From contig NZ_SLXH01000024.1 in the NCBI RefSeq assembly GCF_004341365.1, positions 1 to 64,000 on the forward strand: a stretch of DNA of 64,000 nt, read 5' to 3'. The first letter of the stretch is position 1. Each line of letters opens with the position of its first letter. Origin of the DNA: Simplicispira metamorpha. Lineage in GTDB: Bacteria > Pseudomonadota > Gammaproteobacteria > Burkholderiales > Burkholderiaceae_C. A program made the position numbers and the translations under genes. The notes under the pieces were generated by a model. The model did not search any database. It saw nothing but the letters and a program-made list of their open reading frames with translations, and had not been told where the DNA came from. This document shows, piece after piece, positions 1-64,000 of this stretch.

Positions 1-106
1 TGATGACTTCGAATTGTGTATGGCTGATGTCGCTTGGATAGCTCTTTCTCATTTCCCGAGCTTCTCATGATCCCGGAAGACTTTGAACACGTTCTAAGGC
101 CAGCAC

Positions 107-616
107 ATGGCCAAACGACCGCTGCGCAAGACCAACCGCACCGTGCTCGTCGTGGTGGAAGGGGAGACGGAAGAAGCTTTTGTCGGCCATCTCAAAAGCC
201 TCTACTACCGCCGAGGGATGCAACTGTCCGTCAGCATCCGCAATGCCCACGGGCATGGCCCGCAAGGGGTGATTGACAAGCTGAAGTCGGTGGCGCAGAC
301 AGCCGACTTTGACCATCGGATTGCCGTGCTGGACGCCGATATTCCGCTCACGGCGGCAGAACAACAGTGGTTACAAAGCGCACAGGTCGAAACCATCGTT
401 TCTGTGCCCGCCATTGAGGCGACCTTGCTGGCGATTCTTGGCAAGCGCGCACCAACTGCCACCAACTTGTGCAAGAACGCGCTGCAAAAGCAGGCGCCGG
501 GAGATACGACAGAGGCCCGCTATTACGAGAAGCACTTCCAGCTCAGTTCCCTGGAGAAGGCGCGCAGCAAGGTACAGGTTCTTGACGCATTGATAGTGGC
601 AGTCAGTACAGAGTAG
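107..616 (+). CDS. RloB/TOPRIM-like protein
   Basis: A 169-residue protein whose N-terminus has a hydrophobic strand followed by VEGETEE (about residues 17-23), and later VLDADIP (about 74-80). This arrangement of a glutamate loop and a D-x-D after a strand is typical of TOPRIM-fold proteins of the RloB/DUF4276 type. In known loci these sit directly downstream of an AAA ATPase (RloA-like) and are suspected phage-defence or nuclease partners. The upstream partner would lie outside the window, so the pairing cannot be checked. The gene ends 15 bp before the convergent protease gene. Family assignment rests on motifs only. A degraded or truncated RloB is possible, since family members are often somewhat longer. 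Confidence 0.55.
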   Translation: MAKRPLRKTNRTVLVVVEGETEEAFVGHLKSLYYRRGMQLSVSIRNAHGHGPQGVIDKLKSVAQTADFDHRIAVLDADIPLTAAEQQWLQSAQVETIVSVPAIEATLLAILGKRAPTATNLCKNALQKQAPGDTTEARYYEKHFQLSSLEKARSKVQVLDALIVAVSTE

Positions 617-631
617 GTCAGAACCGCCCCA

Positions 632-1555
632 CTACCCCCGCGCCCGCGCCGCGTCATACAAGCCCTGCACCTTGGGCACGTTCTGCTCCAGCTCGCGGAT
701 GCGCTGGGGACCACTGGGGTGGGTCGATAAAAACGCCAGCCCGCTTTTGCCGCCGCTGGCCTCGCCCATCTTGCGCCACAGGCTCACGGCGGCGGCGGGG
801 TGGTACCCGGCGCGCGCAGCCAGCTCCAGGCCCACCAGATCGGCATCGCTCTCGTCGCTGCGGCTGAATTGCAGCGTCAAAAGTTGTCCGCCCAGGTTGG
901 CCGCCAGGTGGCCCAGGTCGCCCAGCCCCAGCAGCTGTGCGCCCAGGCGCAGGCCCAGGTTGGTGGCCTGGGTTTTGGCGATGCGCTCGCGGGCGTGCTC
1001 GCGCAGGGCGTGGGCCATTTCGTGGCCCATGACCATGGCGGCTTCGTCATCGGTCAGGCGCAGTTTGTCGAGGATGCCGGTGTAGAACACGATCTTGCCG
1101 CCGGGCATGCAAAAGGCGTTGATCTGCGGGCTGCCAATCAGGTTGACCTCCCAGCGCCAGTCGCGCACGCGGGGGTTCCAGGGCGCAGCAAACGGCACCA
1201 GGCGCTGGGCGATGGCGCGCAGGCGCTGCAACTGCGGGTGGTTGGCAGGGGCCAGGGCCTTTTGCGCGCGGGCCTGCTCCAGCATCTGGCTGTATTGCTG
1301 GGTGGCGGCGCCCTCCAGCGTCTCGGCGGGCACCAGACGGCGCATGACCGAGGCCGCGCCCACATCCACCTGCGCCAGCGCGGGCGCAGCGGCCAGCGCA
1401 CCGGCACTGAGCACAAAAGCGCGGCGCGCCGACCAGGGGCCGCGCGCGGCCATATCGGCGGCCACGGCAGAGGTGGCGCCGCCGCGCGCCAGGCAGGTGG
1501 TGGCGTCGGCGGCTGCACCAGTGGCGATCAAGGGGCGGGGGCAAAACAGGCACAT
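632..1555 (-). CDS. M48 family metalloprotease, exported
   Basis: A 307-residue zinc metalloprotease. The M48 signature HEMAH (about residues 178-182) is followed by ESDAD, whose glutamate (about 235) is the usual third zinc ligand. C-terminal THPSGPQR is also typical of the family. An arginine pair followed by a hydrophobic stretch ending in ALAQ looks like an export signal, so the enzyme probably acts in the periplasm on misfolded envelope proteins (BepA/LoiP-like role, inferred). The start at 1555 gives an MCxxC N-terminus, and a TATTAT hexamer lies 6 nt before this ATG, consistent with a leaderless message. The alternative is ATG 1453, just before the signal. It is divergent from the AmpG-type permease. 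Confidence 0.85.
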   Translation of the reverse strand: MCLFCPRPLIATGAAADATTCLARGGATSAVAADMAARGPWSARRAFVLSAGALAAAPALAQVDVGAASVMRRLVPAETLEGAATQQYSQMLEQARAQKALAPANHPQLQRLRAIAQRLVPFAAPWNPRVRDWRWEVNLIGSPQINAFCMPGGKIVFYTGILDKLRLTDDEAAMVMGHEMAHALREHARERIAKTQATNLGLRLGAQLLGLGDLGHLAANLGGQLLTLQFSRSDESDADLVGLELAARAGYHPAAAVSLWRKMGEASGGKSGLAFLSTHPSGPQRIRELEQNVPKVQGLYDAARARG

Positions 1556-1561
1556 GGGCCA

Positions 1562-1567
1562 ATAATA
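1562..1567 (-). promoter_or_regulatory. Candidate -10 hexamer (TATTAT), leaderless start of the M48 protease
   Basis: On the minus strand TATTAT is followed by six bases and then the ATG at 1555, which puts the expected transcription start at or next to the start codon. No clear -35 or Shine-Dalgarno sequence is visible. Confidence 0.35.
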
Positions 1568-1586
1568 GGCAAAAAGGATGCCTTCC

Positions 1587-2984
1587 ATGCCAGACCATTC
1601 CGCCAGCGCAGCCTCTGCCGCCGCTGCCACGGCCACCAGCCCCCTGCCGACCTCCACCACATCCACCGCCGCCCCCCACCCCCGCCCGCCCTGGCGCCAG
1701 ACGCTGCGCGTGTACCTGGAGCCCGCCAGCCTGCGCATGCTGACGCTGGGCTTTGCCGCCGGGTTGCCGCTGCTGCTGGTGCTGGGCACGCTGTCGTTCT
1801 GGCTGCGCGAGGCGGGCATTGACCGCACCACCATCGGCTACCTGAGCTGGGTGGGGCTGGCCTACGCCTTCAAGTGGGTCTGGTCGCCGCTGGTCGATCG
1901 CATGCCGCTGCCGCTGCTCACGCGCTGGCTGGGGCGGCGGCGCAGCTGGCTGCTGCTGTCGCAGCTGGCCATCATGGCGGGGCTGGCGGGCATGGCTTTC
2001 AACGACCCCCGGGTGGCGCTGGCGCCGGTGGTGTGGTGTGCGCTGGCCGTGGCGTTTGGCTCGGCCACGCAAGACATCGCGCTGGATGCGTTTCGCATCG
2101 AATCGGCCGACACCGACCACCAGGCCGCCCTGGCCGCCACCTACCAGACGGGCTACCGCCTGGCCATGATCTGGGCCGGTGCGGGCGTGCTGTGGGTGGC
2201 GGCGCGGGCCGAAGTGAGCGGCGCCAGCGGCTACCAGCACGGCGCCTGGCAAACGGCCTACCTGATCATGGCCGCCTCCATGCTGGTGGGCACGCTCACC
2301 GTGCTGCTGTCCAAAGAGCCCGTGCAGCGCCCGCTGGCGCCGTCGCGCAACCTGATGGAGTGGCTGCGCGGCGCGCTGATTGATCCGTTTGCCGACTTTT
2401 TGACGCGCTACCGCTGGCAGGCCGTGCTCATCCTGGCGCTGATTGCGGTGTACCGCATCAGCGATGTGGTGATGGGCATCATGGCCAACCCGTTTTATGT
2501 GGACATGGGCTACACCAAGGACGAAGTGGCCGCCGTCACCAAGGTGTATGGCGTGGTCATGACGCTGGTGGGCGCCTTTGTGGGCGGGGCGCTGGCCATG
2601 CGCCTGGGCGTGATGCGCGTGCTGATGCTGGGCGCCGTGCTCAGCGCGGCCAGCAACCTGCTGTTTGCCTGGCTGGGCACGCGCGGCCACGATGTGACGG
2701 GGCTGATCTTTGTCATCTCTGCCGACAACCTGGCCGGGGGCATCGCCTCAGCGGCGTTCATCGCCTATCTGTCGGGGCTGACCAATGTGCAGTACTCGGC
2801 CACGCAGTACGCGCTGTTCAGCTCCATGATGCTGCTGCTGCCCAAATGGCTGGCGGGTTTCTCCGGGCGCTTTGTCGACGCCTACGGCTACCCCGAGTTT
2901 TTTATCAGCACCGCCTTGCTGGGCCTGCCGGTGCTGGTGCTGGTGGCGGTGGTTTCCAGAATGAAATCAGCCCCTAAGCCTTGA
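1587..2984 (+). CDS. ampG: AmpG-type muropeptide permease (MFS)
   Basis: A 465-residue multi-span membrane protein of the AmpG branch of the MFS. Family features include the stretch SLRMLTLGFAAGLPLLLV, the charged loop WSPLVDR after the second span, and ATQDIALDAFRIE in the fourth-fifth span region. AmpG imports anhydromuropeptides from the periplasm for peptidoglycan recycling and can feed AmpR-controlled beta-lactamase induction. No ampC/ampR is visible here. ATG 1587 is preferred over ATG 1578 because AAGGA lies 8 nt upstream of it. The last codons and the stop fall in a copy of the interspersed repeat (2964-3020). Confidence 0.85.
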   Translation: MPDHSASAASAAAATATSPLPTSTTSTAAPHPRPPWRQTLRVYLEPASLRMLTLGFAAGLPLLLVLGTLSFWLREAGIDRTTIGYLSWVGLAYAFKWVWSPLVDRMPLPLLTRWLGRRRSWLLLSQLAIMAGLAGMAFNDPRVALAPVVWCALAVAFGSATQDIALDAFRIESADTDHQAALAATYQTGYRLAMIWAGAGVLWVAARAEVSGASGYQHGAWQTAYLIMAASMLVGTLTVLLSKEPVQRPLAPSRNLMEWLRGALIDPFADFLTRYRWQAVLILALIAVYRISDVVMGIMANPFYVDMGYTKDEVAAVTKVYGVVMTLVGAFVGGALAMRLGVMRVLMLGAVLSAASNLLFAWLGTRGHDVTGLIFVISADNLAGGIASAAFIAYLSGLTNVQYSATQYALFSSMMLLLPKWLAGFSGRFVDAYGYPEFFISTALLGLPVLVLVAVVSRMKSAPKP

Positions 2985-3020
2985 TGAGTGTGCGCTAACA
3001 GCTATGATTTTTGGAGTAAA
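2964..3020 (-). repeat. Interspersed repeat, copy 1 (degenerate)
   Basis: Read on the minus strand this has the family features: a T/A-rich start, ATAGCTGTTAGCGC, a variable centre and a GGCTTAGGGGC-like end. It overlaps the 3' end of the ampG-like gene and supplies its stop codon. Confidence 0.55.
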
Positions 3021-3170
3021 CCAGCGGCACAGTCACCGTGCCAGCGCCGCTGGTTTACCCCAGCTTTACGGCCACTTCAACGCTGCGAGATGCGCAGGTG
3101 CCACCATCGGGTCGGCACAGCACCTTCGCTGGGTGATCTTGCCCCCTTCTCTTGACCATTTGGGCCTGCC

Positions 3171-3887
3171 ATGACCGCACAACTGCTGATGATTGAAGAC
3201 GACACCCGCCTGGCGCAGATGGTGGGCGAATACCTGGGCCAGTCGGGCATGCAGGTGGCGCACTGCGGCGATGGGGGCAGCGGCCTGGCGCAGTTGCAGA
3301 GCCAGGGCGGCGCGCCGCTGCCCGATCTGGTCATCCTGGATTTGATGCTGCCCGACATGGACGGGCTGGACGTGTGCCGCCGCATCCGCGCCCTGCCCGG
3401 CCCGGCGGCGCGCGTGCCGGTGCTGATGCTCACGGCCAAGGGCGACCCCATGGACCGCATCATCGGCCTGGAACTCGGCGCCGACGACTACCTGCCCAAA
3501 CCCTTTGAGCCGCGCGAGCTGCTGGCGCGCATCCGCGCCATCCTGCGCCGGCGCGAGGGCGGCCCCGCCCCGGCCGCCCAGCTGATGCGCTTTGGCACGC
3601 TGGAGATTGACCGCGACGCGCGCACCGTCACCGTGGCGGGCCAGCCCGCTGAACTAACCTCTTACCAATTCGACCTGCTGGTGGCCATGGCCGAGCGCGC
3701 GGGCCGCGTGCTCACGCGCGACCAGATCATGGAGGCCGTGCGTGGGCGCGAGCTGGAGGCCTTTGACCGCTCCATCGACGTCCACATGGGCCGCATCCGC
3801 GCCGCCATCGAGCAGGACGCCAAAAACCCGCGCCGCATCCTCACCGTGCGCGGCGTGGGCTACGTGTTTGCCAAGCAGCAGGATTGA
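3171..3887 (+). CDS. OmpR-family response regulator
   Basis: A 238-residue regulator with an N-terminal receiver domain (acidic pair D10-D11, phospho-acceptor D57 in LDLMLPDMDG, conserved KPFE) and a C-terminal winged-helix DNA-binding domain ending in RGVGYVF, as in OmpR/PhoB regulators. It is followed 128 bp later by a histidine kinase on the same strand, presumably its partner. The closest architecture is RstA/OmpR-like. The signal and regulon cannot be read from the sequence. Confidence 0.9.
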   Translation: MTAQLLMIEDDTRLAQMVGEYLGQSGMQVAHCGDGGSGLAQLQSQGGAPLPDLVILDLMLPDMDGLDVCRRIRALPGPAARVPVLMLTAKGDPMDRIIGLELGADDYLPKPFEPRELLARIRAILRRREGGPAPAAQLMRFGTLEIDRDARTVTVAGQPAELTSYQFDLLVAMAERAGRVLTRDQIMEAVRGRELEAFDRSIDVHMGRIRAAIEQDAKNPRRILTVRGVGYVFAKQQD

Positions 3888-4015
3888 CGTGACACAACCC
3901 CCTGTGGCGCTGCGCGCCTCCGTACTGCCACCAGAGGCGGCGGCCCTTGCATGGCGGCCCTGGCGGGGGCTGCGCCAGCTGCACCTGCCCAATTTTCAGG
4001 GCGCAGGGCATGGCG

Positions 4016-5269
4016 ATGTTTGATCTTTTCTCGCGCCGCCTGTACCTGCGCATCTGGCTGGCGGTGGTGGGCGGCGTGGCCGTGCTGACGCTGGTGGTGG
4101 GCTGGGCCTGGCGCATTGCCGCCGAACAAAACGCCCAGCAGGCGGCCACACCACCGCCGCGCGAAATCGTGCTGCGCGACGCCCAGGGCCAGCCCCTGGT
4201 GGCCGGGCTGGCCACGCGCGTGCCCGGCCCACCCGGCGAGGGGCTGGAGCTGCGCATCGAGGCCCCCGACGGCCAGACCTACCGCTTGCAAATGGCCCCG
4301 CGCCCGCCGCGCAGCGAGCGCCCCGGCGGCGGCCCGGGACACCGCGCCGATGCCGCCTTCTGGACACGCCCGCCCTTTGGTTTTGTCTGGATGCTGGGCC
4401 TGGTCGGGCTGGCCGTGGCGGTGGGCGTGTTCCCCATCATCCGGCGCCTGTTCTCGCGCCTGGAGGTGCTGCAACGCAGCGTGCAGCGCTTTGGCGAAGG
4501 CGACCTGGCCGCGCGCGTGCCCGTGCAAGGCCACGATGAAGTGGCTGACCTGTCGCGCCAGTTCAACGCAGCGGCGGCGCGCATCGAGGCGCTGGTGCAG
4601 TCGCACAAATCGCTGCTGGCCAACGCCTCGCACGAGCTGCGCTCGCCGCTGACGCGCATCCGCATGGGGCTGGAACTCATGGGCGGCGAGCAGCCCTCGG
4701 CCAACTTTCGCGCCGAAATTTTGCGCAACATTGCCGAACTCGACCAGCTGGTGGACGAGATTTTGCTGGCCAGCCGCCTGGATGCGCGCGAGGCCGATGT
4801 GGGCACCATCGAACTGGTGGACTTGGTGGGCCTGGCCGCCGAAGAATGCGCCCGCGTCGATGCCGACCTGGACGCCAGCGCCGACGCGCTGGAGGTGGCG
4901 GGTGTAGCCAAGCTCTTGCGCAGGGCGCTGCGCAACCTGCTGGAAAACGCCCGCCGCTACAGCCAGGGCGACATCACCGTGGCCCTGCGCCGCAGCGGCG
5001 CCCTGGCCGAAGTGCGCGTGTACGACCACGGTCCCGGCGTGCCCGAGGCCCTGCGCGAGCGCATTTTTGAGCCGTTTTACCGCCTGCCCGGCGCCAGCGA
5101 GCGCGCCGGTGGCGTGGGCCTGGGGCTGGCGCTGGTGCGCTCGATTGCGCAGCGCCACGGCGGCAGCGTGCACTGCGAAGACCGCGAAGGCGGCGGCGCC
5201 TGTTTTGTGCTGCGGCTGCCATTGCAGGCGGGGGCAGCGCCATTGCCGCCAGCATCCACTTCCATATAA
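4016..5269 (+). CDS. Sensor histidine kinase (partner of the OmpR-type regulator)
   Basis: A 417-residue membrane kinase with TM1 (about 12-31), a periplasmic region of about 90 residues rich in proline and arginine near its end, TM2 (about 122-142), a HAMP linker, the HisKA motif SHELRSPL with H206, then N-box NLLENARR and the G-box GVGLGLAL of the ATPase domain. It should autophosphorylate and pass phosphate to the regulator just upstream. ATG 4016 is preferred (AGGG about 8 nt upstream); in-frame ATG 4010 is nearly as good. The sensor loop resembles no ligand domain that I recognise. Confidence 0.88.
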   Translation: MFDLFSRRLYLRIWLAVVGGVAVLTLVVGWAWRIAAEQNAQQAATPPPREIVLRDAQGQPLVAGLATRVPGPPGEGLELRIEAPDGQTYRLQMAPRPPRSERPGGGPGHRADAAFWTRPPFGFVWMLGLVGLAVAVGVFPIIRRLFSRLEVLQRSVQRFGEGDLAARVPVQGHDEVADLSRQFNAAAARIEALVQSHKSLLANASHELRSPLTRIRMGLELMGGEQPSANFRAEILRNIAELDQLVDEILLASRLDAREADVGTIELVDLVGLAAEECARVDADLDASADALEVAGVAKLLRRALRNLLENARRYSQGDITVALRRSGALAEVRVYDHGPGVPEALRERIFEPFYRLPGASERAGGVGLGLALVRSIAQRHGGSVHCEDREGGGACFVLRLPLQAGAAPLPPASTSI

Positions 5270-5272
5270 GCC

Positions 5273-5335
5273 AAAACAGCCCCTGAGGCTTATGCAATAA
5301 GCGCAAGCAGCTATTATTTTTATAGCTTTTTTGCC
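5273..5335 (-). repeat. Interspersed repeat, copy 2
   Basis: In minus orientation this reads as an A/T-rich arm with AAAAAAGCTATAAAAATAAT, then AGCTGCTTGCGCTTAT and a CCTCAGGGGC-like end. It fills the gap between the kinase and the convergent LysR gene and supplies the last codons and stop of the LysR gene. Confidence 0.7.
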
Positions 5336-6180
5336 ACACCCTCTGGCGGAATCAGGCCCAGACAAGCGCGCAGCGCTGCCAGCGCTGGAGAGCAGCCATC
5401 GCTGTGGCTGACCAGCCAGGTGGTCTGGCGCGCATAGACCGGGGGCAAGTCGTGAACCACCACAGCGCTGGTATCGCACAGCGCCAGCACCGAGCGCGGC
5501 AGCAACCCGACGCCCATGCCAGCGGCCACGGAAGCCAGCAGCGCGTGGTAAGAACCAATCTCCACCACCGCGCCCCACCTTTGCGCCTGCGCCGCGCCCC
5601 AGGCCTGGGCCACGGCACGGTAGGCGCAACCGGCACTGAACGTGACCAGGGCGTGCTGGCCCCCGGCATGCAGGGGCGCCACCTGCACCAACTCTTCTTC
5701 AAAAACAGCCTGCCAGTGCAGCGTGGACGGAGGGTGCTGCGGGCCTGCCACCAGCACTGCATCGAAATCACCGCGCGCCAGCCCGTCCAGCAAGGCCGCG
5801 CTGGTGCCCGTGCGCAACACCAGTTGCAGGCGCGGGCAGCTCTGGCGCAGTTGCACCAGCGGCAGGGGCAGGCGCGCGGCAGCGGTGCTCTCCATGGCGC
5901 CCAGGCGCAGCAATCCGGCCCCGGCGCCCGGCGCCAATTCCGCGCGCAGGCGATCCATATCGCGCACCAGCGCGGCGCTGCGCTCGTACAGGTGGCGCCC
6001 CTCGGGTGTCAGGCGCAGGTGCTTGCCTGTGCGCTCGAACAACGCGCTGCCCAGCCGCTGCTCTAGCGCCGCCAACCGCGCCGACACACTCGACTGCACG
6101 CGGTGCAGGTGCCTGGCCGCCGCCGTGACACCGCCGTGATCGACCACCGCGCGAAAGGTTTGCAAATCGACAAAATCCAC
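5320..6180 (-). CDS. LysR-family transcriptional regulator
   Basis: A 286-residue LysR regulator. The N-terminal winged helix (residues 1-60) has the usual pattern ending in SSVSARLAALEQRLG, followed by a periplasmic-binding-protein-like effector domain. GTG 6180 is chosen because GGGAGG lies a few bases upstream and the peptide then begins VDFVDLQTF as expected for the family. It is divergent from the nitronate monooxygenase gene with an 81-bp gap, so that gene is the likely target. The last residues (AKKL) are encoded by the interspersed repeat. Confidence 0.88.
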   Translation of the reverse strand: MDFVDLQTFRAVVDHGGVTAAARHLHRVQSSVSARLAALEQRLGSALFERTGKHLRLTPEGRHLYERSAALVRDMDRLRAELAPGAGAGLLRLGAMESTAAARLPLPLVQLRQSCPRLQLVLRTGTSAALLDGLARGDFDAVLVAGPQHPPSTLHWQAVFEEELVQVAPLHAGGQHALVTFSAGCAYRAVAQAWGAAQAQRWGAVVEIGSYHALLASVAAGMGVGLLPRSVLALCDTSAVVVHDLPPVYARQTTWLVSHSDGCSPALAALRACLGLIPPEGVAKKL

Positions 6181-6261
6181 CAAAACCCTCCCAATCCATC
6201 GGCTACAGCGATGGAAACCATCCATCTTATGCGTTGGACACGCCCGCAGGGCACCAAGACA

Positions 6262-7272
6262 ATGGCCTCCATGACACACCTTCAACACTCCCGTTTTTCT
6301 GCCCGTTTTGGCCTGACCACCCCGGTGGCACTGGCCCCCATGGCCCTGGCCTCCGGTGGCGCGCTGGCGGCAGCCTGCGCCCGCGCCGGTGCCCTGGGGC
6401 TGGTGGGCGGCGGCTATGGCGACCTGGCCTGGACGCAGCGCGAATACCAGCTGGCACTGCAAGCCGCCGACACTGGCCGCATCGGCTGCGGCTTCATCAC
6501 CTGGAAGCTCGACGAGGATGCCTCGGCCCTCGACTGGGTGCTGGACTTGCCCGCCGCGCAGCGCCCGCGCGCGGTGATGCTCTCGTTTGGCGACCCGCGC
6601 CCCTACGGCGCACGCATTGCCGCCAGCGGCGCGGCGCTGATCTGCCAGGTGCAGTGCATGGCACAAGTACCGCAGGCGATAGAGGCCGGGGCCAGCGCCA
6701 TCGTGGCGCAAGGCGCCGAAGCAGGTGGCCACGGCATGGATGCGCTCCATGGCCGCGCCACGCTCACCTTCGTGCCCGAGCTGGCCGACTGGCTGGCCGC
6801 GCACAGCCCCGACACCCTGCTGCTGGCCGCTGGCGGCATTGCCGATGGCCGCACGCTGGCGGCGGCGCTGGTGCTGGGCGCTGATGGCGTGCTGGTCGGA
6901 TCGCGCCTGTGGGCCACGCAAGAGAGCCTGGCACCGGCAGGCGCCAAGGCGCTGGCCGTGCAAACCGATGGCGATGGCACGGCACGCACGGCCATTTTTG
7001 ACATCCTGCGGCGCAAGAACTGGCCCGCGCCCTACGACTTCCGCGCCATCCGCAACCCGCTGCACCGACAGTGGGAGGGCCGCATCGACGCCCTGCGCGC
7101 TGCCCCCGAGGAGGCGCGCGCTGCCTACGATGCGGGCGTGGCAGCGGGTGATTTCAGCGCCGCCCACGCCACCGCAGGCGAGGCCGTGGGCCTGATCCAC
7201 GATCTGCCCGGCGCCGCCGAGCTGATCGCCCGCATGGACGCGCAGGCCCGGGCACGGCTGGCGCCGCGTTGA
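6262..7272 (+). CDS. Nitronate monooxygenase family protein
   Basis: A 336-residue FMN-dependent TIM-barrel enzyme of the nitronate monooxygenase/2-nitropropane dioxygenase family. Seen are the N-terminal FGLTTPVALAPMA, the phosphate-binding QGAEAGGHG near residues 153-161 with its conserved histidine, and LLAAGGIADGR and GADGVLVGSR in the C-terminal half. The family oxidises alkyl nitronates such as propionate-3-nitronate. The related FabK has similar motifs but usually a different N-terminal pattern. ATG 6262 is used; ATG 6271 is possible. The divergent LysR gene is a plausible regulator. Confidence 0.85.
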   Translation: MASMTHLQHSRFSARFGLTTPVALAPMALASGGALAAACARAGALGLVGGGYGDLAWTQREYQLALQAADTGRIGCGFITWKLDEDASALDWVLDLPAAQRPRAVMLSFGDPRPYGARIAASGAALICQVQCMAQVPQAIEAGASAIVAQGAEAGGHGMDALHGRATLTFVPELADWLAAHSPDTLLLAAGGIADGRTLAAALVLGADGVLVGSRLWATQESLAPAGAKALAVQTDGDGTARTAIFDILRRKNWPAPYDFRAIRNPLHRQWEGRIDALRAAPEEARAAYDAGVAAGDFSAAHATAGEAVGLIHDLPGAAELIARMDAQARARLAPR

Positions 7273-7275
7273 GGC

Positions 7276-8553
7276 TCAGGTACGCAGGCGGCCCCGGTCT
7301 GGCGCATGGGCGCAGGGCGCGTACAGCGCCGCAAACACCAGCATCACCATGAACAAATAGAACATGTTGCCGCTGTTGTGCGCCAGAAAAGCCTGCGTCA
7401 GGCCAAAGCCCAGGTAGAGCACGGGCAGCGCCAGCCCCACCAGGCGCAGCGCCAGTGCGGTGCCTTCAGGGCGATGCAAGTCAGCCGCCAGGCGCCGCCG
7501 GGTGGGCCAGAAAATGGCCCACGGCACGGCATACAGCACCAGCAAAGCGAGCACACCGGGCAGGCCGCGCTTGGCAAACAAGTCCAGCGCTTCGTTGTGG
7601 CCGTGGTCAAACTGCAATACGAAGGGATGGGCCTGTCCTGCGGCCACGCGGCGCTGTTTTTCCAGGACATAGCCGGTGCGGCCCCAGCCCGTCCAGGGCT
7701 TGTCCCAACCCATGGCCCACGCCAGACGCCAGTGGTCCAGGCGCTGGCCTACGGATGAGCCGGCCTGACCATGGCGGGCGTAATCAAGCACCTCGGCGCG
7801 CGCGGTGCCCCAGCGCTGCGACAGCTCGGGGCCTTGCAGCACCAGCGCAGCCGCAGCGGCCAGCGCGCACAAACCAGCGGCGCGCCACAGCGTGCGCCGG
7901 TGTCCCCAGCGCCACAGCAGCGCCAGCCACAGCGGCAAACTCAGGCCCAGCGCCAGCCAGCCGCCACGCGACATGGACAGCAACGAGCCCAGCAGCCCCA
8001 GCAACAGGCCCAGAGCCAATCCAGCCACGGCCCAGCGGCGCAGTACCCCGCCCATAGCGCACAACACCAGGCCACACATCACACCCAGCGCCAGGCTGAG
8101 GTTGCCGTATTGGATGGCGTTGGTGAAACCAGCCACGCGGCCCACGCCCAGCACATCGGCCTGGTACAAGGCCAGCAACCCGCTGCCCGTGGCGCCCACC
8201 GCCAGCCCCCACCACAGCGCGCGCGCAGGGGGCGGATACACCAGCAAGTAAAACAGACAAGGTACCGCCAGCAGGTATTTGCTGGCGCGGTCAAGGTGGC
8301 GCAGGCCGTGGCCAGCGTCCACGTCCAGCGCCCACACCAGCCCCATCAGGGTGATGGCAGCGACCAGTGCCCAAGCGCCTGTACGGGCCGCACCTGCGGG
8401 GCGGCGCCACCAGGCGGGCACCGTGGCCAGGCTGCACAACAGCAGCAGCACCGCGCCCCAGGAGTAGCCCGACGGCAACCACAGCGCCAGCCCCGGCACC
8501 ATGAAGGCGGCCACAGCGGTGAGCTGAGGCCAGAAAAGCGGATGGGCTTTCAA
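7276..8553 (-). CDS. O-antigen ligase/polymerase family membrane protein
   Basis: A 425-residue protein with about ten or more hydrophobic segments and a large hydrophilic loop containing GWGRTGYV and a nearby HNEALDLFAKRG. This layout, and MSRGGWLAL in the preceding span, are typical of the Wzy_C/WaaL family, which either joins undecaprenyl-linked O-antigen to lipid A-core in the periplasm or polymerises it. It overlaps the upstream glycosyltransferase by four bases (ATGA), so the two are co-translated. Ligase versus polymerase cannot be decided from the sequence, but the LPS-type glycosyltransferase partner favours ligase. Confidence 0.8.
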   Translation of the reverse strand: MKAHPLFWPQLTAVAAFMVPGLALWLPSGYSWGAVLLLLCSLATVPAWWRRPAGAARTGAWALVAAITLMGLVWALDVDAGHGLRHLDRASKYLLAVPCLFYLLVYPPPARALWWGLAVGATGSGLLALYQADVLGVGRVAGFTNAIQYGNLSLALGVMCGLVLCAMGGVLRRWAVAGLALGLLLGLLGSLLSMSRGGWLALGLSLPLWLALLWRWGHRRTLWRAAGLCALAAAAALVLQGPELSQRWGTARAEVLDYARHGQAGSSVGQRLDHWRLAWAMGWDKPWTGWGRTGYVLEKQRRVAAGQAHPFVLQFDHGHNEALDLFAKRGLPGVLALLVLYAVPWAIFWPTRRRLAADLHRPEGTALALRLVGLALPVLYLGFGLTQAFLAHNSGNMFYLFMVMLVFAALYAPCAHAPDRGRLRT

Positions 8554-9353
8554 CGGCCCGCCCGATCCGTGAGCGTATCGCGGTCATAAAACAACACCGC
8601 ATACCGGAAAAATGCTTCCAGACCAATGAACAGGCAGTACAAAAAGCCCGCACCGCCGCACAAAAAACCCAGGCGCAGCACATACATGCGCAAGAACATC
8701 ACCCCCCCGGCGAGCAAGCCGCGCAGCACGCCGCCGCGCTGGCCCTGTGCTGCGCGCTTGGCAGCGCCCAGCAGGGCGTATTGGGTCATTTTTTCAAGGC
8801 TGGTGCGCACACTGTCGCGGGCATGGTGCAACAGCGGCGTCTGCATGACACGGCGGGGGATATCGGGGTTGGCCAGCACGGCTTCTTCATGCACGACGCC
8901 CGTCCAGCCCAGAATCTGGTCACGGCGAAACAGGCGCGCGACTTTGGTGTGGGCGCGCAAATAGCGCAGCTCACGGCCATAGGCCACCATGCGCCAGCGG
9001 ATTTGCCACACCGCCGTCGAACCCGAACGCACAATGGCCTGCAACTCTTGCTGGAATGCGCTCGACATCACCTCGTCGGCATCGAGAAAAAAAACGTAAT
9101 CGGTGTTGGCGTAGGCCAGCTGGCGCATGCGCTGCACAGCAAAACCTTGCCAGTCGGCGTGGACAAAGACTTCGGCGCCGATGGCGCGCGCACGCTCTAT
9201 GGTGTCATCGGTGCTGCCACTGTCGACCACGACCAGGCGGTCGGCAAAGGCAGCGCTGCGCAGGCACGCCTCAATGCGGCGCGCCTCGTTGTGCGTCAAC
9301 ACCGCCACCGTGAGCGTGGGCGATGGCACGCCAGCAGAGGCTGGCTGCGGCAT
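8550..9353 (-). CDS. Family 2 glycosyltransferase (LPS core type, WaaE-like)
   Basis: A 267-residue GT-A glycosyltransferase. Seen are VAVLTHNEARRIEACL near the N-terminus, VVDSGSTDDT, and the metal-binding DADE motif (FFLDADEV). The C-terminal part has ARLFRR and a hydrophobic tail. This is the pattern of WaaE/KdtX-type core glucosyltransferases. Its ATG overlaps the stop of the zinc-ribbon gene (TGATG), so translation is coupled. Its end overlaps the ligase gene start. It probably adds a sugar to the LPS inner core at the cytoplasmic membrane. Confidence 0.83.
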   Translation of the reverse strand: MPQPASAGVPSPTLTVAVLTHNEARRIEACLRSAAFADRLVVVDSGSTDDTIERARAIGAEVFVHADWQGFAVQRMRQLAYANTDYVFFLDADEVMSSAFQQELQAIVRSGSTAVWQIRWRMVAYGRELRYLRAHTKVARLFRRDQILGWTGVVHEEAVLANPDIPRRVMQTPLLHHARDSVRTSLEKMTQYALLGAAKRAAQGQRGGVLRGLLAGGVMFLRMYVLRLGFLCGGAGFLYCLFIGLEAFFRYAVLFYDRDTLTDRAGR

Positions 9354-9559
9354 CAGTGCCCGTGGTGGACATGCTCCCCCGCCTTCAGGCGGTACACCGT
9401 GCCGCAATACGGGCACTTGGCTTCACCGGTGTGCGCCACGTCCAAGTACACCTTGGGGTGGCTGCTCCAGAGCTGCATTTGCGCTTTGGGGTTGGGGCAG
9501 AACACCCCGCCTTGGCCGTTCAGGTCTTTGGCCAACAGTTCAACAACGGCTTGGGACAT
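9353..9559 (-). CDS. Zinc-ribbon protein (zf-CHCC family)
   Basis: A 68-residue protein with cysteine and histidine ligands in CPN (about residue 21), the HTGEAKCPYCG stretch and a histidine-rich tail (HVHHGH). This matches the small CHCC zinc-finger proteins related to mitochondrial NDUFS6. In Burkholderiales the gene is commonly found next to ilvE. It lies 2 bp after ilvE and overlaps the glycosyltransferase start. Its precise job is unknown. Confidence 0.82.
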   Translation of the reverse strand: MSQAVVELLAKDLNGQGGVFCPNPKAQMQLWSSHPKVYLDVAHTGEAKCPYCGTVYRLKAGEHVHHGH

Positions 9560-9561
9560 GG

Positions 9562-10500
9562 TCAGACCTTGGTGAGCCAGTGGGCGTATTTCGGGTTGCG
9601 GCCATTGACGATGTCAAAGAACGCGCTCTGGATTTTTTCGGTGATGGGGCCGCGGCTGCCGCTGCCGATTTCGATGCGGTCAAGCTCACGGATGGGCGTG
9701 ACTTCAGCGGCAGTGCCGGTAAAGAAAGCCTCATCAGCGATGTACACCTCGTCGCGCGTGATGCGCTTTTGCACCACTTCCAGGCCCAGGTCTTTGGCAA
9801 TGTGAAAGATGGTGTTGCGCGTAATACCGTTGAGGGCGCCTGCCGACAAATCGGGGGTGTAAATCACGCCGTTTTTGATGATGAAGATGTTCTCACCCGC
9901 ACCTTCCGAGACAAAACCGGAAGCGTCCAGCAACAGGGCTTCGTCGTAGCCGTCGTCCGTGGCTTCCATATTGGCCAGGATGGAGTTGCTGTAGTTGCTC
10001 ACTGCCTTGGCCTGCGTCATGGTGATGTTGACGTGGTGGCGGGTGTAGCTGCTGGTCTTGACGCGAATGCCGCGCTTCATACCTTCTTCGCCCAGGTAGG
10101 CACCCCAGGCCCAGGCGGCGCACATCACATGGATTTGGTTGCCCTTGGGCGATACGCCCAGCTTTTGGTCACCAATCCAGACCAAGGGGCGGATGTAGCC
10201 GCTTTCCAGATTGTTCTCGCGGATCACGGCTTTTTGCGCCTCGTTCACGGCTTCCTGGGTGAACGGGATTTTCATGCGCAGGATTTTGGCGCTGTTGAAC
10301 AAGCGTTCGGTGTGCTCTTGCAAACGAAAAACGGCCGTGCCATTGACCGTGTTGTAGGCGCGTACGCCCTCAAAGGCACCACAGCCGTAGTGCAGGGTAT
10401 GGGTCAACACATGGATCTTGGCATCGCGCCAATCGACCATCTGGCCGTCCATCCAGATTTTGCCGTCACGGTCGGCCATCGAGGGAACTACGGGGCTCAT
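9562..10500 (-). CDS. ilvE: Branched-chain amino acid aminotransferase
   Basis: A 312-residue fold-type IV PLP enzyme. It interconverts valine, leucine and isoleucine with their 2-oxo acids using glutamate/2-oxoglutarate. Seen are HYGCGAFEGVRAY near residues 37-49, the probable PLP lysine K165 in QAKAVSNY, and EGAGENIF and GTAAEVTPI for cofactor and substrate binding. The start at 10500 has AAAGGA 6 nt upstream. It heads the ilvE/zinc-ribbon/glycosyltransferase/ligase series on the minus strand. Confidence 0.95.
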   Translation of the reverse strand: MSPVVPSMADRDGKIWMDGQMVDWRDAKIHVLTHTLHYGCGAFEGVRAYNTVNGTAVFRLQEHTERLFNSAKILRMKIPFTQEAVNEAQKAVIRENNLESGYIRPLVWIGDQKLGVSPKGNQIHVMCAAWAWGAYLGEEGMKRGIRVKTSSYTRHHVNITMTQAKAVSNYSNSILANMEATDDGYDEALLLDASGFVSEGAGENIFIIKNGVIYTPDLSAGALNGITRNTIFHIAKDLGLEVVQKRITRDEVYIADEAFFTGTAAEVTPIRELDRIEIGSGSRGPITEKIQSAFFDIVNGRNPKYAHWLTKV

Positions 10501-10540
10501 GGGTGTCCTTTGGGTAGCAGCATTCGCAGAACCCGGGATT

Positions 10541-10945
10541 TTACGGCGTGGCAGTGGTTTCGGGGCGCCAAAGCACCCAACTGACCAGGCGGCCATTGCG
10601 GAACTCGCAGGTGACGTGCGAGCCACCCGCATCCGTCCAGCGGTACACCTCGGGCTGCGCCTCCTGCTCGGACTGCAAGGCGCCCAGCGAACGCGTCAAG
10701 GCCACCACGTGCAACAACGTCACCCCCGTGCGCAGGCGGGCATTGAGCATCACGGCGCTGCCCACATGGCCGATGGGGCGGTCTGCGGCTTTGCGCAGCA
10801 CAGCCATGGTGCGATTGAAGTGCAGCAGCAGCCACATGAGCAGGCCGCCCGCCACCACGGCCACGCCCATCCAGCCATACATCTGCTGGGCGGCAATGAC
10901 CACCACCGTGCCCACAAGGGGCATCCATAAATTTCTCCAGTTCAT
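10541..10945 (-). CDS. Small membrane protein of unknown function
   Basis: A 134-residue protein with two closely spaced N-terminal hydrophobic segments (about 8-40) and a soluble C-terminal region of roughly 90 residues with a YRWTDAGGSHVTCEF stretch. I do not recognise a family with certainty. It lies 40 bp upstream of ilvE and 87 bp downstream of radA, all on the minus strand. Confidence 0.65.
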   Translation of the reverse strand: MNWRNLWMPLVGTVVVIAAQQMYGWMGVAVVAGGLLMWLLLHFNRTMAVLRKAADRPIGHVGSAVMLNARLRTGVTLLHVVALTRSLGALQSEQEAQPEVYRWTDAGGSHVTCEFRNGRLVSWVLWRPETTATP

Positions 10946-11032
10946 CCCTTGATTGTCTTATGCCTGCGCGCCAGGCCGTGGTGGAAAGCACGTAGACGGC
11001 CAGCCCGCCTTACGCCCGCTGGAGCCTCCGTC

Positions 11033-12415
11033 TCATACCAGGCCGCGCACTACCTGCATGGCCTCTTCCACGCGCTCCACGGCGTGGATGGTCAAGCCTT
11101 CAATCGGTTTTTTGGGGGCATTGGCCTTGGGCACCACAGCCACTCTGAAACCCAGTTTGGCGGCCTCTTTCAACCGCTCCTGACCGCGCGGTGCCGGGCG
11201 CACCTCCCCGGCCAGTCCCACCTCGCCAAAGGCCAAAAAACCTTTGGGCAGGGGCTTGCCGCGCAGGCTGGAGGTGATGGCCAGCATCACCGCCAGGTCA
11301 GCGGCAGGCTCACTGATGCGCACGCCGCCCACGGCGTTGACAAACACATCCTGGTCGGCGCAGGCAACGCCCGCATGGCGGTTGAGTACGGCCAGCAGCA
11401 TAGCCAAGCGGTCGCGCTCCAAGCCCACCGACAGGCGCCGGGGGCTGGGGCCACCGCCATCGACCAGCGCCTGGATCTCGACCAGCAGCGGGCGCGTGCC
11501 CTCCAGCGTCACCAGAACGCAGCTGCCGGGCACCGGCTCGCTGTGCTGGCTCAGAAAAATGGCGCTGGGGTTGGCCACCCCCTTGAGGCCTTTTTCCGTC
11601 ATGGCAAACACGCCAATCTCGTTGACGGCGCCAAAGCGGTTCTTGATGGCGCGCACCAACCTGAAGCTGCTGTGCGTGTCGCCCTCAAAGTAGAGCACCG
11701 TATCGACCATGTGCTCCAGCACGCGCGGCCCAGCCAGCGCACCCTCCTTGGTCACATGCCCCACCAGCACGATGGCCACGCCCGTGGCCTTGGCTGTGCG
11801 TGTGAGGTGGGCCGCACACTCGCGCACCTGCGCCACCGAGCCTGGCGCAGAGGTGAGCTGCTCGGAATACACCGTCTGGATGGAGTCAATCACCGCCACG
11901 GCGGGCTGCGTGGCCTCGATGGTGGCGAGGATCTTCTCGAGCTGGATTTCGGCCAGCACATTCACCTGGCTGCCCTCTAGCCCCAGACGGCGCGAGCGCA
12001 GGGCCACCTGCGCGCCGCTTTCCTCGCCAGTGACGTACAGCGTGGGCAGCCCCGCGCGCTGGTAGGCATCCAGGGCCTGGAGCAGCAGGGTGGATTTGCC
12101 AATGCCCGGATCGCCGCCAATGAGCACCACGCCGCCTTCGACGATGCCGCCGCCCAGCACGCGGTCGAGCTCATCGAGGCCGCTGGGCGTGCGAGCGATG
12201 TCGGTGGCCTCAATGGCCGACAGTGGCGTGACCGGCTGCGCCGCTGCCAGCCCGGCATGGCGGGCGCCGCTGTAGCGGTTTTTGCCGGGCGCATCGGACT
12301 CGGCCACCGACTCAATCAGGGTGTTCCAAGCGCCGCAGTGCGGGCATTTGCCCAGCCAGCGGGGGCTGGTGCCGCCGCACTCGGTGCAGGTATGGATGGT
12401 TTTTTCTTTGGCCAT
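11033..12415 (-). CDS. radA: DNA repair protein RadA
   Basis: A 460-residue RecA-related ATPase that promotes branch migration during recombination. Seen are an N-terminal zinc finger (CTECGG...CPHCG), Walker A GGDPGIGKST, the RadA-specific KNRFG motif (KNRFGAVNEIG), and a C-terminal Lon-protease-like domain (GGVRISEPAADLAV). ATG 12415 gives the family N-terminus MAKEKT; the longer reading frame adds an unlikely extension. No strong Shine-Dalgarno is visible. Confidence 0.95.
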   Translation of the reverse strand: MAKEKTIHTCTECGGTSPRWLGKCPHCGAWNTLIESVAESDAPGKNRYSGARHAGLAAAQPVTPLSAIEATDIARTPSGLDELDRVLGGGIVEGGVVLIGGDPGIGKSTLLLQALDAYQRAGLPTLYVTGEESGAQVALRSRRLGLEGSQVNVLAEIQLEKILATIEATQPAVAVIDSIQTVYSEQLTSAPGSVAQVRECAAHLTRTAKATGVAIVLVGHVTKEGALAGPRVLEHMVDTVLYFEGDTHSSFRLVRAIKNRFGAVNEIGVFAMTEKGLKGVANPSAIFLSQHSEPVPGSCVLVTLEGTRPLLVEIQALVDGGGPSPRRLSVGLERDRLAMLLAVLNRHAGVACADQDVFVNAVGGVRISEPAADLAVMLAITSSLRGKPLPKGFLAFGEVGLAGEVRPAPRGQERLKEAAKLGFRVAVVPKANAPKKPIEGLTIHAVERVEEAMQVVRGLV

Positions 12416-12470
12416 GCAAAACGGCTGCCCACACGCCAGCGCAGGCAGCCGCAAGCAGGCAGAAAGAGGG

Positions 12471-12661
12471 TCAGGCCGCTGCCAGCCAGTACCCGGAGTT
12501 GAAAGGACTGCTCATGCGCAGCGCCAGGGGAGACACATCGACCAGCTTGTCTGTGGGCATGGGCTCGGCAGACTGCGCTTCGATTTCAATGCCCAGCACA
12601 GGGGCTGGTGCCTCGGTAGCCTCATTGGCCCGTTCCGCTTGGCTGACGGATGCAGAACGGG
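12471..12661 (-). other. Out-of-frame tail of the barstar gene (apparent frameshift)
   Basis: Directly after the barstar stop, the +1-shifted frame stays open for 64 codons with normal high-GC codon use and ends in SGYWLAAA before a TGA at 12471. Adding one T to the T4 run at about 12668-12671 would join it in frame (CFYSF-SVARSA...). There is no start codon or ribosome site suited to a separate gene. Confidence 0.5.
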
Positions 12662-13087
12662 CTACAGAAAAGAATAGAAACAGCGGAATGCAATCTTGCG
12701 GTCACCCCAGTAATCGGCGGCATCACGGAAGATGTCCAGCAGCTGTTCGCGCGCTTCCTTGTCGAACTTGGCGGTGGCCGGAATTTGCTCCAGCACCACC
12801 ACAAAGCCAGGCTGCGGGCCGGACTTGTGCAGCGGGTCGGTCATGCAGTCGTACAGGGCGTCAAAGTTCTTGCCAAAGTGCGGCGGAAACGTGAACTGCT
12901 GTGCAATCAGATCCAGCACATCCTGTTTGGTCTGTGCATGGGCGAGGTTGGCGTAAAGGAAATGGTGCCCCAGGGCGACGGCCGCATCTTGCAGGTCTTG
13001 CACGCGAAAAGCGCGAATGGACTGCACGATATTGGCGCGCACGCCGCGCAAAGGGGGGTCTTGATCCTTACGAAGTGGCATATCCAT
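12662..13087 (-). CDS. Barstar-family RNase inhibitor, probably C-terminally frameshifted
   Basis: A 141-residue protein of the barstar family. Typical features are the helix-strand pattern around FPPHFGKNFDALYDCMTD (the region that plugs the RNase active site in barstar) and a C-terminal FRDAADYWGDR stretch. It lies 114 bp downstream of a secreted RNase gene on the same strand, so it is the likely immunity protein protecting the cytoplasm. ATG 13087 is used; in-frame ATG 13081 has GGAG at better spacing. The open frame ends FYSFL, but an adjacent frame continues for 64 codons, suggesting a 1-nt loss in a T run. The inhibitory core is intact either way. Confidence 0.82.
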   Translation of the reverse strand: MDMPLRKDQDPPLRGVRANIVQSIRAFRVQDLQDAAVALGHHFLYANLAHAQTKQDVLDLIAQQFTFPPHFGKNFDALYDCMTDPLHKSGPQPGFVVVLEQIPATAKFDKEAREQLLDIFRDAADYWGDRKIAFRCFYSFL

Positions 13088-13201
13088 CTCCGCTTCTCTT
13101 TCTTAAAGTCCAAAAACTGGGGGCACCCCGGCGAACCGCGTACGGCTGTGTCCTGGATGAATCAAAAGGGGAAGGCAACAGACCGCTCCGTGCGGCACGG
13201 G

Positions 13202-13606
13202 TCATTGCACGATTTCGCGAAAACTGGAGTAGTGGTCACTGGTGTAGTAGCAAGCATCGGGAACCTGGGGCTTGCCGCCGCACACAATGCGCCTGGCCCC
13301 GCGATTGCGAGCGCCGGGCGTCCGAACGGTGTATTCCCTGTAGTAGCCGCGTTTCTTGGCTGGCAGTATTTTTTCGCGGTTGCCGAAGACGGAGCCGTCT
13401 TTGTCGTAGGGAAATGGCCCACCCTCATGGATCAGGGCGTAGGTTTTGCGCCCCTGAACGGGCAAATCGGCCAGCGCAATGGTGCTGATCACCTCGGTGT
13501 CGGGGGTGGTACGCGCCAGCCCCACCATGGGTGTAAACACCAGCGCAGCACCCAGAACGCCCGCAAATCCCGCTTCGCACACCCGCTTGGCTATGGCCTT
13601 CAGCAT
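13202..13606 (-). CDS. Secreted guanyl-specific ribonuclease (RNase Sa/barnase family)
   Basis: A 134-residue RNase precursor. A signal-like N-terminus (LKAIAKRV then a hydrophobic stretch to VGLAR) precedes a microbial N1/T1-type RNase domain. Catalytic positions are visible by pattern: glutamate in YREYTV, arginines in RGARRIV and histidine in SDHYSSF, matching Glu54/Arg65/His85 of RNase Sa. It cleaves RNA at guanosine and is probably exported. ATG 13606 is preferred because AAAGG lies 8 nt upstream; GTG 13615 is in frame. A barstar gene follows on the same strand. Confidence 0.87.
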   Translation of the reverse strand: MLKAIAKRVCEAGFAGVLGAALVFTPMVGLARTTPDTEVISTIALADLPVQGRKTYALIHEGGPFPYDKDGSVFGNREKILPAKKRGYYREYTVRTPGARNRGARRIVCGGKPQVPDACYYTSDHYSSFREIVQ

Positions 13607-13684
13607 TGAATACACCTTTCGGAAACTACGGGTTTACCCGAAATTTCAAGGCGCTAGTGTGACGCAAACCCCCCTGAAAAGCAA

Positions 13685-13711
13685 GGGCCTGCCCAATATT
13701 TAGGCAGGCCC
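13685..13711 (-). terminator. Rho-independent terminator after maeB
   Basis: GGGCCTGCC (13685-13693) pairs with GGCAGGCCC (13703-13711) around a 9-nt loop. On the minus strand a T-rich run follows (TTGCTTTT). It sits 60 bp beyond the maeB stop and before the RNase gene. Confidence 0.7.
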
Positions 13712-13770
13712 TGGGGGCACATATGGCAGGGGCGGGCGCGCCAGTGGCGCCCCCCCTGAGTACAGCCGCT

Positions 13771-16089
<2,319 letters not shown>

Positions 16090-16292
16090 CAGGCATCTCC
16101 AGCAAGTGGTGGAGCGACGGTGCGCTGGCCTTGTGCCAAGGTGGCACCGTTGGCTCCCGTGAGGGGAAGGCGATTGTAGGCGCGGCCCCAAAGCACACGC
16201 ACGCTGGCAGGGCAAAAACCACCGTGCGGCGGTGCTGCCATGGCGCTGTCATACCACGGTGCCAGGGCGCCGTGGATGCCTGGCCGGGCCAC

Positions 16293-16355
16293 AAAAAAGC
16301 TATTTTTTTGATAGCTACTTGCGCTTATTCCGCAAGCCCTAGAGGCACTTTTGAT
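16293..16355 (+). repeat. Interspersed repeat, copy 3 (near consensus)
   Basis: The best-preserved copy: AAAAAAGCTATTTTTTTGAT, then AGCTACTTGCGCTTATTCCGCAAG and CCCTAGAGGCACTTTTGA. It lies between maeB and the TtrS-like kinase, ending about 40 bp before the kinase start. Confidence 0.8.
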
Positions 16356-16380
16356 TCATCAAAAAGCACGGTGCGCTGCC

Positions 16381-16386
16381 TACAAT
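16381..16386 (+). promoter_or_regulatory. Candidate -10 hexamer (TACAAT) of the TtrS-like kinase
   Basis: TACAAT is followed by six bases and then the ATG at 16393, a spacing that would give a leaderless transcript. No convincing -35 is visible. Confidence 0.4.
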
Positions 16387-16392
16387 GGCACC

Positions 16393-18384
16393 ATGCACCG
16401 CCTTCTGCGCCTTCCCGGCACCCGCGCCGTGCCGCGCTGGCGAGCCGTGCGCAGCCTGGTCGCCAGCGTGCTGCTGGCCTTGCCGATGCTGACAGACGCC
16501 ACGCCTGCACTTGCGCCTGCCGCCACCGCCCCGCACCCGCGCATCGGCGTGCTGTCGGTGCTGGACGACGAAGACACCCAGCGCCAGTGGCAACCGCTGG
16601 CCGACCGGCTGGCGCAGGCACTGCCGGGCTGGCAGGTGCAGCTGCAAGCGCTGAACGCCGCCGCGCTGGAAGCCGCCGTGGCACAGCGCCAGCTCGATTT
16701 TGTGGTCACCAACCCGGGGCACTACGTGGTGCTGGAGGCGCGCCACGGCGCCACCCGCATCGCCACGCAAACCGCCGAATCGGGCAGCGACCCGGCGCAC
16801 GCCGTGGGCGCCGCCGTGGTGGTGCGCGCGGGTGCGCCGCTGCCGAACACGCTGGCCGACCTGCGCGGCCAGCGGGTGGCCGCCGTGCAGGGGCAAGCGT
16901 TTGGTGGCTACCAGCTGGTGACCGCCGAATGGCTGCGCCACGGACTGGACGCCGAGGCCGGCGCCGTGCAGCGCGTGTTCACGGGTTTTCCGATGCAGCG
17001 CGTGGCCGACGCGGTGCTGTCGGGCCAGGCCGATGCGGGCATTTTGCGCACCTGCGTGCTGGAGCAGTTGGAGCGCGCAGGCCGCGTGCCCCCCGGCGCG
17101 CTGGTGGTGGTGGGTGCGCGGCCCGATGCACCGCCGGGCTGCCAATCCTCCACCCCGCTGTACCCCGGCTGGGCTTTTGCCGCGCTGGCCCACACCCCGC
17201 ACGAACAGGCCCGCAGCGTGCTGCTGGCGCTCTTGGGCTTGCCCGCCGATGCCCAGGGCAGCCGCTGGTCGGTGCCCGCCGACTACCAGCGCGTCCACGA
17301 CGTGCTGCGCAACTTGCAAGTCGAGCCCTATGCCTTTTTGCGCGACACCGGCCCACAGGCCCTGCTGGGGCGCTACTGGCCAGCGCTGGCCGGTGCGCTG
17401 GCGCTGGTGCTGCTGGGGGCGGCCTACATGCTGCACGTCGAACTGCTGGTGCGACGGCGCACCTTTGAGCTCACCCGCAGCCTGCGCGAGCGTGAACAGT
17501 TGGCGCAGCAACTGGCCCAGGGCCAGGAGGCCATGGACCACCTGGCGCGCCTGTCGGTGCTGGGCGAGCTGTCGGCCACGCTGGCGCATGAACTCAGCCA
17601 CCCGCTGGCCACCATCGCCAACTACGCCGCCAGCGTGCAGCGGCGCGCTGCGCGGGGCGACCTGGCCCCCGCCGCACTGGCCCAGGCGCTGCAAGACATC
17701 GCCCAGGAAACCGAGCGCGCCACCCGCGTCATTGCCAGCGTGCGGGCGCTGGCGCGCAAGCGCACCGCCGTGCGCACCCACAGCGACCCGGCCACGCTGG
17801 TCAGCGAAGCGGTGGCCCTGTTTGGCAGCCTGCTGGGACAGGCACCGCCGATTACCGTCATACACGAGAGCGCCGCGCAGGGCCTGCGCGTGTGGTGCGA
17901 TCCGCAGCAAATCCAGCAGGTGCTGCTGAACCTGCTGAAGAACGCTCTCGACGCCCACCGCGCCGCCGGTCGCGACAATGCCGCCATGGTTATTTCCATC
18001 CAGCACCTGCCCCACCACCTGGCGATTGCCGTGCGCGACCACGGCGCGCCCCTGAGCGAAGCCGAGCGCGCCCGGCTGTTCGAGCCCTTCTACACCACGC
18101 GCGCCCACGGCCTGGGCCTGGGGCTGGCCATCTGCCGGGGCATTGCCGAAGCCCACGGCGGCGCACTGCTCGCCCGTCCTGCCGACGCCAGCGACATCAC
18201 GGGCGCAGACACAGGCACCAGCCACACTGGCATGGTGTTTGCGCTGCACCTGCCGCTGGCGCCTGCGGCCAACGCCCCACCCGCACCGGGGCTCACATCC
18301 ATCTGCGCTGCCACGCAGGCACGCACAGCCCAACCAGCGCCAGCCCCCACGCCAGCGCCCGCTACGCCCACAGCCCCGCCATGA
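16393..18384 (+). CDS. TtrS-like sensor histidine kinase with periplasmic PhnD-like domain
   Basis: A 663-residue kinase. A signal/anchor (about 20-35) is followed by a periplasmic binding-protein domain of the PhnD/SsuA-like type (about 48-320, with IGVLS, LDFVVTNPGHYV and GALVVVGARPD), one TM segment (about 329-349), a coiled linker, and a HisKA/HATPase core with H399 in AHELSHPLA and G-box GLGLGLAICRG. This is the architecture of TtrS, the tetrathionate sensor. It overlaps the response regulator by ATGA. A convergent TsdA-like cytochrome gene supports a thiosulfate/tetrathionate signal. The C-terminal 40 residues are a proline/alanine-rich tail. Confidence 0.8.
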   Translation: MHRLLRLPGTRAVPRWRAVRSLVASVLLALPMLTDATPALAPAATAPHPRIGVLSVLDDEDTQRQWQPLADRLAQALPGWQVQLQALNAAALEAAVAQRQLDFVVTNPGHYVVLEARHGATRIATQTAESGSDPAHAVGAAVVVRAGAPLPNTLADLRGQRVAAVQGQAFGGYQLVTAEWLRHGLDAEAGAVQRVFTGFPMQRVADAVLSGQADAGILRTCVLEQLERAGRVPPGALVVVGARPDAPPGCQSSTPLYPGWAFAALAHTPHEQARSVLLALLGLPADAQGSRWSVPADYQRVHDVLRNLQVEPYAFLRDTGPQALLGRYWPALAGALALVLLGAAYMLHVELLVRRRTFELTRSLREREQLAQQLAQGQEAMDHLARLSVLGELSATLAHELSHPLATIANYAASVQRRAARGDLAPAALAQALQDIAQETERATRVIASVRALARKRTAVRTHSDPATLVSEAVALFGSLLGQAPPITVIHESAAQGLRVWCDPQQIQQVLLNLLKNALDAHRAAGRDNAAMVISIQHLPHHLAIAVRDHGAPLSEAERARLFEPFYTTRAHGLGLGLAICRGIAEAHGGALLARPADASDITGADTGTSHTGMVFALHLPLAPAANAPPAPGLTSICAATQARTAQPAPAPTPAPATPTAPP

Positions 18385-19037
18385 GCACGCCCCCGCCAGT
18401 CGTCCACATCGTGGACGACGATGCCGCCTTTCTGCGCTCGACGCTGTTCATGGTCGAAGGATTGGGCTTTGCCGCCCAGGGCTACGCGCTGGCCGAAGAT
18501 TTTCTGGCTGCGCTGCCCGCCCCTGCGCCCCAGGGCTGCTGCCTGCTGCTGGACATCCGCATGCCGCGCATGAGCGGGTTGGAGCTGCAACAGCGCCTGG
18601 CCGCCGCCGGGCACGACTACCCCACCGTGTTCATGACAGGCCATGGCGACATCGACCAGGCCGTGCAGGCGCTGCGCGGCGGTGCGCTGAACTTTCTGCA
18701 AAAACCGTTCCGGGAGCAGGCGCTGCTGGACGCCCTGAACCACGCTGTGGCCGTGGGCCTGGCCACGCAGCGCCAGCACGCGCGCCGCGCCCAGGCGCAA
18801 GCGCTGCTGGCGCGCCTGTCACCGCGCGAACGCGATGTGGCGCGGCAATTGGCGCTGGGCCTGAGCAACAAAGAAGTGGCGCGCCAGCTCAGCATCAGCG
18901 ACCACACCGTCCACGTCCACCGCCAGCGCATCACCGAAAAAACCGGCAGCGGCCACGCCGCCGACCTGGCCCGCCTGATCCTGCGCGCCGACCCACAGGC
19001 GCTGGACGAGGGCAGCGCGCCACCGCCTGCCATGTAG
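18381..19037 (+). CDS. TtrR/FixJ-type response regulator
   Basis: A 218-residue regulator with a receiver domain (acidic residues D12-D14, phospho-acceptor D58 in LLLDIRMPRMSG, conserved KPF) and a LuxR-type HTH (LSPRERDVARQL...SNKEVARQL). Its ATG overlaps the kinase stop by four bases, so the two form a cognate pair. The tail after residue 205 is short and proline-rich. By analogy with TtrR it should activate genes for tetrathionate or thiosulfate metabolism; the nearest candidate is the convergent cytochrome gene. Confidence 0.85.
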   Translation: MSTPPPVVHIVDDDAAFLRSTLFMVEGLGFAAQGYALAEDFLAALPAPAPQGCCLLLDIRMPRMSGLELQQRLAAAGHDYPTVFMTGHGDIDQAVQALRGGALNFLQKPFREQALLDALNHAVAVGLATQRQHARRAQAQALLARLSPRERDVARQLALGLSNKEVARQLSISDHTVHVHRQRITEKTGSGHAADLARLILRADPQALDEGSAPPPAM

Positions 19038-19096
19038 CTACCAAAGTAATAGCTGTTGGCGCTCACCCCGCAAGGGCTAGCGGCCTAAAACACTGA
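19033..19096 (+). repeat. Interspersed repeat, copy 4
   Basis: TAGCTACCAAAGTAATAGCT then TTGGCGCTCACCCCGCAAGGGCTAGCGGCC. The stop codon of the response regulator is the first TAG of this copy. Confidence 0.65.
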
Positions 19097-19233
19097 ATAA
19101 ACTGAATCCCAAACCCCACCCGCCTTGCCCCATCCACCCGTCGGGCGGGGCCGCCAGTGCAGGGCGGCGCAGCCCGGTAGAGCGGTGCGCCCAGCGGGCA
19201 CCCCACGGGCACCCGCCCAGGCGCCGCAGACAC

Positions 19234-20256
19234 TCAGCGGGCGCTCTTGCCAGCAGCAGCACGCTCGGCGGCTGCACCGGCCTTGAGCTGCTCCATCATT
19301 TCTTTTTGCTTGGCCACCAGCGGCGGGTAGGGGCCAAAGCGGTGCTGGTCAGCGCTGGCGCCCAGCAGGTAGGGCGGAAAGGCCGAATCGACCGGCTTGT
19401 TCCAGCGCGCCGGAAAATCCGCTTCCAGGTTGGCCTTGATCGGGCGCGGCTTGGACAGCATGAACGCGGCCACGTCATAGGCCTCGTCGTCGCTCAATTG
19501 CGGCGCGTCGTGCGAGCTACCCAGCGGCATGTTGTGCTTGACGAAGCGCGTGGCCATGATCAGGCGGTTCATGCCCGCACCGTTGTTGAAGCTGTCGGGG
19601 CCCCACAGCGGCGGAAAGGTGTAGCCCTGCGCATCGCCCACCTTGCCCACGCGCATGCCCTGGCCGTCTGCGCCGTGGCACACCGAGCATTTGGCCTCAT
19701 AGACCTTGCCACCGGCCACCGTATCGGCACGGCGGTTGGGCATCTTGCTTTGCACCATGCCCGCGCCCTGCACCTCGGCGCCCACCGGAATGCCCTGCGA
19801 CAGGAACGAGATGTAGGTCACAAACGCCTTCATTTCGCGCGAGTCCAGCGCCAGGGGCTTGCCACTCATGCTGCGCTCCATGCAGCCGTTGACGCGCTCT
19901 TCGACGGTGCTGATGTCGTCCTCGCGCCCCCGGTATTGCGGGAAGGTGGCCGACACGCCGCTCCAGGGCATGGCAAACGGTTTGGTGGCGTTTTGCTGGT
20001 GGCACGAGGCGCAGGCCAGGTTGTTGCCCGCCAGGCGGCGGCGCACGTCTTGCACCTCGGGGCCGATGTGGGCAAAAGTGCGCACGGTGAGCTCGTGGCC
20101 GTACTGCACCAGCTCGCGATAAGGGCCGGCGGGCAGCTTCTCGATCTCGGGCACAGCACGGCCCACCAGGTTGACGGGTGCGGGGGCCTGGGCCACAGCG
20201 GCGCCAGCGCACAGCAGCGCCATGCTGCTGGCCAGAAAGTGGTGTGTGAAGTTCAT
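19234..20256 (-). CDS. tsdA: TsdA-like dihaem cytochrome c (thiosulfate dehydrogenase/tetrathionate reductase family)
   Basis: A 340-residue exported cytochrome with a signal peptide (about 1-22) and two CxxCH haem motifs: CASCH at 82-86 and CSVCH at 190-194. Between them lies VNGCMERSM with Cys125. In TsdA enzymes a cysteine in this position is the unusual axial ligand of the catalytic haem, so this residue is strong evidence for the family. TsdA couples two thiosulfates to tetrathionate plus two electrons; some homologues run preferentially in reverse. It is convergent with the TtrSR-like genes. Direction of catalysis cannot be told from the sequence. Confidence 0.82.
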   Translation of the reverse strand: MNFTHHFLASSMALLCAGAAVAQAPAPVNLVGRAVPEIEKLPAGPYRELVQYGHELTVRTFAHIGPEVQDVRRRLAGNNLACASCHQQNATKPFAMPWSGVSATFPQYRGREDDISTVEERVNGCMERSMSGKPLALDSREMKAFVTYISFLSQGIPVGAEVQGAGMVQSKMPNRRADTVAGGKVYEAKCSVCHGADGQGMRVGKVGDAQGYTFPPLWGPDSFNNGAGMNRLIMATRFVKHNMPLGSSHDAPQLSDDEAYDVAAFMLSKPRPIKANLEADFPARWNKPVDSAFPPYLLGASADQHRFGPYPPLVAKQKEMMEQLKAGAAAERAAAGKSAR

Positions 20257-20476
20257 GGTTTTTCTCTCTCCATCCGGTGATGGGCCATGCTACGAACCAC
20301 ACCCACCCAGGGCAAGCGCCTTTTTCGGGGACGGGGGTAGCCGTTTCGGGCTATTGCACCGGGCGTGGTGCGGACTCAGGCGCTGCGCCCAGCCTGGCGC
20401 GGGCAGACAAACGGGCAGGGCAGGCGGATAATCCAAGCGCCCGCCCACAACCCCGTGGGGGCAGGAGTTTTCACAC

Positions 20477-20782
20477 ATGGCATTGATCTCTTCCATCGCC
20501 CAATCTGGCTTGCAGGCCGCCCAGCAAAGGCTGGGCGCCTCCGCGCACAACGTGGCCAATATGAACACCCCGGGTTTTCGCCGCGAGAGCGTGGCCCAGG
20601 AGGCCGCGCCCGGCAATGCGGGCGTGGCCACCACCGGCGTGCAGCGCGCGGGCACCGAGGGCGTGGCGCTGGAGCGCGAAGCCGTCGAACAGCTGTCGGC
20701 CACCTACGCTTTTGCGGCCAACCTGCAAACCATCAAGGTCGGCAACCAGATGCTGGGCACTTTGCTGGATACCACAGCCTGA
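20477..20782 (+). CDS. Small flagellar-rod-like protein (FlgB/FlgC/FlgG family N-terminus)
   Basis: A 101-residue protein with the rod-protein signature near the N-terminus (SGLQAAQQRL, then AHNVANMNTPGF) and a C-terminal helix (ATYAFAANLQTIKVGNQMLGTLLD) typical of the C-terminal motif of flagellar axial proteins. It is shorter than FlgB or FlgC and is not in a flagellar operon. Its stop codon (20780-20782) directly abuts the stop of the convergent wzt. It may be a stand-alone rod-like protein, as annotated in other Burkholderiales, with unclear function. Confidence 0.75.
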   Translation: MALISSIAQSGLQAAQQRLGASAHNVANMNTPGFRRESVAQEAAPGNAGVATTGVQRAGTEGVALEREAVEQLSATYAFAANLQTIKVGNQMLGTLLDTTA

Positions 20783-22147
20783 TCACTTCAAGGCAGACGC
20801 CTGTAGCGCAATGCCGCGCATGGGAATGCCGATCAACCCACTGGACACGTTGGACGCCACCGACTGGAATTGCATGGCCTCGTGCAGCCAGTGGTGCATC
20901 ACGTTGTCGTCCTGGGTGCCGTCTGCCACGGCCACCACCACGGTGTAGTCTCCACTGGGCAGGCGGGGCATCTCGAAGGTGAAGCATGCGGTGATGAGCT
21001 CACCCGCTTGGGCCCGCACCGGGTGCTCCATGAAGCTGATCCAGGTGTTGTCACCAAACAGCGCCTGGCCGGTGCGGTCTTTCACCATGAAACCCACAAT
21101 GGGCGATTGCAGCGGTGCGTGGCACAGGGCCTGCACCTCCAGCCGGACAGATTCTCCGCCCACCACCCAGGAAAACGCTGCACCATCCGGCGCCAGCAAT
21201 TGCACGGCACGGATGGTGCAGCCGCGCTGGCCCACACCTTCCTGGTGGGGATCAAAATCCCAGACACGGATGTCGTTGCGCAGGGTGCTGGCATTCCATA
21301 CATCCTGGCGCGCATCGCGCAACGAGCGCGCATCCGGCGCCGCAGCGGTGGCCGGTGCAGGCGGCGCCAGGGGGCGCACCGCCCCGTCGCTGGACAACAA
21401 AGCATCCAGGTAGGCCTGGCACACCGCCTTGGTCGCACCATCCTGGCGTATCTGGCCCGCATCCAGCCACACCACGCGCGAACACAGCGCCATGACCGCT
21501 TCCATATCGTGGCTGACAAAAATCACCGTGCCCGACTTCATGAACTGGCGCAGGTAGCGCATGCATTTCTGGGTGAAGAAAGCATCGCCCACGGACAGCG
21601 CCTCGTCGATGACCAGAATGTCTGCATCCACATGGGCGATCACGGCAAACGCCAGGCGCATGGCCATGCCACTCGAATAGCTCTTGAGCGGCTGCTCCAT
21701 AAAGTCGCCAATATCGGCAAAAGCGGCGATGGCATCGAACCGGGCCAGGGTCTGCTCGCGCGACAAGCCGAGCACTGCCGCGTTCAAAAAGACGTTCTCA
21801 CGCCCGGAAAACTCGGGGTTGAAGCCCGAGCCCAGTTCCAGCAACGCAGCCACCCGCCCTGTTACTTGGATGTGGCCCCGGCTGGGTTGCAGGGTGCCGC
21901 ACAGCAGCTGCAGCAGGGTGGATTTGCCCGAACCATTGCGCCCGATGATGCCCACGGTTTCGCCTTGGGCAATGCGCACAGAGACATCCTGCAAGGCGTG
22001 GAACTCCCGGTACCGGGTAGCCTGGCGCAACCCGAGTTTGCGGCACCAGAAACTGCTGAACATCTGCCACAGACGGTCTATCGGTCGCGCGTACAAGGGG
22101 TAGGCTTTGCCCACCTGGCTCACCTCCACCACCACGTCAGAGGACAT
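20783..22147 (-). CDS. wzt: O-polysaccharide ABC exporter, ATPase with C-terminal glycan-binding domain
   Basis: A 454-residue ABC ATPase. Walker A is GRNGSGKST (69-77), the signature is YSSGMAMRL, and Walker B is ILVIDEALSVGD. The first 40 residues are the Wzt/TagH-type gate region. After the ATPase (to about 250) comes a linker and a beta-sandwich domain (about 290-450) like the Wzt C-terminal domain that binds the capped end of the O-chain in E. coli O8/O9a. ATG 22147 overlaps the wzm stop by 11 bases. It is the last gene of the phosphoramidate-type operon. Confidence 0.88.
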   Translation of the reverse strand: MSSDVVVEVSQVGKAYPLYARPIDRLWQMFSSFWCRKLGLRQATRYREFHALQDVSVRIAQGETVGIIGRNGSGKSTLLQLLCGTLQPSRGHIQVTGRVAALLELGSGFNPEFSGRENVFLNAAVLGLSREQTLARFDAIAAFADIGDFMEQPLKSYSSGMAMRLAFAVIAHVDADILVIDEALSVGDAFFTQKCMRYLRQFMKSGTVIFVSHDMEAVMALCSRVVWLDAGQIRQDGATKAVCQAYLDALLSSDGAVRPLAPPAPATAAAPDARSLRDARQDVWNASTLRNDIRVWDFDPHQEGVGQRGCTIRAVQLLAPDGAAFSWVVGGESVRLEVQALCHAPLQSPIVGFMVKDRTGQALFGDNTWISFMEHPVRAQAGELITACFTFEMPRLPSGDYTVVVAVADGTQDDNVMHHWLHEAMQFQSVASNVSSGLIGIPMRGIALQASALK

Positions 22148-22964
22148 CGGCAAACCCCCGCTTGGTCAGCTGAAACCAGACATACCCCGCCCACGCTGCC
22201 AGCAGGGCCAGTGCGGTGTATATGCCCAGCCCCGTCCAGTCCGGCATTTGCCCTGCCAGCAGCACCGCCCGGGACTGCTCAATGATGAAGGTCAGCGGGT
22301 TCAGGCCCAGCCACTGCCGGAAGGGCGCGGGCACGGCCTCCTGGGCATAAAAAACCGGTGACAAAAACATCAGCACCGTGGTGAATGGCCCCACCACGGC
22401 AGCAATATCCCGCATGAACACCCCCAGCGCTGCGATAAACCACGCCGCCCCCAGCGCCACCAGCACCAGCGGCGCCATCACCACTGGCAGCCACAGCGCC
22501 GATACCGGCAAACCGCCCGTCAGCCACCACTGGGCAGCCACCAGCACCAGCACACTGACCAGCCACTGGAAAACGCCCACGCAGACCGTGACGGCAGGCA
22601 AAACCTCCAGCGGAAACACGACACGTTTCACATAATTCTGGTGGGCCAAAATCAGCCCCGGAGCGCGTTGGATGACCTCGGCAAAAAAGCCATGCACACA
22701 CAAGCCAATGAAAATGACCAGCGCAAAGTGCGTTGTCGATTGCGGCAACGCCCCCCAGCGGCTGGGAAACACCACCGAGAACACGAAGGTGTACACCAGC
22801 AACATCAGCAGCGGTGTCAGCAACGACCAGGCCAAGCCCAACACCGAGCCCCGGTAACGCTGGGCAATATCGCGCCACACCAGCTGGCGCAACAAATCAC
22901 GGTGTTGCCACAGCGACCGCACCAGGCAGACAGGCGACAGTGCCCGGGTGCTGCTGCCGGTCAT
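22137..22964 (-). CDS. wzm: O-polysaccharide ABC exporter, permease
   Basis: A 275-residue ABC-2 type permease with six hydrophobic spans and an N-terminal amphipathic helix region (LVWRDIAQRYRGSVLG) that is characteristic of Wzm/TagG/KpsM proteins. With Wzt it moves undecaprenyl-linked polysaccharide to the periplasmic face. ATG 22964 overlaps the stop of the sulfotransferase-like gene (ATGA), and the end overlaps wzt, so the exporter is translated with the donor-synthesis genes. Confidence 0.88.
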   Translation of the reverse strand: MTGSSTRALSPVCLVRSLWQHRDLLRQLVWRDIAQRYRGSVLGLAWSLLTPLLMLLVYTFVFSVVFPSRWGALPQSTTHFALVIFIGLCVHGFFAEVIQRAPGLILAHQNYVKRVVFPLEVLPAVTVCVGVFQWLVSVLVLVAAQWWLTGGLPVSALWLPVVMAPLVLVALGAAWFIAALGVFMRDIAAVVGPFTTVLMFLSPVFYAQEAVPAPFRQWLGLNPLTFIIEQSRAVLLAGQMPDWTGLGIYTALALLAAWAGYVWFQLTKRGFADVL

Positions 22965-23893
22965 GTGCTGGCCCGCCTTGCCGCATTGATGGGTTGCAAG
23001 GCAGATGTCCACGCACCGCGCTGCTGCGGACCGTCGGCGCCACGCCAGGCCAGGAACTCCACCAGGTTGCAAACCGGTGCAGGCGCGCCCGTCTCCTGTA
23101 ACGGGGCATAGCCCAAAAAATGGAGTAGCGGCAACCACTCAGTCCCCATGGCGCGGTACCAGCTGCGGGGCCAGGTGCCCTCCCACTCCAGCACCGCCCC
23201 CCTGCGGTTGAACTGGCGGGACTGGGCATCGTCCAGGGCCAGCGCCTGTTCGATGGCTTGCAGGCGGGACACATCCGAGGCGGCACAAGCCTGCTGCAAA
23301 GCCTCGGTGCATGCATCAACACCGATCCAGCGCACCACGGTGGCCAGACTTTCTACCGGCCGTTTTTTCCAGTCTTCAAAGCGCAGTACCAGCACCTGTT
23401 CGGGGCAGGCCTGCGCCACGGCTTGCCAGGCCCGCAGGTGCAGCCAGAGCATGTCCACCACAGAAACCGGCCCGCCCAGAAAAGGGCTGCGCAAAAACTC
23501 CGGCAGATCAATGGCAGGGCTGAGTCCCTCGTTGCGCTGGTGGCGCCGCCACTCGGAATACAGGGCATCGCGCGGATCGCGCACCATCCAAACGGTGCGT
23601 TGGTTCGGTGCCAGCTGCCAGGGGAAAGCGTGGGTAAAGCGGGGACGCACCCCCTGCACGAAATGGAACTCACGCCCTGGCCACAGACTGGCCAAAGTCT
23701 GGCGCCAGGGCCCATGCATGGCGGCATAGCGCGAAACCCCATCGCCCACGTCCTGCCACTCTGCTGCGGTCTCAAAACCCCACAGGTGGGGCAGTGGCAC
23801 CTGCAACTCCAGCAAGGCATTGGCCAGCCAGGCAGCGCCGCAGGGAAACTGGGGAGACACCACATCCACGGTGTACGCGCACGCCTCGGTCAT
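22961..23893 (-). CDS. Sulfotransferase-fold protein, candidate phosphoramidate transferase
   Basis: A 310-residue P-loop protein of the PAPS-dependent sulfotransferase fold. The 3'-phosphate-binding loop is canonical (VRDPRDALYSEW, about residues 103-114). The 5'-phosphosulfate loop is altered: PCGAAWL replaces the usual PKSGTTWL (about residues 17-23). It overlaps the APS-kinase-like gene upstream and wzm downstream by ATGA. In a plain reading it would sulfate a glycan with PAPS. In this operon the upstream kinase probably makes 3'-phospho-cytidine diphosphoramidate, a close structural analogue of PAPS, so I infer transfer of phosphoramidate to the O-chain. Fold is well supported, donor is inference. 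Confidence 0.72.
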   Translation of the reverse strand: MTEACAYTVDVVSPQFPCGAAWLANALLELQVPLPHLWGFETAAEWQDVGDGVSRYAAMHGPWRQTLASLWPGREFHFVQGVRPRFTHAFPWQLAPNQRTVWMVRDPRDALYSEWRRHQRNEGLSPAIDLPEFLRSPFLGGPVSVVDMLWLHLRAWQAVAQACPEQVLVLRFEDWKKRPVESLATVVRWIGVDACTEALQQACAASDVSRLQAIEQALALDDAQSRQFNRRGAVLEWEGTWPRSWYRAMGTEWLPLLHFLGYAPLQETGAPAPVCNLVEFLAWRGADGPQQRGAWTSALQPINAARRAST

Positions 23894-24450
23894 GTGCCCC
23901 TCCGCTGTGGTGCGCGCAGGTCTTGCCACAGCTGGAGCACACGCTCGCAATGCACCGCCATCTGGGCCTGCTCGAACGACTGCTGTAACACCAGCTCGGG
24001 CTGCACCGGGAATTCGGGTGCAATGTCCACACCCACCACCGGAGAGCCGGCACCGGCATACAGCTGCGGCTTGCGCTGCCGGAGCACGGCCAGATCGGCC
24101 AGAAGCACCACCTCGGCGTAGGGCGCAGGGCCAGCGCGGCTCCACGATTGCACGGCATGCAGCAGCGAAATGGTGGCAACCACCACCGGCACCCCCTGCA
24201 TGGCGGCCAGCCGGGCCAGGCGGGCCATGCGCCAGGCCCGCATCTGGCGCAGGGGCGCATCGTGCAGGCAGGCCTGCTCTGGCGGCTCCAGGGCGTTGCG
24301 CACCCCATCACCATCCAGAAGCAAAGGGTGCTCCCCCTGCCCGCGCAGGGCCGCCACCACCGCGCGGGCCAAAGTGGTTTTCCCCACCCCCGACAAGCCA
24401 GTGATCCAAAGTATGGGGGCCGACCCCGGCGCGTCAGACACGAAAGTCAT
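23890..24450 (-). CDS. APS-kinase-like kinase (candidate cytidine diphosphoramidate 3'-kinase)
   Basis: A 186-residue P-loop kinase. Walker A is GLSGVGKT (18-25), followed by LDGDGVR (45-51), close to the LDGDNVR of CysC but with Asn changed to Gly, and a later KPQLYAGAG and DIAPEFPVQPELVL resembling the APS-kinase C-terminal region. In C. jejuni the CysC-like Cj1415 phosphorylates the 3'-hydroxyl of cytidine diphosphoramidate rather than APS. The same set of neighbours here supports that role. It overlaps the nucleotidyltransferase by 17 bases and the transferase by 4. Ordinary APS kinase is the alternative, but no ATP sulfurylase gene is present. Confidence 0.72.
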   Translation of the reverse strand: MTFVSDAPGSAPILWITGLSGVGKTTLARAVVAALRGQGEHPLLLDGDGVRNALEPPEQACLHDAPLRQMRAWRMARLARLAAMQGVPVVVATISLLHAVQSWSRAGPAPYAEVVLLADLAVLRQRKPQLYAGAGSPVVGVDIAPEFPVQPELVLQQSFEQAQMAVHCERVLQLWQDLRAPQRRGT

Positions 24451-25210
24451 GGGAGAACTCCGGCGCCAGCAAGGCACGCTCCACAGCCGCCACGTCGTTC
24501 TGCGAATCGATCTCGACCCAGCCACCCGGCACATCGACTGCGTGCAACGTGCCACCGCCCGTGACAAAAGCCGACAACAAGCCTGTCATGTCCAGGCGAT
24601 CTACCGCTGCCTCACCACGGTCAGCGGCGATGTGGTGGATGCGCTGCTGCAGCTGCCCCCACCCCTGTGGCGTCAGGCGCAACAGCCCCATGAACTGCGC
24701 CTGGACTTCTTCCAGGCTGCGGGGCCGTTGGCCTATGGACAGAATGCGGCGCCCATCCCGCACGAGCGTTTCCGCATCCTCCAGCGGATTGGCGAATCGG
24801 CGGCTCCACAGCGCCAGCCAGCAGGTATCCACGGGCACAACCACATCGTTTGGCGATTCCCCCAAAGCAGCCGACAGCGCCCGGGCCCCATAAGCACCAT
24901 CCCCATAGACCACCAGGGTGGGAGCCTGCTGCAACCAATCAGCGGCCAGCATGAGCGAGCGCACCATATTCGTCTGCGCCCAGCGGGGATGCACGCGCAA
25001 CACATCACACCACGGCTGCAAGGCGGTGGCCTGCCAGCCGCCAATGACCAACACTTTGGTGATGCCGCTGGCCTTCAAGGCCTGCAACGTCCATTCCAGA
25101 ATGGGGCGCCCTGCCAAGGGGTGCAGGCATTTGGGCTGGTCGTCCGTAAAGTGGCCCATGCGACTGCCGCGCCCTGCGGCCAGCACCACGGCTTGTTGGG
25201 GGCGGTTCAT
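24434..25210 (-). CDS. Nucleotidyltransferase (candidate CTP:phosphoglutamine cytidylyltransferase)
   Basis: A 258-residue NTP-transferase with the signature LAAGRGSRM (10-18), K27 in QPKCL and GRPILEW, followed by the metal-binding VVYGDGAYG region. Sugar-1-phosphate nucleotidyltransferases share this fold. In the Campylobacter phosphoramidate pathway the equivalent enzyme (Cj1416) couples CTP with L-glutamine phosphate to give CDP-L-glutamine. The start overlaps the methyltransferase stop (TGATG), so translation is coupled. The substrate assignment rests on the operon, not on residues that I can identify. Confidence 0.75.
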   Translation of the reverse strand: MNRPQQAVVLAAGRGSRMGHFTDDQPKCLHPLAGRPILEWTLQALKASGITKVLVIGGWQATALQPWCDVLRVHPRWAQTNMVRSLMLAADWLQQAPTLVVYGDGAYGARALSAALGESPNDVVVPVDTCWLALWSRRFANPLEDAETLVRDGRRILSIGQRPRSLEEVQAQFMGLLRLTPQGWGQLQQRIHHIAADRGEAAVDRLDMTGLLSAFVTGGGTLHAVDVPGGWVEIDSQNDVAAVERALLAPEFSHDFRV

Positions 25211-25968
25211 CACAGGGGCTTGCGTTGTGCGGTCCATAAGCGAGTGAAATAAGGAATACGCAACGCAGAAGATGTGGCCACCAGGCTGCGAATGTCTTGG
25301 AGGATGTAGGGCAGCCGGGTACCGGCCTGCCGTTGCAACGTGGCATGCGACTTCCAGGCCATCATCCAGTCGTCTGCATCCACCTCGACCACAAACCGCT
25401 GCTCGGCAGCGTCGATGTGGGAGAAGGCGCCGTGGCCCATTACCGAGTCTTGCGGAGAGACGCGGCGCTGCCCATAGTCGTAGCCGGGAAGATGGTGGCG
25501 AATCAGGGCTTCCACCTCGCGCTGCAAGGGATCATCGAGGTCGCGGTGGTTCCACAGTGCCAGCCAGTACCCACCGGGGGCCAAGACCCTGGCGCACTCA
25601 TCCAGTGCCTGCTGTGCAGGCAGCACGTTGAAGGATGAGCCGTAAGCCACCAGACGCACCGCACCGGCAGCCAGGGGCAAGGCTTCACCACGGCAGGCCA
25701 GCCATTGCGCACGCCGCAGCGCCGGTTTGGCCAATGCCACCGTCCGCATGCTGGTATTGGGCTCGCTGGCCAGCACTTGCAGGCCGTGGCCACACAGCAG
25801 CCCGGTCAGTTTGCCGGTGCCCGCACCCACTTCCAGCGCCCACGCTCCGGGCGGCAAACCCAGGCGCTGCAAAGTCTGCTCGACCAACCCTGCGTGGTAA
25901 TCAGCACGCAAGTCGTAAGTGGAGGCCAGGCGGGTGTAGTCCCAGTCCAAAGCATCAGCAGCCGTCAT
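25210..25968 (-). CDS. SAM-dependent methyltransferase (candidate phosphoramidate O-methylase)
   Basis: A 252-residue class I methyltransferase: motif I LEVGAGTG (45-52), an acidic residue after the next strand (SEPNTSM), and a motif IV/post region around VRLVAYGSSFNVL and VLAPGGYWLALWNHRD. Small-molecule methylases of this shape include the Campylobacter Cj1419/Cj1420 proteins linked to the O-methyl group of MeOPN. The ATG follows the amidotransferase stop directly. Only one such gene is present here. Confidence 0.75.
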   Translation of the reverse strand: MTAADALDWDYTRLASTYDLRADYHAGLVEQTLQRLGLPPGAWALEVGAGTGKLTGLLCGHGLQVLASEPNTSMRTVALAKPALRRAQWLACRGEALPLAAGAVRLVAYGSSFNVLPAQQALDECARVLAPGGYWLALWNHRDLDDPLQREVEALIRHHLPGYDYGQRRVSPQDSVMGHGAFSHIDAAEQRFVVEVDADDWMMAWKSHATLQRQAGTRLPYILQDIRSLVATSSALRIPYFTRLWTAQRKPL

Positions 25969-26601
25969 TCATTCCTCACAAGTTGGGATGTTGTTTTCTA
26001 TCCAGCACCACATGGCATCGACATCGCCCTGGGGGCGCTCGGGGTGCCACATCATGCCCAGCCAAGGCAAGTGCATGTGCTGCATTGCTTCCACATGGCC
26101 GTCCGGTGCGTGGGCCAGCGCCGTCCAGCCCGGCATCAGCCCGGACGGCACCCAGTGGTGCCAGGAGTTCAGCGGGACAGGCTCGTGCACACCACAACGC
26201 ACGGTGTGCAGCGCAGCGACGTGCCCCGGCTGCCGAACCAGGCGGCCACCCGCCGCCACATGCAGCAACTGCATGCCCCTACAGACCCCGACGACCGGCA
26301 GGTGCGCACTGCGCGCATAAGCCAGCAAGGCGTGCTCTACCGCATCACGCAGCGGTGAAGTGCCTACGTCTTCTCCGCCGCTGAATAACAGCAAATCGAT
26401 ACCCCACTCCTGCACATGGCGCACGGCACGGGACGGGTCGGCAAAATTCGGCACCGCCAGAAAGCGGCATCGGGGCCAGCGTTCGCAAAACCAGTCAGAC
26501 CAAGCGGCATCCAGGGCATCGCGCGCCGGATGGTGGGCGCTGGCGGGTATGCGCCGCTGGGTAATACCGATGCGCAGAGCCTGCCGAATCACTCGAACCA
26601 T
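25969..26601 (-). CDS. Class I glutamine amidotransferase (candidate gamma-glutamyl-CDP-amidate hydrolase)
   Basis: A 210-residue amidotransferase-fold hydrolase with nucleophile C107 in GVCRGMQLL and the His-Glu pair H186/E188 in WHPER. LLLFSGGEDVG (about 71-80) is the oxyanion-strand region usual in peptidase C26 proteins. Cj1417 of C. jejuni, of the same family, cleaves CDP-L-glutamine to glutamate and cytidine diphosphoramidate. The start lies within the end of the kinase gene (13-base overlap), implying equal expression. General gamma-glutamyl hydrolase is the alternative. Confidence 0.78.
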   Translation of the reverse strand: MVRVIRQALRIGITQRRIPASAHHPARDALDAAWSDWFCERWPRCRFLAVPNFADPSRAVRHVQEWGIDLLLFSGGEDVGTSPLRDAVEHALLAYARSAHLPVVGVCRGMQLLHVAAGGRLVRQPGHVAALHTVRCGVHEPVPLNSWHHWVPSGLMPGWTALAHAPDGHVEAMQHMHLPWLGMMWHPERPQGDVDAMWCWIENNIPTCEE

Positions 26602-28898
26602 ACGCTTTGGGTGCCAGGATCAATGGTGGCCGAGGCAGCCGACAGCGCCCGCGCATACACCGCAGAACCACAGCCAATGGCTGCGGCCAGGCCAAACTCG
26701 GCGCACCGGATGGCCATGTGTGAATTGGCACCACCCCACTGCGTCATCAAGCCCACAATGCCGTGGTCAAACAGCCAGTCAAAACCGGGGTCGGCCTGGC
26801 TGACGAGCACGATGGCACCGTGCAGTGCGGCGCGGGGCCGGGGCTGCTGGTCGTTCAGGACGATCAATGGGCCGCGCGCCACACGGGTGCCGACAAAGTT
26901 GGGCAACGCGCCCAGGCTGTCTGCCACATACCGATCCTGCTGCGCCCGCAGCACCGGGCCGGTGATCAAGCCCGCTTGCCACTGGTGCTCGGCCTTGGCC
27001 TGCTCTGCGCAGCGTGCCCAATGCAGCGCACGGGCAGCAGGGGCCATGGCACGGCCCTGGCGCCACTGGGCCAGCGTGAGCCATGACATCTGCTCTCTGT
27101 CCAGCCCCACTGCCACAGCCTGCACAGCGATGGCCTCCAACGCCGCCGACAGGTGCCGACTGAACACAAACTTGCCCCACTCACGGGAACTGGCCGCCAG
27201 CTGCACCCAGTGCACCCACGGCCCGGCGCCAAACGGCAAGCCCACCTCCGCAGCCAGGGCTTCCAACGCCCGCACTTCCTGCGGTACCAGGGAAAACGCC
27301 TGCGCCCTGTGCGCTGCCCCGTGCGCGCTGGCTTCCCGGTGGGCATCGGCAGACCACGTAGGCTGGGTGATATCGAAAGTGCCTGGACGCAAATGGCCGA
27401 CCGCTACTGCGGGGTGGGCCGCATGGGTGGGCGAACTGCGTGCAGCAGCACGCAACGCCAACGCCCGGTCGGGCGACAGTGCGCCCCGCTGCACGGCAGA
27501 GCGCAGTTGGGCCTCTGCGGCAAACGCTATCCGCGCAATGGCAGCAAACGCTGCGGTGCCATGTCGGCAACGCTGTAGCAGGCGGGAGGCGGTCTGCCCC
27601 GCCAGTTCGTCACGCTCCAGGGCCGCAATGCCCGCGTTCAGTGACGCCAGCGGTGCGGACGGACGCATGTCCATCACGCGTGCGGTCAGCACCCCCAGGG
27701 CGGCCTCCCACTGTGCTGCGGCCTGCGGCGATAGCCCCGGCACGGCCACGTGGCCCAGGGTGCCGGGTGGTGCGAAATCCCGCACCGTGCGAAAAACCTG
27801 AAACTCCACCTTGTCGTGCAACGCTGGCTCCCTGTCCAGCCAAGACAACCAGTGGTTGACGAGCACCTGCCGGGTGCTGGGTGGCAACCGGGCTGGCAGC
27901 AGCGAATTGGCACTGCGGCGCACATCGACAAAAGGCCGACCCTGCAAGACCTGTAGCAGTCCCACGTTCTTCTGCGGGACGGGTGCATAGCCCAGTCCGG
28001 CACGGGCCTGCCACCAGACACCGTCGGCAATCAAGGCCTGGAACAGTGACAGCGCCAGCGGCCGGGGGTGGGCACCAATCAGCTCGGCAGGATTCCAGTC
28101 GGACATCAGCGACAACACCGTGCGGTCTCCGGCCACCTGCGCCAACGCATCCGCCTGCTGGAGAAACTCCAGGGAGGGCAAGCGGACAGGCAAACGCACG
28201 CTCTGGGCTGCGGGCCAGTGGCGCGCAGTGGCCAATGGCCGCACCTGCAACAGTTGCGCCTGCAACGCATCCGATCCAGAAGCGGTCAACGCAAACTCCA
28301 TCTCCAGGGGCACAGGCCCGACGAGGCCCTCGACCTCGCTGAGCAGCGCCAAAGCGGCACGCTCTGCGCCACCCAGCGCCGGCATGGCCACGGACAGACT
28401 GTCGCGTGCCACCGCCACTTGCCGACCCGTAGCACGGCCCCCCGTCACCGCAGCCGTGTCATCGTGTGCCAACTCAATGCAGTACCAGGGCGCGCCGTCG
28501 GCAATCCGGTGCGAAGAGGCCACCCCCACAAAGCGAGGCGCAGACACCATCTGCTGCACAAGAAGGTGGTCTTGCGGGTGGCCGGGCATGCTCTGCGCAA
28601 CGCGATCCATGGCCTGCGCCAAACCATCGGGCGCCACATTCAGCACCGTGCAAAACTCGCCAGCCCGGCTGGCGTGCATCTGATCTTCCACCTGGGCATC
28701 GCTGCGCACTGCCACCAATTGGCCAGAAAACAGGCGATGGCAGCGTACCAACACCTCATCAGGCTGCGCGTGCCATTGCGCCACAGACACCCTGAGGAAC
28801 ACAGGAACCTGCGCAGACCGAATCCGGGTGCTTAACCAATGCAGAGAAGCGCCTTTGCCTACAGGACAAGGCGGCGCGGGTGCGCAAGATGAATCCAT
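26589..28898 (-). CDS. PEP-synthase-like phosphotransferase (candidate L-glutamine kinase)
   Basis: A 769-residue protein with an N-terminal ATP-grasp domain of the PPDK type (LVAVRSDAQVEDQM, SRAGEF, HLLVQQMV, then LEMEF...LQVRP by about residue 225), a long helical middle and a C-terminal mobile histidine domain with H727 in GGANSHMAIR. It ends right after the histidine domain, so it lacks the PEP/pyruvate TIM barrel of true PEP synthase. The same order is found in rifampin phosphotransferase and in C. jejuni L-glutamine kinase (Cj1418), which makes L-glutamine phosphate via a phosphohistidine. The neighbours favour the latter. It heads the eight-gene operon; no clear Shine-Dalgarno is seen. 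Confidence 0.75.
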   Translation of the reverse strand: MDSSCAPAPPCPVGKGASLHWLSTRIRSAQVPVFLRVSVAQWHAQPDEVLVRCHRLFSGQLVAVRSDAQVEDQMHASRAGEFCTVLNVAPDGLAQAMDRVAQSMPGHPQDHLLVQQMVSAPRFVGVASSHRIADGAPWYCIELAHDDTAAVTGGRATGRQVAVARDSLSVAMPALGGAERAALALLSEVEGLVGPVPLEMEFALTASGSDALQAQLLQVRPLATARHWPAAQSVRLPVRLPSLEFLQQADALAQVAGDRTVLSLMSDWNPAELIGAHPRPLALSLFQALIADGVWWQARAGLGYAPVPQKNVGLLQVLQGRPFVDVRRSANSLLPARLPPSTRQVLVNHWLSWLDREPALHDKVEFQVFRTVRDFAPPGTLGHVAVPGLSPQAAAQWEAALGVLTARVMDMRPSAPLASLNAGIAALERDELAGQTASRLLQRCRHGTAAFAAIARIAFAAEAQLRSAVQRGALSPDRALALRAAARSSPTHAAHPAVAVGHLRPGTFDITQPTWSADAHREASAHGAAHRAQAFSLVPQEVRALEALAAEVGLPFGAGPWVHWVQLAASSREWGKFVFSRHLSAALEAIAVQAVAVGLDREQMSWLTLAQWRQGRAMAPAARALHWARCAEQAKAEHQWQAGLITGPVLRAQQDRYVADSLGALPNFVGTRVARGPLIVLNDQQPRPRAALHGAIVLVSQADPGFDWLFDHGIVGLMTQWGGANSHMAIRCAEFGLAAAIGCGSAVYARALSAASATIDPGTQSVWFE

Positions 28899-29082
28899 GC
28901 TGAATGAAATACGATGAAACGCTGGCTGTGCCCAGTTTGCCTACGCCAGACACAACCCGAAAGACTGCGGGGCATGGCTGTCCGCCACGCCTGAAGCCGT
29001 TGACCCGGCTGAGGGCCACTATCGCACACCAGCCAGCGCTGGAACGCACTCTGCCCCAGCGTCGCATCCACGCCAGGCTGCG

Positions 29083-29334
29083 TTACGTTGCGGTCAACGG
29101 CGCGTCTTGCACCGCGTGCTTGCGCTGCGCCCAGCGCACCCAGGCTTTTTCATGGAAGAAAAACGCCACCGCCTGCACCGTCGGCTCCAGCAGGCTCAGC
29201 GTCAGCGAGGCCCACAGGTTGCCGGTCACGGCGTAGGCCACCAGCGCAGCCACGCAGACGTGGATCACGTAGTAGCTGGCCGTTTTCATCAACATGGTCT
29301 GGTTTTGCGCGGCGAGGTGGCGGATGCGGGACAT
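29083..29334 (-). CDS. DUF2061 membrane protein
   Basis: An 83-residue protein with two hydrophobic segments separated by a short loop (SYYVIHVCVAALVAYAV, then SLTLSLLEPTVQAVAFFF), and HEKAWVRW near the end, as in DUF2061 small membrane proteins. AGGAG lies 7 nt before ATG 29334. Function unknown. It is on the same strand as the phosphoramidate operon, 184 bp upstream of its first gene, and is probably separate from it. Confidence 0.78.
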   Translation of the reverse strand: MSRIRHLAAQNQTMLMKTASYYVIHVCVAALVAYAVTGNLWASLTLSLLEPTVQAVAFFFHEKAWVRWAQRKHAVQDAPLTAT

Positions 29335-29502
29335 GGCAGGCTCCTGAAGTTGCACGGATGGCCTGAAGCAGGCATGGGCAAATGCTAGTCATTCTCAACG
29401 CCATGCGCCAATCGATCCTGCCTAACAGCGCCATAGCCAGCGCCCGGCGCGGGCGCGCCAGCGCCCTGTCCAGCACACCGCCCACGCTGCACGGAAGCGC
29501 CC

Positions 29503-29530
29503 TTGGAGCGCGCGCACCGGGCGCTATGAT
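29503..29530 (+). promoter_or_regulatory. Candidate sigma-70-type promoter for the SPFH gene
   Basis: A TATGAT -10 (29525-29530) lies 16 bp after a weak TTGGAG -35 (29503-29508), 40 bp before the ATG at 29571, which itself has GGGAG about 7 nt upstream. Confidence 0.35.
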
Positions 29531-29570
29531 GGCCGCTCCTATCCACCCTCAGCGCTGACCGGGAGCACGC

Positions 29571-30644
29571 ATGGCCCTCTTTGATTTCATCAAGAAACAG
29601 TTCATTGACATCCTGCAATGGACGGAAGATGCCAACGGCACGCTGGTGTGGCGCTTTCCGATGGCGGAGATGGAAATCCAGAACGGCGCCTCGCTGGTGG
29701 TGCGCGAATCGCAAATCGCCGTGTTCGTCAACGAGGGCCAGGTGGCCGACGTGTTCGGCCCCGGCACCTACAAGCTGACCACGCAGACGCTGCCGGTGCT
29801 GACCTACCTGAAGAACTGGGACAAGCTGTTCGAGTCGCCCTTCAAAAGCGATGTGTACTTTTTCAGCACACGCCAGCAGATCGACCAGAAATGGGGCACG
29901 CCCCAGCCCATCACCATCCGCGACAAAGACTTTGGCGCCGTGCGCCTGCGCGCCTTTGGCAACTACGCTTACCGCATCACCGACGCCAAGCTGTTCCACA
30001 CCGAAATCTCGGGCACGCGCGCGCAGTACACCGTGGCCGAGCTCGATGGCCAATTGCGCGGCCTGGTGCTGCAAAACATCAGCAACGCCATTGCGGGCAG
30101 CGGCCTGCCGTTTCTGGATTTGGCGGCCAACCAGGTCATGTTTGCCGATGCGCTGGCCAAAGAGCTGCAACCGGCATTTGCCAAGCTGGGCCTGCAACTC
30201 GAAGCCCTGACGGTGCAAAACCTGTCGCTGCCCGAAGAGCTGCAAAAAATCCTCGACCAGAAAATCGGCATGGGCATGGTCGGCAACGACATGGGCAAGT
30301 TCATGCAGTACCAGACGGCGCAGGCCATTCCGCAGTTTGCCGCTGCGGCCGGGCAGGCGGGCAGCGGCGGCAGCATCGCTGGCGACGCCATGGGCCTGGG
30401 CGCAGGCATGGCCATGGGCCAGTTGCTGGCGCAAAACCTGCAATCGGGCCTGGGTGGCATGCACGCGCAAGCGCAGCCCGCCGCCGCAGCAGCCACCCCG
30501 GCAGCACCCGCTGCCCCGGTGGGCATCTCGCCCGACGAGGTCATGTCCACCCTGGAAAAGCTGGCCGACCTCAAAGCCAAAGGCATCCTGACGCAGGAAG
30601 AGTTCGACAGCAAAAAAGCCGAGCTGCTGAAAAAACTGGTCTGA
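29571..30644 (+). CDS. SPFH domain protein with C-terminal SHOCT motif (YdjI-like)
   Basis: A 357-residue protein. The first 230 residues form an SPFH/band-7-like domain of the YdjI type (FDFIKKQFIDILQWTED, VRESQIAVFVNEGQ and FGPGTYKLTT are typical). A glycine/alanine-rich linker (about 255-315) leads to a SHOCT-like helix pair (LEKLADLKAKGILTQEEFDSKK). These proteins scaffold membranes and are tied to envelope stress systems. It is followed by DUF4178 and DUF350 genes on the same strand, which commonly travel with it. Confidence 0.83.
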   Translation: MALFDFIKKQFIDILQWTEDANGTLVWRFPMAEMEIQNGASLVVRESQIAVFVNEGQVADVFGPGTYKLTTQTLPVLTYLKNWDKLFESPFKSDVYFFSTRQQIDQKWGTPQPITIRDKDFGAVRLRAFGNYAYRITDAKLFHTEISGTRAQYTVAELDGQLRGLVLQNISNAIAGSGLPFLDLAANQVMFADALAKELQPAFAKLGLQLEALTVQNLSLPEELQKILDQKIGMGMVGNDMGKFMQYQTAQAIPQFAAAAGQAGSGGSIAGDAMGLGAGMAMGQLLAQNLQSGLGGMHAQAQPAAAAATPAAPAAPVGISPDEVMSTLEKLADLKAKGILTQEEFDSKKAELLKKLV

Positions 30645-30712
30645 CCGCAGCGCGCTGCGCCCCCGCCCACCCCTGCCCGCCAGCGCCTTGGTCGTTGCCA
30701 TTGCCAGCACCC

Positions 30713-30774
30713 AGAACGCTATTTTTTTAATAGCTGCTTGCGCTTAACTGGCGGGCGCTAGAGGCCAAAAAGAC
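30713..30774 (+). repeat. Interspersed repeat, copy 5
   Basis: CTATTTTTTTAATAGCTGCTTGCGCTTAACTGGCGGGCGCTAGAGGCC in the gap between the SPFH and DUF4178 genes. Confidence 0.75.
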
Positions 30775-30820
30775 TTCTAAACCTCGCCCACCCTGGCCGC
30801 GCAGCCCGCTTCAGCCCCCG

Positions 30821-32344
30821 ATGGCCACCGATCCCACCCCGCCACCGCCGCCCACGCCCACCCAGCGCTTTTACCGTGCGCCCTGCCCCGGCTGTGGCGC
30901 GCCGGTGGAATTCAAAAGCGCGCAATCCACCCACGCCGTCTGCGGCTACTGCCAGAGCACCGTGGTGCGCAACGGCGACGTGCTCTCGCGCATCGGCAAG
31001 ATGGCCGAGCTGTTCGACGACCACAGCCCGCTGCAACTCATGGCCAGCGGGCGCATCACGCTCGACGGCCAGGAGCAATCCTTCACGCTGATCGGGCGCC
31101 TGCAATACAAAACCGAGGCCGGCGTCTGGACGGAATGGGCCGCCTTTTTGCCCGACGGCAGCATCGCCAGCCTGGGCGAGGACAACGGCAGCTACGTCTT
31201 CACCCGCCCCAGCCCGGCCGGGCGCGATCTGCCCGAAGCGGCGCGCTTTCGCGTCGGCATGACCACCGCCGTCAACGGCCAGCCCTACAGCGTGGCCTTC
31301 AGCGGCCAGGCACAGTTGATTGCCGCCCAGGGCGAACTGCCGCAACTGCCACCGCTGGGCCAGCCGTTTGACCTGGTGGAGCTGCGCAGCAGCGGCGGCG
31401 AGGTGCTCAGCATCACCTACACCCAAGACCCGCCGCACGTCGAGCGCGGGCGCGCCGTGCTGCTGGAAGACCTGCACTTGCAGGGCCTGAAAGACGAGTC
31501 CGCCAAGGACGAGAAGGGCCGCCAGTTCAACTGCCCGCACTGCGGCGCGCCGGTGCAGGTGCAGCTGTCCAGCACCAAGAGCGTGACCTGCGGCTCCTGC
31601 GCCAGCATCATCAGCCTGGAGGGCGGCGTGGGCGGCGAACTGCGCTCTGCCGAGCAGGACGAGCCCGTGCGCCCCGTCATTGCGCTGGGCAGCAAAGGCC
31701 AGTTGCAGGGCGTGCACTGGCAGGTGGTGGGGTTTCAGCACCGCATGGGCGCAGAGCCCGGCGACGACGAGCACTTTGGCTGGAGCGAATACCTGCTCTA
31801 CAACCAAAAGCGCGGCTTTGCGTTTCTGGTGGATTCGGAAGAGGGCTGGAGCCTGGTGCGCCCCACCACCGGTGCGCCCGCACTGGCCAAGAACGGACGC
31901 AGCGCCACCTACCTGGGCAAAACCTACGAGCTCAAATACAGCTACGAGGCCGAAACCACCTACGTGCTGGGCGAGTTTTACTGGCCCGTGGTGCGCGGCC
32001 AGAAAACCTTCAACCGCGACTTTGCCAGTGCCAAGGGGCTGCTCAGCATGGAGCAAGGCGCCAACGAGATCACCTGGTCGGCGGGCGACAAAATGGCCAG
32101 CACCGCCGTGGCCAAAGCCTTCGGGCTGACCGACCAGCAAGACCTGCTGCAACGCGACGACCCCGGCCCCTTCGTGGCCAGCAAAGGCGTGGGCTGTGCC
32201 ACGCTCATCATCATTGCCGTCGTCCTGCTGATTCTGGTGCTGCTGATAAGCCGGTGCTCGGACTCCTCGGGCGGCTCGGGCGGCAGCTACCGCAGCTCGG
32301 GCGGCTCGTTCGGGGGCTTCTCGACGGGCGGCGGGCACAAATAA
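30821..32344 (+). CDS. DUF4178 protein with two zinc ribbons and a TM anchor
   Basis: A 507-residue protein: an N-terminal zinc ribbon (CPGCG...CGYC, about 22-43), a first DUF4178-type beta domain (about 55-220), a second ribbon (CPHCGAP...CGSC, about 239-262), a second DUF4178-type domain (about 280-430), then a TM segment (LIIIAVVLLILVLLI, about 463-477) and a serine/glycine-rich tail. Function of DUF4178 is unknown. Its position between SPFH and DUF350/spermidine-synthase-like genes matches a widespread membrane-stress gene set. Confidence 0.78.
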   Translation: MATDPTPPPPPTPTQRFYRAPCPGCGAPVEFKSAQSTHAVCGYCQSTVVRNGDVLSRIGKMAELFDDHSPLQLMASGRITLDGQEQSFTLIGRLQYKTEAGVWTEWAAFLPDGSIASLGEDNGSYVFTRPSPAGRDLPEAARFRVGMTTAVNGQPYSVAFSGQAQLIAAQGELPQLPPLGQPFDLVELRSSGGEVLSITYTQDPPHVERGRAVLLEDLHLQGLKDESAKDEKGRQFNCPHCGAPVQVQLSSTKSVTCGSCASIISLEGGVGGELRSAEQDEPVRPVIALGSKGQLQGVHWQVVGFQHRMGAEPGDDEHFGWSEYLLYNQKRGFAFLVDSEEGWSLVRPTTGAPALAKNGRSATYLGKTYELKYSYEAETTYVLGEFYWPVVRGQKTFNRDFASAKGLLSMEQGANEITWSAGDKMASTAVAKAFGLTDQQDLLQRDDPGPFVASKGVGCATLIIIAVVLLILVLLISRCSDSSGGSGGSYRSSGGSFGGFSTGGGHK

Positions 32345-32363
32345 ATTCACTCAAGGAGCAAAC

Positions 32364-32591
32364 ATGATCGGCATCGAATGGCTCAAACCGGCCGCATTTC
32401 TCGGCTCTATCCTCTACGCCATGATTGGCGTCATCATCTTCTGGGTGTGCTTTGTCATCGTGGACAAAATCACCCCCTACGACCTGTGGCGCGAAATCGT
32501 CGAAAAGCAGAACAAGGCCCTGGGCATGGTGGTGGCTGCCATGTGCTTGGGCATCAGCATCATCGTGGCAGCGGCGATCCATGGGGGGTGA
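32364..32591 (+). CDS. DUF350 small membrane protein
   Basis: A 75-residue protein with two hydrophobic segments (about 12-33 and 53-72) separated by the polar stretch VDKITPYDLWREIVEKQNKALG, typical of DUF350. AAGGAG lies just upstream. Function unknown. It lies 19 bp after the DUF4178 gene and presumably is co-transcribed. Confidence 0.82.
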   Translation: MIGIEWLKPAAFLGSILYAMIGVIIFWVCFVIVDKITPYDLWREIVEKQNKALGMVVAAMCLGISIIVAAAIHGG

Positions 32592-32752
32592 GGTGCTGCG
32601 GCGCTCTGAGCGCATCAGCCCCCAGCTTTCACACAAGGAGCCGGGTTGCGCCGGACAGGGCTGGTGAAGGGGCGCATCCAGAACATTGGGGGACACACCA
32701 AAGCTGCGCTGTGGGCACTGGCTCCCAATAGCCCCCCATCCAAGTGATTTTT

Positions 32753-32802
32753 TCCCAATGGATTTGTGAAAGACATTGATATATCAATGAGTTCCATTGG
32801 GA
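32753..32802. promoter_or_regulatory. Nested inverted repeat upstream of the spermidine-synthase-like gene
   Basis: A perfect 16-bp palindrome CATTGATATATCAATG (32774-32789) is enclosed by a perfect 10-bp inverted repeat, TCCCAATGGA (32753-32762) and TCCATTGGGA (32793-32802). It is A/T-rich in a GC-rich setting and lies 26 bp before the small ORF and about 150 bp before the synthase gene. It looks like an operator/promoter region. A structured leader is also possible. Confidence 0.5.
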
Positions 32803-32827
32803 TCAATCCCTCCACTGTTCACAATCC

Positions 32828-32959
32828 ATGACTACCCTCAGCCTCAAGTCCCAACCGCAAGCCGCCCTCGACACTCTGGCCAGTGTTGCCCGCGCTGCGC
32901 TCACGGCGGCCTGTGGCAAGACGCGGCCAGTGTGTGTGCTGGACGCCGTATTGCAATGA
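32828..32959 (+). CDS. Small ORF (43 aa) overlapping the synthase-like gene
   Basis: An ATG at 32828 opens a 43-codon frame rich in alanine and leucine that ends with a TGA at 32957-32959, overlapping the synthase ATG by four bases (ATGA). The overlap suggests a translated leader or a remnant of a gene removed from this operon, for example the AdoMet decarboxylase often found here. I see no domain and no strong Shine-Dalgarno. Confidence 0.35.
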   Translation: MTTLSLKSQPQAALDTLASVARAALTAACGKTRPVCVLDAVLQ

Positions 32960-34515
32960 GCCCCGACGCCCTGCCAACCCCGCACCCCACGGCCCCCACC
33001 GGCCCCCGCCCCATCGACGTGGCGCTGCTCATCAGCGTGTTTGTGGTGGCCGCTTGCGGGCTGCTGTATGAGCTGGCGGCGGGGGCGCTGGCGTCGTACC
33101 TGCTGGGCGACTCGGTGTTGCAGTTCTCCACCATCATCGGCACCTACCTGTTTGCCATGGGGGTGGGCTCGTGGCTGTCGCGCTACTTTGAGCGGCAGTT
33201 GCCCGCCCACTTTTTGCGCATCGAATTGCTCGTAGCGCTCGTGGGCGGGGCGCTTCCAGCTATTCTTTTCATAGCAAACGCATACATACCCGGCGCCTTC
33301 CGGCTGCTGCTCTACGGCATGGTGCTGGTGGTGGGCACGCTCGTCGGCCTGGAGATTCCGCTGGTCATGCGCATCCTGCGGCGCAACGTGGCGCTGAAGG
33401 ATTTGGTCTCGCAGGTGCTGACGTTTGATTATTTGGGCGCGCTGGCGGTGTCGCTGGCGTTTCCGCTGCTGCTGGTGCCGCACCTGGGGCTGATCCGCAC
33501 GGGGCTGGTGTTTGGCCTGCTCAATGCCAGCGTGGCGGCGTGGGCGGTGTGGCTGTTTCGCCATGAGCTGCGGCGCCTGCGTGCGCATGTGGCGGCGTGT
33601 GCGCTGGTGATCGGGGCGCTGCTGGCCGCGCTGTGGGGCGCCGAGCACATCACCACCTTTGCCGAAGACAAGTTCTACCAAGATCGTATCGTCTTCAGCA
33701 GCGCCTCTCCCTACCAGCGCATCGTGGTTACGCATGGCAAGGCGGGGCACCGTTTGTTTTTGAACGGCAATTTGCAGTTTTCCCAGCGCGACGAGTACCG
33801 CTACCACGAGGCGCTGGTACACCCGGCCATGGCCGCCCACGGCGCGCCGAAAAAGGTGGCCGTGCTGGGCGGCGGCGACGGCATGGCGGTGCGCGAGGTG
33901 CTGAAATACCCCAGCGTCGAATCGGTCACGCTGGTCGAACTCGATCCGGCCATGACGCAGCTGTTTGCCCAGCACCCGACGCTGGCGCGGCTCAATGCCG
34001 GGGCGCTGCAAAACCCCAAGGTCACGGTGGTCAACACCGACGCCTTCCAGTGGCTGCAAGACACGGGCGACACCTTTGACGTGATCGTGGTGGACTTTCC
34101 TGACCCGACCAACTTTGCCATCGGCAAGCTCTACACCAACAGCTTTTATGCGCTGCTCGACCAGCGCCTGGCCGCCAGCGGTTACGCCGTGGTGCAGACC
34201 ACCTCGCCGCTGGTGGCCCGGCAGAGTTTCTGGACGGTGGTCACGAGCATTGAATCGGTGGGCCTGCGCACCACGCCCTACCACGCCCATGTGCCCAGCT
34301 TTGGCGAGTGGGGCTTTGTCATTGCCAGCCGCAGGCCCTGGCGGCTGCCGCAGGCGCTGCCCGAAGGCTTGCAGTTCTTGAGCGTGCAGGGCTTGCCGCT
34401 GCTGCTGGACTTTCCGCTGGACATGGCCCGCGTATCGACGGAAGTTCACCGCCTGTCCAACCAGGTGCTGGTGACCACCTACGAGCGCGAGTGGGGCCAG
34501 GCGCTGGGCCATTGA
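32956..34515 (+). CDS. Membrane-bound spermidine-synthase-like aminopropyltransferase
   Basis: A 519-residue protein. The N-terminal half has about seven TM segments (about 20-230). The C-terminal half is a spermidine-synthase domain with GGGDGMAVREVLK (about 300-312), VELDPAM and VVDFPDP. It probably binds decarboxylated AdoMet or a related SAM-type donor at the membrane; the polyamine product is inferred. It belongs to the SPFH/DUF4178/DUF350 gene set. Between TM segments (about 33224-33280) the coding frame runs through an interspersed repeat copy. The start is fixed by the ATGA overlap with the small upstream ORF. Confidence 0.8.
   Translation: MSPDALPTPHPTAPTGPRPIDVALLISVFVVAACGLLYELAAGALASYLLGDSVLQFSTIIGTYLFAMGVGSWLSRYFERQLPAHFLRIELLVALVGGALPAILFIANAYIPGAFRLLLYGMVLVVGTLVGLEIPLVMRILRRNVALKDLVSQVLTFDYLGALAVSLAFPLLLVPHLGLIRTGLVFGLLNASVAAWAVWLFRHELRRLRAHVAACALVIGALLAALWGAEHITTFAEDKFYQDRIVFSSASPYQRIVVTHGKAGHRLFLNGNLQFSQRDEYRYHEALVHPAMAAHGAPKKVAVLGGGDGMAVREVLKYPSVESVTLVELDPAMTQLFAQHPTLARLNAGALQNPKVTVVNTDAFQWLQDTGDTFDVIVVDFPDPTNFAIGKLYTNSFYALLDQRLAASGYAVVQTTSPLVARQSFWTVVTSIESVGLRTTPYHAHVPSFGEWGFVIASRRPWRLPQALPEGLQFLSVQGLPLLLDFPLDMARVSTEVHRLSNQVLVTTYEREWGQALGH
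33224..33280 (-). repeat. Interspersed repeat, copy 6, inside the synthase-like gene
   Basis: In minus orientation the core reads TTTGCTATGAAAAGAATAGCT, then GGAAGCGCC and CGAGCGCTACGAGCAATT. The forward reading frame passes through it without a stop, encoding part of a TM region. Confidence 0.55.
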
Positions 34516-34614
34516 CCAGGGGGTGGCCCCTGGCTCTGCCGGGTCGGCCCGCAGGCGTGCCACGCCCATCGTTGAAAATGTCCCTACACAACACGTTGCG
34601 TTGCAGCGCTTTTC

Positions 34615-37600
34615 ATGCTTGATATGTTCTTTTCCAGCGGGATCGCCCGTCCCGCGCTGCTGTGGCAGCAGCACGACCCGCGCCTGGTGGCCTTGTCGGT
34701 GGTGTTGGCCATTCTGGCGTCCATGATGGCGCTGCACATGGCCGCGCTGGCGCGGCGGGCATCAGGCGCCCTGTACCGGCACCTGGCGCTGCTGACCGGC
34801 GCCATTGCCCTGGGCGGCGGCATCTGGGCCATGCACTTCATCGGCATGCTGGCGTTTGCGCTGTGCGCGCGCGGGCGCTTTGATCCGTGGATGACGCTGG
34901 TGTCGTTCGTGCCCGGGCTGGCGGCGTCGTGGGTGGCGCTGCACTTGCTGATGCGCCGCACGGTGGGGCCCTGGGTGCTGCTGGGCGGCGGCGTGCTGGT
35001 GGGCGGCGGCATTGGCGCCATGCACTACATCGGCATGGCCGCCTCCGAGCTGGCACCGATGATGCGCTACGACCCCGTGGGCTTTGCCACCTCCATCGTG
35101 GTGGCCGTGCTGCTGGCCACGCTGGCGCTGTGGGTGCGCTTTGGCCTGCAACGGCACATGCGCTGGCGGCCCTGGTGGGCCAGCGCACTGGCCGGTAGCG
35201 TGATGGGGCTGGCCATTGCCGGCATGCACTACATGGGCATGGACGCGCTGCGCTTTGTCGGGCCGATGGACATGGACTATTTTGATGGCAGCACCGAGCA
35301 CCGCACGCTGGCCCTGGCCGTGACAGCAGTCACGGTGTTTGCCGGGGCCCTGGTGCTGGCCATCAACGTGGGGCTGCGCTACCGCCAGCTGCTGCTCGAA
35401 GCCCAGCGCAACGAGTCACGCCTGCGCGCGGTGATGGACACCGCCCTGGATGGCATCGTGATGATTGACGCCCAGGGGCTGGTGCAGTCGTACAACGCGG
35501 CGGCGCAGCGCATTCTGGGCTGGTCGGCAGACGAGGTGCTGGGGCGCAACGTGAACATGCTCATGCCCGAGCCGCACCAGTCCGCACACGACGGCTACCT
35601 GAACCACCACCTGGGCACGGGCGAGGAGCGCATCATCGGCACCGGGCGCGAGGTCGAGGTGCGGCGCAAAGACGGCACGCTGGTGCCCGTACACCTGGCC
35701 GTGGGCCGGGTGCAATGGCCCGGCAAGCCGGTGTTTGTCGGCTTTCTGACCGACATCCGCCAGCGCCTCGACATGGAAACGTCGCTGCGCCGCAGCGAAG
35801 AGCAGTTTCGCTCGCTCATCGGCAACATCCCGGGCGTGACGTTCCGCTGCCGGCTGGACCAGGACTGGTCGATGCTGTTTGTCAGCGACTCGGTAGAGCA
35901 GCTCACGGGCTGGACGGCCCCCGACTTCCTGGCCCAGCGCACCTCGTTTGCGCAGCTCACCCACCCCGACGATGTACCGCGCCTGTGGCACGAGATCACG
36001 CAAGCGGCGCAGCAGCAACGCGCCTACCAGATCGAATACCGCCTGCGCCACCGCGACGGACGCACGCGCTGGGTGTCTGAAACCGGGCGCAGCGTGTCCG
36101 ATGGAAACGGCCAGGTGCAGTGGATAGACGGCGTGATCGTGGACACCACCGACTTCAAGGCCCGCAGTGCCGAGTTTGAAGGCACGGTCCACGCCATCAA
36201 CCGCGCGCTGGCCGTGGCCGAGTACGACCTGCAAGGCCGGTTGCTCTACGCCAACCAGAACTTCTTGCAGCTCATGGGCTACACGCTGGACGAGGTGCTG
36301 GGCCAAAGCCACCGCATGTTCTGCCCACCCGAGTATGTGCAAGACCCCGCCTACGCCCAGTTGTGGGAGCGCCTGGGGCGCGGCGAACTCGACGCGGGCG
36401 AGTACCTGCGCCTGGGCAAGGACGGGCACGAGGTGTGGATACAGGCCACCTACAACCCGATTTTTGATGCGGACTGCAAGCCATTCAAGATCGTCAAATT
36501 TGCCACCGACCTGAGCCAGCGCCGCGCCATGGAACAAGAGCTGCGCAGCGCCAAAGAGCGCGCCGAACTGGCAGCGGCCGCACGCAGCATGTTCCTGGCC
36601 AACATGAGCCATGAAATCCGCACGCCCATGAACGCCATCATCGGCTTCACCGAGGCACTGCTGGACTCGCCGCTGGACAGCACCCAGCGCCGCCACCTGG
36701 GCACCGTACACCATGCCGCGCGCTCCATGCTGCGCCTGCTCAACGACATTCTGGACACCGCCAAGCTGGAAAAAGGCGCCGTGGAGCTGGAGGCAGAAGA
36801 CTTCTCGCTGCGCACGCTGTGCGAGCAGATTCTGGCCTCGCTGCGCATCACCGCCACCAAGAAAGGACTGGCGCTGGTGCTGGAGTACCCGCCATCCGAG
36901 CCCGACTACTTTTGCGGCGATGCACTGCGCTTGCAGCAGATTCTGGTCAACCTGCTGGGCAACGCCATCAAGTTCACCGAAACCGGCACCGTCACGCTGC
37001 GCGTGGCCTACGCCCAAGACCAGCTGGCGCTGGAGGTGCAGGACACCGGCATCGGCATCGCCCCCGAACAGCTGGCGCGCATCTTCGACCCCTTTGCGCA
37101 GGCCGATGCCTCCACCACGCGCCGCTTTGGCGGCACGGGCCTGGGCACCACCATCTCGCGCCAGCTCACCGAGCTGATGCAAGGCCACATCGCGGTGCAA
37201 AGCACGCCGGGCGTGGGCAGCACCTTCAGCGTGCGGCTGCCGCTGCCGCTGGGCCAGGCCGTGCAGGCGCCAGCGCACCCACAGGTGGGCACCCTGCCGC
37301 CCCTGCGGGTGCTGGCCGTGGATGACGTGGCCAACAACCTGGAGCTGCTGCAACTGACGCTGGCACGCGGCAACCACCAGATCACGCTGGCGCACGGCGG
37401 CGAGGAGGCGGTAGCGCAATTCGTGCGCGCCCCGTTTGACCTGGTGCTGATGGACTTGCAAATGCCCGGCATGGACGGGCTGGAGGCCACACGCCGCATC
37501 CGCTCCTTTGAGCAAGACCGGCAGCGCAAGCCCGTGCCCATCATTGCCCTGTCGGCCAGCGTGCTGGAGCAAGACCGCCGCGACGCCCTGGCCGCTGGCA

Positions 37601-38331
37601 TGGACGGCTTTGCTGGCAAGCCGCTGGAGCCCGCACGCCTGCACGCCGAGATGGCCCGGGTGCTGGACATCCGCCTCGATGCCACACCGGCGCCCACCCT
37701 GGCCCTGCCCACAGCGCACAGCGCCGAGGCCGCCATCGACTGGGAACGCGGCGTGCGCCTGTGGACGCGGCTGGATTTGCTGTGCAACGCCATTGAGCGC
37801 TTTTTGCACGACAGCCAGAGCGTGCCCGCAGCGCTGCAACAGTACCTGCAAGCAGGCGATTGGGAGGGCCTGCGGGCCGCCGCGCACCGCCTGCGCGGCG
37901 CCGCCGGCAACCTGGCCCTGGACCCGCTGCACACCCTGGCCACGCAACTGGAAGACGCCGCCCGCACCGGCCACGCCGACACCATCGCCCCCCTGGTCGA
38001 TGCCCTGCCCGCCGTGCTGGGCAGCACCCAGCAAGCGGCGCAGGCCTGCCGCATCTGCGGCGCCCCCCCGGCCGCACAGGCACCCGTCCACCTGCCCGTG
38101 GCAGCGCAGCCACTGGCGCAGGCCCACCAGGCGCTGGAGCAACTGGCGCAGGCCCTGCAACGGGGCGAATTGCCCGAAGCCCCGCTGCAAGCCCTGGCCG
38201 AACTGCTTCCCGCCCTGGCCCTGGAGCCTTTGCAGCAGGCCATCGATGCCTTTGATTTCAACCAGGCACAACGCTGCCTGCACACCCTGCGGGCACAGTT
38301 GGCGCCCGCCCCCGAGGAAGCCGCCCCATGA
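34615..38331 (+). CDS. Hybrid sensor histidine kinase with MHYT domain (MHYT-PAS3-HisKA-HATPase-REC-Hpt)
   Basis: A 1238-residue membrane kinase. The N-terminal seven-TM region carries MHFIGM, MHYIGM and MHYMGM, the repeated MHYT motifs proposed to sense O2, CO or NO via metal. Three PAS domains follow (about 265-380, 395-510, 525-640), then HisKA with H666 (MSHEIRTP), HATPase, a receiver domain with D947 and a C-terminal Hpt domain with H1091 ([10 protein letters not shown]). Phosphate should relay H666-D947-H1091 and on to the HD-GYP regulator, whose gene overlaps by ATGA. ATG 34615 has no obvious Shine-Dalgarno; ATG 34624 is an alternative. Confidence 0.9.
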
Positions 38332-39320
38332 CCCCCACCGAAGACCACCGCCCGCGCCTGCTGCTGGTGGACGACGAGCCCACCAACCTCCAGGTGCTGC
38401 GCCACATCCTGCAATCCGACTACCGGCTGCTGTTTGCCACCGACGGCCAGCGCGCCATCGAAATCGCCCAGCAGCAGCGCCCCGACCTGGTGCTGCTGGA
38501 CATCATGATGCCCCGGATGGACGGCTACGCCGTGTGCCACGCGCTCAAGCAGGATGCGCGCACAGCGCCCATCCCGGTGCTGTTCATCAGCGCACTGACC
38601 GACCACGACGACGAGGCCCGGGGCCTGGACGCCGGGGCCGTGGACTACATCACCAAGCCCGTCAGCGCCGCTGTGGTGCGCGCGCGCGTGCGCATCCACC
38701 TGTCGCTGGTGCGCCTGGACGAGCTGCGCGAAACGCGCCTGCAAATCGTGCAGCGCCTGGGGCGCGCTGCCGAGTACAAAGACAACGAAACCGGCATGCA
38801 CGTCATCCGCATGAGCCACTTTGCCCACCGCCTGGCACTGGCGGCAGGCTGCAGCCCGGCCTGGGCCGAAGACCTGCTCAACGCCGCGCCCATGCACGAC
38901 GTGGGCAAGATCGGCATCCCCGACGCCATCTTGCGCAAGCCCGGAAAACTCGATGCCCAGGAGTGGGAAGTGATGCGCCGCCACCCCGCCATGGGCGCAG
39001 AAATCATCGGCCAGCACCCCGGCGGACTGCTGCAAATGGCCCACGCCATCGCCCTGCAACACCACGAAAAATGGGACGGCAGCGGCTACCCGCACGGCCT
39101 GGCGGGCGAGGCCATCTCGCTGGAGGCGCGCCTGGTGGCCATTGCCGACGTGTTCGACGCCCTCACCGCCGAGCGCCCCTACAAAAAAGCCTGGCCCGTG
39201 GCCGACGCCGTAGCCCACATCCAGGCCCAGGCAGGCCAGCACTTTGACCCGGCCCTGGTCATGCTGCTGGAGCCGCTGCTGCCCGAGCTGCTGGAAATCC
39301 GGGCACGCTGGGCCGACTGA
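38328..39320 (+). CDS. Response regulator with HD-GYP domain (c-di-GMP phosphodiesterase)
   Basis: A 330-residue protein: receiver domain (D15-D16, phospho-acceptor D58 in LLDIMMPRMDG, conserved K in ITKPVS) and an HD-GYP domain with H190/D191 in MHDVGKIGIPD and HHEKWDGSGYP later. HD-GYP proteins hydrolyse c-di-GMP, generally to GMP. All core HD-GYP residues that I can check are present. Its ATGA overlap with the hybrid kinase makes it the direct output: environmental signal to c-di-GMP breakdown, without a DNA-binding step. Confidence 0.9.
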   Translation: MTPTEDHRPRLLLVDDEPTNLQVLRHILQSDYRLLFATDGQRAIEIAQQQRPDLVLLDIMMPRMDGYAVCHALKQDARTAPIPVLFISALTDHDDEARGLDAGAVDYITKPVSAAVVRARVRIHLSLVRLDELRETRLQIVQRLGRAAEYKDNETGMHVIRMSHFAHRLALAAGCSPAWAEDLLNAAPMHDVGKIGIPDAILRKPGKLDAQEWEVMRRHPAMGAEIIGQHPGGLLQMAHAIALQHHEKWDGSGYPHGLAGEAISLEARLVAIADVFDALTAERPYKKAWPVADAVAHIQAQAGQHFDPALVMLLEPLLPELLEIRARWAD

Positions 39321-39349
39321 GTCGCCATTGCGGCAAGAGAGCAAGCACA

Positions 39350-40213
39350 GTGCCAACCACCAACGCCAACCAACATCCCCATCGCCGCCGCGCCTGGCTG
39401 GCGGGCGCCGTGCTGGCTGCCTGCCTGGGCGGGTGCGGTGATCCGTATGCGCACAAATTGCCCGCCGATGGGCGCCTGGGCGCAGGCGAAGCAGAAAAAA
39501 TCGCCCGGGCACTCACCGGCCCCGACCAGGAGCGCTTCCAGCGCTGGGCACACAGAATGCTGCGCCAGGAGCACTACGGCGGCGAGCCCTCGGCGGGCAC
39601 CGTCCAGCACGCCCTGCGCAACCAGACCGAGTTTGAACTGCAACAGCAGCAAGCCCAGGCCGAAGCAGCCGCCCGCCAGGCCCAGGCCGAGGAACAAGCC
39701 CGGCAGCAAGCGCAGGCCCAGCGCGAACAGCAGGCCGCGCTGGAGCAGTTGCACAGCAGCCGCGCCGCCGTCCATGCACGGCTGCTGCAACACATCTCGG
39801 CACGCACGCTGCACCACGAGTTCAAGCCCGTCGTCAGCGCCCAGGGCGAGGTCTTTGCGCACCAGTGGGTGATTTCCGTGGCGCTGGGCAACCCGTCGGC
39901 CAAGCGCCTGGTCAGCGCATCGGGCTGGCTGCAAATGGCCGACACCCAAGGCCGCGCGCTGGGCGCCCTCCCCCTGCACATCGACACCCCGGTGTTGCCA
40001 GGCAAATCCCTGGAGCACACCGCCGTCATCGACCACCAGCGCAACCACCCCCTGCACGCGGCCATGGCCCAGGCCGACGCCTTGCAGGTGCAATGGGTGC
40101 TGGAGTCGGTCGCCTTTGCCGACGGCACGGTGCTGAGCGCCAGCAGCCTGCCTGCACCGCCTGCACTGCCCGGCGCCAGCGCCGCAGCCAGTGCCACCCC
40201 AGCCCCGCCATAA
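39350..40213 (+). CDS. Lipoprotein with coiled-coil region, unknown function
   Basis: A 287-residue protein starting at GTG 39350. An arginine-rich n-region and hydrophobic core lead to lipobox-like LAAC (22-25) or LGGC (26-29), so it is probably a lipoprotein. A glutamine/alanine-rich helix (about 95-130) is likely coiled-coil, followed by a beta-rich domain with HEFKPVVSAQGEVFAHQW. I do not recognise a family. It lies between the HD-GYP gene and the FAD oxidase gene on the same strand. Confidence 0.65.
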   Translation: MPTTNANQHPHRRRAWLAGAVLAACLGGCGDPYAHKLPADGRLGAGEAEKIARALTGPDQERFQRWAHRMLRQEHYGGEPSAGTVQHALRNQTEFELQQQQAQAEAAARQAQAEEQARQQAQAQREQQAALEQLHSSRAAVHARLLQHISARTLHHEFKPVVSAQGEVFAHQWVISVALGNPSAKRLVSASGWLQMADTQGRALGALPLHIDTPVLPGKSLEHTAVIDHQRNHPLHAAMAQADALQVQWVLESVAFADGTVLSASSLPAPPALPGASAAASATPAPP

Positions 40214-40261
40214 GGCGACCTCGCCCCCTGCCGCACCGGCACCGAACACATCCCAACCGAC

Positions 40262-41965
40262 ATGCACCGCCGCCAGTTCTTGGCCCGCACCACCGCCAGC
40301 GCCGCCAGCGCCACCAGCGCCCTGCTGGCCGCCTGCGACAGCGCGCCGCCCGCCCTCAGCGGCGGCTTTGCCGGGGTGGACATGGCGCGCGGCCACGCCC
40401 TGCGCGACCTGCTGGCCAGCGGCCGCCTGCCCGAGCCCGCGCGCATCCACCGCACCCAGGTGGTGATTGCCGGGGGCGGCGTGGCCGGGCTGGCCGCCGC
40501 GCGCTCGCTGCGCCTGGCGGGGGTGGAGGACTTTGCCCTGCTGGAGCTGGAAGACAGCGCCGGGGGCAACAGCCGGGGCACCCAGGTGCAAGGCCTGGCC
40601 TGCCCGCTGGGCGCGCACTACCTGCCCCTGCCCGGCCCCGACGCCACCGAGGTGCAAGACCTGCTTGAAGAACTGGGCCTGCGCCAGCGCGTGGCCGGGC
40701 GCTGGCAGTACGACGAGCGCCACCTGTGCCACAGCCCGCAGGAGCGCTTTTTCTTTCACGGCGAATGGCAAGAAGGCCTGCTGCCCGTGCAGGGCGTGGG
40801 CAGCGCCACGCTGGCGCAGTACCAGCGCTTTGCCGATGCCGTACAGGCGCACAGCCAGCAGGCGCGCTTTGCCATGCCCGCGCTCAAAACATGGAAGCCA
40901 AATCAGTCCCTAGCGCCCGCCCACCAAGCGCTGGACGCTATTACTTTTGAAGCATGGCTGGCCCAGCAAGGACTGCATGATCCGCACCTGCGCTGGTATT
41001 TGGACTACTGCTGCCGCGACGACTACGGCGCAGGCTGCGCGCGCGTATCGGCCTGGGCGGGCATCCACTACTTTGCCAGCCGCCACGGTTTTCAGGCGCC
41101 GGGCAGCGCCGCCGCAGCCGAGCGCGACAGCGGCGTGCTGACCTGGCCCGAGGGCAACGGCTGGATCACCCAGCGCCTGGCCGCGCCGCTGCGCCAGGGC
41201 GGCCAGCTGCACACCGCCACCAGCGTGCTGCGCATTGCCGAGCACGCGCGCGGCGTGCAGGTCGATGCCTTCGACCACGCCACGCAGACCGTGCAGCGCT
41301 GGCAGGCGCAGCGCTGCATCGTGGCGCTGCCGGTGTTCATGGCGGCGCGGGTGGTACAGGCGCCGCCCGCTTTTGTGCAACAGGCCGCACAGCGCCTGCA
41401 CTGGGCGCCGTGGCTGGTGGCCAACATCCACCTGAGCCACCCGCTGCAAGACCGCCCCGGCGCCGCCCCCGCCTGGGACAACGTGCTGTACCAGGACGCC
41501 ACCCCCGGCGGCCTGGGCTACGTCGATGCCAGCCACCAGCGGCTCGACGCCCGTGCCGCCGGGGCCGCACCCACCGTGCTCACCTATTACCAGGCGCTGG
41601 GCGAGCTGCCCGGCGCCCGCGCGGCCCTGGCCCAGCAGCCCTGGACGCACTGGGCCGATGCCATCGTGCACGCCCTGTCGGCGCCGCACCCGGATTTGCG
41701 CGCGCGCGCCACGCACATCGCCATCACCCGCCACGGCCACGCCATGGCCACGCCGGTGCCGGGCACGCAGCAGTTTTTAAGCCAAATTGCCCTGCAACGC
41801 CCGCCAGATAAGCGATACCAGCTATCAAATGGAGAGCAAATGGCCGTACTGCCCAGCCCCGCCACGGCGCGCCTGGCGTTTGCGCACGCCGACTGGTCGG
41901 GCTACTCGGTGTTCGAAGAAGCCTTCACGCGCGGCCACCACGCAGCGCTGGCGCACGCGCGCTGA
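40262..41965 (+). CDS. FAD-dependent amine-oxidase-like protein, Tat-exported
   Basis: A 567-residue flavoprotein. The N-terminus (RRQFLARTTASAA...LLAAC) is a twin-arginine signal with a lipobox-like cysteine at 25. The Rossmann GGGVAG (71-76) and following ELEDSAGG are the FAD-binding parts seen in amine oxidases/phytoene-desaturase-like proteins. In related genomes such a gene accompanies the spermidine-synthase-like gene, suggesting it acts on the polyamine product in the periplasm (inference). Two interspersed repeat copies (40889-40954 and 41774-41840) are read through in frame. It overlaps a possible upstream start of the next gene (TGATG). Confidence 0.8.
   Translation: MHRRQFLARTTASAASATSALLAACDSAPPALSGGFAGVDMARGHALRDLLASGRLPEPARIHRTQVVIAGGGVAGLAAARSLRLAGVEDFALLELEDSAGGNSRGTQVQGLACPLGAHYLPLPGPDATEVQDLLEELGLRQRVAGRWQYDERHLCHSPQERFFFHGEWQEGLLPVQGVGSATLAQYQRFADAVQAHSQQARFAMPALKTWKPNQSLAPAHQALDAITFEAWLAQQGLHDPHLRWYLDYCCRDDYGAGCARVSAWAGIHYFASRHGFQAPGSAAAAERDSGVLTWPEGNGWITQRLAAPLRQGGQLHTATSVLRIAEHARGVQVDAFDHATQTVQRWQAQRCIVALPVFMAARVVQAPPAFVQQAAQRLHWAPWLVANIHLSHPLQDRPGAAPAWDNVLYQDATPGGLGYVDASHQRLDARAAGAAPTVLTYYQALGELPGARAALAQQPWTHWADAIVHALSAPHPDLRARATHIAITRHGHAMATPVPGTQQFLSQIALQRPPDKRYQLSNGEQMAVLPSPATARLAFAHADWSGYSVFEEAFTRGHHAALAHAR
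40889..40954 (-). repeat. Interspersed repeat, copy 7, inside the amine-oxidase-like gene
   Basis: In minus orientation CTTCAAAAGTAATAGCGTCC, then AGCGCTTGGTGGGCGGGCGCTAGGGACTGATTT. The forward frame through it encodes a stretch with PNQSLAPAHQALDAITFE. Confidence 0.6.
41774..41840 (-). repeat. Interspersed repeat, copy 8, inside the amine-oxidase-like gene
   Basis: In minus orientation CTCTCCATTTGATAGCTGGT, then ATCGCTTATCTGGCGGGCGTTGCAGGGCAATTTGG. The forward frame encodes a stretch with RPPDKRYQLSNGEQ. Confidence 0.65.
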
Positions 41966-42045
41966 TGCCGCCGCGCCCGCCCACCGCCACCCCCATATCC
42001 ACCCCCATATCCACCTCCACTTCCCCCCACCGACGCCACCACCCC

Positions 42046-43896
42046 ATGCACACCCCACCGCCCACCTCCGATGGCCTCCCTCCCTCTGACGACGCCGCGC
42101 CCGGGCCGGGTCTGCCGCCGGGCACCCGCCGCTGCATCGTGCTGCTGGGGCTGCTGCAAGGCGCGCTGTGGTACGGGGCGCACCAGGCCCATTCCCGGGG
42201 CTGGGGGCCTTGGGCACAGCTGGGCGTGTATGGCGCGTGGGTGGCATGGGTGCTGGCCCTGCCTACGGTGGTGGCACTGAGTGTGGTGCACCTGCGCGAT
42301 GCGCTGTTCTGGCGCGGCACCGGGGCCTTAGCGGCGCTGGTGCTGGCCCTGGCGGCCTGGGCGGGCTGGAACGCCACCGGGGCGCCGGGCACGGCGTCCA
42401 GCGTCTGGGCGCCTTTGGGGCTGGCGCTGGGCCTGCTGCTGTTGGTGGCCCTGCCGTGGTGGCAGTGCCGATTGCAGCACCGGCGCTGGCATGCGCCCTA
42501 CCCCGATCTGTTTGCATACGCCTGGCACAACGCGCTGGCACTGGCGCTGGCAGCCTTGTTCACCGGGCTGTGCTGGGGCGTGCTGGGGCTGTGGGCGGGG
42601 CTGTTCACGCTGGTCAAGGTGCCGCTGTTTGCCGACCTGTTTGCACAGCCCTCCTTCATCGCGCTGGCCAGCGGCACCATGGCGGGCGTGGGCGTGCTGA
42701 TAGGCCGCACCCAGCAGCGCGCCGTGCAAACCGCCCGCCAAAGCCTGCTGGCGCTGTGCCAAGCCCTGTTGCCGCTGCTGGCGGTGGCCGTGGTGCTGTT
42801 TGTGCTGAGCCTGCCGTTCACCGGCCTGCAACCGCTGTGGCAAACGCGCAAAGCGGCCGCCGTGCTGCTGGGCGTGCTGGCGCTGCAAGTGGTGTTCGTC
42901 AACGCGGTGTACCAAGATGGCCGCCACGCCAGGGCCGCCACCCGCAGCAGCGGCCCCTACCCACCGCTGCTGCGCCGTCTGGTGGAGGCCAGCTTGCTGT
43001 CCATGCCGGTGCTGGCCGGGCTGGCACTGACGGCGCTGGGCCTGCGCATCAACCAATACGGCTGGACGACCGACCGCCTGTGGGCACTGTGGCTGGCACT
43101 GGTGCTGAGCGCCTACGCTGGCGGCTACGCACTGGCCGTGCTGCGCCCGCGCAGCGCCTGGCTGGAGCGGCTGGAGCCGGTCAACCGCTACACCTCCTGG
43201 TTGGTGATGGCGCTGGCGGTGCTGGTACACACGCCGCTGCTGGACCCGTTCCGCATCGCCGCGCACAGCCAGACCGAACGCCTGCGCGCCGCATCCGCCC
43301 CCGCCCCGGAGGCCGATCTGGTGGCGCTGCGCTTTGACCATGGCCGCCACGGCCACGCCGCCTTGCAATCGTTGCAGGACGCGCCCGCGTACCAGAGCGC
43401 CCCAGCCCAGCGCCTGCTGCAAGGCGTGCTGGCACGGCCCCAGCGCTGGCAGCACCAGCCCAGCACCGAGGCGCTGCGCAGCGGCGCCGTCACCACCGCC
43501 GCCCAGGCCCAGCGCCTGATTACGCCCGCCAGCGGCCACCCGCTGCCCGATGCCGACTGGTGGCAAGCCCTGCTGGCACAGCACCTGCGCGGCATGGAAT
43601 GCCTGCAAAGCGGCGCCGATTGCGTGGTGCTGCAAGCCGACCTGGACGGCGACGGCCAGCCCGAGCAGGTGCTGTGCGAGCTATCGGCCCGCTGGGGCAC
43701 GCCCTGCACGCTCTCCACCCGCCAGGACGGGCGCTGGCAACACGCCGGGCAAGTGGACTGGCAAACCCGCAGCACCGACACGCAGGCACTGCACCAACAC
43801 CTGCGCGCAGGCCAGTTGCAGGCACAGCAGCCACGCTGGCAAGAGCTGCAAGTGCAGGGGCAGCGTGGCCGCATCCGTGCCGACCCAAGCGACTGA
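42046..43896 (+). CDS. DUF4153 membrane protein
   Basis: A 616-residue protein with about 10-12 hydrophobic segments up to residue 410 and a soluble C-terminal region of about 200 residues containing DLDGDGQPEQVLCEL, a calcium-loop-like stretch. The TM part matches DUF4153. ATG 42046 is used because the upstream sequence is low complexity (two tandem ACCCCCATATCC units near 41988-42011). However, ATG 41965 overlaps the oxidase stop (TGATG) and would give a coupled, 27-residue longer form. Function unknown. Confidence 0.75.
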   Translation: MHTPPPTSDGLPPSDDAAPGPGLPPGTRRCIVLLGLLQGALWYGAHQAHSRGWGPWAQLGVYGAWVAWVLALPTVVALSVVHLRDALFWRGTGALAALVLALAAWAGWNATGAPGTASSVWAPLGLALGLLLLVALPWWQCRLQHRRWHAPYPDLFAYAWHNALALALAALFTGLCWGVLGLWAGLFTLVKVPLFADLFAQPSFIALASGTMAGVGVLIGRTQQRAVQTARQSLLALCQALLPLLAVAVVLFVLSLPFTGLQPLWQTRKAAAVLLGVLALQVVFVNAVYQDGRHARAATRSSGPYPPLLRRLVEASLLSMPVLAGLALTALGLRINQYGWTTDRLWALWLALVLSAYAGGYALAVLRPRSAWLERLEPVNRYTSWLVMALAVLVHTPLLDPFRIAAHSQTERLRAASAPAPEADLVALRFDHGRHGHAALQSLQDAPAYQSAPAQRLLQGVLARPQRWQHQPSTEALRSGAVTTAAQAQRLITPASGHPLPDADWWQALLAQHLRGMECLQSGADCVVLQADLDGDGQPEQVLCELSARWGTPCTLSTRQDGRWQHAGQVDWQTRSTDTQALHQHLRAGQLQAQQPRWQELQVQGQRGRIRADPSD

Positions 43897-44207
43897 GCCC
43901 GCAGGCCAGCGCAGCGCACCGTCACGCAGGCGTCATGGTGGGTGGGCAAGCTACGCGGCTTGTGTTGTCTTGTTTGAACTTTGAGCTTGCCATGACCCGC
44001 CCTTGCCCCCAGCACCTGCACCGCGTCACCACCTTGCTGCGCGTCACCGCCCACGCCTGGGCCTTGCCCGCCCGCACGGCCCATCCTGCCGCCGCACAGC
44101 GCCCTGCCTGAGCACCTCCCCTCCCGCGCGGCCACGGCCACGCCTGTCCAGCAGGCCGCACGGGTGCGGCCCCGGCGGGGGCGCCGGTGTACTACCATCG
44201 CGCCCCC
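43897..44207. other. Intergenic region (311 bp)
   Basis: Between the DUF4153 and acetyltransferase genes. An A/T-richer patch (about 43955-43990) could hold a promoter. An inverted repeat GGCCGCAC/GTGCGGCC (44154-44171) has a tiny loop and no T run. A 39-codon frame (43992-44111) has no supporting signal. Nothing else is recognisable. Confidence 0.5.
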
Positions 44208-44810
44208 ATGCACCCTTCTGATCTGGCTGACGGCCCCGCGCAGGCCACCCCGACAACGCCGCCCGGCGCCCCCCTGAACCTGCCCGGCGCCCAGCTGCGC
44301 GCCCTGGCCCCCGCTGATCTGCCCGGCTTGCTGGCCGTGCAGCGCGCCTGCTACGGCGAGGACTTTGTGGAAAGCGCCGACGTGTTCACACGGCGCCTGG
44401 CCAGCCCGGCCAACTGCTCACTGGTGCTGGTGCAGGCGGGCCAGGTCTGCGCCTACCTGGCGGCCTACCATTCCGTGCGCGGCAAGGTCACGCCCCTGCA
44501 CGGCGACTTTGAGGCCACGCCCCACCCCGACACCCTGTACCTGCACGACATGGCCGTGCTGCCCGCTCTGGCCGGGCGCGGGCTGGCCAGGGTGCTGCTG
44601 CAATCGCTGTGGCAACACGCCAACGCGCAGGGGTTGCAGCACGCGGCGCTGGTGTCGGTGCAAGGCTCGCAGGGTTACTGGGAGCGCCACGGTTTTGCCC
44701 TGTGCAGCCCACACGGCGACGCCCAGCGCCAGCACCTGGCTAGCTATGGCACAGCGGCGGTGTACATGCGCAAACCGCTGGCAGTGCCCGCAGCCGGGCC
44801 GCAGCCCTGA
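44208..44810 (+). CDS. GNAT-family N-acetyltransferase
   Basis: A 200-residue protein. After about 35 low-complexity residues comes a GNAT domain: LRALAPADLPGLLAVQRACYG, then LYLHDMAVLPALAGRGLARVLL, where the A-x-R-G-x-A-type acetyl-CoA pyrophosphate loop (GRGLAR) is clear, and QGSQGYWERHGF as the usual C-terminal strand-helix. Substrate is unknown. ATG 44208 is used; the upstream frame from 44187 would add seven residues. Confidence 0.8.
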   Translation: MHPSDLADGPAQATPTTPPGAPLNLPGAQLRALAPADLPGLLAVQRACYGEDFVESADVFTRRLASPANCSLVLVQAGQVCAYLAAYHSVRGKVTPLHGDFEATPHPDTLYLHDMAVLPALAGRGLARVLLQSLWQHANAQGLQHAALVSVQGSQGYWERHGFALCSPHGDAQRQHLASYGTAAVYMRKPLAVPAAGPQP

Positions 44811-44949
44811 GCCCCCCCTCCAAGGCCATTAAGCTGGCCTTCATGCAGGCTTTCTAGAGTGGCACTGGCCCGCCGCGCTGCACCCCAGTGCGCCGGGCTA
44901 CCGTGCCCTGCCAAGGGTTTGTACAGCCCCCTGAGAAAGCCATCTGAAT

Positions 44950-45561
44950 ATGTCCCAACACAGCCAGGACTTCTACCAATTCCAATTCGACGCCAGCTTG
45001 TCGCGCGTGCTCCAGCTGGTGGAGGTGGACGGCCGCAAGACCAAGATCGAAAAAATCACCGGCAACACCTTCGATATCGACACCAACGCCAGCGGTGCCG
45101 TCACCCAAGTGGTGCGCACCGAGGTATCGCGCCAAGGCACCACCGAAGTCAGCATCTACAGCGATGCCAACGGCGATCAGCGCTTTGACAAGACTTTCGA
45201 GATCGAGGTGGCAGGCGCCAGCGCCCGCCAGCTGGAACAGCACCGCTTCACCTTCGACAACGCCGGCAACGTCACCGCCGAGATGGAGCGCAAGGGCAAC
45301 GGCACCTGGAAAACCGAGCGCATCGACGCCAACGAACACTTCAGCCAGATCCAGCTCGATGGCGTGAACTACCTCGTCAAAACCGAGCAAGAGCGCGACG
45401 GCATCGAATTCACGCTGCTGCGCGATGACAACGGCGACGGCATCTGGACGCAGATTGCCGAGGGCGAAACCACCGGCCTGCACATCGACAGCGCCACCGG
45501 CACCATCGACCTGGTGGGCATCCAGGCTTACCTGGCCAGCGCCGACACCATCGTCGGCTGA
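44950..45561 (+). CDS. Hypothetical protein with acidic D-x-N-G-D loops
   Basis: A 203-residue, soluble, acidic protein of repeating beta-like segments. It contains DANGDQRFD (about 73-81) and DDNGDGIWT (about 159-167), which look like EF-hand/dockerin-type calcium loops but without the flanking helices. No signal peptide or TM segment. I do not recognise the family. A strong terminator follows 40 bp after the stop. The similarity between the DNGD-containing stretches suggests an internal duplication. Confidence 0.7.
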   Translation: MSQHSQDFYQFQFDASLSRVLQLVEVDGRKTKIEKITGNTFDIDTNASGAVTQVVRTEVSRQGTTEVSIYSDANGDQRFDKTFEIEVAGASARQLEQHRFTFDNAGNVTAEMERKGNGTWKTERIDANEHFSQIQLDGVNYLVKTEQERDGIEFTLLRDDNGDGIWTQIAEGETTGLHIDSATGTIDLVGIQAYLASADTIVG

Positions 45562-45600
45562 CCGGCCACGGCAGCGGGCCTGGGCGCCCGCACCGCACAC

Positions 45601-45625
45601 GCCCCGGCAGTGCCGGGGCGTTTTT
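45601..45625 (+). terminator. Rho-independent terminator
   Basis: GCCCCGGC (45601-45608), loop AGT, GCCGGGGC (45612-45619), then G and TTTTT (45621-45625). It terminates the hypothetical gene ending at 45561. Confidence 0.85.
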
Positions 45626-45628
45626 GCG

Positions 45629-46762
45629 TCAAAGCCCCCGGCCTTTGACCAGCGCCATGATCTGGCCCGCATCCAGCGTGCTGGCCTTTTGCTGGATTTG
45701 CGGCAGGTACTGCGTCTGCATGTCGCGCGCCGGGCCCAGCAGGCCCTGGTAGGTGGAGCGCAGCACATCGGTGTTCATGCGCCGCCCGCCCGCGTAGTAG
45801 CGCTTGGCCAGCTGCCCCAGCGCGTAGGTGGTGGCAAACGAAAACGCCATGCCCGTGGCCGCGCCCCCCACCTTGCCCATGGTTTTGCCCAGCGCCTTGC
45901 CCATCAGGCCGCCCAGCAGCTTGCGGCCAAACTGCTCGATGTACTGCGAGGTCAGGCCCACACCCGCAGCGGCAATGAACTCCTTGATGTGGCCGGTGTC
46001 CAGCTCCACGCCGTGCGCCTTGCCAATGCCATAGACCATCTTGATTTGCAGCGGAATGATGGCCATCGAGGCCCAGGACTGCGGCAGCAGCTCCAGCGCG
46101 CCGTTCAGGATGGCGTAGTTCAGGATGCTTTTGTCCAGCGCCGCCTCGTCGGGGCCGGGAATGGTGATGACCGGGGCCGCAGGCACAGACGCTGCCGGGG
46201 GCGGCACCGACGCCGCAGCGGGCGCAGGCGCGCGGGTGGCCGCTGCGGTCACGGCGGCGCCCAGGACGGCACCCACACCGGCTGCGGCGGCAGCCGCTGG
46301 TGCGCCCCACTGGGCAAACAGCCCGGCCCCTGGTGCCGGTGCTGCTGCCACAGCAGGGGCCGGGGCTACCGATGCCGCGCTGGTGTAGGCCGCCAGCGCA
46401 TCGGCCTGGGCCTCAAAGGCCTGCACAGCGCCATCCTGCAAGCCCAATTGGCGGCGCAGGTCGTGCAGAAAACGCCGCTCCACTTCGCTTTGGCTGCCAT
46501 CGGCGTCGCACACGCACACGGCCATCTCATAGGCCAGCTGTGCGTGGGCCGGGTCGGTCAGCTGGCGCACCGCATCGGCCAGCGACACGCGCTGGAGCAG
46601 CACGTCCTGGTACAGGCTGGCCAGCGGGTGGGCGCCCTGTGCGTCCGAAAGCGACTCGGCCATGCGCCGGATGGCCTCGCGCTCGCTGTCGGCCTTGTGG
46701 CCATCGGCAAAACCGGCATACAAGGCAATGGTGAGCAAGGCGCGCTGTTGGTCTGCATTCAT
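45629..46762 (-). CDS. TerB-like/DUF697 protein
   Basis: A 377-residue protein: an N-terminal TerB-like helical domain (about 1-115, with ALYAGFADGHKADSERE and VCDADGSQSEVERRFL, acidic metal-site-like residues), an alanine/proline-rich linker (about 125-205), and a C-terminal DUF697-type region (about 210-377) with hydrophobic helices and GMAFSFATTYALGQLAKRYY. TerB domains occur with tellurite-resistance and membrane-associated stress systems. Function unknown. AGGAAA lies about 10 nt before ATG 46762. Confidence 0.78.
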   Translation of the reverse strand: MNADQQRALLTIALYAGFADGHKADSEREAIRRMAESLSDAQGAHPLASLYQDVLLQRVSLADAVRQLTDPAHAQLAYEMAVCVCDADGSQSEVERRFLHDLRRQLGLQDGAVQAFEAQADALAAYTSAASVAPAPAVAAAPAPGAGLFAQWGAPAAAAAAGVGAVLGAAVTAAATRAPAPAAASVPPPAASVPAAPVITIPGPDEAALDKSILNYAILNGALELLPQSWASMAIIPLQIKMVYGIGKAHGVELDTGHIKEFIAAAGVGLTSQYIEQFGRKLLGGLMGKALGKTMGKVGGAATGMAFSFATTYALGQLAKRYYAGGRRMNTDVLRSTYQGLLGPARDMQTQYLPQIQQKASTLDAGQIMALVKGRGL

Positions 46763-46889
46763 GGGAAGGGGTTTCCTGTTCAGAAAAGACGGGGACAAAG
46801 TGTGGCATGGCACCCACCATAGATACCCGGCAGGGCCTGTGGGTTCCCGCGCGCGGCGGCCCGCAGGGGCCAGCGTCACGGTGGCTGGT

Positions 46890-46895
46890 GATAAT
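46890..46895 (+). promoter_or_regulatory. Candidate -10 hexamer (GATAAT) of the NUDIX gene
   Basis: GATAAT is followed by seven bases and the ATG at 46903, again a leaderless spacing. The in-frame ATG at 46894 overlaps the hexamer and so is unlikely. Confidence 0.35.
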
Positions 46896-46902
46896 GCGCG
46901 CC

Positions 46903-47388
46903 ATGCCAAACCGCTGGAAACCCAACGTCACCGTGGCCGCCATCATTGAGCGCGATGGCCGCTTTTTGCTGGTCGAGGAAACCACCACCGACGGGCTCAA
47001 ACTCAACAACCCGGCGGGCCACCTCGACCCCGGCGAATCGCCCGCGCAGGCCTGTGCCCGCGAGGTGCGCGAGGAAACCGCGCACGAGTTCACGCCCACA
47101 GCGCTGGTGGGCGTGTACCTCAACCGCTTCACCAAAACGCGCACCGGCGACGACCTGACCTACCTGCGCTTTGCCTTCACGGGCCAGCTGGGCACGCACC
47201 ACGCCTGGCAGGCGCTGGACGCGGGCATCGTGCGCACCGTGTGGATGACCGCCGACGAAATCCGCGCCTGCCCCGAGCGCCACCGCAGCCCGCTGCTGCT
47301 GCAATGCCTGAACGACTACCTGGCGGGCCAGCGCGCCCCGCTGGAGCTGGTGCATACCGACGTGAGCGTGATGCAGACCGGGCGGTAA
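46903..47388 (+). CDS. NUDIX hydrolase (NudJ-like)
   Basis: A 161-residue NUDIX enzyme. The box G39...E45...REVREE (53-58) is present; the glycine that usually follows EEx is alanine (A60), as in many NudJ-type proteins. NPAGHLDPGES is typical of NudJ, which hydrolyses nucleoside diphosphates/triphosphates and HMP pyrophosphate. It lies divergent from the TerB-like gene and 76 bp upstream of riboflavin synthase. Confidence 0.85.
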   Translation: MPNRWKPNVTVAAIIERDGRFLLVEETTTDGLKLNNPAGHLDPGESPAQACAREVREETAHEFTPTALVGVYLNRFTKTRTGDDLTYLRFAFTGQLGTHHAWQALDAGIVRTVWMTADEIRACPERHRSPLLLQCLNDYLAGQRAPLELVHTDVSVMQTGR

Positions 47389-47464
47389 CGGCGCCCCTGC
47401 GCGCGCCGGGCCGGGTGGCAAAATTGCCAACCCTTCTTCAGCCCCCCTTACCGGAGCCCGCGCC

Positions 47465-48169
47465 ATGTTCACAGGCATCGTCCAAGCCACCGCCACCATC
47501 GCCGCCATCGAGGACCGCGCCGGGCTGCGCACCTTCACGCTGGATTTCCCCGAGGGCTTTTGCCAGGATCTGGCCATTGGCGCCAGTGTGGCCACCGACG
47601 GCGTGTGCCTGACGGTGACGGAAATCCTCTCGCCCACGCAAGCCACGTTCGATGTGATGCTGCAAAGCCTGAACATCACCACGCTGGGCCGCTACGCCGC
47701 AGGCCAGCGCGTGAACGTGGAGCGCGCCGCCAAAGACGGCGCCGAGATTGGCGGCCACCCGCTGTCGGGCCACATCGACTTCACCGGCCAGCTCATCGAG
47801 CGGCGCGTGCTCGACAACAACCTGGTCTGGCGCGTGGCCGTACCGGCAGACTTTCGCAAATACGTGTTTGCCAAGGGCTACATCGCCATCCACGGCGCCA
47901 GCCTCACGGTGTCCGAGGTGAACCGCACCGAGGGCTGGTTCGAGGTCTGGCTGATTCCCGAAACCCGCCGCGCCACGGTGTTTGAGGACAAGCAGGTGGG
48001 CGATGCGCTGAACATCGAAATCGAGCGCAGCACCCAGGTGGTGGTGGACACCGTGCGCGAAGCCGTCCACGAGAGCCTGGGTCGCCTGCGGCCCGTGCTG
48101 GAGGCATTGCTCAAAGAAAAAGGCTTGTCGCTGGACGACTTCATGCCGACACCAGGGGCGGGGCGCTGA
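47465..48169 (+). CDS. ribE: Riboflavin synthase, alpha subunit
   Basis: A 234-residue protein with two similar beta-barrel halves, beginning MFTGIVQ as in riboflavin synthases. The repeated lumazine-binding pattern is visible (GASVATDGVCLTV in the first half; FAKGYIAIHGASLTVSEV in the second), as is GGHPLSGHID. It catalyses dismutation of two 6,7-dimethyl-8-ribityllumazine to riboflavin. It is a little longer than E. coli RibE, with a C-terminal extension. No FMN riboswitch is seen in the 76 bp upstream. Confidence 0.93.
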   Translation: MFTGIVQATATIAAIEDRAGLRTFTLDFPEGFCQDLAIGASVATDGVCLTVTEILSPTQATFDVMLQSLNITTLGRYAAGQRVNVERAAKDGAEIGGHPLSGHIDFTGQLIERRVLDNNLVWRVAVPADFRKYVFAKGYIAIHGASLTVSEVNRTEGWFEVWLIPETRRATVFEDKQVGDALNIEIERSTQVVVDTVREAVHESLGRLRPVLEALLKEKGLSLDDFMPTPGAGR

Positions 48170-48193
48170 AAGGGCGCGCTGCCCCAGCCAGCG

Positions 48194-48850
48194 TTACGGG
48201 GTGGCCGGGTTTGCCAGGCGCATGCAGGCGGCCAGCTGCGTTTGCTGGCCCTTGTCCAGCCAGTCTGCCGCGCCCTCGCGGTCTTCTGCCGAGCGGTTCT
48301 GCCCCAGCTTGAATTTGCCTTCCAGGCGAACGATCTCCACCTCCAGCCCCACGATGGCTGACAGCATCTGCTGGAGGTAGGCAGGCTCTGCATCCCCCAT
48401 CTTCCAGGCACCGGCAGGGTGGGGGGCCATGGCCTGGGCTTGCTGCTCGTGCGTGCGCGTCAGGCGGCCCACCACACCACGCACAAACTTTTCGTCATCG
48501 CGCAGCGCCACCCGGCCATGCACATGCACCACCCGGTAATTCCAGGTGGGCACCTGGCGGTGGGTGGCGTGTTTGCTGGGATACCAGTTGGGCGAGATAT
48601 AGCCCTGCTCGGCCCGGAACACCACCAGCACATCGCCACCCTGCTGCAACTGCTGGCACAGCGGATTGGCCCGCGCCATATGCCCGATCAGCCGGTCTGT
48701 GCCCTCAGGCCCTTGTTGCAGCTCCCACGGAATGTGGTTGGCGTCCAGGCCATCGGGCCCGTGGGTGACCAACATGCCCAAAGGGGCGTGCCGGATCAGG
48801 TCGTAAAGCGCCGCCTGGTCGGTGACGGCGAAATGGGCAGGGTTGTACAT
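48194..48850 (-). CDS. FMN-binding PaiB-like protein
   Basis: A 218-residue protein of the PaiB family (flavin-reductase-like fold). Seen are the N-terminal MYNPAHF, HIPWELQ, and ISPNWYPSKHATHRQVPTWNYRVVHVHG. PaiB is described as a negative regulator in Bacillus; in proteobacteria the exact role is unclear, possibly FMN/haem binding. It is the last gene of the minus-strand tcu-type series, 74 bp after tctC. Confidence 0.85.
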   Translation of the reverse strand: MYNPAHFAVTDQAALYDLIRHAPLGMLVTHGPDGLDANHIPWELQQGPEGTDRLIGHMARANPLCQQLQQGGDVLVVFRAEQGYISPNWYPSKHATHRQVPTWNYRVVHVHGRVALRDDEKFVRGVVGRLTRTHEQQAQAMAPHPAGAWKMGDAEPAYLQQMLSAIVGLEVEIVRLEGKFKLGQNRSAEDREGAADWLDKGQQTQLAACMRLANPATP

Positions 48851-48924
48851 GGCGAACCAAACGGGGTGGTGGTGGAATGCTTGCGCAGCATAGTCCAGCG
48901 GGCGCCTGCCCCCCTGCCATCGAC

Positions 48925-49902
48925 TCAATCCGCCGTGAGCTTGCGCTCCTTGATGATGGTGGCCCACTGGGTGGACTCTTTCTTCATGAAGGCGGTGAGT
49001 TCGGCCCGCGTGGTGGGCTGCGGCGTCAGGCCGTGCTTGTTCAACGCATCTTTCACGCCCGGGTCGTTGAGCACCTTGACGATTTCCTTGTTCCAGCGGT
49101 CCAGCAGTGGCGCGGGCGTTTTGCCGGGGGCCACAAAGGCGTACCAGTTCAGCGCCTCAAACCCCGGAAAACCCGATTCGGCCACGGTGGGGATGTTGGG
49201 CATGTACGCCGGGCGCGTCAGGCCGGTGGTGGCCAGCGGAATCAGCGTGCCCGCTTCCACATGCGGCAGGGCCGTGGGCGGCGCAGCAAAGTACGAGGTG
49301 ATGCGCCCGCCCAGCAGGTCTTGCAGTGCCGGGGCACCGCCCTTGTAGGGCACGTGGGTCATGTCCACGCCCGCGCGCTGGTTGAACAGTTCGCCCGCCA
49401 GGTGCGAGGCCGAACCGGCGCCGGTAGAGGCAAAGTCCACGCTGCCGGGCTTCTTTTTCGAGAGCTGAATGAACTCGGCCAGCGTCTTGGCGCCTGCGCC
49501 TTTGTGTACGACCAGCACGTTGGGGAAGTTGACGCCGCCCGACACCGCCGCCAGGTCTTTGAACGGGTCGTAGGGCAGCTTCATCAGGTGCGGGGCAATG
49601 GTCAACGGGCCAACCGAACCAAACAGCAGCACCGAGCCATCAGCCGCCGCGTTGGCCACGAACTGGTGGGCGATGTTGCCGCCCGCACCGCCCTTGTTGT
49701 CCACCACCACCGACTGGCCAATGTTCTCGCCCAGCTTTTTGGCGATCAGGCGCGCTGCCGCATCGGCTGCACCGCCCGCCGCAAAACCGACCACCAGCGT
49801 GACGGGTTTTTTCGGGGGAAAGTCCTGGGCGCTGGCGGCGCCCGCCAGCAGCAAGGTGGATGCAGCCAGCGCGGTGGCGCGCAGCAACAGGCGTTTGTTC
49901 AT
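48925..49902 (-). CDS. tctC: Tripartite tricarboxylate transporter binding protein (TctC/Bug family)
   Basis: A 325-residue exported protein with a signal peptide ending ASAQ (about 26), then the Bug/TctC pattern (FPPKKPVTLVVGFAAGG, HVPYKGGAPALQDLLGG). Bug proteins bind carboxylates in the periplasm and feed a TctAB membrane unit. No TctA/TctB lies here, so the transport partner must be elsewhere. GAGGAG lies 9 nt before the ATG. It is 63 bp after tcuB, which suggests tricarballylate or a similar tricarboxylate as ligand (inferred). Confidence 0.87.
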   Translation of the reverse strand: MNKRLLLRATALAASTLLLAGAASAQDFPPKKPVTLVVGFAAGGAADAAARLIAKKLGENIGQSVVVDNKGGAGGNIAHQFVANAAADGSVLLFGSVGPLTIAPHLMKLPYDPFKDLAAVSGGVNFPNVLVVHKGAGAKTLAEFIQLSKKKPGSVDFASTGAGSASHLAGELFNQRAGVDMTHVPYKGGAPALQDLLGGRITSYFAAPPTALPHVEAGTLIPLATTGLTRPAYMPNIPTVAESGFPGFEALNWYAFVAPGKTPAPLLDRWNKEIVKVLNDPGVKDALNKHGLTPQPTTRAELTAFMKKESTQWATIIKERKLTAD

Positions 49903-49965
49903 GGGGGGTCTCCTCGTGGGGTGATGGATGGTGGGAAAAAGAAAAAACGTGCTTTCTGCGGGCAC

Positions 49966-51150
49966 TCAATCCGCGCCCAGGCCAATCGGGTTGGGCTGGC
50001 GCTTTTCCACGGCATGGCGGAGCAGCGAGGCGGTGCGGAACACGCCGTGGGCAAACTTGCCGTAGGGCAGCGTGGCAAACAGCGCCATCACCGCGCCCAG
50101 GTGCAGGCACAGCAGCAGCGCCAGGGCGGGTGTGCCCCGGCCCAGCCACAGCGCCAGACCGCTGGCCGACACCAGAAACAGCAGGGCGATAAAGCCCAGG
50201 TCCATGGGTTTTTGTGCGGCATCGCCGTGCAGGGCGTGGCGGGTGCGGTTCAGGTGCCACAGCCCTGCCGTGCCCAGCACCAGCATCACACCGCCCACGG
50301 CGCCCAAGAGCTTGGGCAGGCTGGGCAGGTCGTAGGGCGCGGCCCAGCCGAACACGTAGTGGTACACCGTGCCCACGCTGGTGGCGGCAAAGCACAGCAA
50401 GAAGCCGTAGAAGGTCAGGTGGTGGGCGCGGCGGCGCTTGAGGGTGTAGGCGTCGTCCTCGTTGTGGCAGCCGTCGCCGTGGCCGCCGTCCAGGTACTTC
50501 AGGCGCAGCACGGCATCGGTGGCCTCGGCAGCGGCGGGCGCGCTCACGTCCACGCCGCTGGTGGCGGGTTTGATGTTCTTCCAGAAGCCGCGCACGCCCA
50601 TGCCCAGCGCCAGCACCACAAACAAAAACACCGGCGCAAACAGGCCCACCAGCAGGTTGTGCGGGAACAAACTGTAGAAGTTGCCGCCCAGGTCAGCCCC
50701 CCACAGCGCACCCACGCCACCGCCTTGCAGCACAGCGCCCAGCACCAGAAACAGCGTGAGCGCCGCCACCAGCGCCAGCGACAGCGTCAGCCCCTGGCGC
50801 TGGTAGAGCTGGCCCAGCGCAGGCGGCCAGGCGTAGTCGGCATAGGTCTGGCCGCGCACCTGGGCCATGGACTGCGGGATGTTGACGGCAAACTCGTGCG
50901 GCGGCGCGTACTGGCAGGCGTGCAGGCAGGCGCCGCAGTTGTGGCACAGGTTGGCCAAAAAATGGATGTCGGCCTTGCCAAACTCCAGCCGCCGCGTCAT
51001 GGCCGGGAACACGGCACAAAAGCCCTCGCAGTAGCGGCAGGCGTTGCAGATTTGCAGCTGGCGGGCCACCTCGGTTTCGGGGGCGGACAGCACGATGTCG
51101 CCATTGGCCAGCGCCCGGGCGTCGCGCGTCAGGGCTTCAAGCGTTTGCAT
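49966..51150 (-). CDS. tcuB: Tricarballylate utilization 4Fe-4S protein TcuB
   Basis: A 394-residue membrane redox protein. The N-terminal part has two cysteine clusters ([11 protein letters not shown] about 35-45 and [15 protein letters not shown] about 69-83), followed by six or so TM segments with several histidines. TcuB in Salmonella reoxidises the TcuA flavin and passes electrons to the quinone pool. It overlaps tcuA by 14 bases. Confidence 0.9.
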
Positions 51151-52588
51151 TGTTTGCTCCTTTTTTTGTAGCTAATGGCGCTTTCTGCGCAAGGGCTGGA
51201 GGCTGTTTTGATGCCCAAGCGGCATTGGTGCCCGCAATGCGGCCAAACGCGGTGCCAATGCTCATGCCCACGCCCGCCGTGTAGCCCTTGCCCAGCACGT
51301 TGCCGGCCATCATTTCGCCGGCCACAAACAGGTTGCTGCTGGGCACGTTGTTGAAGCGCACGGCCGCCGTGTCGTCGGTGTGCAGGCCCAGGTAGGTGAA
51401 GGTGACGCCGGGCTTGAGCGCGTAGCCGTAGAACGGCCCCGTGTCGATGGGCCGCGCCCAGTGCGTCTTGGCGGGCGTGACGCCTTCGGTATGGCAATCG
51501 TCCAGCGCGGTGTGGTCGAACGTGCCCACGCGGCAGGCGGCGTTGTAGGCGTTCAGCGAGCGCATGAAGGTGTCCACGGGCAGGCCCAGCTTTTGGGCCA
51601 GCTCGGGCAGCGTGTCGGCTTTGACGCCCGGAAACACCGGTGGCATGAAGCGGCCAATGGCCTTGGCGTCGATGATCGAATAGCCAATCTGCCCCGGCTG
51701 CTGCGCCACCAGGCGGCCCCAGATGGCATAGCGCTTGGGCCAGAAATCTTCGCCCTCGTCGTAAAAGCGTTCGCCGTCGCGGTTCACCACCACGCCCAGC
51801 GACACGCAGTCAATGCGCGTGCAGATGCCGCCGTCGTAGAGCGGCGCGCGCGCGTCGATGGCCACCATGTGCGCCTGCGTGGGGTCGCCGATGCGGTCGG
51901 CGCCGTGGTCATCGAGCAAGTGTTTGAGCAGTACGCCCTTGTTGTAGGCCGTGCCCCGGATCAAAAAGTTGTCGGCGGGCCACTCGCCGCGCTCGTTCTG
52001 GCCCCAGGCCTCGCGCAGCCATTCGCGGTTGGACTCAAAGCCGCCCGCCGCCAGCACGCAGGCTTTGGCGGTGATGCGCTCGCCGTTGCAGTGCGCGGCC
52101 ACAAAGCGGCCCTGCTCCATCTCGATGCGCTCCACGGGCGACTCGTAGCGGATTTGCACACCCAGCTTCTCTGCGCTGCGGTAATAGGCATTGACCAGCG
52201 CCTTGCCCCCGCCCATGAAAAAAGCGTTGGTGCGCGCCACGTGCAGCGCCCCCGACAGCGGCGGCTGAAAATGCACGCCATGGCTGCGCATCCAGTCGCG
52301 GCAATGGCTGGAGGCACGGATGGTCAGGCGCGCCAGGTGCTCGTTGGTCAGGCCGCCGGTCACTTTGAGCAGGTCTTGCCAGTATTCCTCTTCGGGGTAG
52401 GCATCGACCAGCACGTCTTGCGGCGCATCGTGCATGCAGCGCAGGTTGCGCGTGTGGCCGGAGTTACCGCCGCGCCAGGCACGCGGCGCCGCTTCCAGCA
52501 GCAGTACGCTGGCACCGGCCTCGCGGGCCATCAGCGCGGCGCACAGGGCGGCGTTACCGCCACCAATCACCAGTACATCGGGGCTCAT
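51137..52588 (-). CDS. tcuA: FAD-dependent tricarballylate dehydrogenase TcuA
   Basis: A 483-residue flavoprotein of the fumarate-reductase/succinate-dehydrogenase class. N-terminal GGGNAAL with the following [15 protein letters not shown] and, near the C-terminus, [12 protein letters not shown] and [17 protein letters not shown] are seen. TcuA oxidises tricarballylate to cis-aconitate. The last ~23 residues (after AWASK) are encoded by a copy of the interspersed repeat, giving a lysine/alanine-rich tail, and the frame then overlaps tcuB. Confidence 0.9.
51161..51211 (+). repeat. Interspersed repeat, copy 9, inside the tcuA 3' end
   Basis: TTTTTTTGTAGCTAATGGCGCTTTCTGCGCAAGGGCTGGAGGCTGTTTTGA. 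It encodes the C-terminal tail of TcuA when read on the minus strand. Confidence 0.7.
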
Positions 52589-52670
52589 GGGCTGTTCTTT
52601 TCATCATTCAGAGGGGTAGCAGAATGTAGAAAGAACGCCGCCGCTTGCGCAGGGGGCCTGCGGGCATGGC

Positions 52671-52691
52671 CCCATCACGGATCGTGATGGG
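52671..52691. promoter_or_regulatory. Inverted repeat between tcuR-like and tcuA genes
   Basis: CCCATCACG (52671-52679), GAT, CGTGATGGG (52683-52691). It begins 1 bp after the LysR gene stop on the minus strand and about 83 bp before the tcuA start. There is no T run, so an operator is as likely as a terminator. Confidence 0.4.
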
Positions 52692-52692
52692 T

Positions 52693-53637
52693 TTAGTGTG
52701 CGGCGGTAGCCAGCCTGGCGCCAATCCACTGGCCCGACTGCACCAGTTCACGCACGCAGTCGGCCAGCACCACGCGCGCGGCCAGGGCGGCGGGCGAGAG
52801 TTCATCGTCCGACAGACTGCACAGCGCGGCGGGCCGGTAGGCCGGGGCATCGGCGATCTCGGCCATGGCAAAGCGCTGCGCGGCGTCGGGGTAGCGGCCC
52901 ACGGCAGCCCAGGGCTGGATGGTGCTGCCCAGGCCCATGTCCACCGCGTCCATCAACAGCGCCAGCGAGTCGATTTCCATGGCCATGCGCGGCGCCACGC
53001 GCGCCTGGGCAAAGGCCGCATCCAGGCGGCTGCGCAGGCCGTGCGGGCCGGTGGGCAGGATCAGCGGCTCATCGCCCAGCTGTGCCAGCGCCACCTTGCC
53101 CGTGAGTGCGGGCGCCTGCGCCGGGTGGCGGGCCGAGCGGATCAAGAACAGGCGCTCTTCCAGCAGCGGCAGCACGCTCCAGCGGCGCGCGGGCTGGGTG
53201 TCGAACAGCACAGCCAGATCGAGCTGGCGCGCGTTGAGCATGTTGGACAGGTGGCCCGACAAGCTGCCCACCATGTGCAGGCGCACGTCGGGGTAGCGCT
53301 GGTGCATGGCGCGCATCAGCGGCACGCCCAGCACCGAGGCCGTGGTGGGCGACAGGCCCACGCTCACCGTGCCCGTCAGCCGCGCCTGCTGCGCCGCGCG
53401 CGCGGCCTGGTCGGCGTGGCGCAGCGCCAACTGCGCCTCGCGGAAAAACGCCAGCCCCGCCTCGGTGGGCACCGCGCCCTTGGCCGTGCGTTGCAGCAGC
53501 CGGGTGGACAGCTCGCCCTCCAGGCGGCTGATCTGCTGGCTCAGGGCCGACTGCACCATGCCCAAATCCAGCGCTGCCCGGCCCATGGAGCCGAGTTCGA
53601 CGATGCGGACAAAGTAGCGGAGTTGGCGCAGTTCCAT
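52693..53637 (-). CDS. tcuR: LysR-family regulator (TcuR-like)
   Basis: A 314-residue LysR regulator beginning MELRQLRYFVRIVELGS, with the HTH running into ALSQQISRLEGEL, and an effector domain with the usual VSVGLSPTTASVLG strand. It is encoded just upstream of tcuA on the same strand, as TcuR is in Salmonella. ATG 53637 gives the canonical family start; the longer frame adds only a few residues. Inducer is inferred to be tricarballylate or a related tricarboxylate. Confidence 0.85.
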   Translation of the reverse strand: MELRQLRYFVRIVELGSMGRAALDLGMVQSALSQQISRLEGELSTRLLQRTAKGAVPTEAGLAFFREAQLALRHADQAARAAQQARLTGTVSVGLSPTTASVLGVPLMRAMHQRYPDVRLHMVGSLSGHLSNMLNARQLDLAVLFDTQPARRWSVLPLLEERLFLIRSARHPAQAPALTGKVALAQLGDEPLILPTGPHGLRSRLDAAFAQARVAPRMAMEIDSLALLMDAVDMGLGSTIQPWAAVGRYPDAAQRFAMAEIADAPAYRPAALCSLSDDELSPAALAARVVLADCVRELVQSGQWIGARLATAAH

Positions 53638-53993
53638 GGGGGGCGATGGTCGCACAATAGGCCAGGCGATTCATGGCCCTTGGCGCAGGGGTCAGGTTCC
53701 CTGGAGAATTCGCCAGCGGTTTGGAGGGGGGAAACCTGGGTTGAATTTGACTGGAGCGGCTCACTCTGCCATGGGGGTTGCAGCTATCGACCCAAAGCGA
53801 CCCTCATCCGCCTCGGCGCGGACGCCTGCTTGCAGCTCCAGAGCGGGCGGTCCATGGCGCGCTCGATCCGCATGCGTCACCTCACCTTTTGTAGCTGAAA
53901 TTCGCAAACCTGCGTCTCGAAGGTCGCGAAGCGCTTGCCCTGCCAGATGGTTTGAATATATGATTCGTAAATGTTTCATATATGGAGAGCGAC
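53638..53993. other. Intergenic region (356 bp) with changed composition
   Basis: Between tcuR and the ParD-like gene. The left part is GC-rich with no clear gene. From about 53930 the sequence becomes A/T-rich (TTTGAATATATGATTCGTAA, then TTTCATATATGG), which could hold the promoter of the ParD-like gene. A minus-strand frame (53761-54057) overlaps the ParD-like start and lacks support. It may be the edge of an inserted segment. Confidence 0.4.
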
Positions 53994-54206
53994 GTGGGCA
54001 TCGTGAATATCGACGACGAATTGCACGATCAGATACGCAAGGCAAGCACCGTCTCATGCCGGTCGATCAACTCGCAAACAGCCTTCTGGATCAAGGTTGG
54101 CATGTTGTGCGAAATGAATCCGACGCTGAGTTTCAATGAGATAGCCACCCGTGAACTGAAAGGCGCAGGCGTCGCGCCGCAAGCCGTCAAGGTGGCTTCG
54201 ACGTGA
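53994..54206 (+). CDS. ParD-like antitoxin-family protein
   Basis: A 70-residue protein starting at GTG 53994 (GGAG 6 nt upstream), beginning MGIVNIDDELH. The pattern IRKASTVSCRSINSQTAFWIKVGMLCEMNPTLSFNEIATREL is typical of the ParD-like family, which resembles ribbon-helix-helix antitoxins. Its TGA overlaps the ATG of the methionine aminopeptidase gene by four bases, so the two are co-translated. ATG 53982 is in frame and would add four residues. It may repress its own operon; the A/T-rich upstream repeats could be the site. Confidence 0.75.
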   Translation: MGIVNIDDELHDQIRKASTVSCRSINSQTAFWIKVGMLCEMNPTLSFNEIATRELKGAGVAPQAVKVAST

Positions 54207-54970
54207 CCAAGCGCCCTGAAGAAATCGCCTTGATGGCGCAGGCGGGCCAGTTACTGGCGGACGTTTTTGGCTATCTGGATCAAATGAACCTGATCGGCAT
54301 GTCTACCCTGCAGGTCAACGATCTGATCGATGGCTTCATCGTCAACGAACTCCAGGCACGTCCGGCAAGCAAAGGGCAGTACGGGTACGCCTACGCGCTC
54401 AACGCTTCACGCAACCGTGTTGTTTGCCACGGTGTTCCGTCCGCGACAGATATCCTGCACAGCGGGGACATCGTTAATTTCGACATCACGCTGGAAAAAA
54501 ATGGCTACATCGCCGATTCCAGCAAGACCTATTTGGTGGGAGAGGTGTCTCCACTGGCCAAACGGCTCGTACAAGTGACTTACGAAGCGATGTGGAAAGG
54601 GATCAAGGCGGTTCGCCCCGGCGCCCGACTTGGCGATGTAGGCCACGCCATTGAGCGGCACGCACGCAGAAACGGTTATTCGGTCGTCAGGGAATATTGC
54701 GGACATGGCATCGGGCGTGAAATGCACGAGGAGCCGCAAGTGCTGCATTGGGGAAAGCCGCAAACGGGTTTGTTGTTGCAGGAAGGCATGGTGTTCACCA
54801 TTGAGCCCATGATCAACCAGGGACGACCTTCTGTTCGAACCGACGAAGATGGCTGGACGGTCGTCACGCGCGACGGGCGACTGTCGGCACAGTTTGAACA
54901 CACCGTGGCCGTGACCCGGAATGGCGTACAGGTCTTGACGTTGCGTTCCGAGGAAAGGGTGCCCAGTTGA
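54203..54970 (+). CDS. map: Type I methionine aminopeptidase (second copy, paired with ParD-like gene)
   Basis: A 255-residue metalloprotease of the MetAP type I family. Metal-ligand motifs are seen: NFDITLEKNGYIADSSKT (two Asp), CGHGIGREMHEEP (His/Glu), FTIEPMINQG (Glu) and AQFEHTVAVT (Glu), all intact. It removes N-terminal methionine. In Comamonadaceae the housekeeping map lies elsewhere (near rpsB), so this is probably an extra copy. Base composition is visibly more A/T-rich than the neighbours. Coupled to the ParD-like gene by ATGA. Confidence 0.88.
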   Translation: MTKRPEEIALMAQAGQLLADVFGYLDQMNLIGMSTLQVNDLIDGFIVNELQARPASKGQYGYAYALNASRNRVVCHGVPSATDILHSGDIVNFDITLEKNGYIADSSKTYLVGEVSPLAKRLVQVTYEAMWKGIKAVRPGARLGDVGHAIERHARRNGYSVVREYCGHGIGREMHEEPQVLHWGKPQTGLLLQEGMVFTIEPMINQGRPSVRTDEDGWTVVTRDGRLSAQFEHTVAVTRNGVQVLTLRSEERVPS

Positions 54971-55028
54971 TGGTTTGACGGCCGTGGGCCGAGCGTTTGA
55001 GAAAAGAGTCCACTCAATGGCAAAACGC

Positions 55029-55048
55029 TGAATGTCAACGGACATTCA
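55029..55048. repeat. Inverted repeat TGAATGTC/GACATTCA after map
   Basis: TGAATGTC (55029-55036), AACG, GACATTCA (55041-55048). The flanking text (ATTGGCCGATAGCC at about 55071-55084) resembles mosaic intergenic repeats common in accessory DNA of beta- and alphaproteobacteria. It could also act as a weak terminator for the map gene. Confidence 0.35.
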
Positions 55049-55169
55049 CTCAGCGATCGTGAAGGATCGACATTGGCCGATAGCCGCCGCCCCCAACCCC
55101 CACCATGCGTATGCCCCACAGGCCGCTACCCGTCCTGCGCCCCCTCCCCAGTCGTTCAGCGCATAAAAA

Positions 55170-55175
55170 TACAAT
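55170..55175 (+). promoter_or_regulatory. Candidate -10 hexamer (TACAAT) of mnmA
   Basis: TACAAT is followed by seven bases and the ATG at 55183, giving a leaderless spacing. No Shine-Dalgarno is seen. Confidence 0.4.
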
Positions 55176-55182
55176 CGGGCCA

Positions 55183-56361
55183 ATGACTGCCCATACCAAA
55201 CAGCGCGTTGTCGTAGGCCTCTCGGGCGGAGTGGACTCTGCCGTCACGGCCTACCTTCTCAAACAGCAAGGCCACGAGGTGGTCGGCATCTTCATGAAAA
55301 ACTGGGAAGACGATGACGACAGCGAATACTGCTCGTCCAACATCGACTTCGTGGACGCCGCCGCCGTGGCCGATGTGATCGGCATCGAAATTGAGCACGT
55401 CAACTTTGCCGCCGAGTACAAAGACCGCGTGTTCGCCGAGTTCCTGCGCGAGTACCAGGCCGGGCGCACGCCCAACCCCGATGTGCTGTGCAACGCCGAG
55501 ATCAAGTTCAAGGCGTTCCTCGACCACGCCATGCGCCTGGGCGCCGAAAAAATCGCCACCGGGCACTACGCGCGCGTGCGCCAGAACACGGCCACCGGCC
55601 TGTTCGAGCTGCTCAAAGGGCTGGACCCGACCAAAGACCAGAGCTACTTTCTGCACCGCCTGACGCAGGCGCAGCTGGCCAAAACGCTGTTCCCCGTGGG
55701 CGAGCTGCACAAGACCGAGGTGCGCCGCATCGCCGCCGAGATTGGCCTGCCCAACGCCAAGAAGAAAGATTCGACGGGCATTTGCTTTATCGGCGAGCGG
55801 CCCTTCCGGGAGTTTCTGAACCGTTACATCGCCCACGCGCCCGGGCCGATTCAGGACGACAAGGGCCGCACGCTGGGGCGCCATGTGGGCCTGAGCTTTT
55901 ACACGCTGGGCCAGCGCCAGGGCTTAGGGATTGGCGGCGTGAAAGCCAAGGGCGCCGAGCTGAAGGCGGCCCAAGAGCGCGGCCAGCGCGGCGTGGGCGA
56001 GCACGAGCCCTGGTTTGTGGCGCGCAAAGACCTGGACAAAAACGTGCTGCGCGTGGTGCAGGGCCACGACCACCCGTGGCTGCTGTCGCACCAGTTGCAG
56101 GCCCAGGACGCCAGCTGGTGCGCGGGCCAGCCGCCCACCCCCGGCGCGTATGCGGCCAAGACGCGCTACCGCCAGCCCGACGCGGCCTGCACCGTGGTGC
56201 GCGCCGACGGCAGCGGTTTTGCGCTGGATTTTGCCGATGCGCAGTGGGCCGTCACGCCCGGCCAGAGCGCGGTGCTGTACGACGGCGAGGTTTGCCTGGG
56301 CGGCGGCGTGATTGCAGCGGTGGACACACCAGTCCCTGCACCGGCCAGCGCCAAAAATTAA
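55183..56361 (+). CDS. mnmA: tRNA-specific 2-thiouridylase MnmA
   Basis: A 392-residue enzyme that thiolates U34 of tRNA Lys, Glu and Gln. Seen are the PP-loop SGGVDSAV (about 14-21), [10 protein letters not shown], the catalytic cysteine in NPDVLCN and the second catalytic cysteine in [10 protein letters not shown]. The C-terminal beta domain has [14 protein letters not shown]. The stop codon falls in an interspersed repeat copy. Confidence 0.96.
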
Positions 56362-56421
56362 CACCCAAATCGGCCTCTAAGGCCCGCACGGTGGGCGCTA
56401 CCAGCTATCAATAAGAGAGTA
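56353..56421 (-). repeat. Interspersed repeat, copy 10
   Basis: In minus orientation CTCTTATTGATAGCTGGTAG, then CGCCCACCGTGCGGGCCTTAGAGGCCGATTTGG. It follows mnmA and supplies its stop codon. Confidence 0.75.
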
Positions 56422-56432
56422 AATGCCGTGGC

Positions 56433-57809
<1,377 letters not shown>

Positions 57810-57892
57810 GCAGGCGGTGGTGGCGGGCGCGCCATCCAGACAAGGGGCGTGCGGCCCTCCCGCAAGCGGGTTGGCGCAGCGCAGTCAAAGCA

Positions 57893-57920
57893 AAAAGGCC
57901 CGCAGCCCCGAAAGGCTGCG
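57893..57920 (-). terminator. Rho-independent terminator after ssb
   Basis: On the minus strand CGCAGCC (complement of 57914-57920), loop TTTCGG, GGCTGCG (57901-57907), then GGCC and TTTTT (57893-57897). Confidence 0.8.
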
Positions 57921-57964
57921 AGCCCCAGGTGGGCCATGGCCAGAAACTCAATCCACAGCAGGCG

Positions 57965-58549
57965 TCAGAACGGGATGTCATCGTCCATGTCATCAAACCC
58001 CGAGGCGGCGCGCGGGGGCGCTGCCATGGGTGCAGGTGCCGGGGCCATGCGGGGCGTGGGCGCTGCCATCGGGCGCGGTGCGGCTGCGGGGGCGGCACGG
58101 CGCGGGGCCTGCTCGTAGCCACCGGCATCGCCGCCGTAGCCACCGCCAAAACCGCCGCCGTGCTGCTCTTCGCCATAGCCGCCCTGGCCTTGGCCGGGCG
58201 CGCCGCCCATGCCCTGGCGCCCGCCCAGCATCTGCATCTGGTCGGCGCGGATTTCGGTGCTGTACTTTTCTACGCCGGCCTGGTCAGTCCACTTGCGCGT
58301 GCGCAAGCTGCCCTCGACGTACACCTGCGAGCCTTTGCGCAGGTACTGCCCGACGATTTCTGCCAGACGGCCATTGAACACCACGCGGTGCCACTCGGTG
58401 GCTTCGCGCATTTCGCCGGTTTGCTTGTCTTTCCATTTGTCGGTGGTGGCAATGGTCACGTTGGCCACCTGGTCACCGCTGGGGAAGGTGCGCATTTCCG
58501 GGTCACGCCCCAGGTTGCCGACGATGATGACTTTGTTGATGGATGCCAT
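57965..58549 (-). CDS. ssb: Single-stranded DNA-binding protein
   Basis: A 194-residue SSB: N-terminal OB-fold (about 1-110, with [14 protein letters not shown] and EWHRVV), a glycine/alanine/proline-rich linker and the acidic C-terminal tip DDMDDDIPF that recruits partner proteins. It is an essential replication/repair protein. A hairpin terminator follows 45 bp after the stop. It lies near uvrA with an MFS gene in between, a common arrangement. Confidence 0.96.
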
Positions 58550-58654
58550 GCTGCTCTGCCTCGAAGTTGGGTGGCGCTGTGCGCGCCAAACGGCTGATTG
58601 TGCCGCAAGGCAGAAAATTCCTGCGGCGTCTGGGGGTGGATTTGGGGCCGCGCG

Positions 58655-59833
58655 TCAGTGGGACGCGCGCCCCACCGGCTGGAGCGTCCAGGTCAGCGCC
58701 AGCCACAGCGCGCACAGCAGCGCGGTGGCGGCAAACAGACCCGTTGCCCCGGCCCATTGCAACAGCGCACCGCCCAGTGCGCCGCCCGCAAACAGGCCCA
58801 GCGATTGCAGCGTGTTGTAGGTGCCCAGCGCCGCGCCGCGCAGCTGCGCTGGCGCCATGCGCGAGACCAGGCTGGGCTGGCTGGCCTCCAGTGCGTTAAA
58901 CCCGCAGAAAAACACCAGCAGCAAAGCCCCCAGCGACCACACCGTGGGCACCGCGCCGCCCTGTGCCAGCCAGCCCAGGCCCAGTTGCACCAGCAGCACC
59001 AGCGCAATCGCCACCAGCAGGGCCGCGCGCAGGCGCCCGCGCCGCTCCAGGGCAAACAAGCCGCCCATGGCCAGGAACGACACCAGCACGGCAGGCAGGT
59101 ACACCTGCCAGTGCAGGCCCTTGGCCAGCCCGGCCTGCACCAGCAGCGCGGGCACGGCCACCCACATAGCCATCTGCACCGTGTGCAGCACGAACACGCC
59201 CAGGTTCAGGCGCAGCAGGTCGGGGTGTTTCCAGACATCGGCCATGCGCCCGCGCGGGGCGTTGGCATGTTGTGCGGGCTCGGGCGGCACCCACCAGATC
59301 ACGGTGGCCACACCGCCCAGGGCCAGCGCCCCCGTCAGTGCAAACAACCCGGCCAGACCGATGTGCGCGGCCAGCAGGGGCGCCACCACCAGGGCCAGGG
59401 CAAACATCAGGCCGATGCTGCCGCCCACCAGCGCCATGGCTTTGGTGCGCACCACATCGCGCGTCTGGTCGGCCAGCAAGGCGGTGACGGCTGCCGACAC
59501 CGCGCCCGCACCTTGCAGCGCCCGCCCCACCATCAGCCCCATGAGCGAATCGGCCAGCGCCGCCAGCAGGCTGCCCGCCGCAAACACTAGCAGGCCCAGC
59601 ACGATGACGCGCTTGCGCCCAAAACGGTCGGAGGCGATGCCCAGCGGCAATTGCAAAAAGGCCTGCGTCAGGCCGTACAGGCCCATGGCCAGCCCGACCA
59701 TGGCCGGGTCGCTGCCGCCGGGGTAGTGGCGCGCCTCCAGCGCAAACACGGGCAACACCAGAAACAGGCCCAGCATGCGCAGGGCAAAAATCAAGGCCAG
59801 ACTGATGCTGGAGCGGCGCTCCAATGGCGTCAT
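58655..59833 (-). CDS. MFS transporter, DHA1-type
   Basis: A 392-residue, twelve-TM MFS protein. The first loop motif (GIASDRFGRKRVI) between TM2 and TM3 is intact, and GALQGAG-like VGRALQGAGAV follows. The YajR-type group is the nearest recognisable subfamily, but the C-terminal YAM domain of YajR is absent. Substrate unknown. ATG 59833 is used since the longer frame adds only a serine/proline stretch. Divergent from uvrA. Confidence 0.85.
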   Translation of the reverse strand: MTPLERRSSISLALIFALRMLGLFLVLPVFALEARHYPGGSDPAMVGLAMGLYGLTQAFLQLPLGIASDRFGRKRVIVLGLLVFAAGSLLAALADSLMGLMVGRALQGAGAVSAAVTALLADQTRDVVRTKAMALVGGSIGLMFALALVVAPLLAAHIGLAGLFALTGALALGGVATVIWWVPPEPAQHANAPRGRMADVWKHPDLLRLNLGVFVLHTVQMAMWVAVPALLVQAGLAKGLHWQVYLPAVLVSFLAMGGLFALERRGRLRAALLVAIALVLLVQLGLGWLAQGGAVPTVWSLGALLLVFFCGFNALEASQPSLVSRMAPAQLRGAALGTYNTLQSLGLFAGGALGGALLQWAGATGLFAATALLCALWLALTWTLQPVGRASH

Positions 59834-59945
59834 GGAGGAGGAGGGGGGGGAGGACTGCGGGGCGGGCACGGGGGATGGGCGCGGAAAAATGAACGAACCC
59901 GTGGATTCTCGCCCATGGGGGTACGGCGGGCGCGGCGCAAGGCTG

Positions 59946-59963
59946 CTGACCTATCATGGTCAG
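59946..59963. promoter_or_regulatory. Dyad CTGACC-N6-GGTCAG upstream of uvrA
   Basis: CTGACC (59946-59951), TATCAT, GGTCAG (59958-59963). The centre TATCAT could be a -10 hexamer. It resembles an operator overlapping the promoter, but the spacing of CTG and CAG is not that of a LexA box. Confidence 0.3.
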
Positions 59964-59988
59964 TTCGACTTTTTTCTGCGCCTTGCCG

Positions 59989-63036
<3,048 letters not shown>

Positions 63037-63126
63037 GCCATACAACCCCATGGCCAACCCACCCACAGCTGACGCTGCCGCACGGTGGGCTGCCCGGCCC
63101 CATGGGCATGCGGTGTGCCCTGCGCT

Positions 63127-64000
63127 TTAGGGCCCAGCAAAGCGCAGGTTGTATTCCGGCGCACGCAAAAAGCCGTCAATCAACTGGATAAAACTGCCAC
63201 CTTGTTCGAGGTAGTTGAGCCAGTGCTCAAAACCTGCCGCCTCTGGCGAGCGGCGCAGCAATCCCACGTAGGCCATCACCACCTGGTTGGCGTCTTGGGT
63301 GAAGTCCTGGTACTCCGCAGACTCTGAGAAGTGCGCCATCATGCTGCCGCGTGACAGGCCGTTTTGCAGTTGGTCCAGCCAGTGTGCCTGACCCGCACTG
63401 TCGGGTTCGCGATCGAGCACGTTGCGGTACACCAGCTGCACAAAGTCCGGGTCAGTCAGTGTGCCGTAGGTGCGCTCAAACTCAACCGAAGCCGCAAACC
63501 CTTGCGAGACACTGTGCAGATCCAGGCCCGAAGGCGTGCCTTGCGGGTACATGGTGTTGATCCAGAACTGCAAACCGGCGTAGTCGGGCACCCGACCAAA
63601 GTAGGCAAAGTACAGACGCCCGATGGGTGCAATGCGGCCTTGGAACTCGGTGGAGGCCACAAAGCGCTGCACCAGCTCGGCGCGGCGGATCTGGCCGCTG
63701 CGCAACTGCTCGTGCCAATAGGCCAGGCCTGGGCCATCGGCCGCGCGGTGGAGAAAGTCCAGGTACTGCTGGCGCACAAAGTCTTCATCCAGCACCGGGC
63801 CTTGGGTGGGTGTGGGGGCGTTGGTGAACGTGGCCTGGACACGGCACGCGCCCGTGACACTGGCAATGAAGTAGCGGGTACCCGTCAAACTGCCATTGCA
63901 GCCGCTGACACTGGCAAGGCGGTAGCCACTGTCGGCCTGTACGCTGAAGCTGGTGCTCTTGCCGTGGTCTACGCTGCGCTGCGGGGGGCTGATGCGCCCG
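63127..64000 (-). CDS. Large surface protein, C-terminal part: InlB-type repeat and DUF4214 (partial)
   Basis: The 3' part of a gene that runs off the window at its 5' end. The visible part begins (from the 64000 side) with a bacterial InlB-like repeat unit: GRISPPQRSVDHGKST, SVQADSGYRLASVSGC, and TGTRYFIASVTGACRVQATF, matching divergent InlB B-repeats. It continues into a DUF4214 region of two or more copies (FVRQQYLDFLHR, then FVQLVYRNVLDREPDSAG with WLDQL). Such proteins are typically secreted or cell-surface, S-layer-like adhesins. Frame shown goes past the TTG at 63888 without a stop, so no start lies in the window. Confidence 0.75.
   Translation of the reverse strand, partial: GRISPPQRSVDHGKSTSFSVQADSGYRLASVSGCNGSLTGTRYFIASVTGACRVQATFTNAPTPTQGPVLDEDFVRQQYLDFLHRAADGPGLAYWHEQLRSGQIRRAELVQRFVASTEFQGRIAPIGRLYFAYFGRVPDYAGLQFWINTMYPQGTPSGLDLHSVSQGFAASVEFERTYGTLTDPDFVQLVYRNVLDREPDSAGQAHWLDQLQNGLSRGSMMAHFSESAEYQDFTQDANQVVMAYVGLLRRSPEAAGFEHWLNYLEQGGSFIQLIDGFLRAPEYNLRFAGP

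Follow-up and report, generated by a model that had tools for sequence, protein, structure and literature searches.

The stretch of Simplicispira metamorpha DNA analyzed here (the window; 64,000 nt) carries eight minus-strand genes that run from 28898 to 20783 and, according to ORF coordinates and start codons, overlap or abut at every junction (Table 1). A first-pass annotation had described this run and named the domains of its products; the coordinates and strand agree with the ORFs, and Pfam and NCBIfam matches bear out each name with the exception of the sulfotransferase, which has no NCBIfam family. No glycosyltransferase was found among the eight genes. In all four other genomes of the genus that we sampled, the flanking genes adjoin each other and the operon is absent, and the region from 20767 to 29090 had no match in these genomes. 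The eight genes are a block insertion. When its edges were searched for direct repeats, 20701-20900 and 28851-29150 had no word of 10-20 bases in common. All eight genes occur in identical order at a locus of a Curvibacter MAG (L034), and the same gene set is found in a different order, with two extra methyltransferases, at locus L221 of genome G050 (wzm-wzt-sult-mt-mt-apsk-mt-kin-gat-ntp), indicating that the content of the operon is not due to chance.

Table 1. Genes of the minus-strand run and the inserted segment, in window positions.
Feature	Position	Strand	Remarks
L-glutamine-kinase-type protein, PEP-synthase-like	26589..28898	-	769 aa; NF004508 547 bits; phosphohistidine His727
Class I glutamine-amidotransferase-type hydrolase	25969..26601	-	210 aa; 13-nt overlap with kinase gene; best family NF045546
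SAM methyltransferase	25210..25968	-	252 aa; abuts hydrolase gene; Pfam Methyltransf_11
Nucleotidyltransferase, MobA-like NTP_transf_3	24434..25237	-	267 aa; 28-nt overlap with methyltransferase gene; PF12804 E 3.5e-19
APS-kinase-like kinase	23890..24450	-	186 aa; 17-nt overlap with nucleotidyltransferase gene; placed by tree
Sulfotransferase-fold protein	22961..23893	-	310 aa; 4-nt overlap with APS-kinase-like gene; PF00685 E 4e-13
Wzm, ABC-2 permease	22137..22964	-	275 aa; 4-nt overlap with sulfotransferase-fold gene; PF01061 E 4e-23
Wzt ATPase, C-terminal cap/carbohydrate-binding domain (Wzt_C)	20783..22147	-	454 aa; 11-nt overlap with wzm; PF00005, PF14524 E 2e-32
Inserted segment	20783..29082	.	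limits set by gene ends; comparison with 4 same-genus genomes

By homology, five of the eight genes belong to the donor set of the Campylobacter methyl-phosphoramidate (MeOPN) pathway, in which, according to an excerpt of PMC11800397, Cj1415-1418 of C. jejuni convert glutamine, ATP and CTP to CDP-phosphoramidate 3′-phosphate. Campylobacterales genomes passing curated models served as the MeOPN reference in place of a named C. jejuni genome; the Campylobacterales locus L121 passes four such models, including that of O-methyl phosphoramidate transferase (NF058596), and encodes a homologue of each of the five donor enzymes in the window. The window kinase scored 547.2 bits against NF004508 (cut-off 501), a model that carries only the name "hypothetical protein" and whose link to the pathway comes from L121, a locus that passes NF045546 and NF058596 as well. 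Against the models for rifampin phosphotransferase and for PEP synthase it reached only 28-30 bits, so both were ruled out as identities for the first gene, and a grouping with rifampin phosphotransferases, which the first-pass annotation had seen as a threat to its proposal of a Campylobacter-type pathway, runs opposite to the scores. His727 is present in 86 of 86 aligned kinases, 5 of them from Campylobacterales, and K15, R65, E71, E201, Q218 and R220 in 85 or 86 of them. With a custom kinase profile, the 81 members of the family, counting the window along with 80 loci, gave 697-1121 bits, and the best non-family ORF in control loci gave 101 bits; the control set also included the window kinase (L001) and L014, a family member in two parts.

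The hydrolase scored 76.5 bits against NF045546, below the cut-off of 250, which was passed by none of six other kinase-bearing genomes searched, yet this was its best-scoring family, and C107, H186 and E188 are present in all 77 aligned homologues. The nucleotidyltransferase is 28% identical to that of L121 (E 2e-35), and for neither copy was there a specific model among the NCBIfam matches listed. The window methyltransferase shares its family with both methyltransferases of L121 (profile E 4e-81 and 1e-85; BLASTP 29 and 30%). One may ask whether these enzymes make a related but different donor, with a nucleotide other than CDP, an unmethylated group or transfer of N-phosphoglutamyl, destined for a glycan, a protein or a lipid. 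The identity of only 27-30% between the window donor proteins and the Campylobacterales set and the score of the hydrolase below the curated cut-off are consistent with such a change, but kinase and hydrolase both retain their catalytic residues and the 3′-kinase and methyltransferase are of the same families as the Campylobacterales ones, and we consider it unlikely.

Pfam names two of the products APS_kinase and Sulfotransfer_1, as would be expected of a sulfation cassette in which PAPS would come from the APS-kinase-like protein and be used by the sulfotransferase to sulfate the exported glycan, and kinase, hydrolase and nucleotidyltransferase would serve some other end. The APS-kinase-like protein, however, clustered with 53 of 55 rows from kinase loci and all four Campylobacterales rows, apart from 31 APS-kinase controls that include the genome's own CysC; in this quick tree, the SH-aLRT support of the split was 92, short of 95, and the letter make-up of the window row was odd. 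It thus does not join the ordinary APS kinases, the other affiliation that the first-pass annotation had held against its proposal; together with the kinase score, this placement points to a Campylobacter-type donor pathway. Both kinase-locus rows placed among the controls come from L083. Against NF004041 the protein scored 95 bits (cut-off 127), and contig C53 of the same genome encodes a distinct APS kinase with a full score, next to an Arg-type sulfotransferase, which also argues against a sulfation cassette.

The features of the sulfotransferase-fold protein bear on the same question. Its AF2 model (pLDDT 77, pTM 0.76) matched SULT7A1 with PAP (5x2b_D) with Z 16.0 and an rmsd of 3.8 over 218 aligned residues, and it keeps the 3′-phosphate motif (RDPRDALYS) with its phosphate-binding Arg and Ser, the latter being present in 9 of 11 window-type proteins read. 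The 5′-phosphosulfate loop reads QFPCGAAW and has no Lys or Arg, as is the case in all 11 of these proteins, whereas all 29 informative ORFs among the 31 controls carry Lys or Arg, the other two lacking a residue at this position; the controls were collected with a Lys-type-seeded profile to which window-type loops are not alignable. Retention of the 3′-phosphate site and loss of the basic residue of the sulfate loop suggest that the protein is likely a (methyl)phosphoramidate transferase. When the kinase loci were searched with the control profile, 19 ORFs matched. Clear Lys/Arg-type sulfotransferases were found at L104 (beside the kinase), L043 (one ORF) and L222 (third ORF), and weakly Lys/Arg-type ones at L110 and L097; L086 has Trp at the loop position, and with this profile the loops of L106 and the second L043 ORF were unreadable. 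Loss of the loop residue is therefore not a mark of every sulfotransferase in a kinase locus. The ordinary Lys/Arg-type proteins in a few kinase loci lend something to the sulfation explanation, which we nevertheless reject as very improbable on the tree placement of the APS-kinase-like protein and the lost loop residue.

NF058596/DUF2972, which is present in L121 and L123, had no match among the eight window proteins. The DUF2972 transferases of Campylobacter have HGxG and RDPIS stretches that are similar by eye to those of sulfotransferases. Descent from a shared ancestor found no support when the profiles were compared, with probabilities of 1-6% over 18-24 columns; an AF2 model of DUF2972 built from a single sequence was uninformative (pLDDT 37).

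Judged from sequence, the donor-pathway genes are widespread, in many bacterial phyla and also in archaea. Within 6.5 kb of the kinase at 80 named loci, the hydrolase was found at 75 and the nucleotidyltransferase at 76, with the APS-kinase-like gene near 52 and a methyltransferase of the window family near 25. In contrast, a window-type sulfotransferase lies within 6.5 kb of only 5 of the 80 kinases, and a window-type Wzm near only 3. Of 399 genomes from the family to which Simplicispira belongs, 3 have the kinase (E <= 1e-60), and the 18 kb read around the other two kinases showed no Wzm, sulfotransferase or Wzt, apart from a weak cross-hit of the kinase ORF. The impression given in the first-pass annotation that a complete set coupled to Wzm/Wzt is rare in this family therefore holds in our sample. 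A transferase profile run over the 399 genomes gave long matches below 1e-40 solely in the genome itself, G050 and G246; the latter genome is incomplete, has the order wzt-sult-apsk and lacks a kinase above the cut-off. Seven of 10 kinase-positive genomes of the order had no match in the transferase search. Given this, and the small number of kinases with a window-type sulfotransferase, other transferases must exist.

Our main reading, to which we assign a probability of roughly 0.64, is that these genes form an acquired cassette which synthesizes a phosphoramidate donor, places the group on a glycan and sends the modified glycan out of the cell. What the sequences show directly is the gene content, the families, the predicted fold, the missing loop residue, the insertion and the co-occurrence. 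In the scheme that we infer, which extends to all reactions, the nucleotide (C), the P-N bond, the acceptor, the cap and the order of methylation, the kinase would first N-phosphorylate L-glutamine to N-phospho-glutamine, which the nucleotidyltransferase, as a putative CTP:phosphoglutamine cytidylyltransferase, would convert to CDP-glutamine. The amidohydrolase, a candidate gamma-glutamyl-CDP-amidate hydrolase, would then free CDP-amidate, and the APS-kinase-like enzyme, as CDP-amidate 3′-kinase, would add a 3′-phosphate to give 3′-phospho-CDP-amidate, a look-alike of PAPS. The sulfotransferase-fold protein would take this compound instead of PAPS and move the P-N group onto a cytoplasmic lipid-linked glycan; the methyltransferase may O-methylate the phosphoramidate before or after transfer, and the glycan would be exported by Wzm/Wzt with the C-terminal domain of Wzt as reader.

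Coupling of the donor set to an ABC exporter is supported by sequence, as Wzm and a Wzt with Wzt_C are encoded inside the operon. In excerpts of PMC3482155 and PMC9445017, a Wzt_C-type domain reads an end modification in E. coli O9a and Aquifex. The window Wzt_C can be aligned to the ABC-transporter reader domain in PDB 7k2t and 6o14 (E 7e-11 and 8e-11), and a Trp aligned with 7k2t (HHW/YHW) may correspond to the cap-contacting Trp362 described in part of PMC9445017, the residue count being one off. The transferase lies beside Wzm/Wzt, or beside a Wzt with Wzt_C, in the window and in L034, L221 and L223, and this co-occurrence in three further loci suggests that the group may be an end cap that licenses export. 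We tentatively propose, at clearly less than even odds, that methyl-phosphoramidate caps the non-reducing end of a host-made glycan, that chain growth then stops, and that Wzt_C reads the cap and the chain is exported; the eight genes would form a transferable cap-and-export cassette, and window-type sulfotransferase-fold proteins lacking the loop Lys/Arg would form a class of phosphoramidate transferases. The Wzt_C domains of the window and L034 match at 42% across 146 residues, and those of L221 and L223 hardly match. The idea that the four sulfotransferase-linked domains are a matched set was dropped for this reason, and we make no argument for a shared ligand.

Alternatively, and close to what the first-pass annotation proposed, the P-N group may decorate an O antigen or another ABC-exported polysaccharide; it would then sit on many of the repeat units, and export by Wzt would be independent of it. 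MeOPN is placed on repeat-unit sugars of the C. jejuni capsule in the portions of PMC11800397 and PMC9561416 consulted, and the scarcity of window-type Wzm near the kinases indicates that P-N chemistry itself needs no such Wzm. The position of the transferase next to exporters with an end-modification-reading domain in four loci, and the lack of a glycosyltransferase in the cassette, speak against decoration, which we regard as possible but less likely than not. The Lys/Arg-type proteins in kinase loci caused us to lower the probability of the main reading from about 0.68 to about 0.64 and that of the cap by a similarly small step, and to raise decoration slightly and sulfation by even less.

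The cassette resembles the C. jejuni MeOPN capsule pathway (Cj1415-Cj1418, Cj1419/1420 and Cj1421/1422) in being a tight gene cluster, and its kinase, hydrolase, nucleotidyltransferase, 3′-kinase and methyltransferase are of the same families as those of L121. It differs in that its transferase has a sulfotransferase fold without a NF058596/DUF2972 match, in that its methyltransferase gene sits in the middle of the donor genes, in that identity to the reference set is 27-30%, and in that its exporter is Wzm/Wzt with Wzt_C. With WbdD/Wzt export in E. coli O9a and Aquifex aeolicus it shares an ABC transporter with a C-terminal reader domain and, in the proposed reading, a phosphorus-and-methyl modification encoded beside the transporter (excerpts of PMC3482155 and PMC9445017); WbdD combines kinase and methyltransferase in a single protein that acts on the sugar, whereas in the window four enzymes would lead to a putative P-N nucleotide donor. 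PAPS-dependent cytosolic-type sulfotransferases (PF00685; SULT7A1, SULT1E1) share the predicted fold and 3′-phosphate motif of the window protein, which lacks their basic residue in the 5′-phosphosulfate loop. The lipooligosaccharide core of Xanthomonas campestris is likewise a Gram-negative, lipid-linked glycan that bears a P-N group (part of PMC8042644), but there the phosphoramide is on a core mannose and not on an exported polymer.

P-N glycan groups have been presented as particular to Campylobacter: in a passage of a 2022 review the glutamine kinase is said to be specific to C. jejuni (PMC9561416), and one of a 2019 review states that the modified sugar residues had so far been identified in Campylobacter only (PMC6429109). 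The breadth of the donor genes suggests otherwise. Three points go beyond the first-pass annotation: bacteria commonly have the pathway and archaea have it too, the operon was inserted, and the transferase is probably the sulfotransferase-fold protein. The window provides a compact gene set with which to address which type of protein moves phosphoramidate and why the donor bears a 3′-phosphate. A phosphoramidate-transferase class of this kind, if real, would account for the pathway building a 3′-phosphate donor at all. If the cap reading is true, a transferable cassette would commandeer a glycan of its host and give the cell a new coat, and a new chemical signal would join those that control ABC-dependent glycan export.

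Around L034, no glycosyltransferase was found in 18 ORFs scanned, some of which overlap on opposite strands; the surroundings include regulators, transporter parts, an amidase, a LigAB dioxygenase, HDOD and radical SAM proteins and ORFs without a family. At L221, glycosyltransferases and sugar enzymes adjoin the locus.

The operon consists of eight genes on one strand, each junction of which abuts or overlaps by 4 to 28 nt. According to Pfam and NCBIfam, the first five genes encode a PEP-synthase-like kinase with a phosphohistidine domain, a class I amidotransferase (hydrolase), a SAM methyltransferase, a MobA-like nucleotidyltransferase and an APS-kinase-like P-loop kinase (3′-kinase). The last three encode a sulfotransferase-domain protein (Pfam only), an ABC-2 permease and an ABC ATPase with Wzt_C. 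Coordinates, junctions and families thus confirm the eight-gene run described in the first-pass annotation. The source genome comprises 3.78 Mb in 68 contigs, with the window forming part of contig C24. The operon is missing from 4/4 other same-genus genomes sampled, in which the window DNA from 20767 to 29090 has no match. In these genomes the flagellar-rod-domain gene adjoins the DUF2061 gene, except in G655, where its neighbor is instead the gene after the DUF2061 gene. An identical eight-gene set was found in a Curvibacter MAG (L034), which was among the close relatives of the source genome in the searches made, with unrelated surroundings (LysR regulators, TctC receptors, an amidase, a LigAB dioxygenase and an MFS transporter). 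No glycosyltransferase was seen beside the set in the window or the MAG. Because the operon is missing from same-genus genomes and has unrelated neighbors in the MAG, the eight genes seem to travel as one mobile unit.

The donor chemistry has been described in C. jejuni (PMC11800397). The window kinase scored 547 bits on NF004508 (cut-off 501) and was the sole match above cut-off in its genome. The curated hydrolase model NF045546 was passed by 4/120 Campylobacterales genomes, and one of the passing loci, L121, was taken as reference; it scores above the cut-offs of NF004508, NF004041 and the O-methyl phosphoramidate transferase model NF058596 as well. Identity to this locus was 28% for the kinase, 27% for the hydrolase, 28% for the nucleotidyltransferase, 29% for the 3′-kinase, and 29% and 30% for the methyltransferase. 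NF045546 was the best family for the window hydrolase, yet the score was 76.5 bits versus the 250 required; the cut-off was likewise reached in 0/6 other kinase-bearing genomes. Catalytic His727 of the kinase was kept in 86/86 aligned proteins, as were Cys107, His186 and Glu188 of the hydrolase in 77/77. The kinase family was also set apart by profile score (697–1121 bits for 81 members versus at most 101 for control ORFs outside the family). For the 3′-kinase, a rapid tree was computed with 91 rows: 55 kinase-locus proteins, 4 Campylobacterales proteins, 30 APS kinases of the order, the genome's own CysC from contig C53, and the window protein. One side held the window, 53/55 kinase-locus rows and 4/4 Campylobacterales rows; the other held all 31 controls and the two leftover kinase-locus rows, both from L083. 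Letter make-up was flagged for the window row and four others. The APS-kinase-like protein, whose placement among ordinary APS kinases was a test proposed earlier, therefore grouped instead with the kinase-locus rows, with an SH-aLRT of 92 that is below the 95 expected of a firm branch. Together, the NF004508 score, the L121 homologues, the intact catalytic residues and this tree lend good support to the first-pass assignment, by which the five genes would form a phosphoramidate (P-N) donor set.

The sulfotransferase fold binds PAPS at two sites, a 3′-phosphate motif (Arg, Ser) and a 5′ loop of PKSGT type whose Lys touches the sulfate. Our model of the sixth protein (pLDDT 77, pTM 0.76) had this fold: all 50 Foldseek matches listed were sulfotransferases or the relative retinol dehydratase, and comparison with a sulfotransferase containing PAP gave a Z of 16.0 and an rmsd of 3.8 over 218 residues. 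The window protein keeps the 3′-phosphate motif (RDPRDALYS), and its 5′ loop reads QFPCGAAW. Among 11 window-type proteins (window, L034, L074, L075, L041, L221, L223, and two each from L080 and L222), none had Lys or Arg at the loop position (six Pro, three Asn, one Ala, one His), although in L221 and L223 an Arg stands two positions before it. The controls were 31 ORFs drawn from 29 loci of the order; two lacked a residue at this position, and the remaining 29 all carried Lys or Arg there. The loop of the genome's own ordinary sulfotransferase is PRAGST. A 3′-phosphate donor with amidate replacing sulfate would fit the kept motif and the lost loop residue. On contig C53 of this genome (L131, a short contig of 8 kb), an ordinary APS kinase is followed by an Arg-type sulfotransferase, and a recombinase-like ORF was noted by eye.

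Running the control profile across the kinase loci, those of Campylobacterales and the stretches added later gave 19 matching ORFs. Besides window-type proteins, these included clear Lys/Arg-type sulfotransferases in L043, in L222 and, adjoining the kinase, in L104, as well as weak cases in L110 and L097; L086 has Trp at the loop position. Since Lys/Arg types occur in kinase loci, loop loss marks the window-type subfamily and not all kinase-locus sulfotransferases; certain P-N loci may rely on an enzyme of Lys/Arg type, or may carry out sulfation in addition. We searched 399 genomes of the order with a four-row transferase profile, scoring up to five candidates per genome. Twelve had matches at E ≤ 1e-8, and long matches below 1e-40 came only from the source genome, G050 and G246. 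In G050 the order is wzm-wzt-sult-methyltransferase-methyltransferase-3′-kinase-methyltransferase-kinase-hydrolase-nucleotidyltransferase. G246 has wzt-sult-3′-kinase on a 3.3-kb contig and no kinase above cut-off in an incomplete genome. A weaker match in G295 shares a contig with its kinase, and in the other eight genomes, which have no kinase above cut-off, matches begin at profile position 87 or later. The profile had no match in 7/10 kinase-positive genomes of the order, which counts against the transferase reading; therefore, other transferases must exist. By eye, HGxG- and RDPIS-like stretches resembling sulfotransferase motifs were seen in Campylobacterales DUF2972-type transferases; comparing profiles of the two families gave a probability of 1–6% over 18–24 columns.

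Coordinates of the operon, its flanking genes and ORFs in other loci
Feature	Location	Strand	Remark
Eight-gene operon	window 28898 to 20783	-	
Flagellar-rod-domain gene	window, ends 20782		
DUF2061 gene	window 29083-29355		
Lys/Arg-type sulfotransferase-like ORF	L104:1175-2065		adjoins glutamine-kinase gene
Lys/Arg-type sulfotransferase-like ORF	L043:731-2101		adjoins or lies a few kb from glutamine-kinase gene
898-aa ORF	L222:11755-14448	-	sulfotransferase domain (His at loop position) plus glycerophosphotransferase-type domain; adjoins nucleotidyltransferase of P-N cluster
DUF2972-type transferase	L107:5127-6455		HGxG/RDPIS-like stretches
DUF2972-type transferase	L121:3266-5101		HGxG/RDPIS-like stretches
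DUF2972-type transferase	L121:10395-11702		HGxG/RDPIS-like stretches
DUF2972-type transferase	L123:3202-5043		HGxG/RDPIS-like stretches
3′-kinase-like domain plus glutamine kinase	L098:9464-12343		single ORF, Helicobacter marmotae

When ABC transporters export O antigens, the C-terminal domain of Wzt recognizes a modification at the non-reducing end. In E. coli O9a this is a methyl-phosphate that WbdD makes (PMC3482155), and in Aquifex it is a 3-O-methyl sugar (PMC9445017). The proposed methyl-phosphoramidate is chemically close to the former. Wzt_C is present on the Wzt near the transferase in the window, L034, L221 and L223; the domain from the window can be aligned to the reader of Aquifex, and the four show no special likeness to each other. 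It is plausible that the P-N group decorates an O antigen, and by analogy we infer that it could be a non-reducing-end cap read by Wzt_C. A phosphoramide on the Xanthomonas core has been described (PMC8042644). In the literature surveyed, which included few subscription papers, we found neither an exported O antigen bearing a P-N group nor a sulfotransferase-fold assignment for phosphoramidate transfer. The operon offers testable hypotheses for both transferase and cap.

A kinase-alignment scan of named genomes gave at least 574 relatives among 590 stretches, and we retained the 80 loci whose kinases most closely matched that of the window; these loci span many phyla and include two archaea, a Euryarchaeota MAG (L091) and Natronomonas gomsonensis (L095), with a glutamine-kinase cluster. 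For these best 80 of at least 574 loci, the numbers with a given gene within 6.5 kb of the kinase were 75 for the hydrolase, 76 for the nucleotidyltransferase, 52 for the 3′-kinase, 25 for the methyltransferase, 11 for a Wzt-like ATPase, 5 for a window-type sulfotransferase and 3 for Wzm; hydrolase and nucleotidyltransferase were both present in 49 of the 50 loci in this set that have 5 kb or more on each side. The kinase model was passed by 10/399 genomes of the order, and the kinase was found at E ≤ 1e-60 in 3/399 genomes of the family. In 13 of the best 80 loci (L085, L086, L095, L100, L101, L102, L103, L106, L108, L109, L111, L112 and L113), the kinase ORF also matched the nucleotidyltransferase profile, and 0/13 had a 3′-kinase or methyltransferase within 6.5 kb. 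The extra stretch of the L085 ORF, the one scanned of the 13, received no Pfam name at 1e-4. Perhaps these loci represent a second form of the pathway, lacking 3′-phosphorylation and methylation. In Helicobacter marmotae (L098), a 3′-kinase-like domain and the glutamine kinase share one ORF, which is included in the table.
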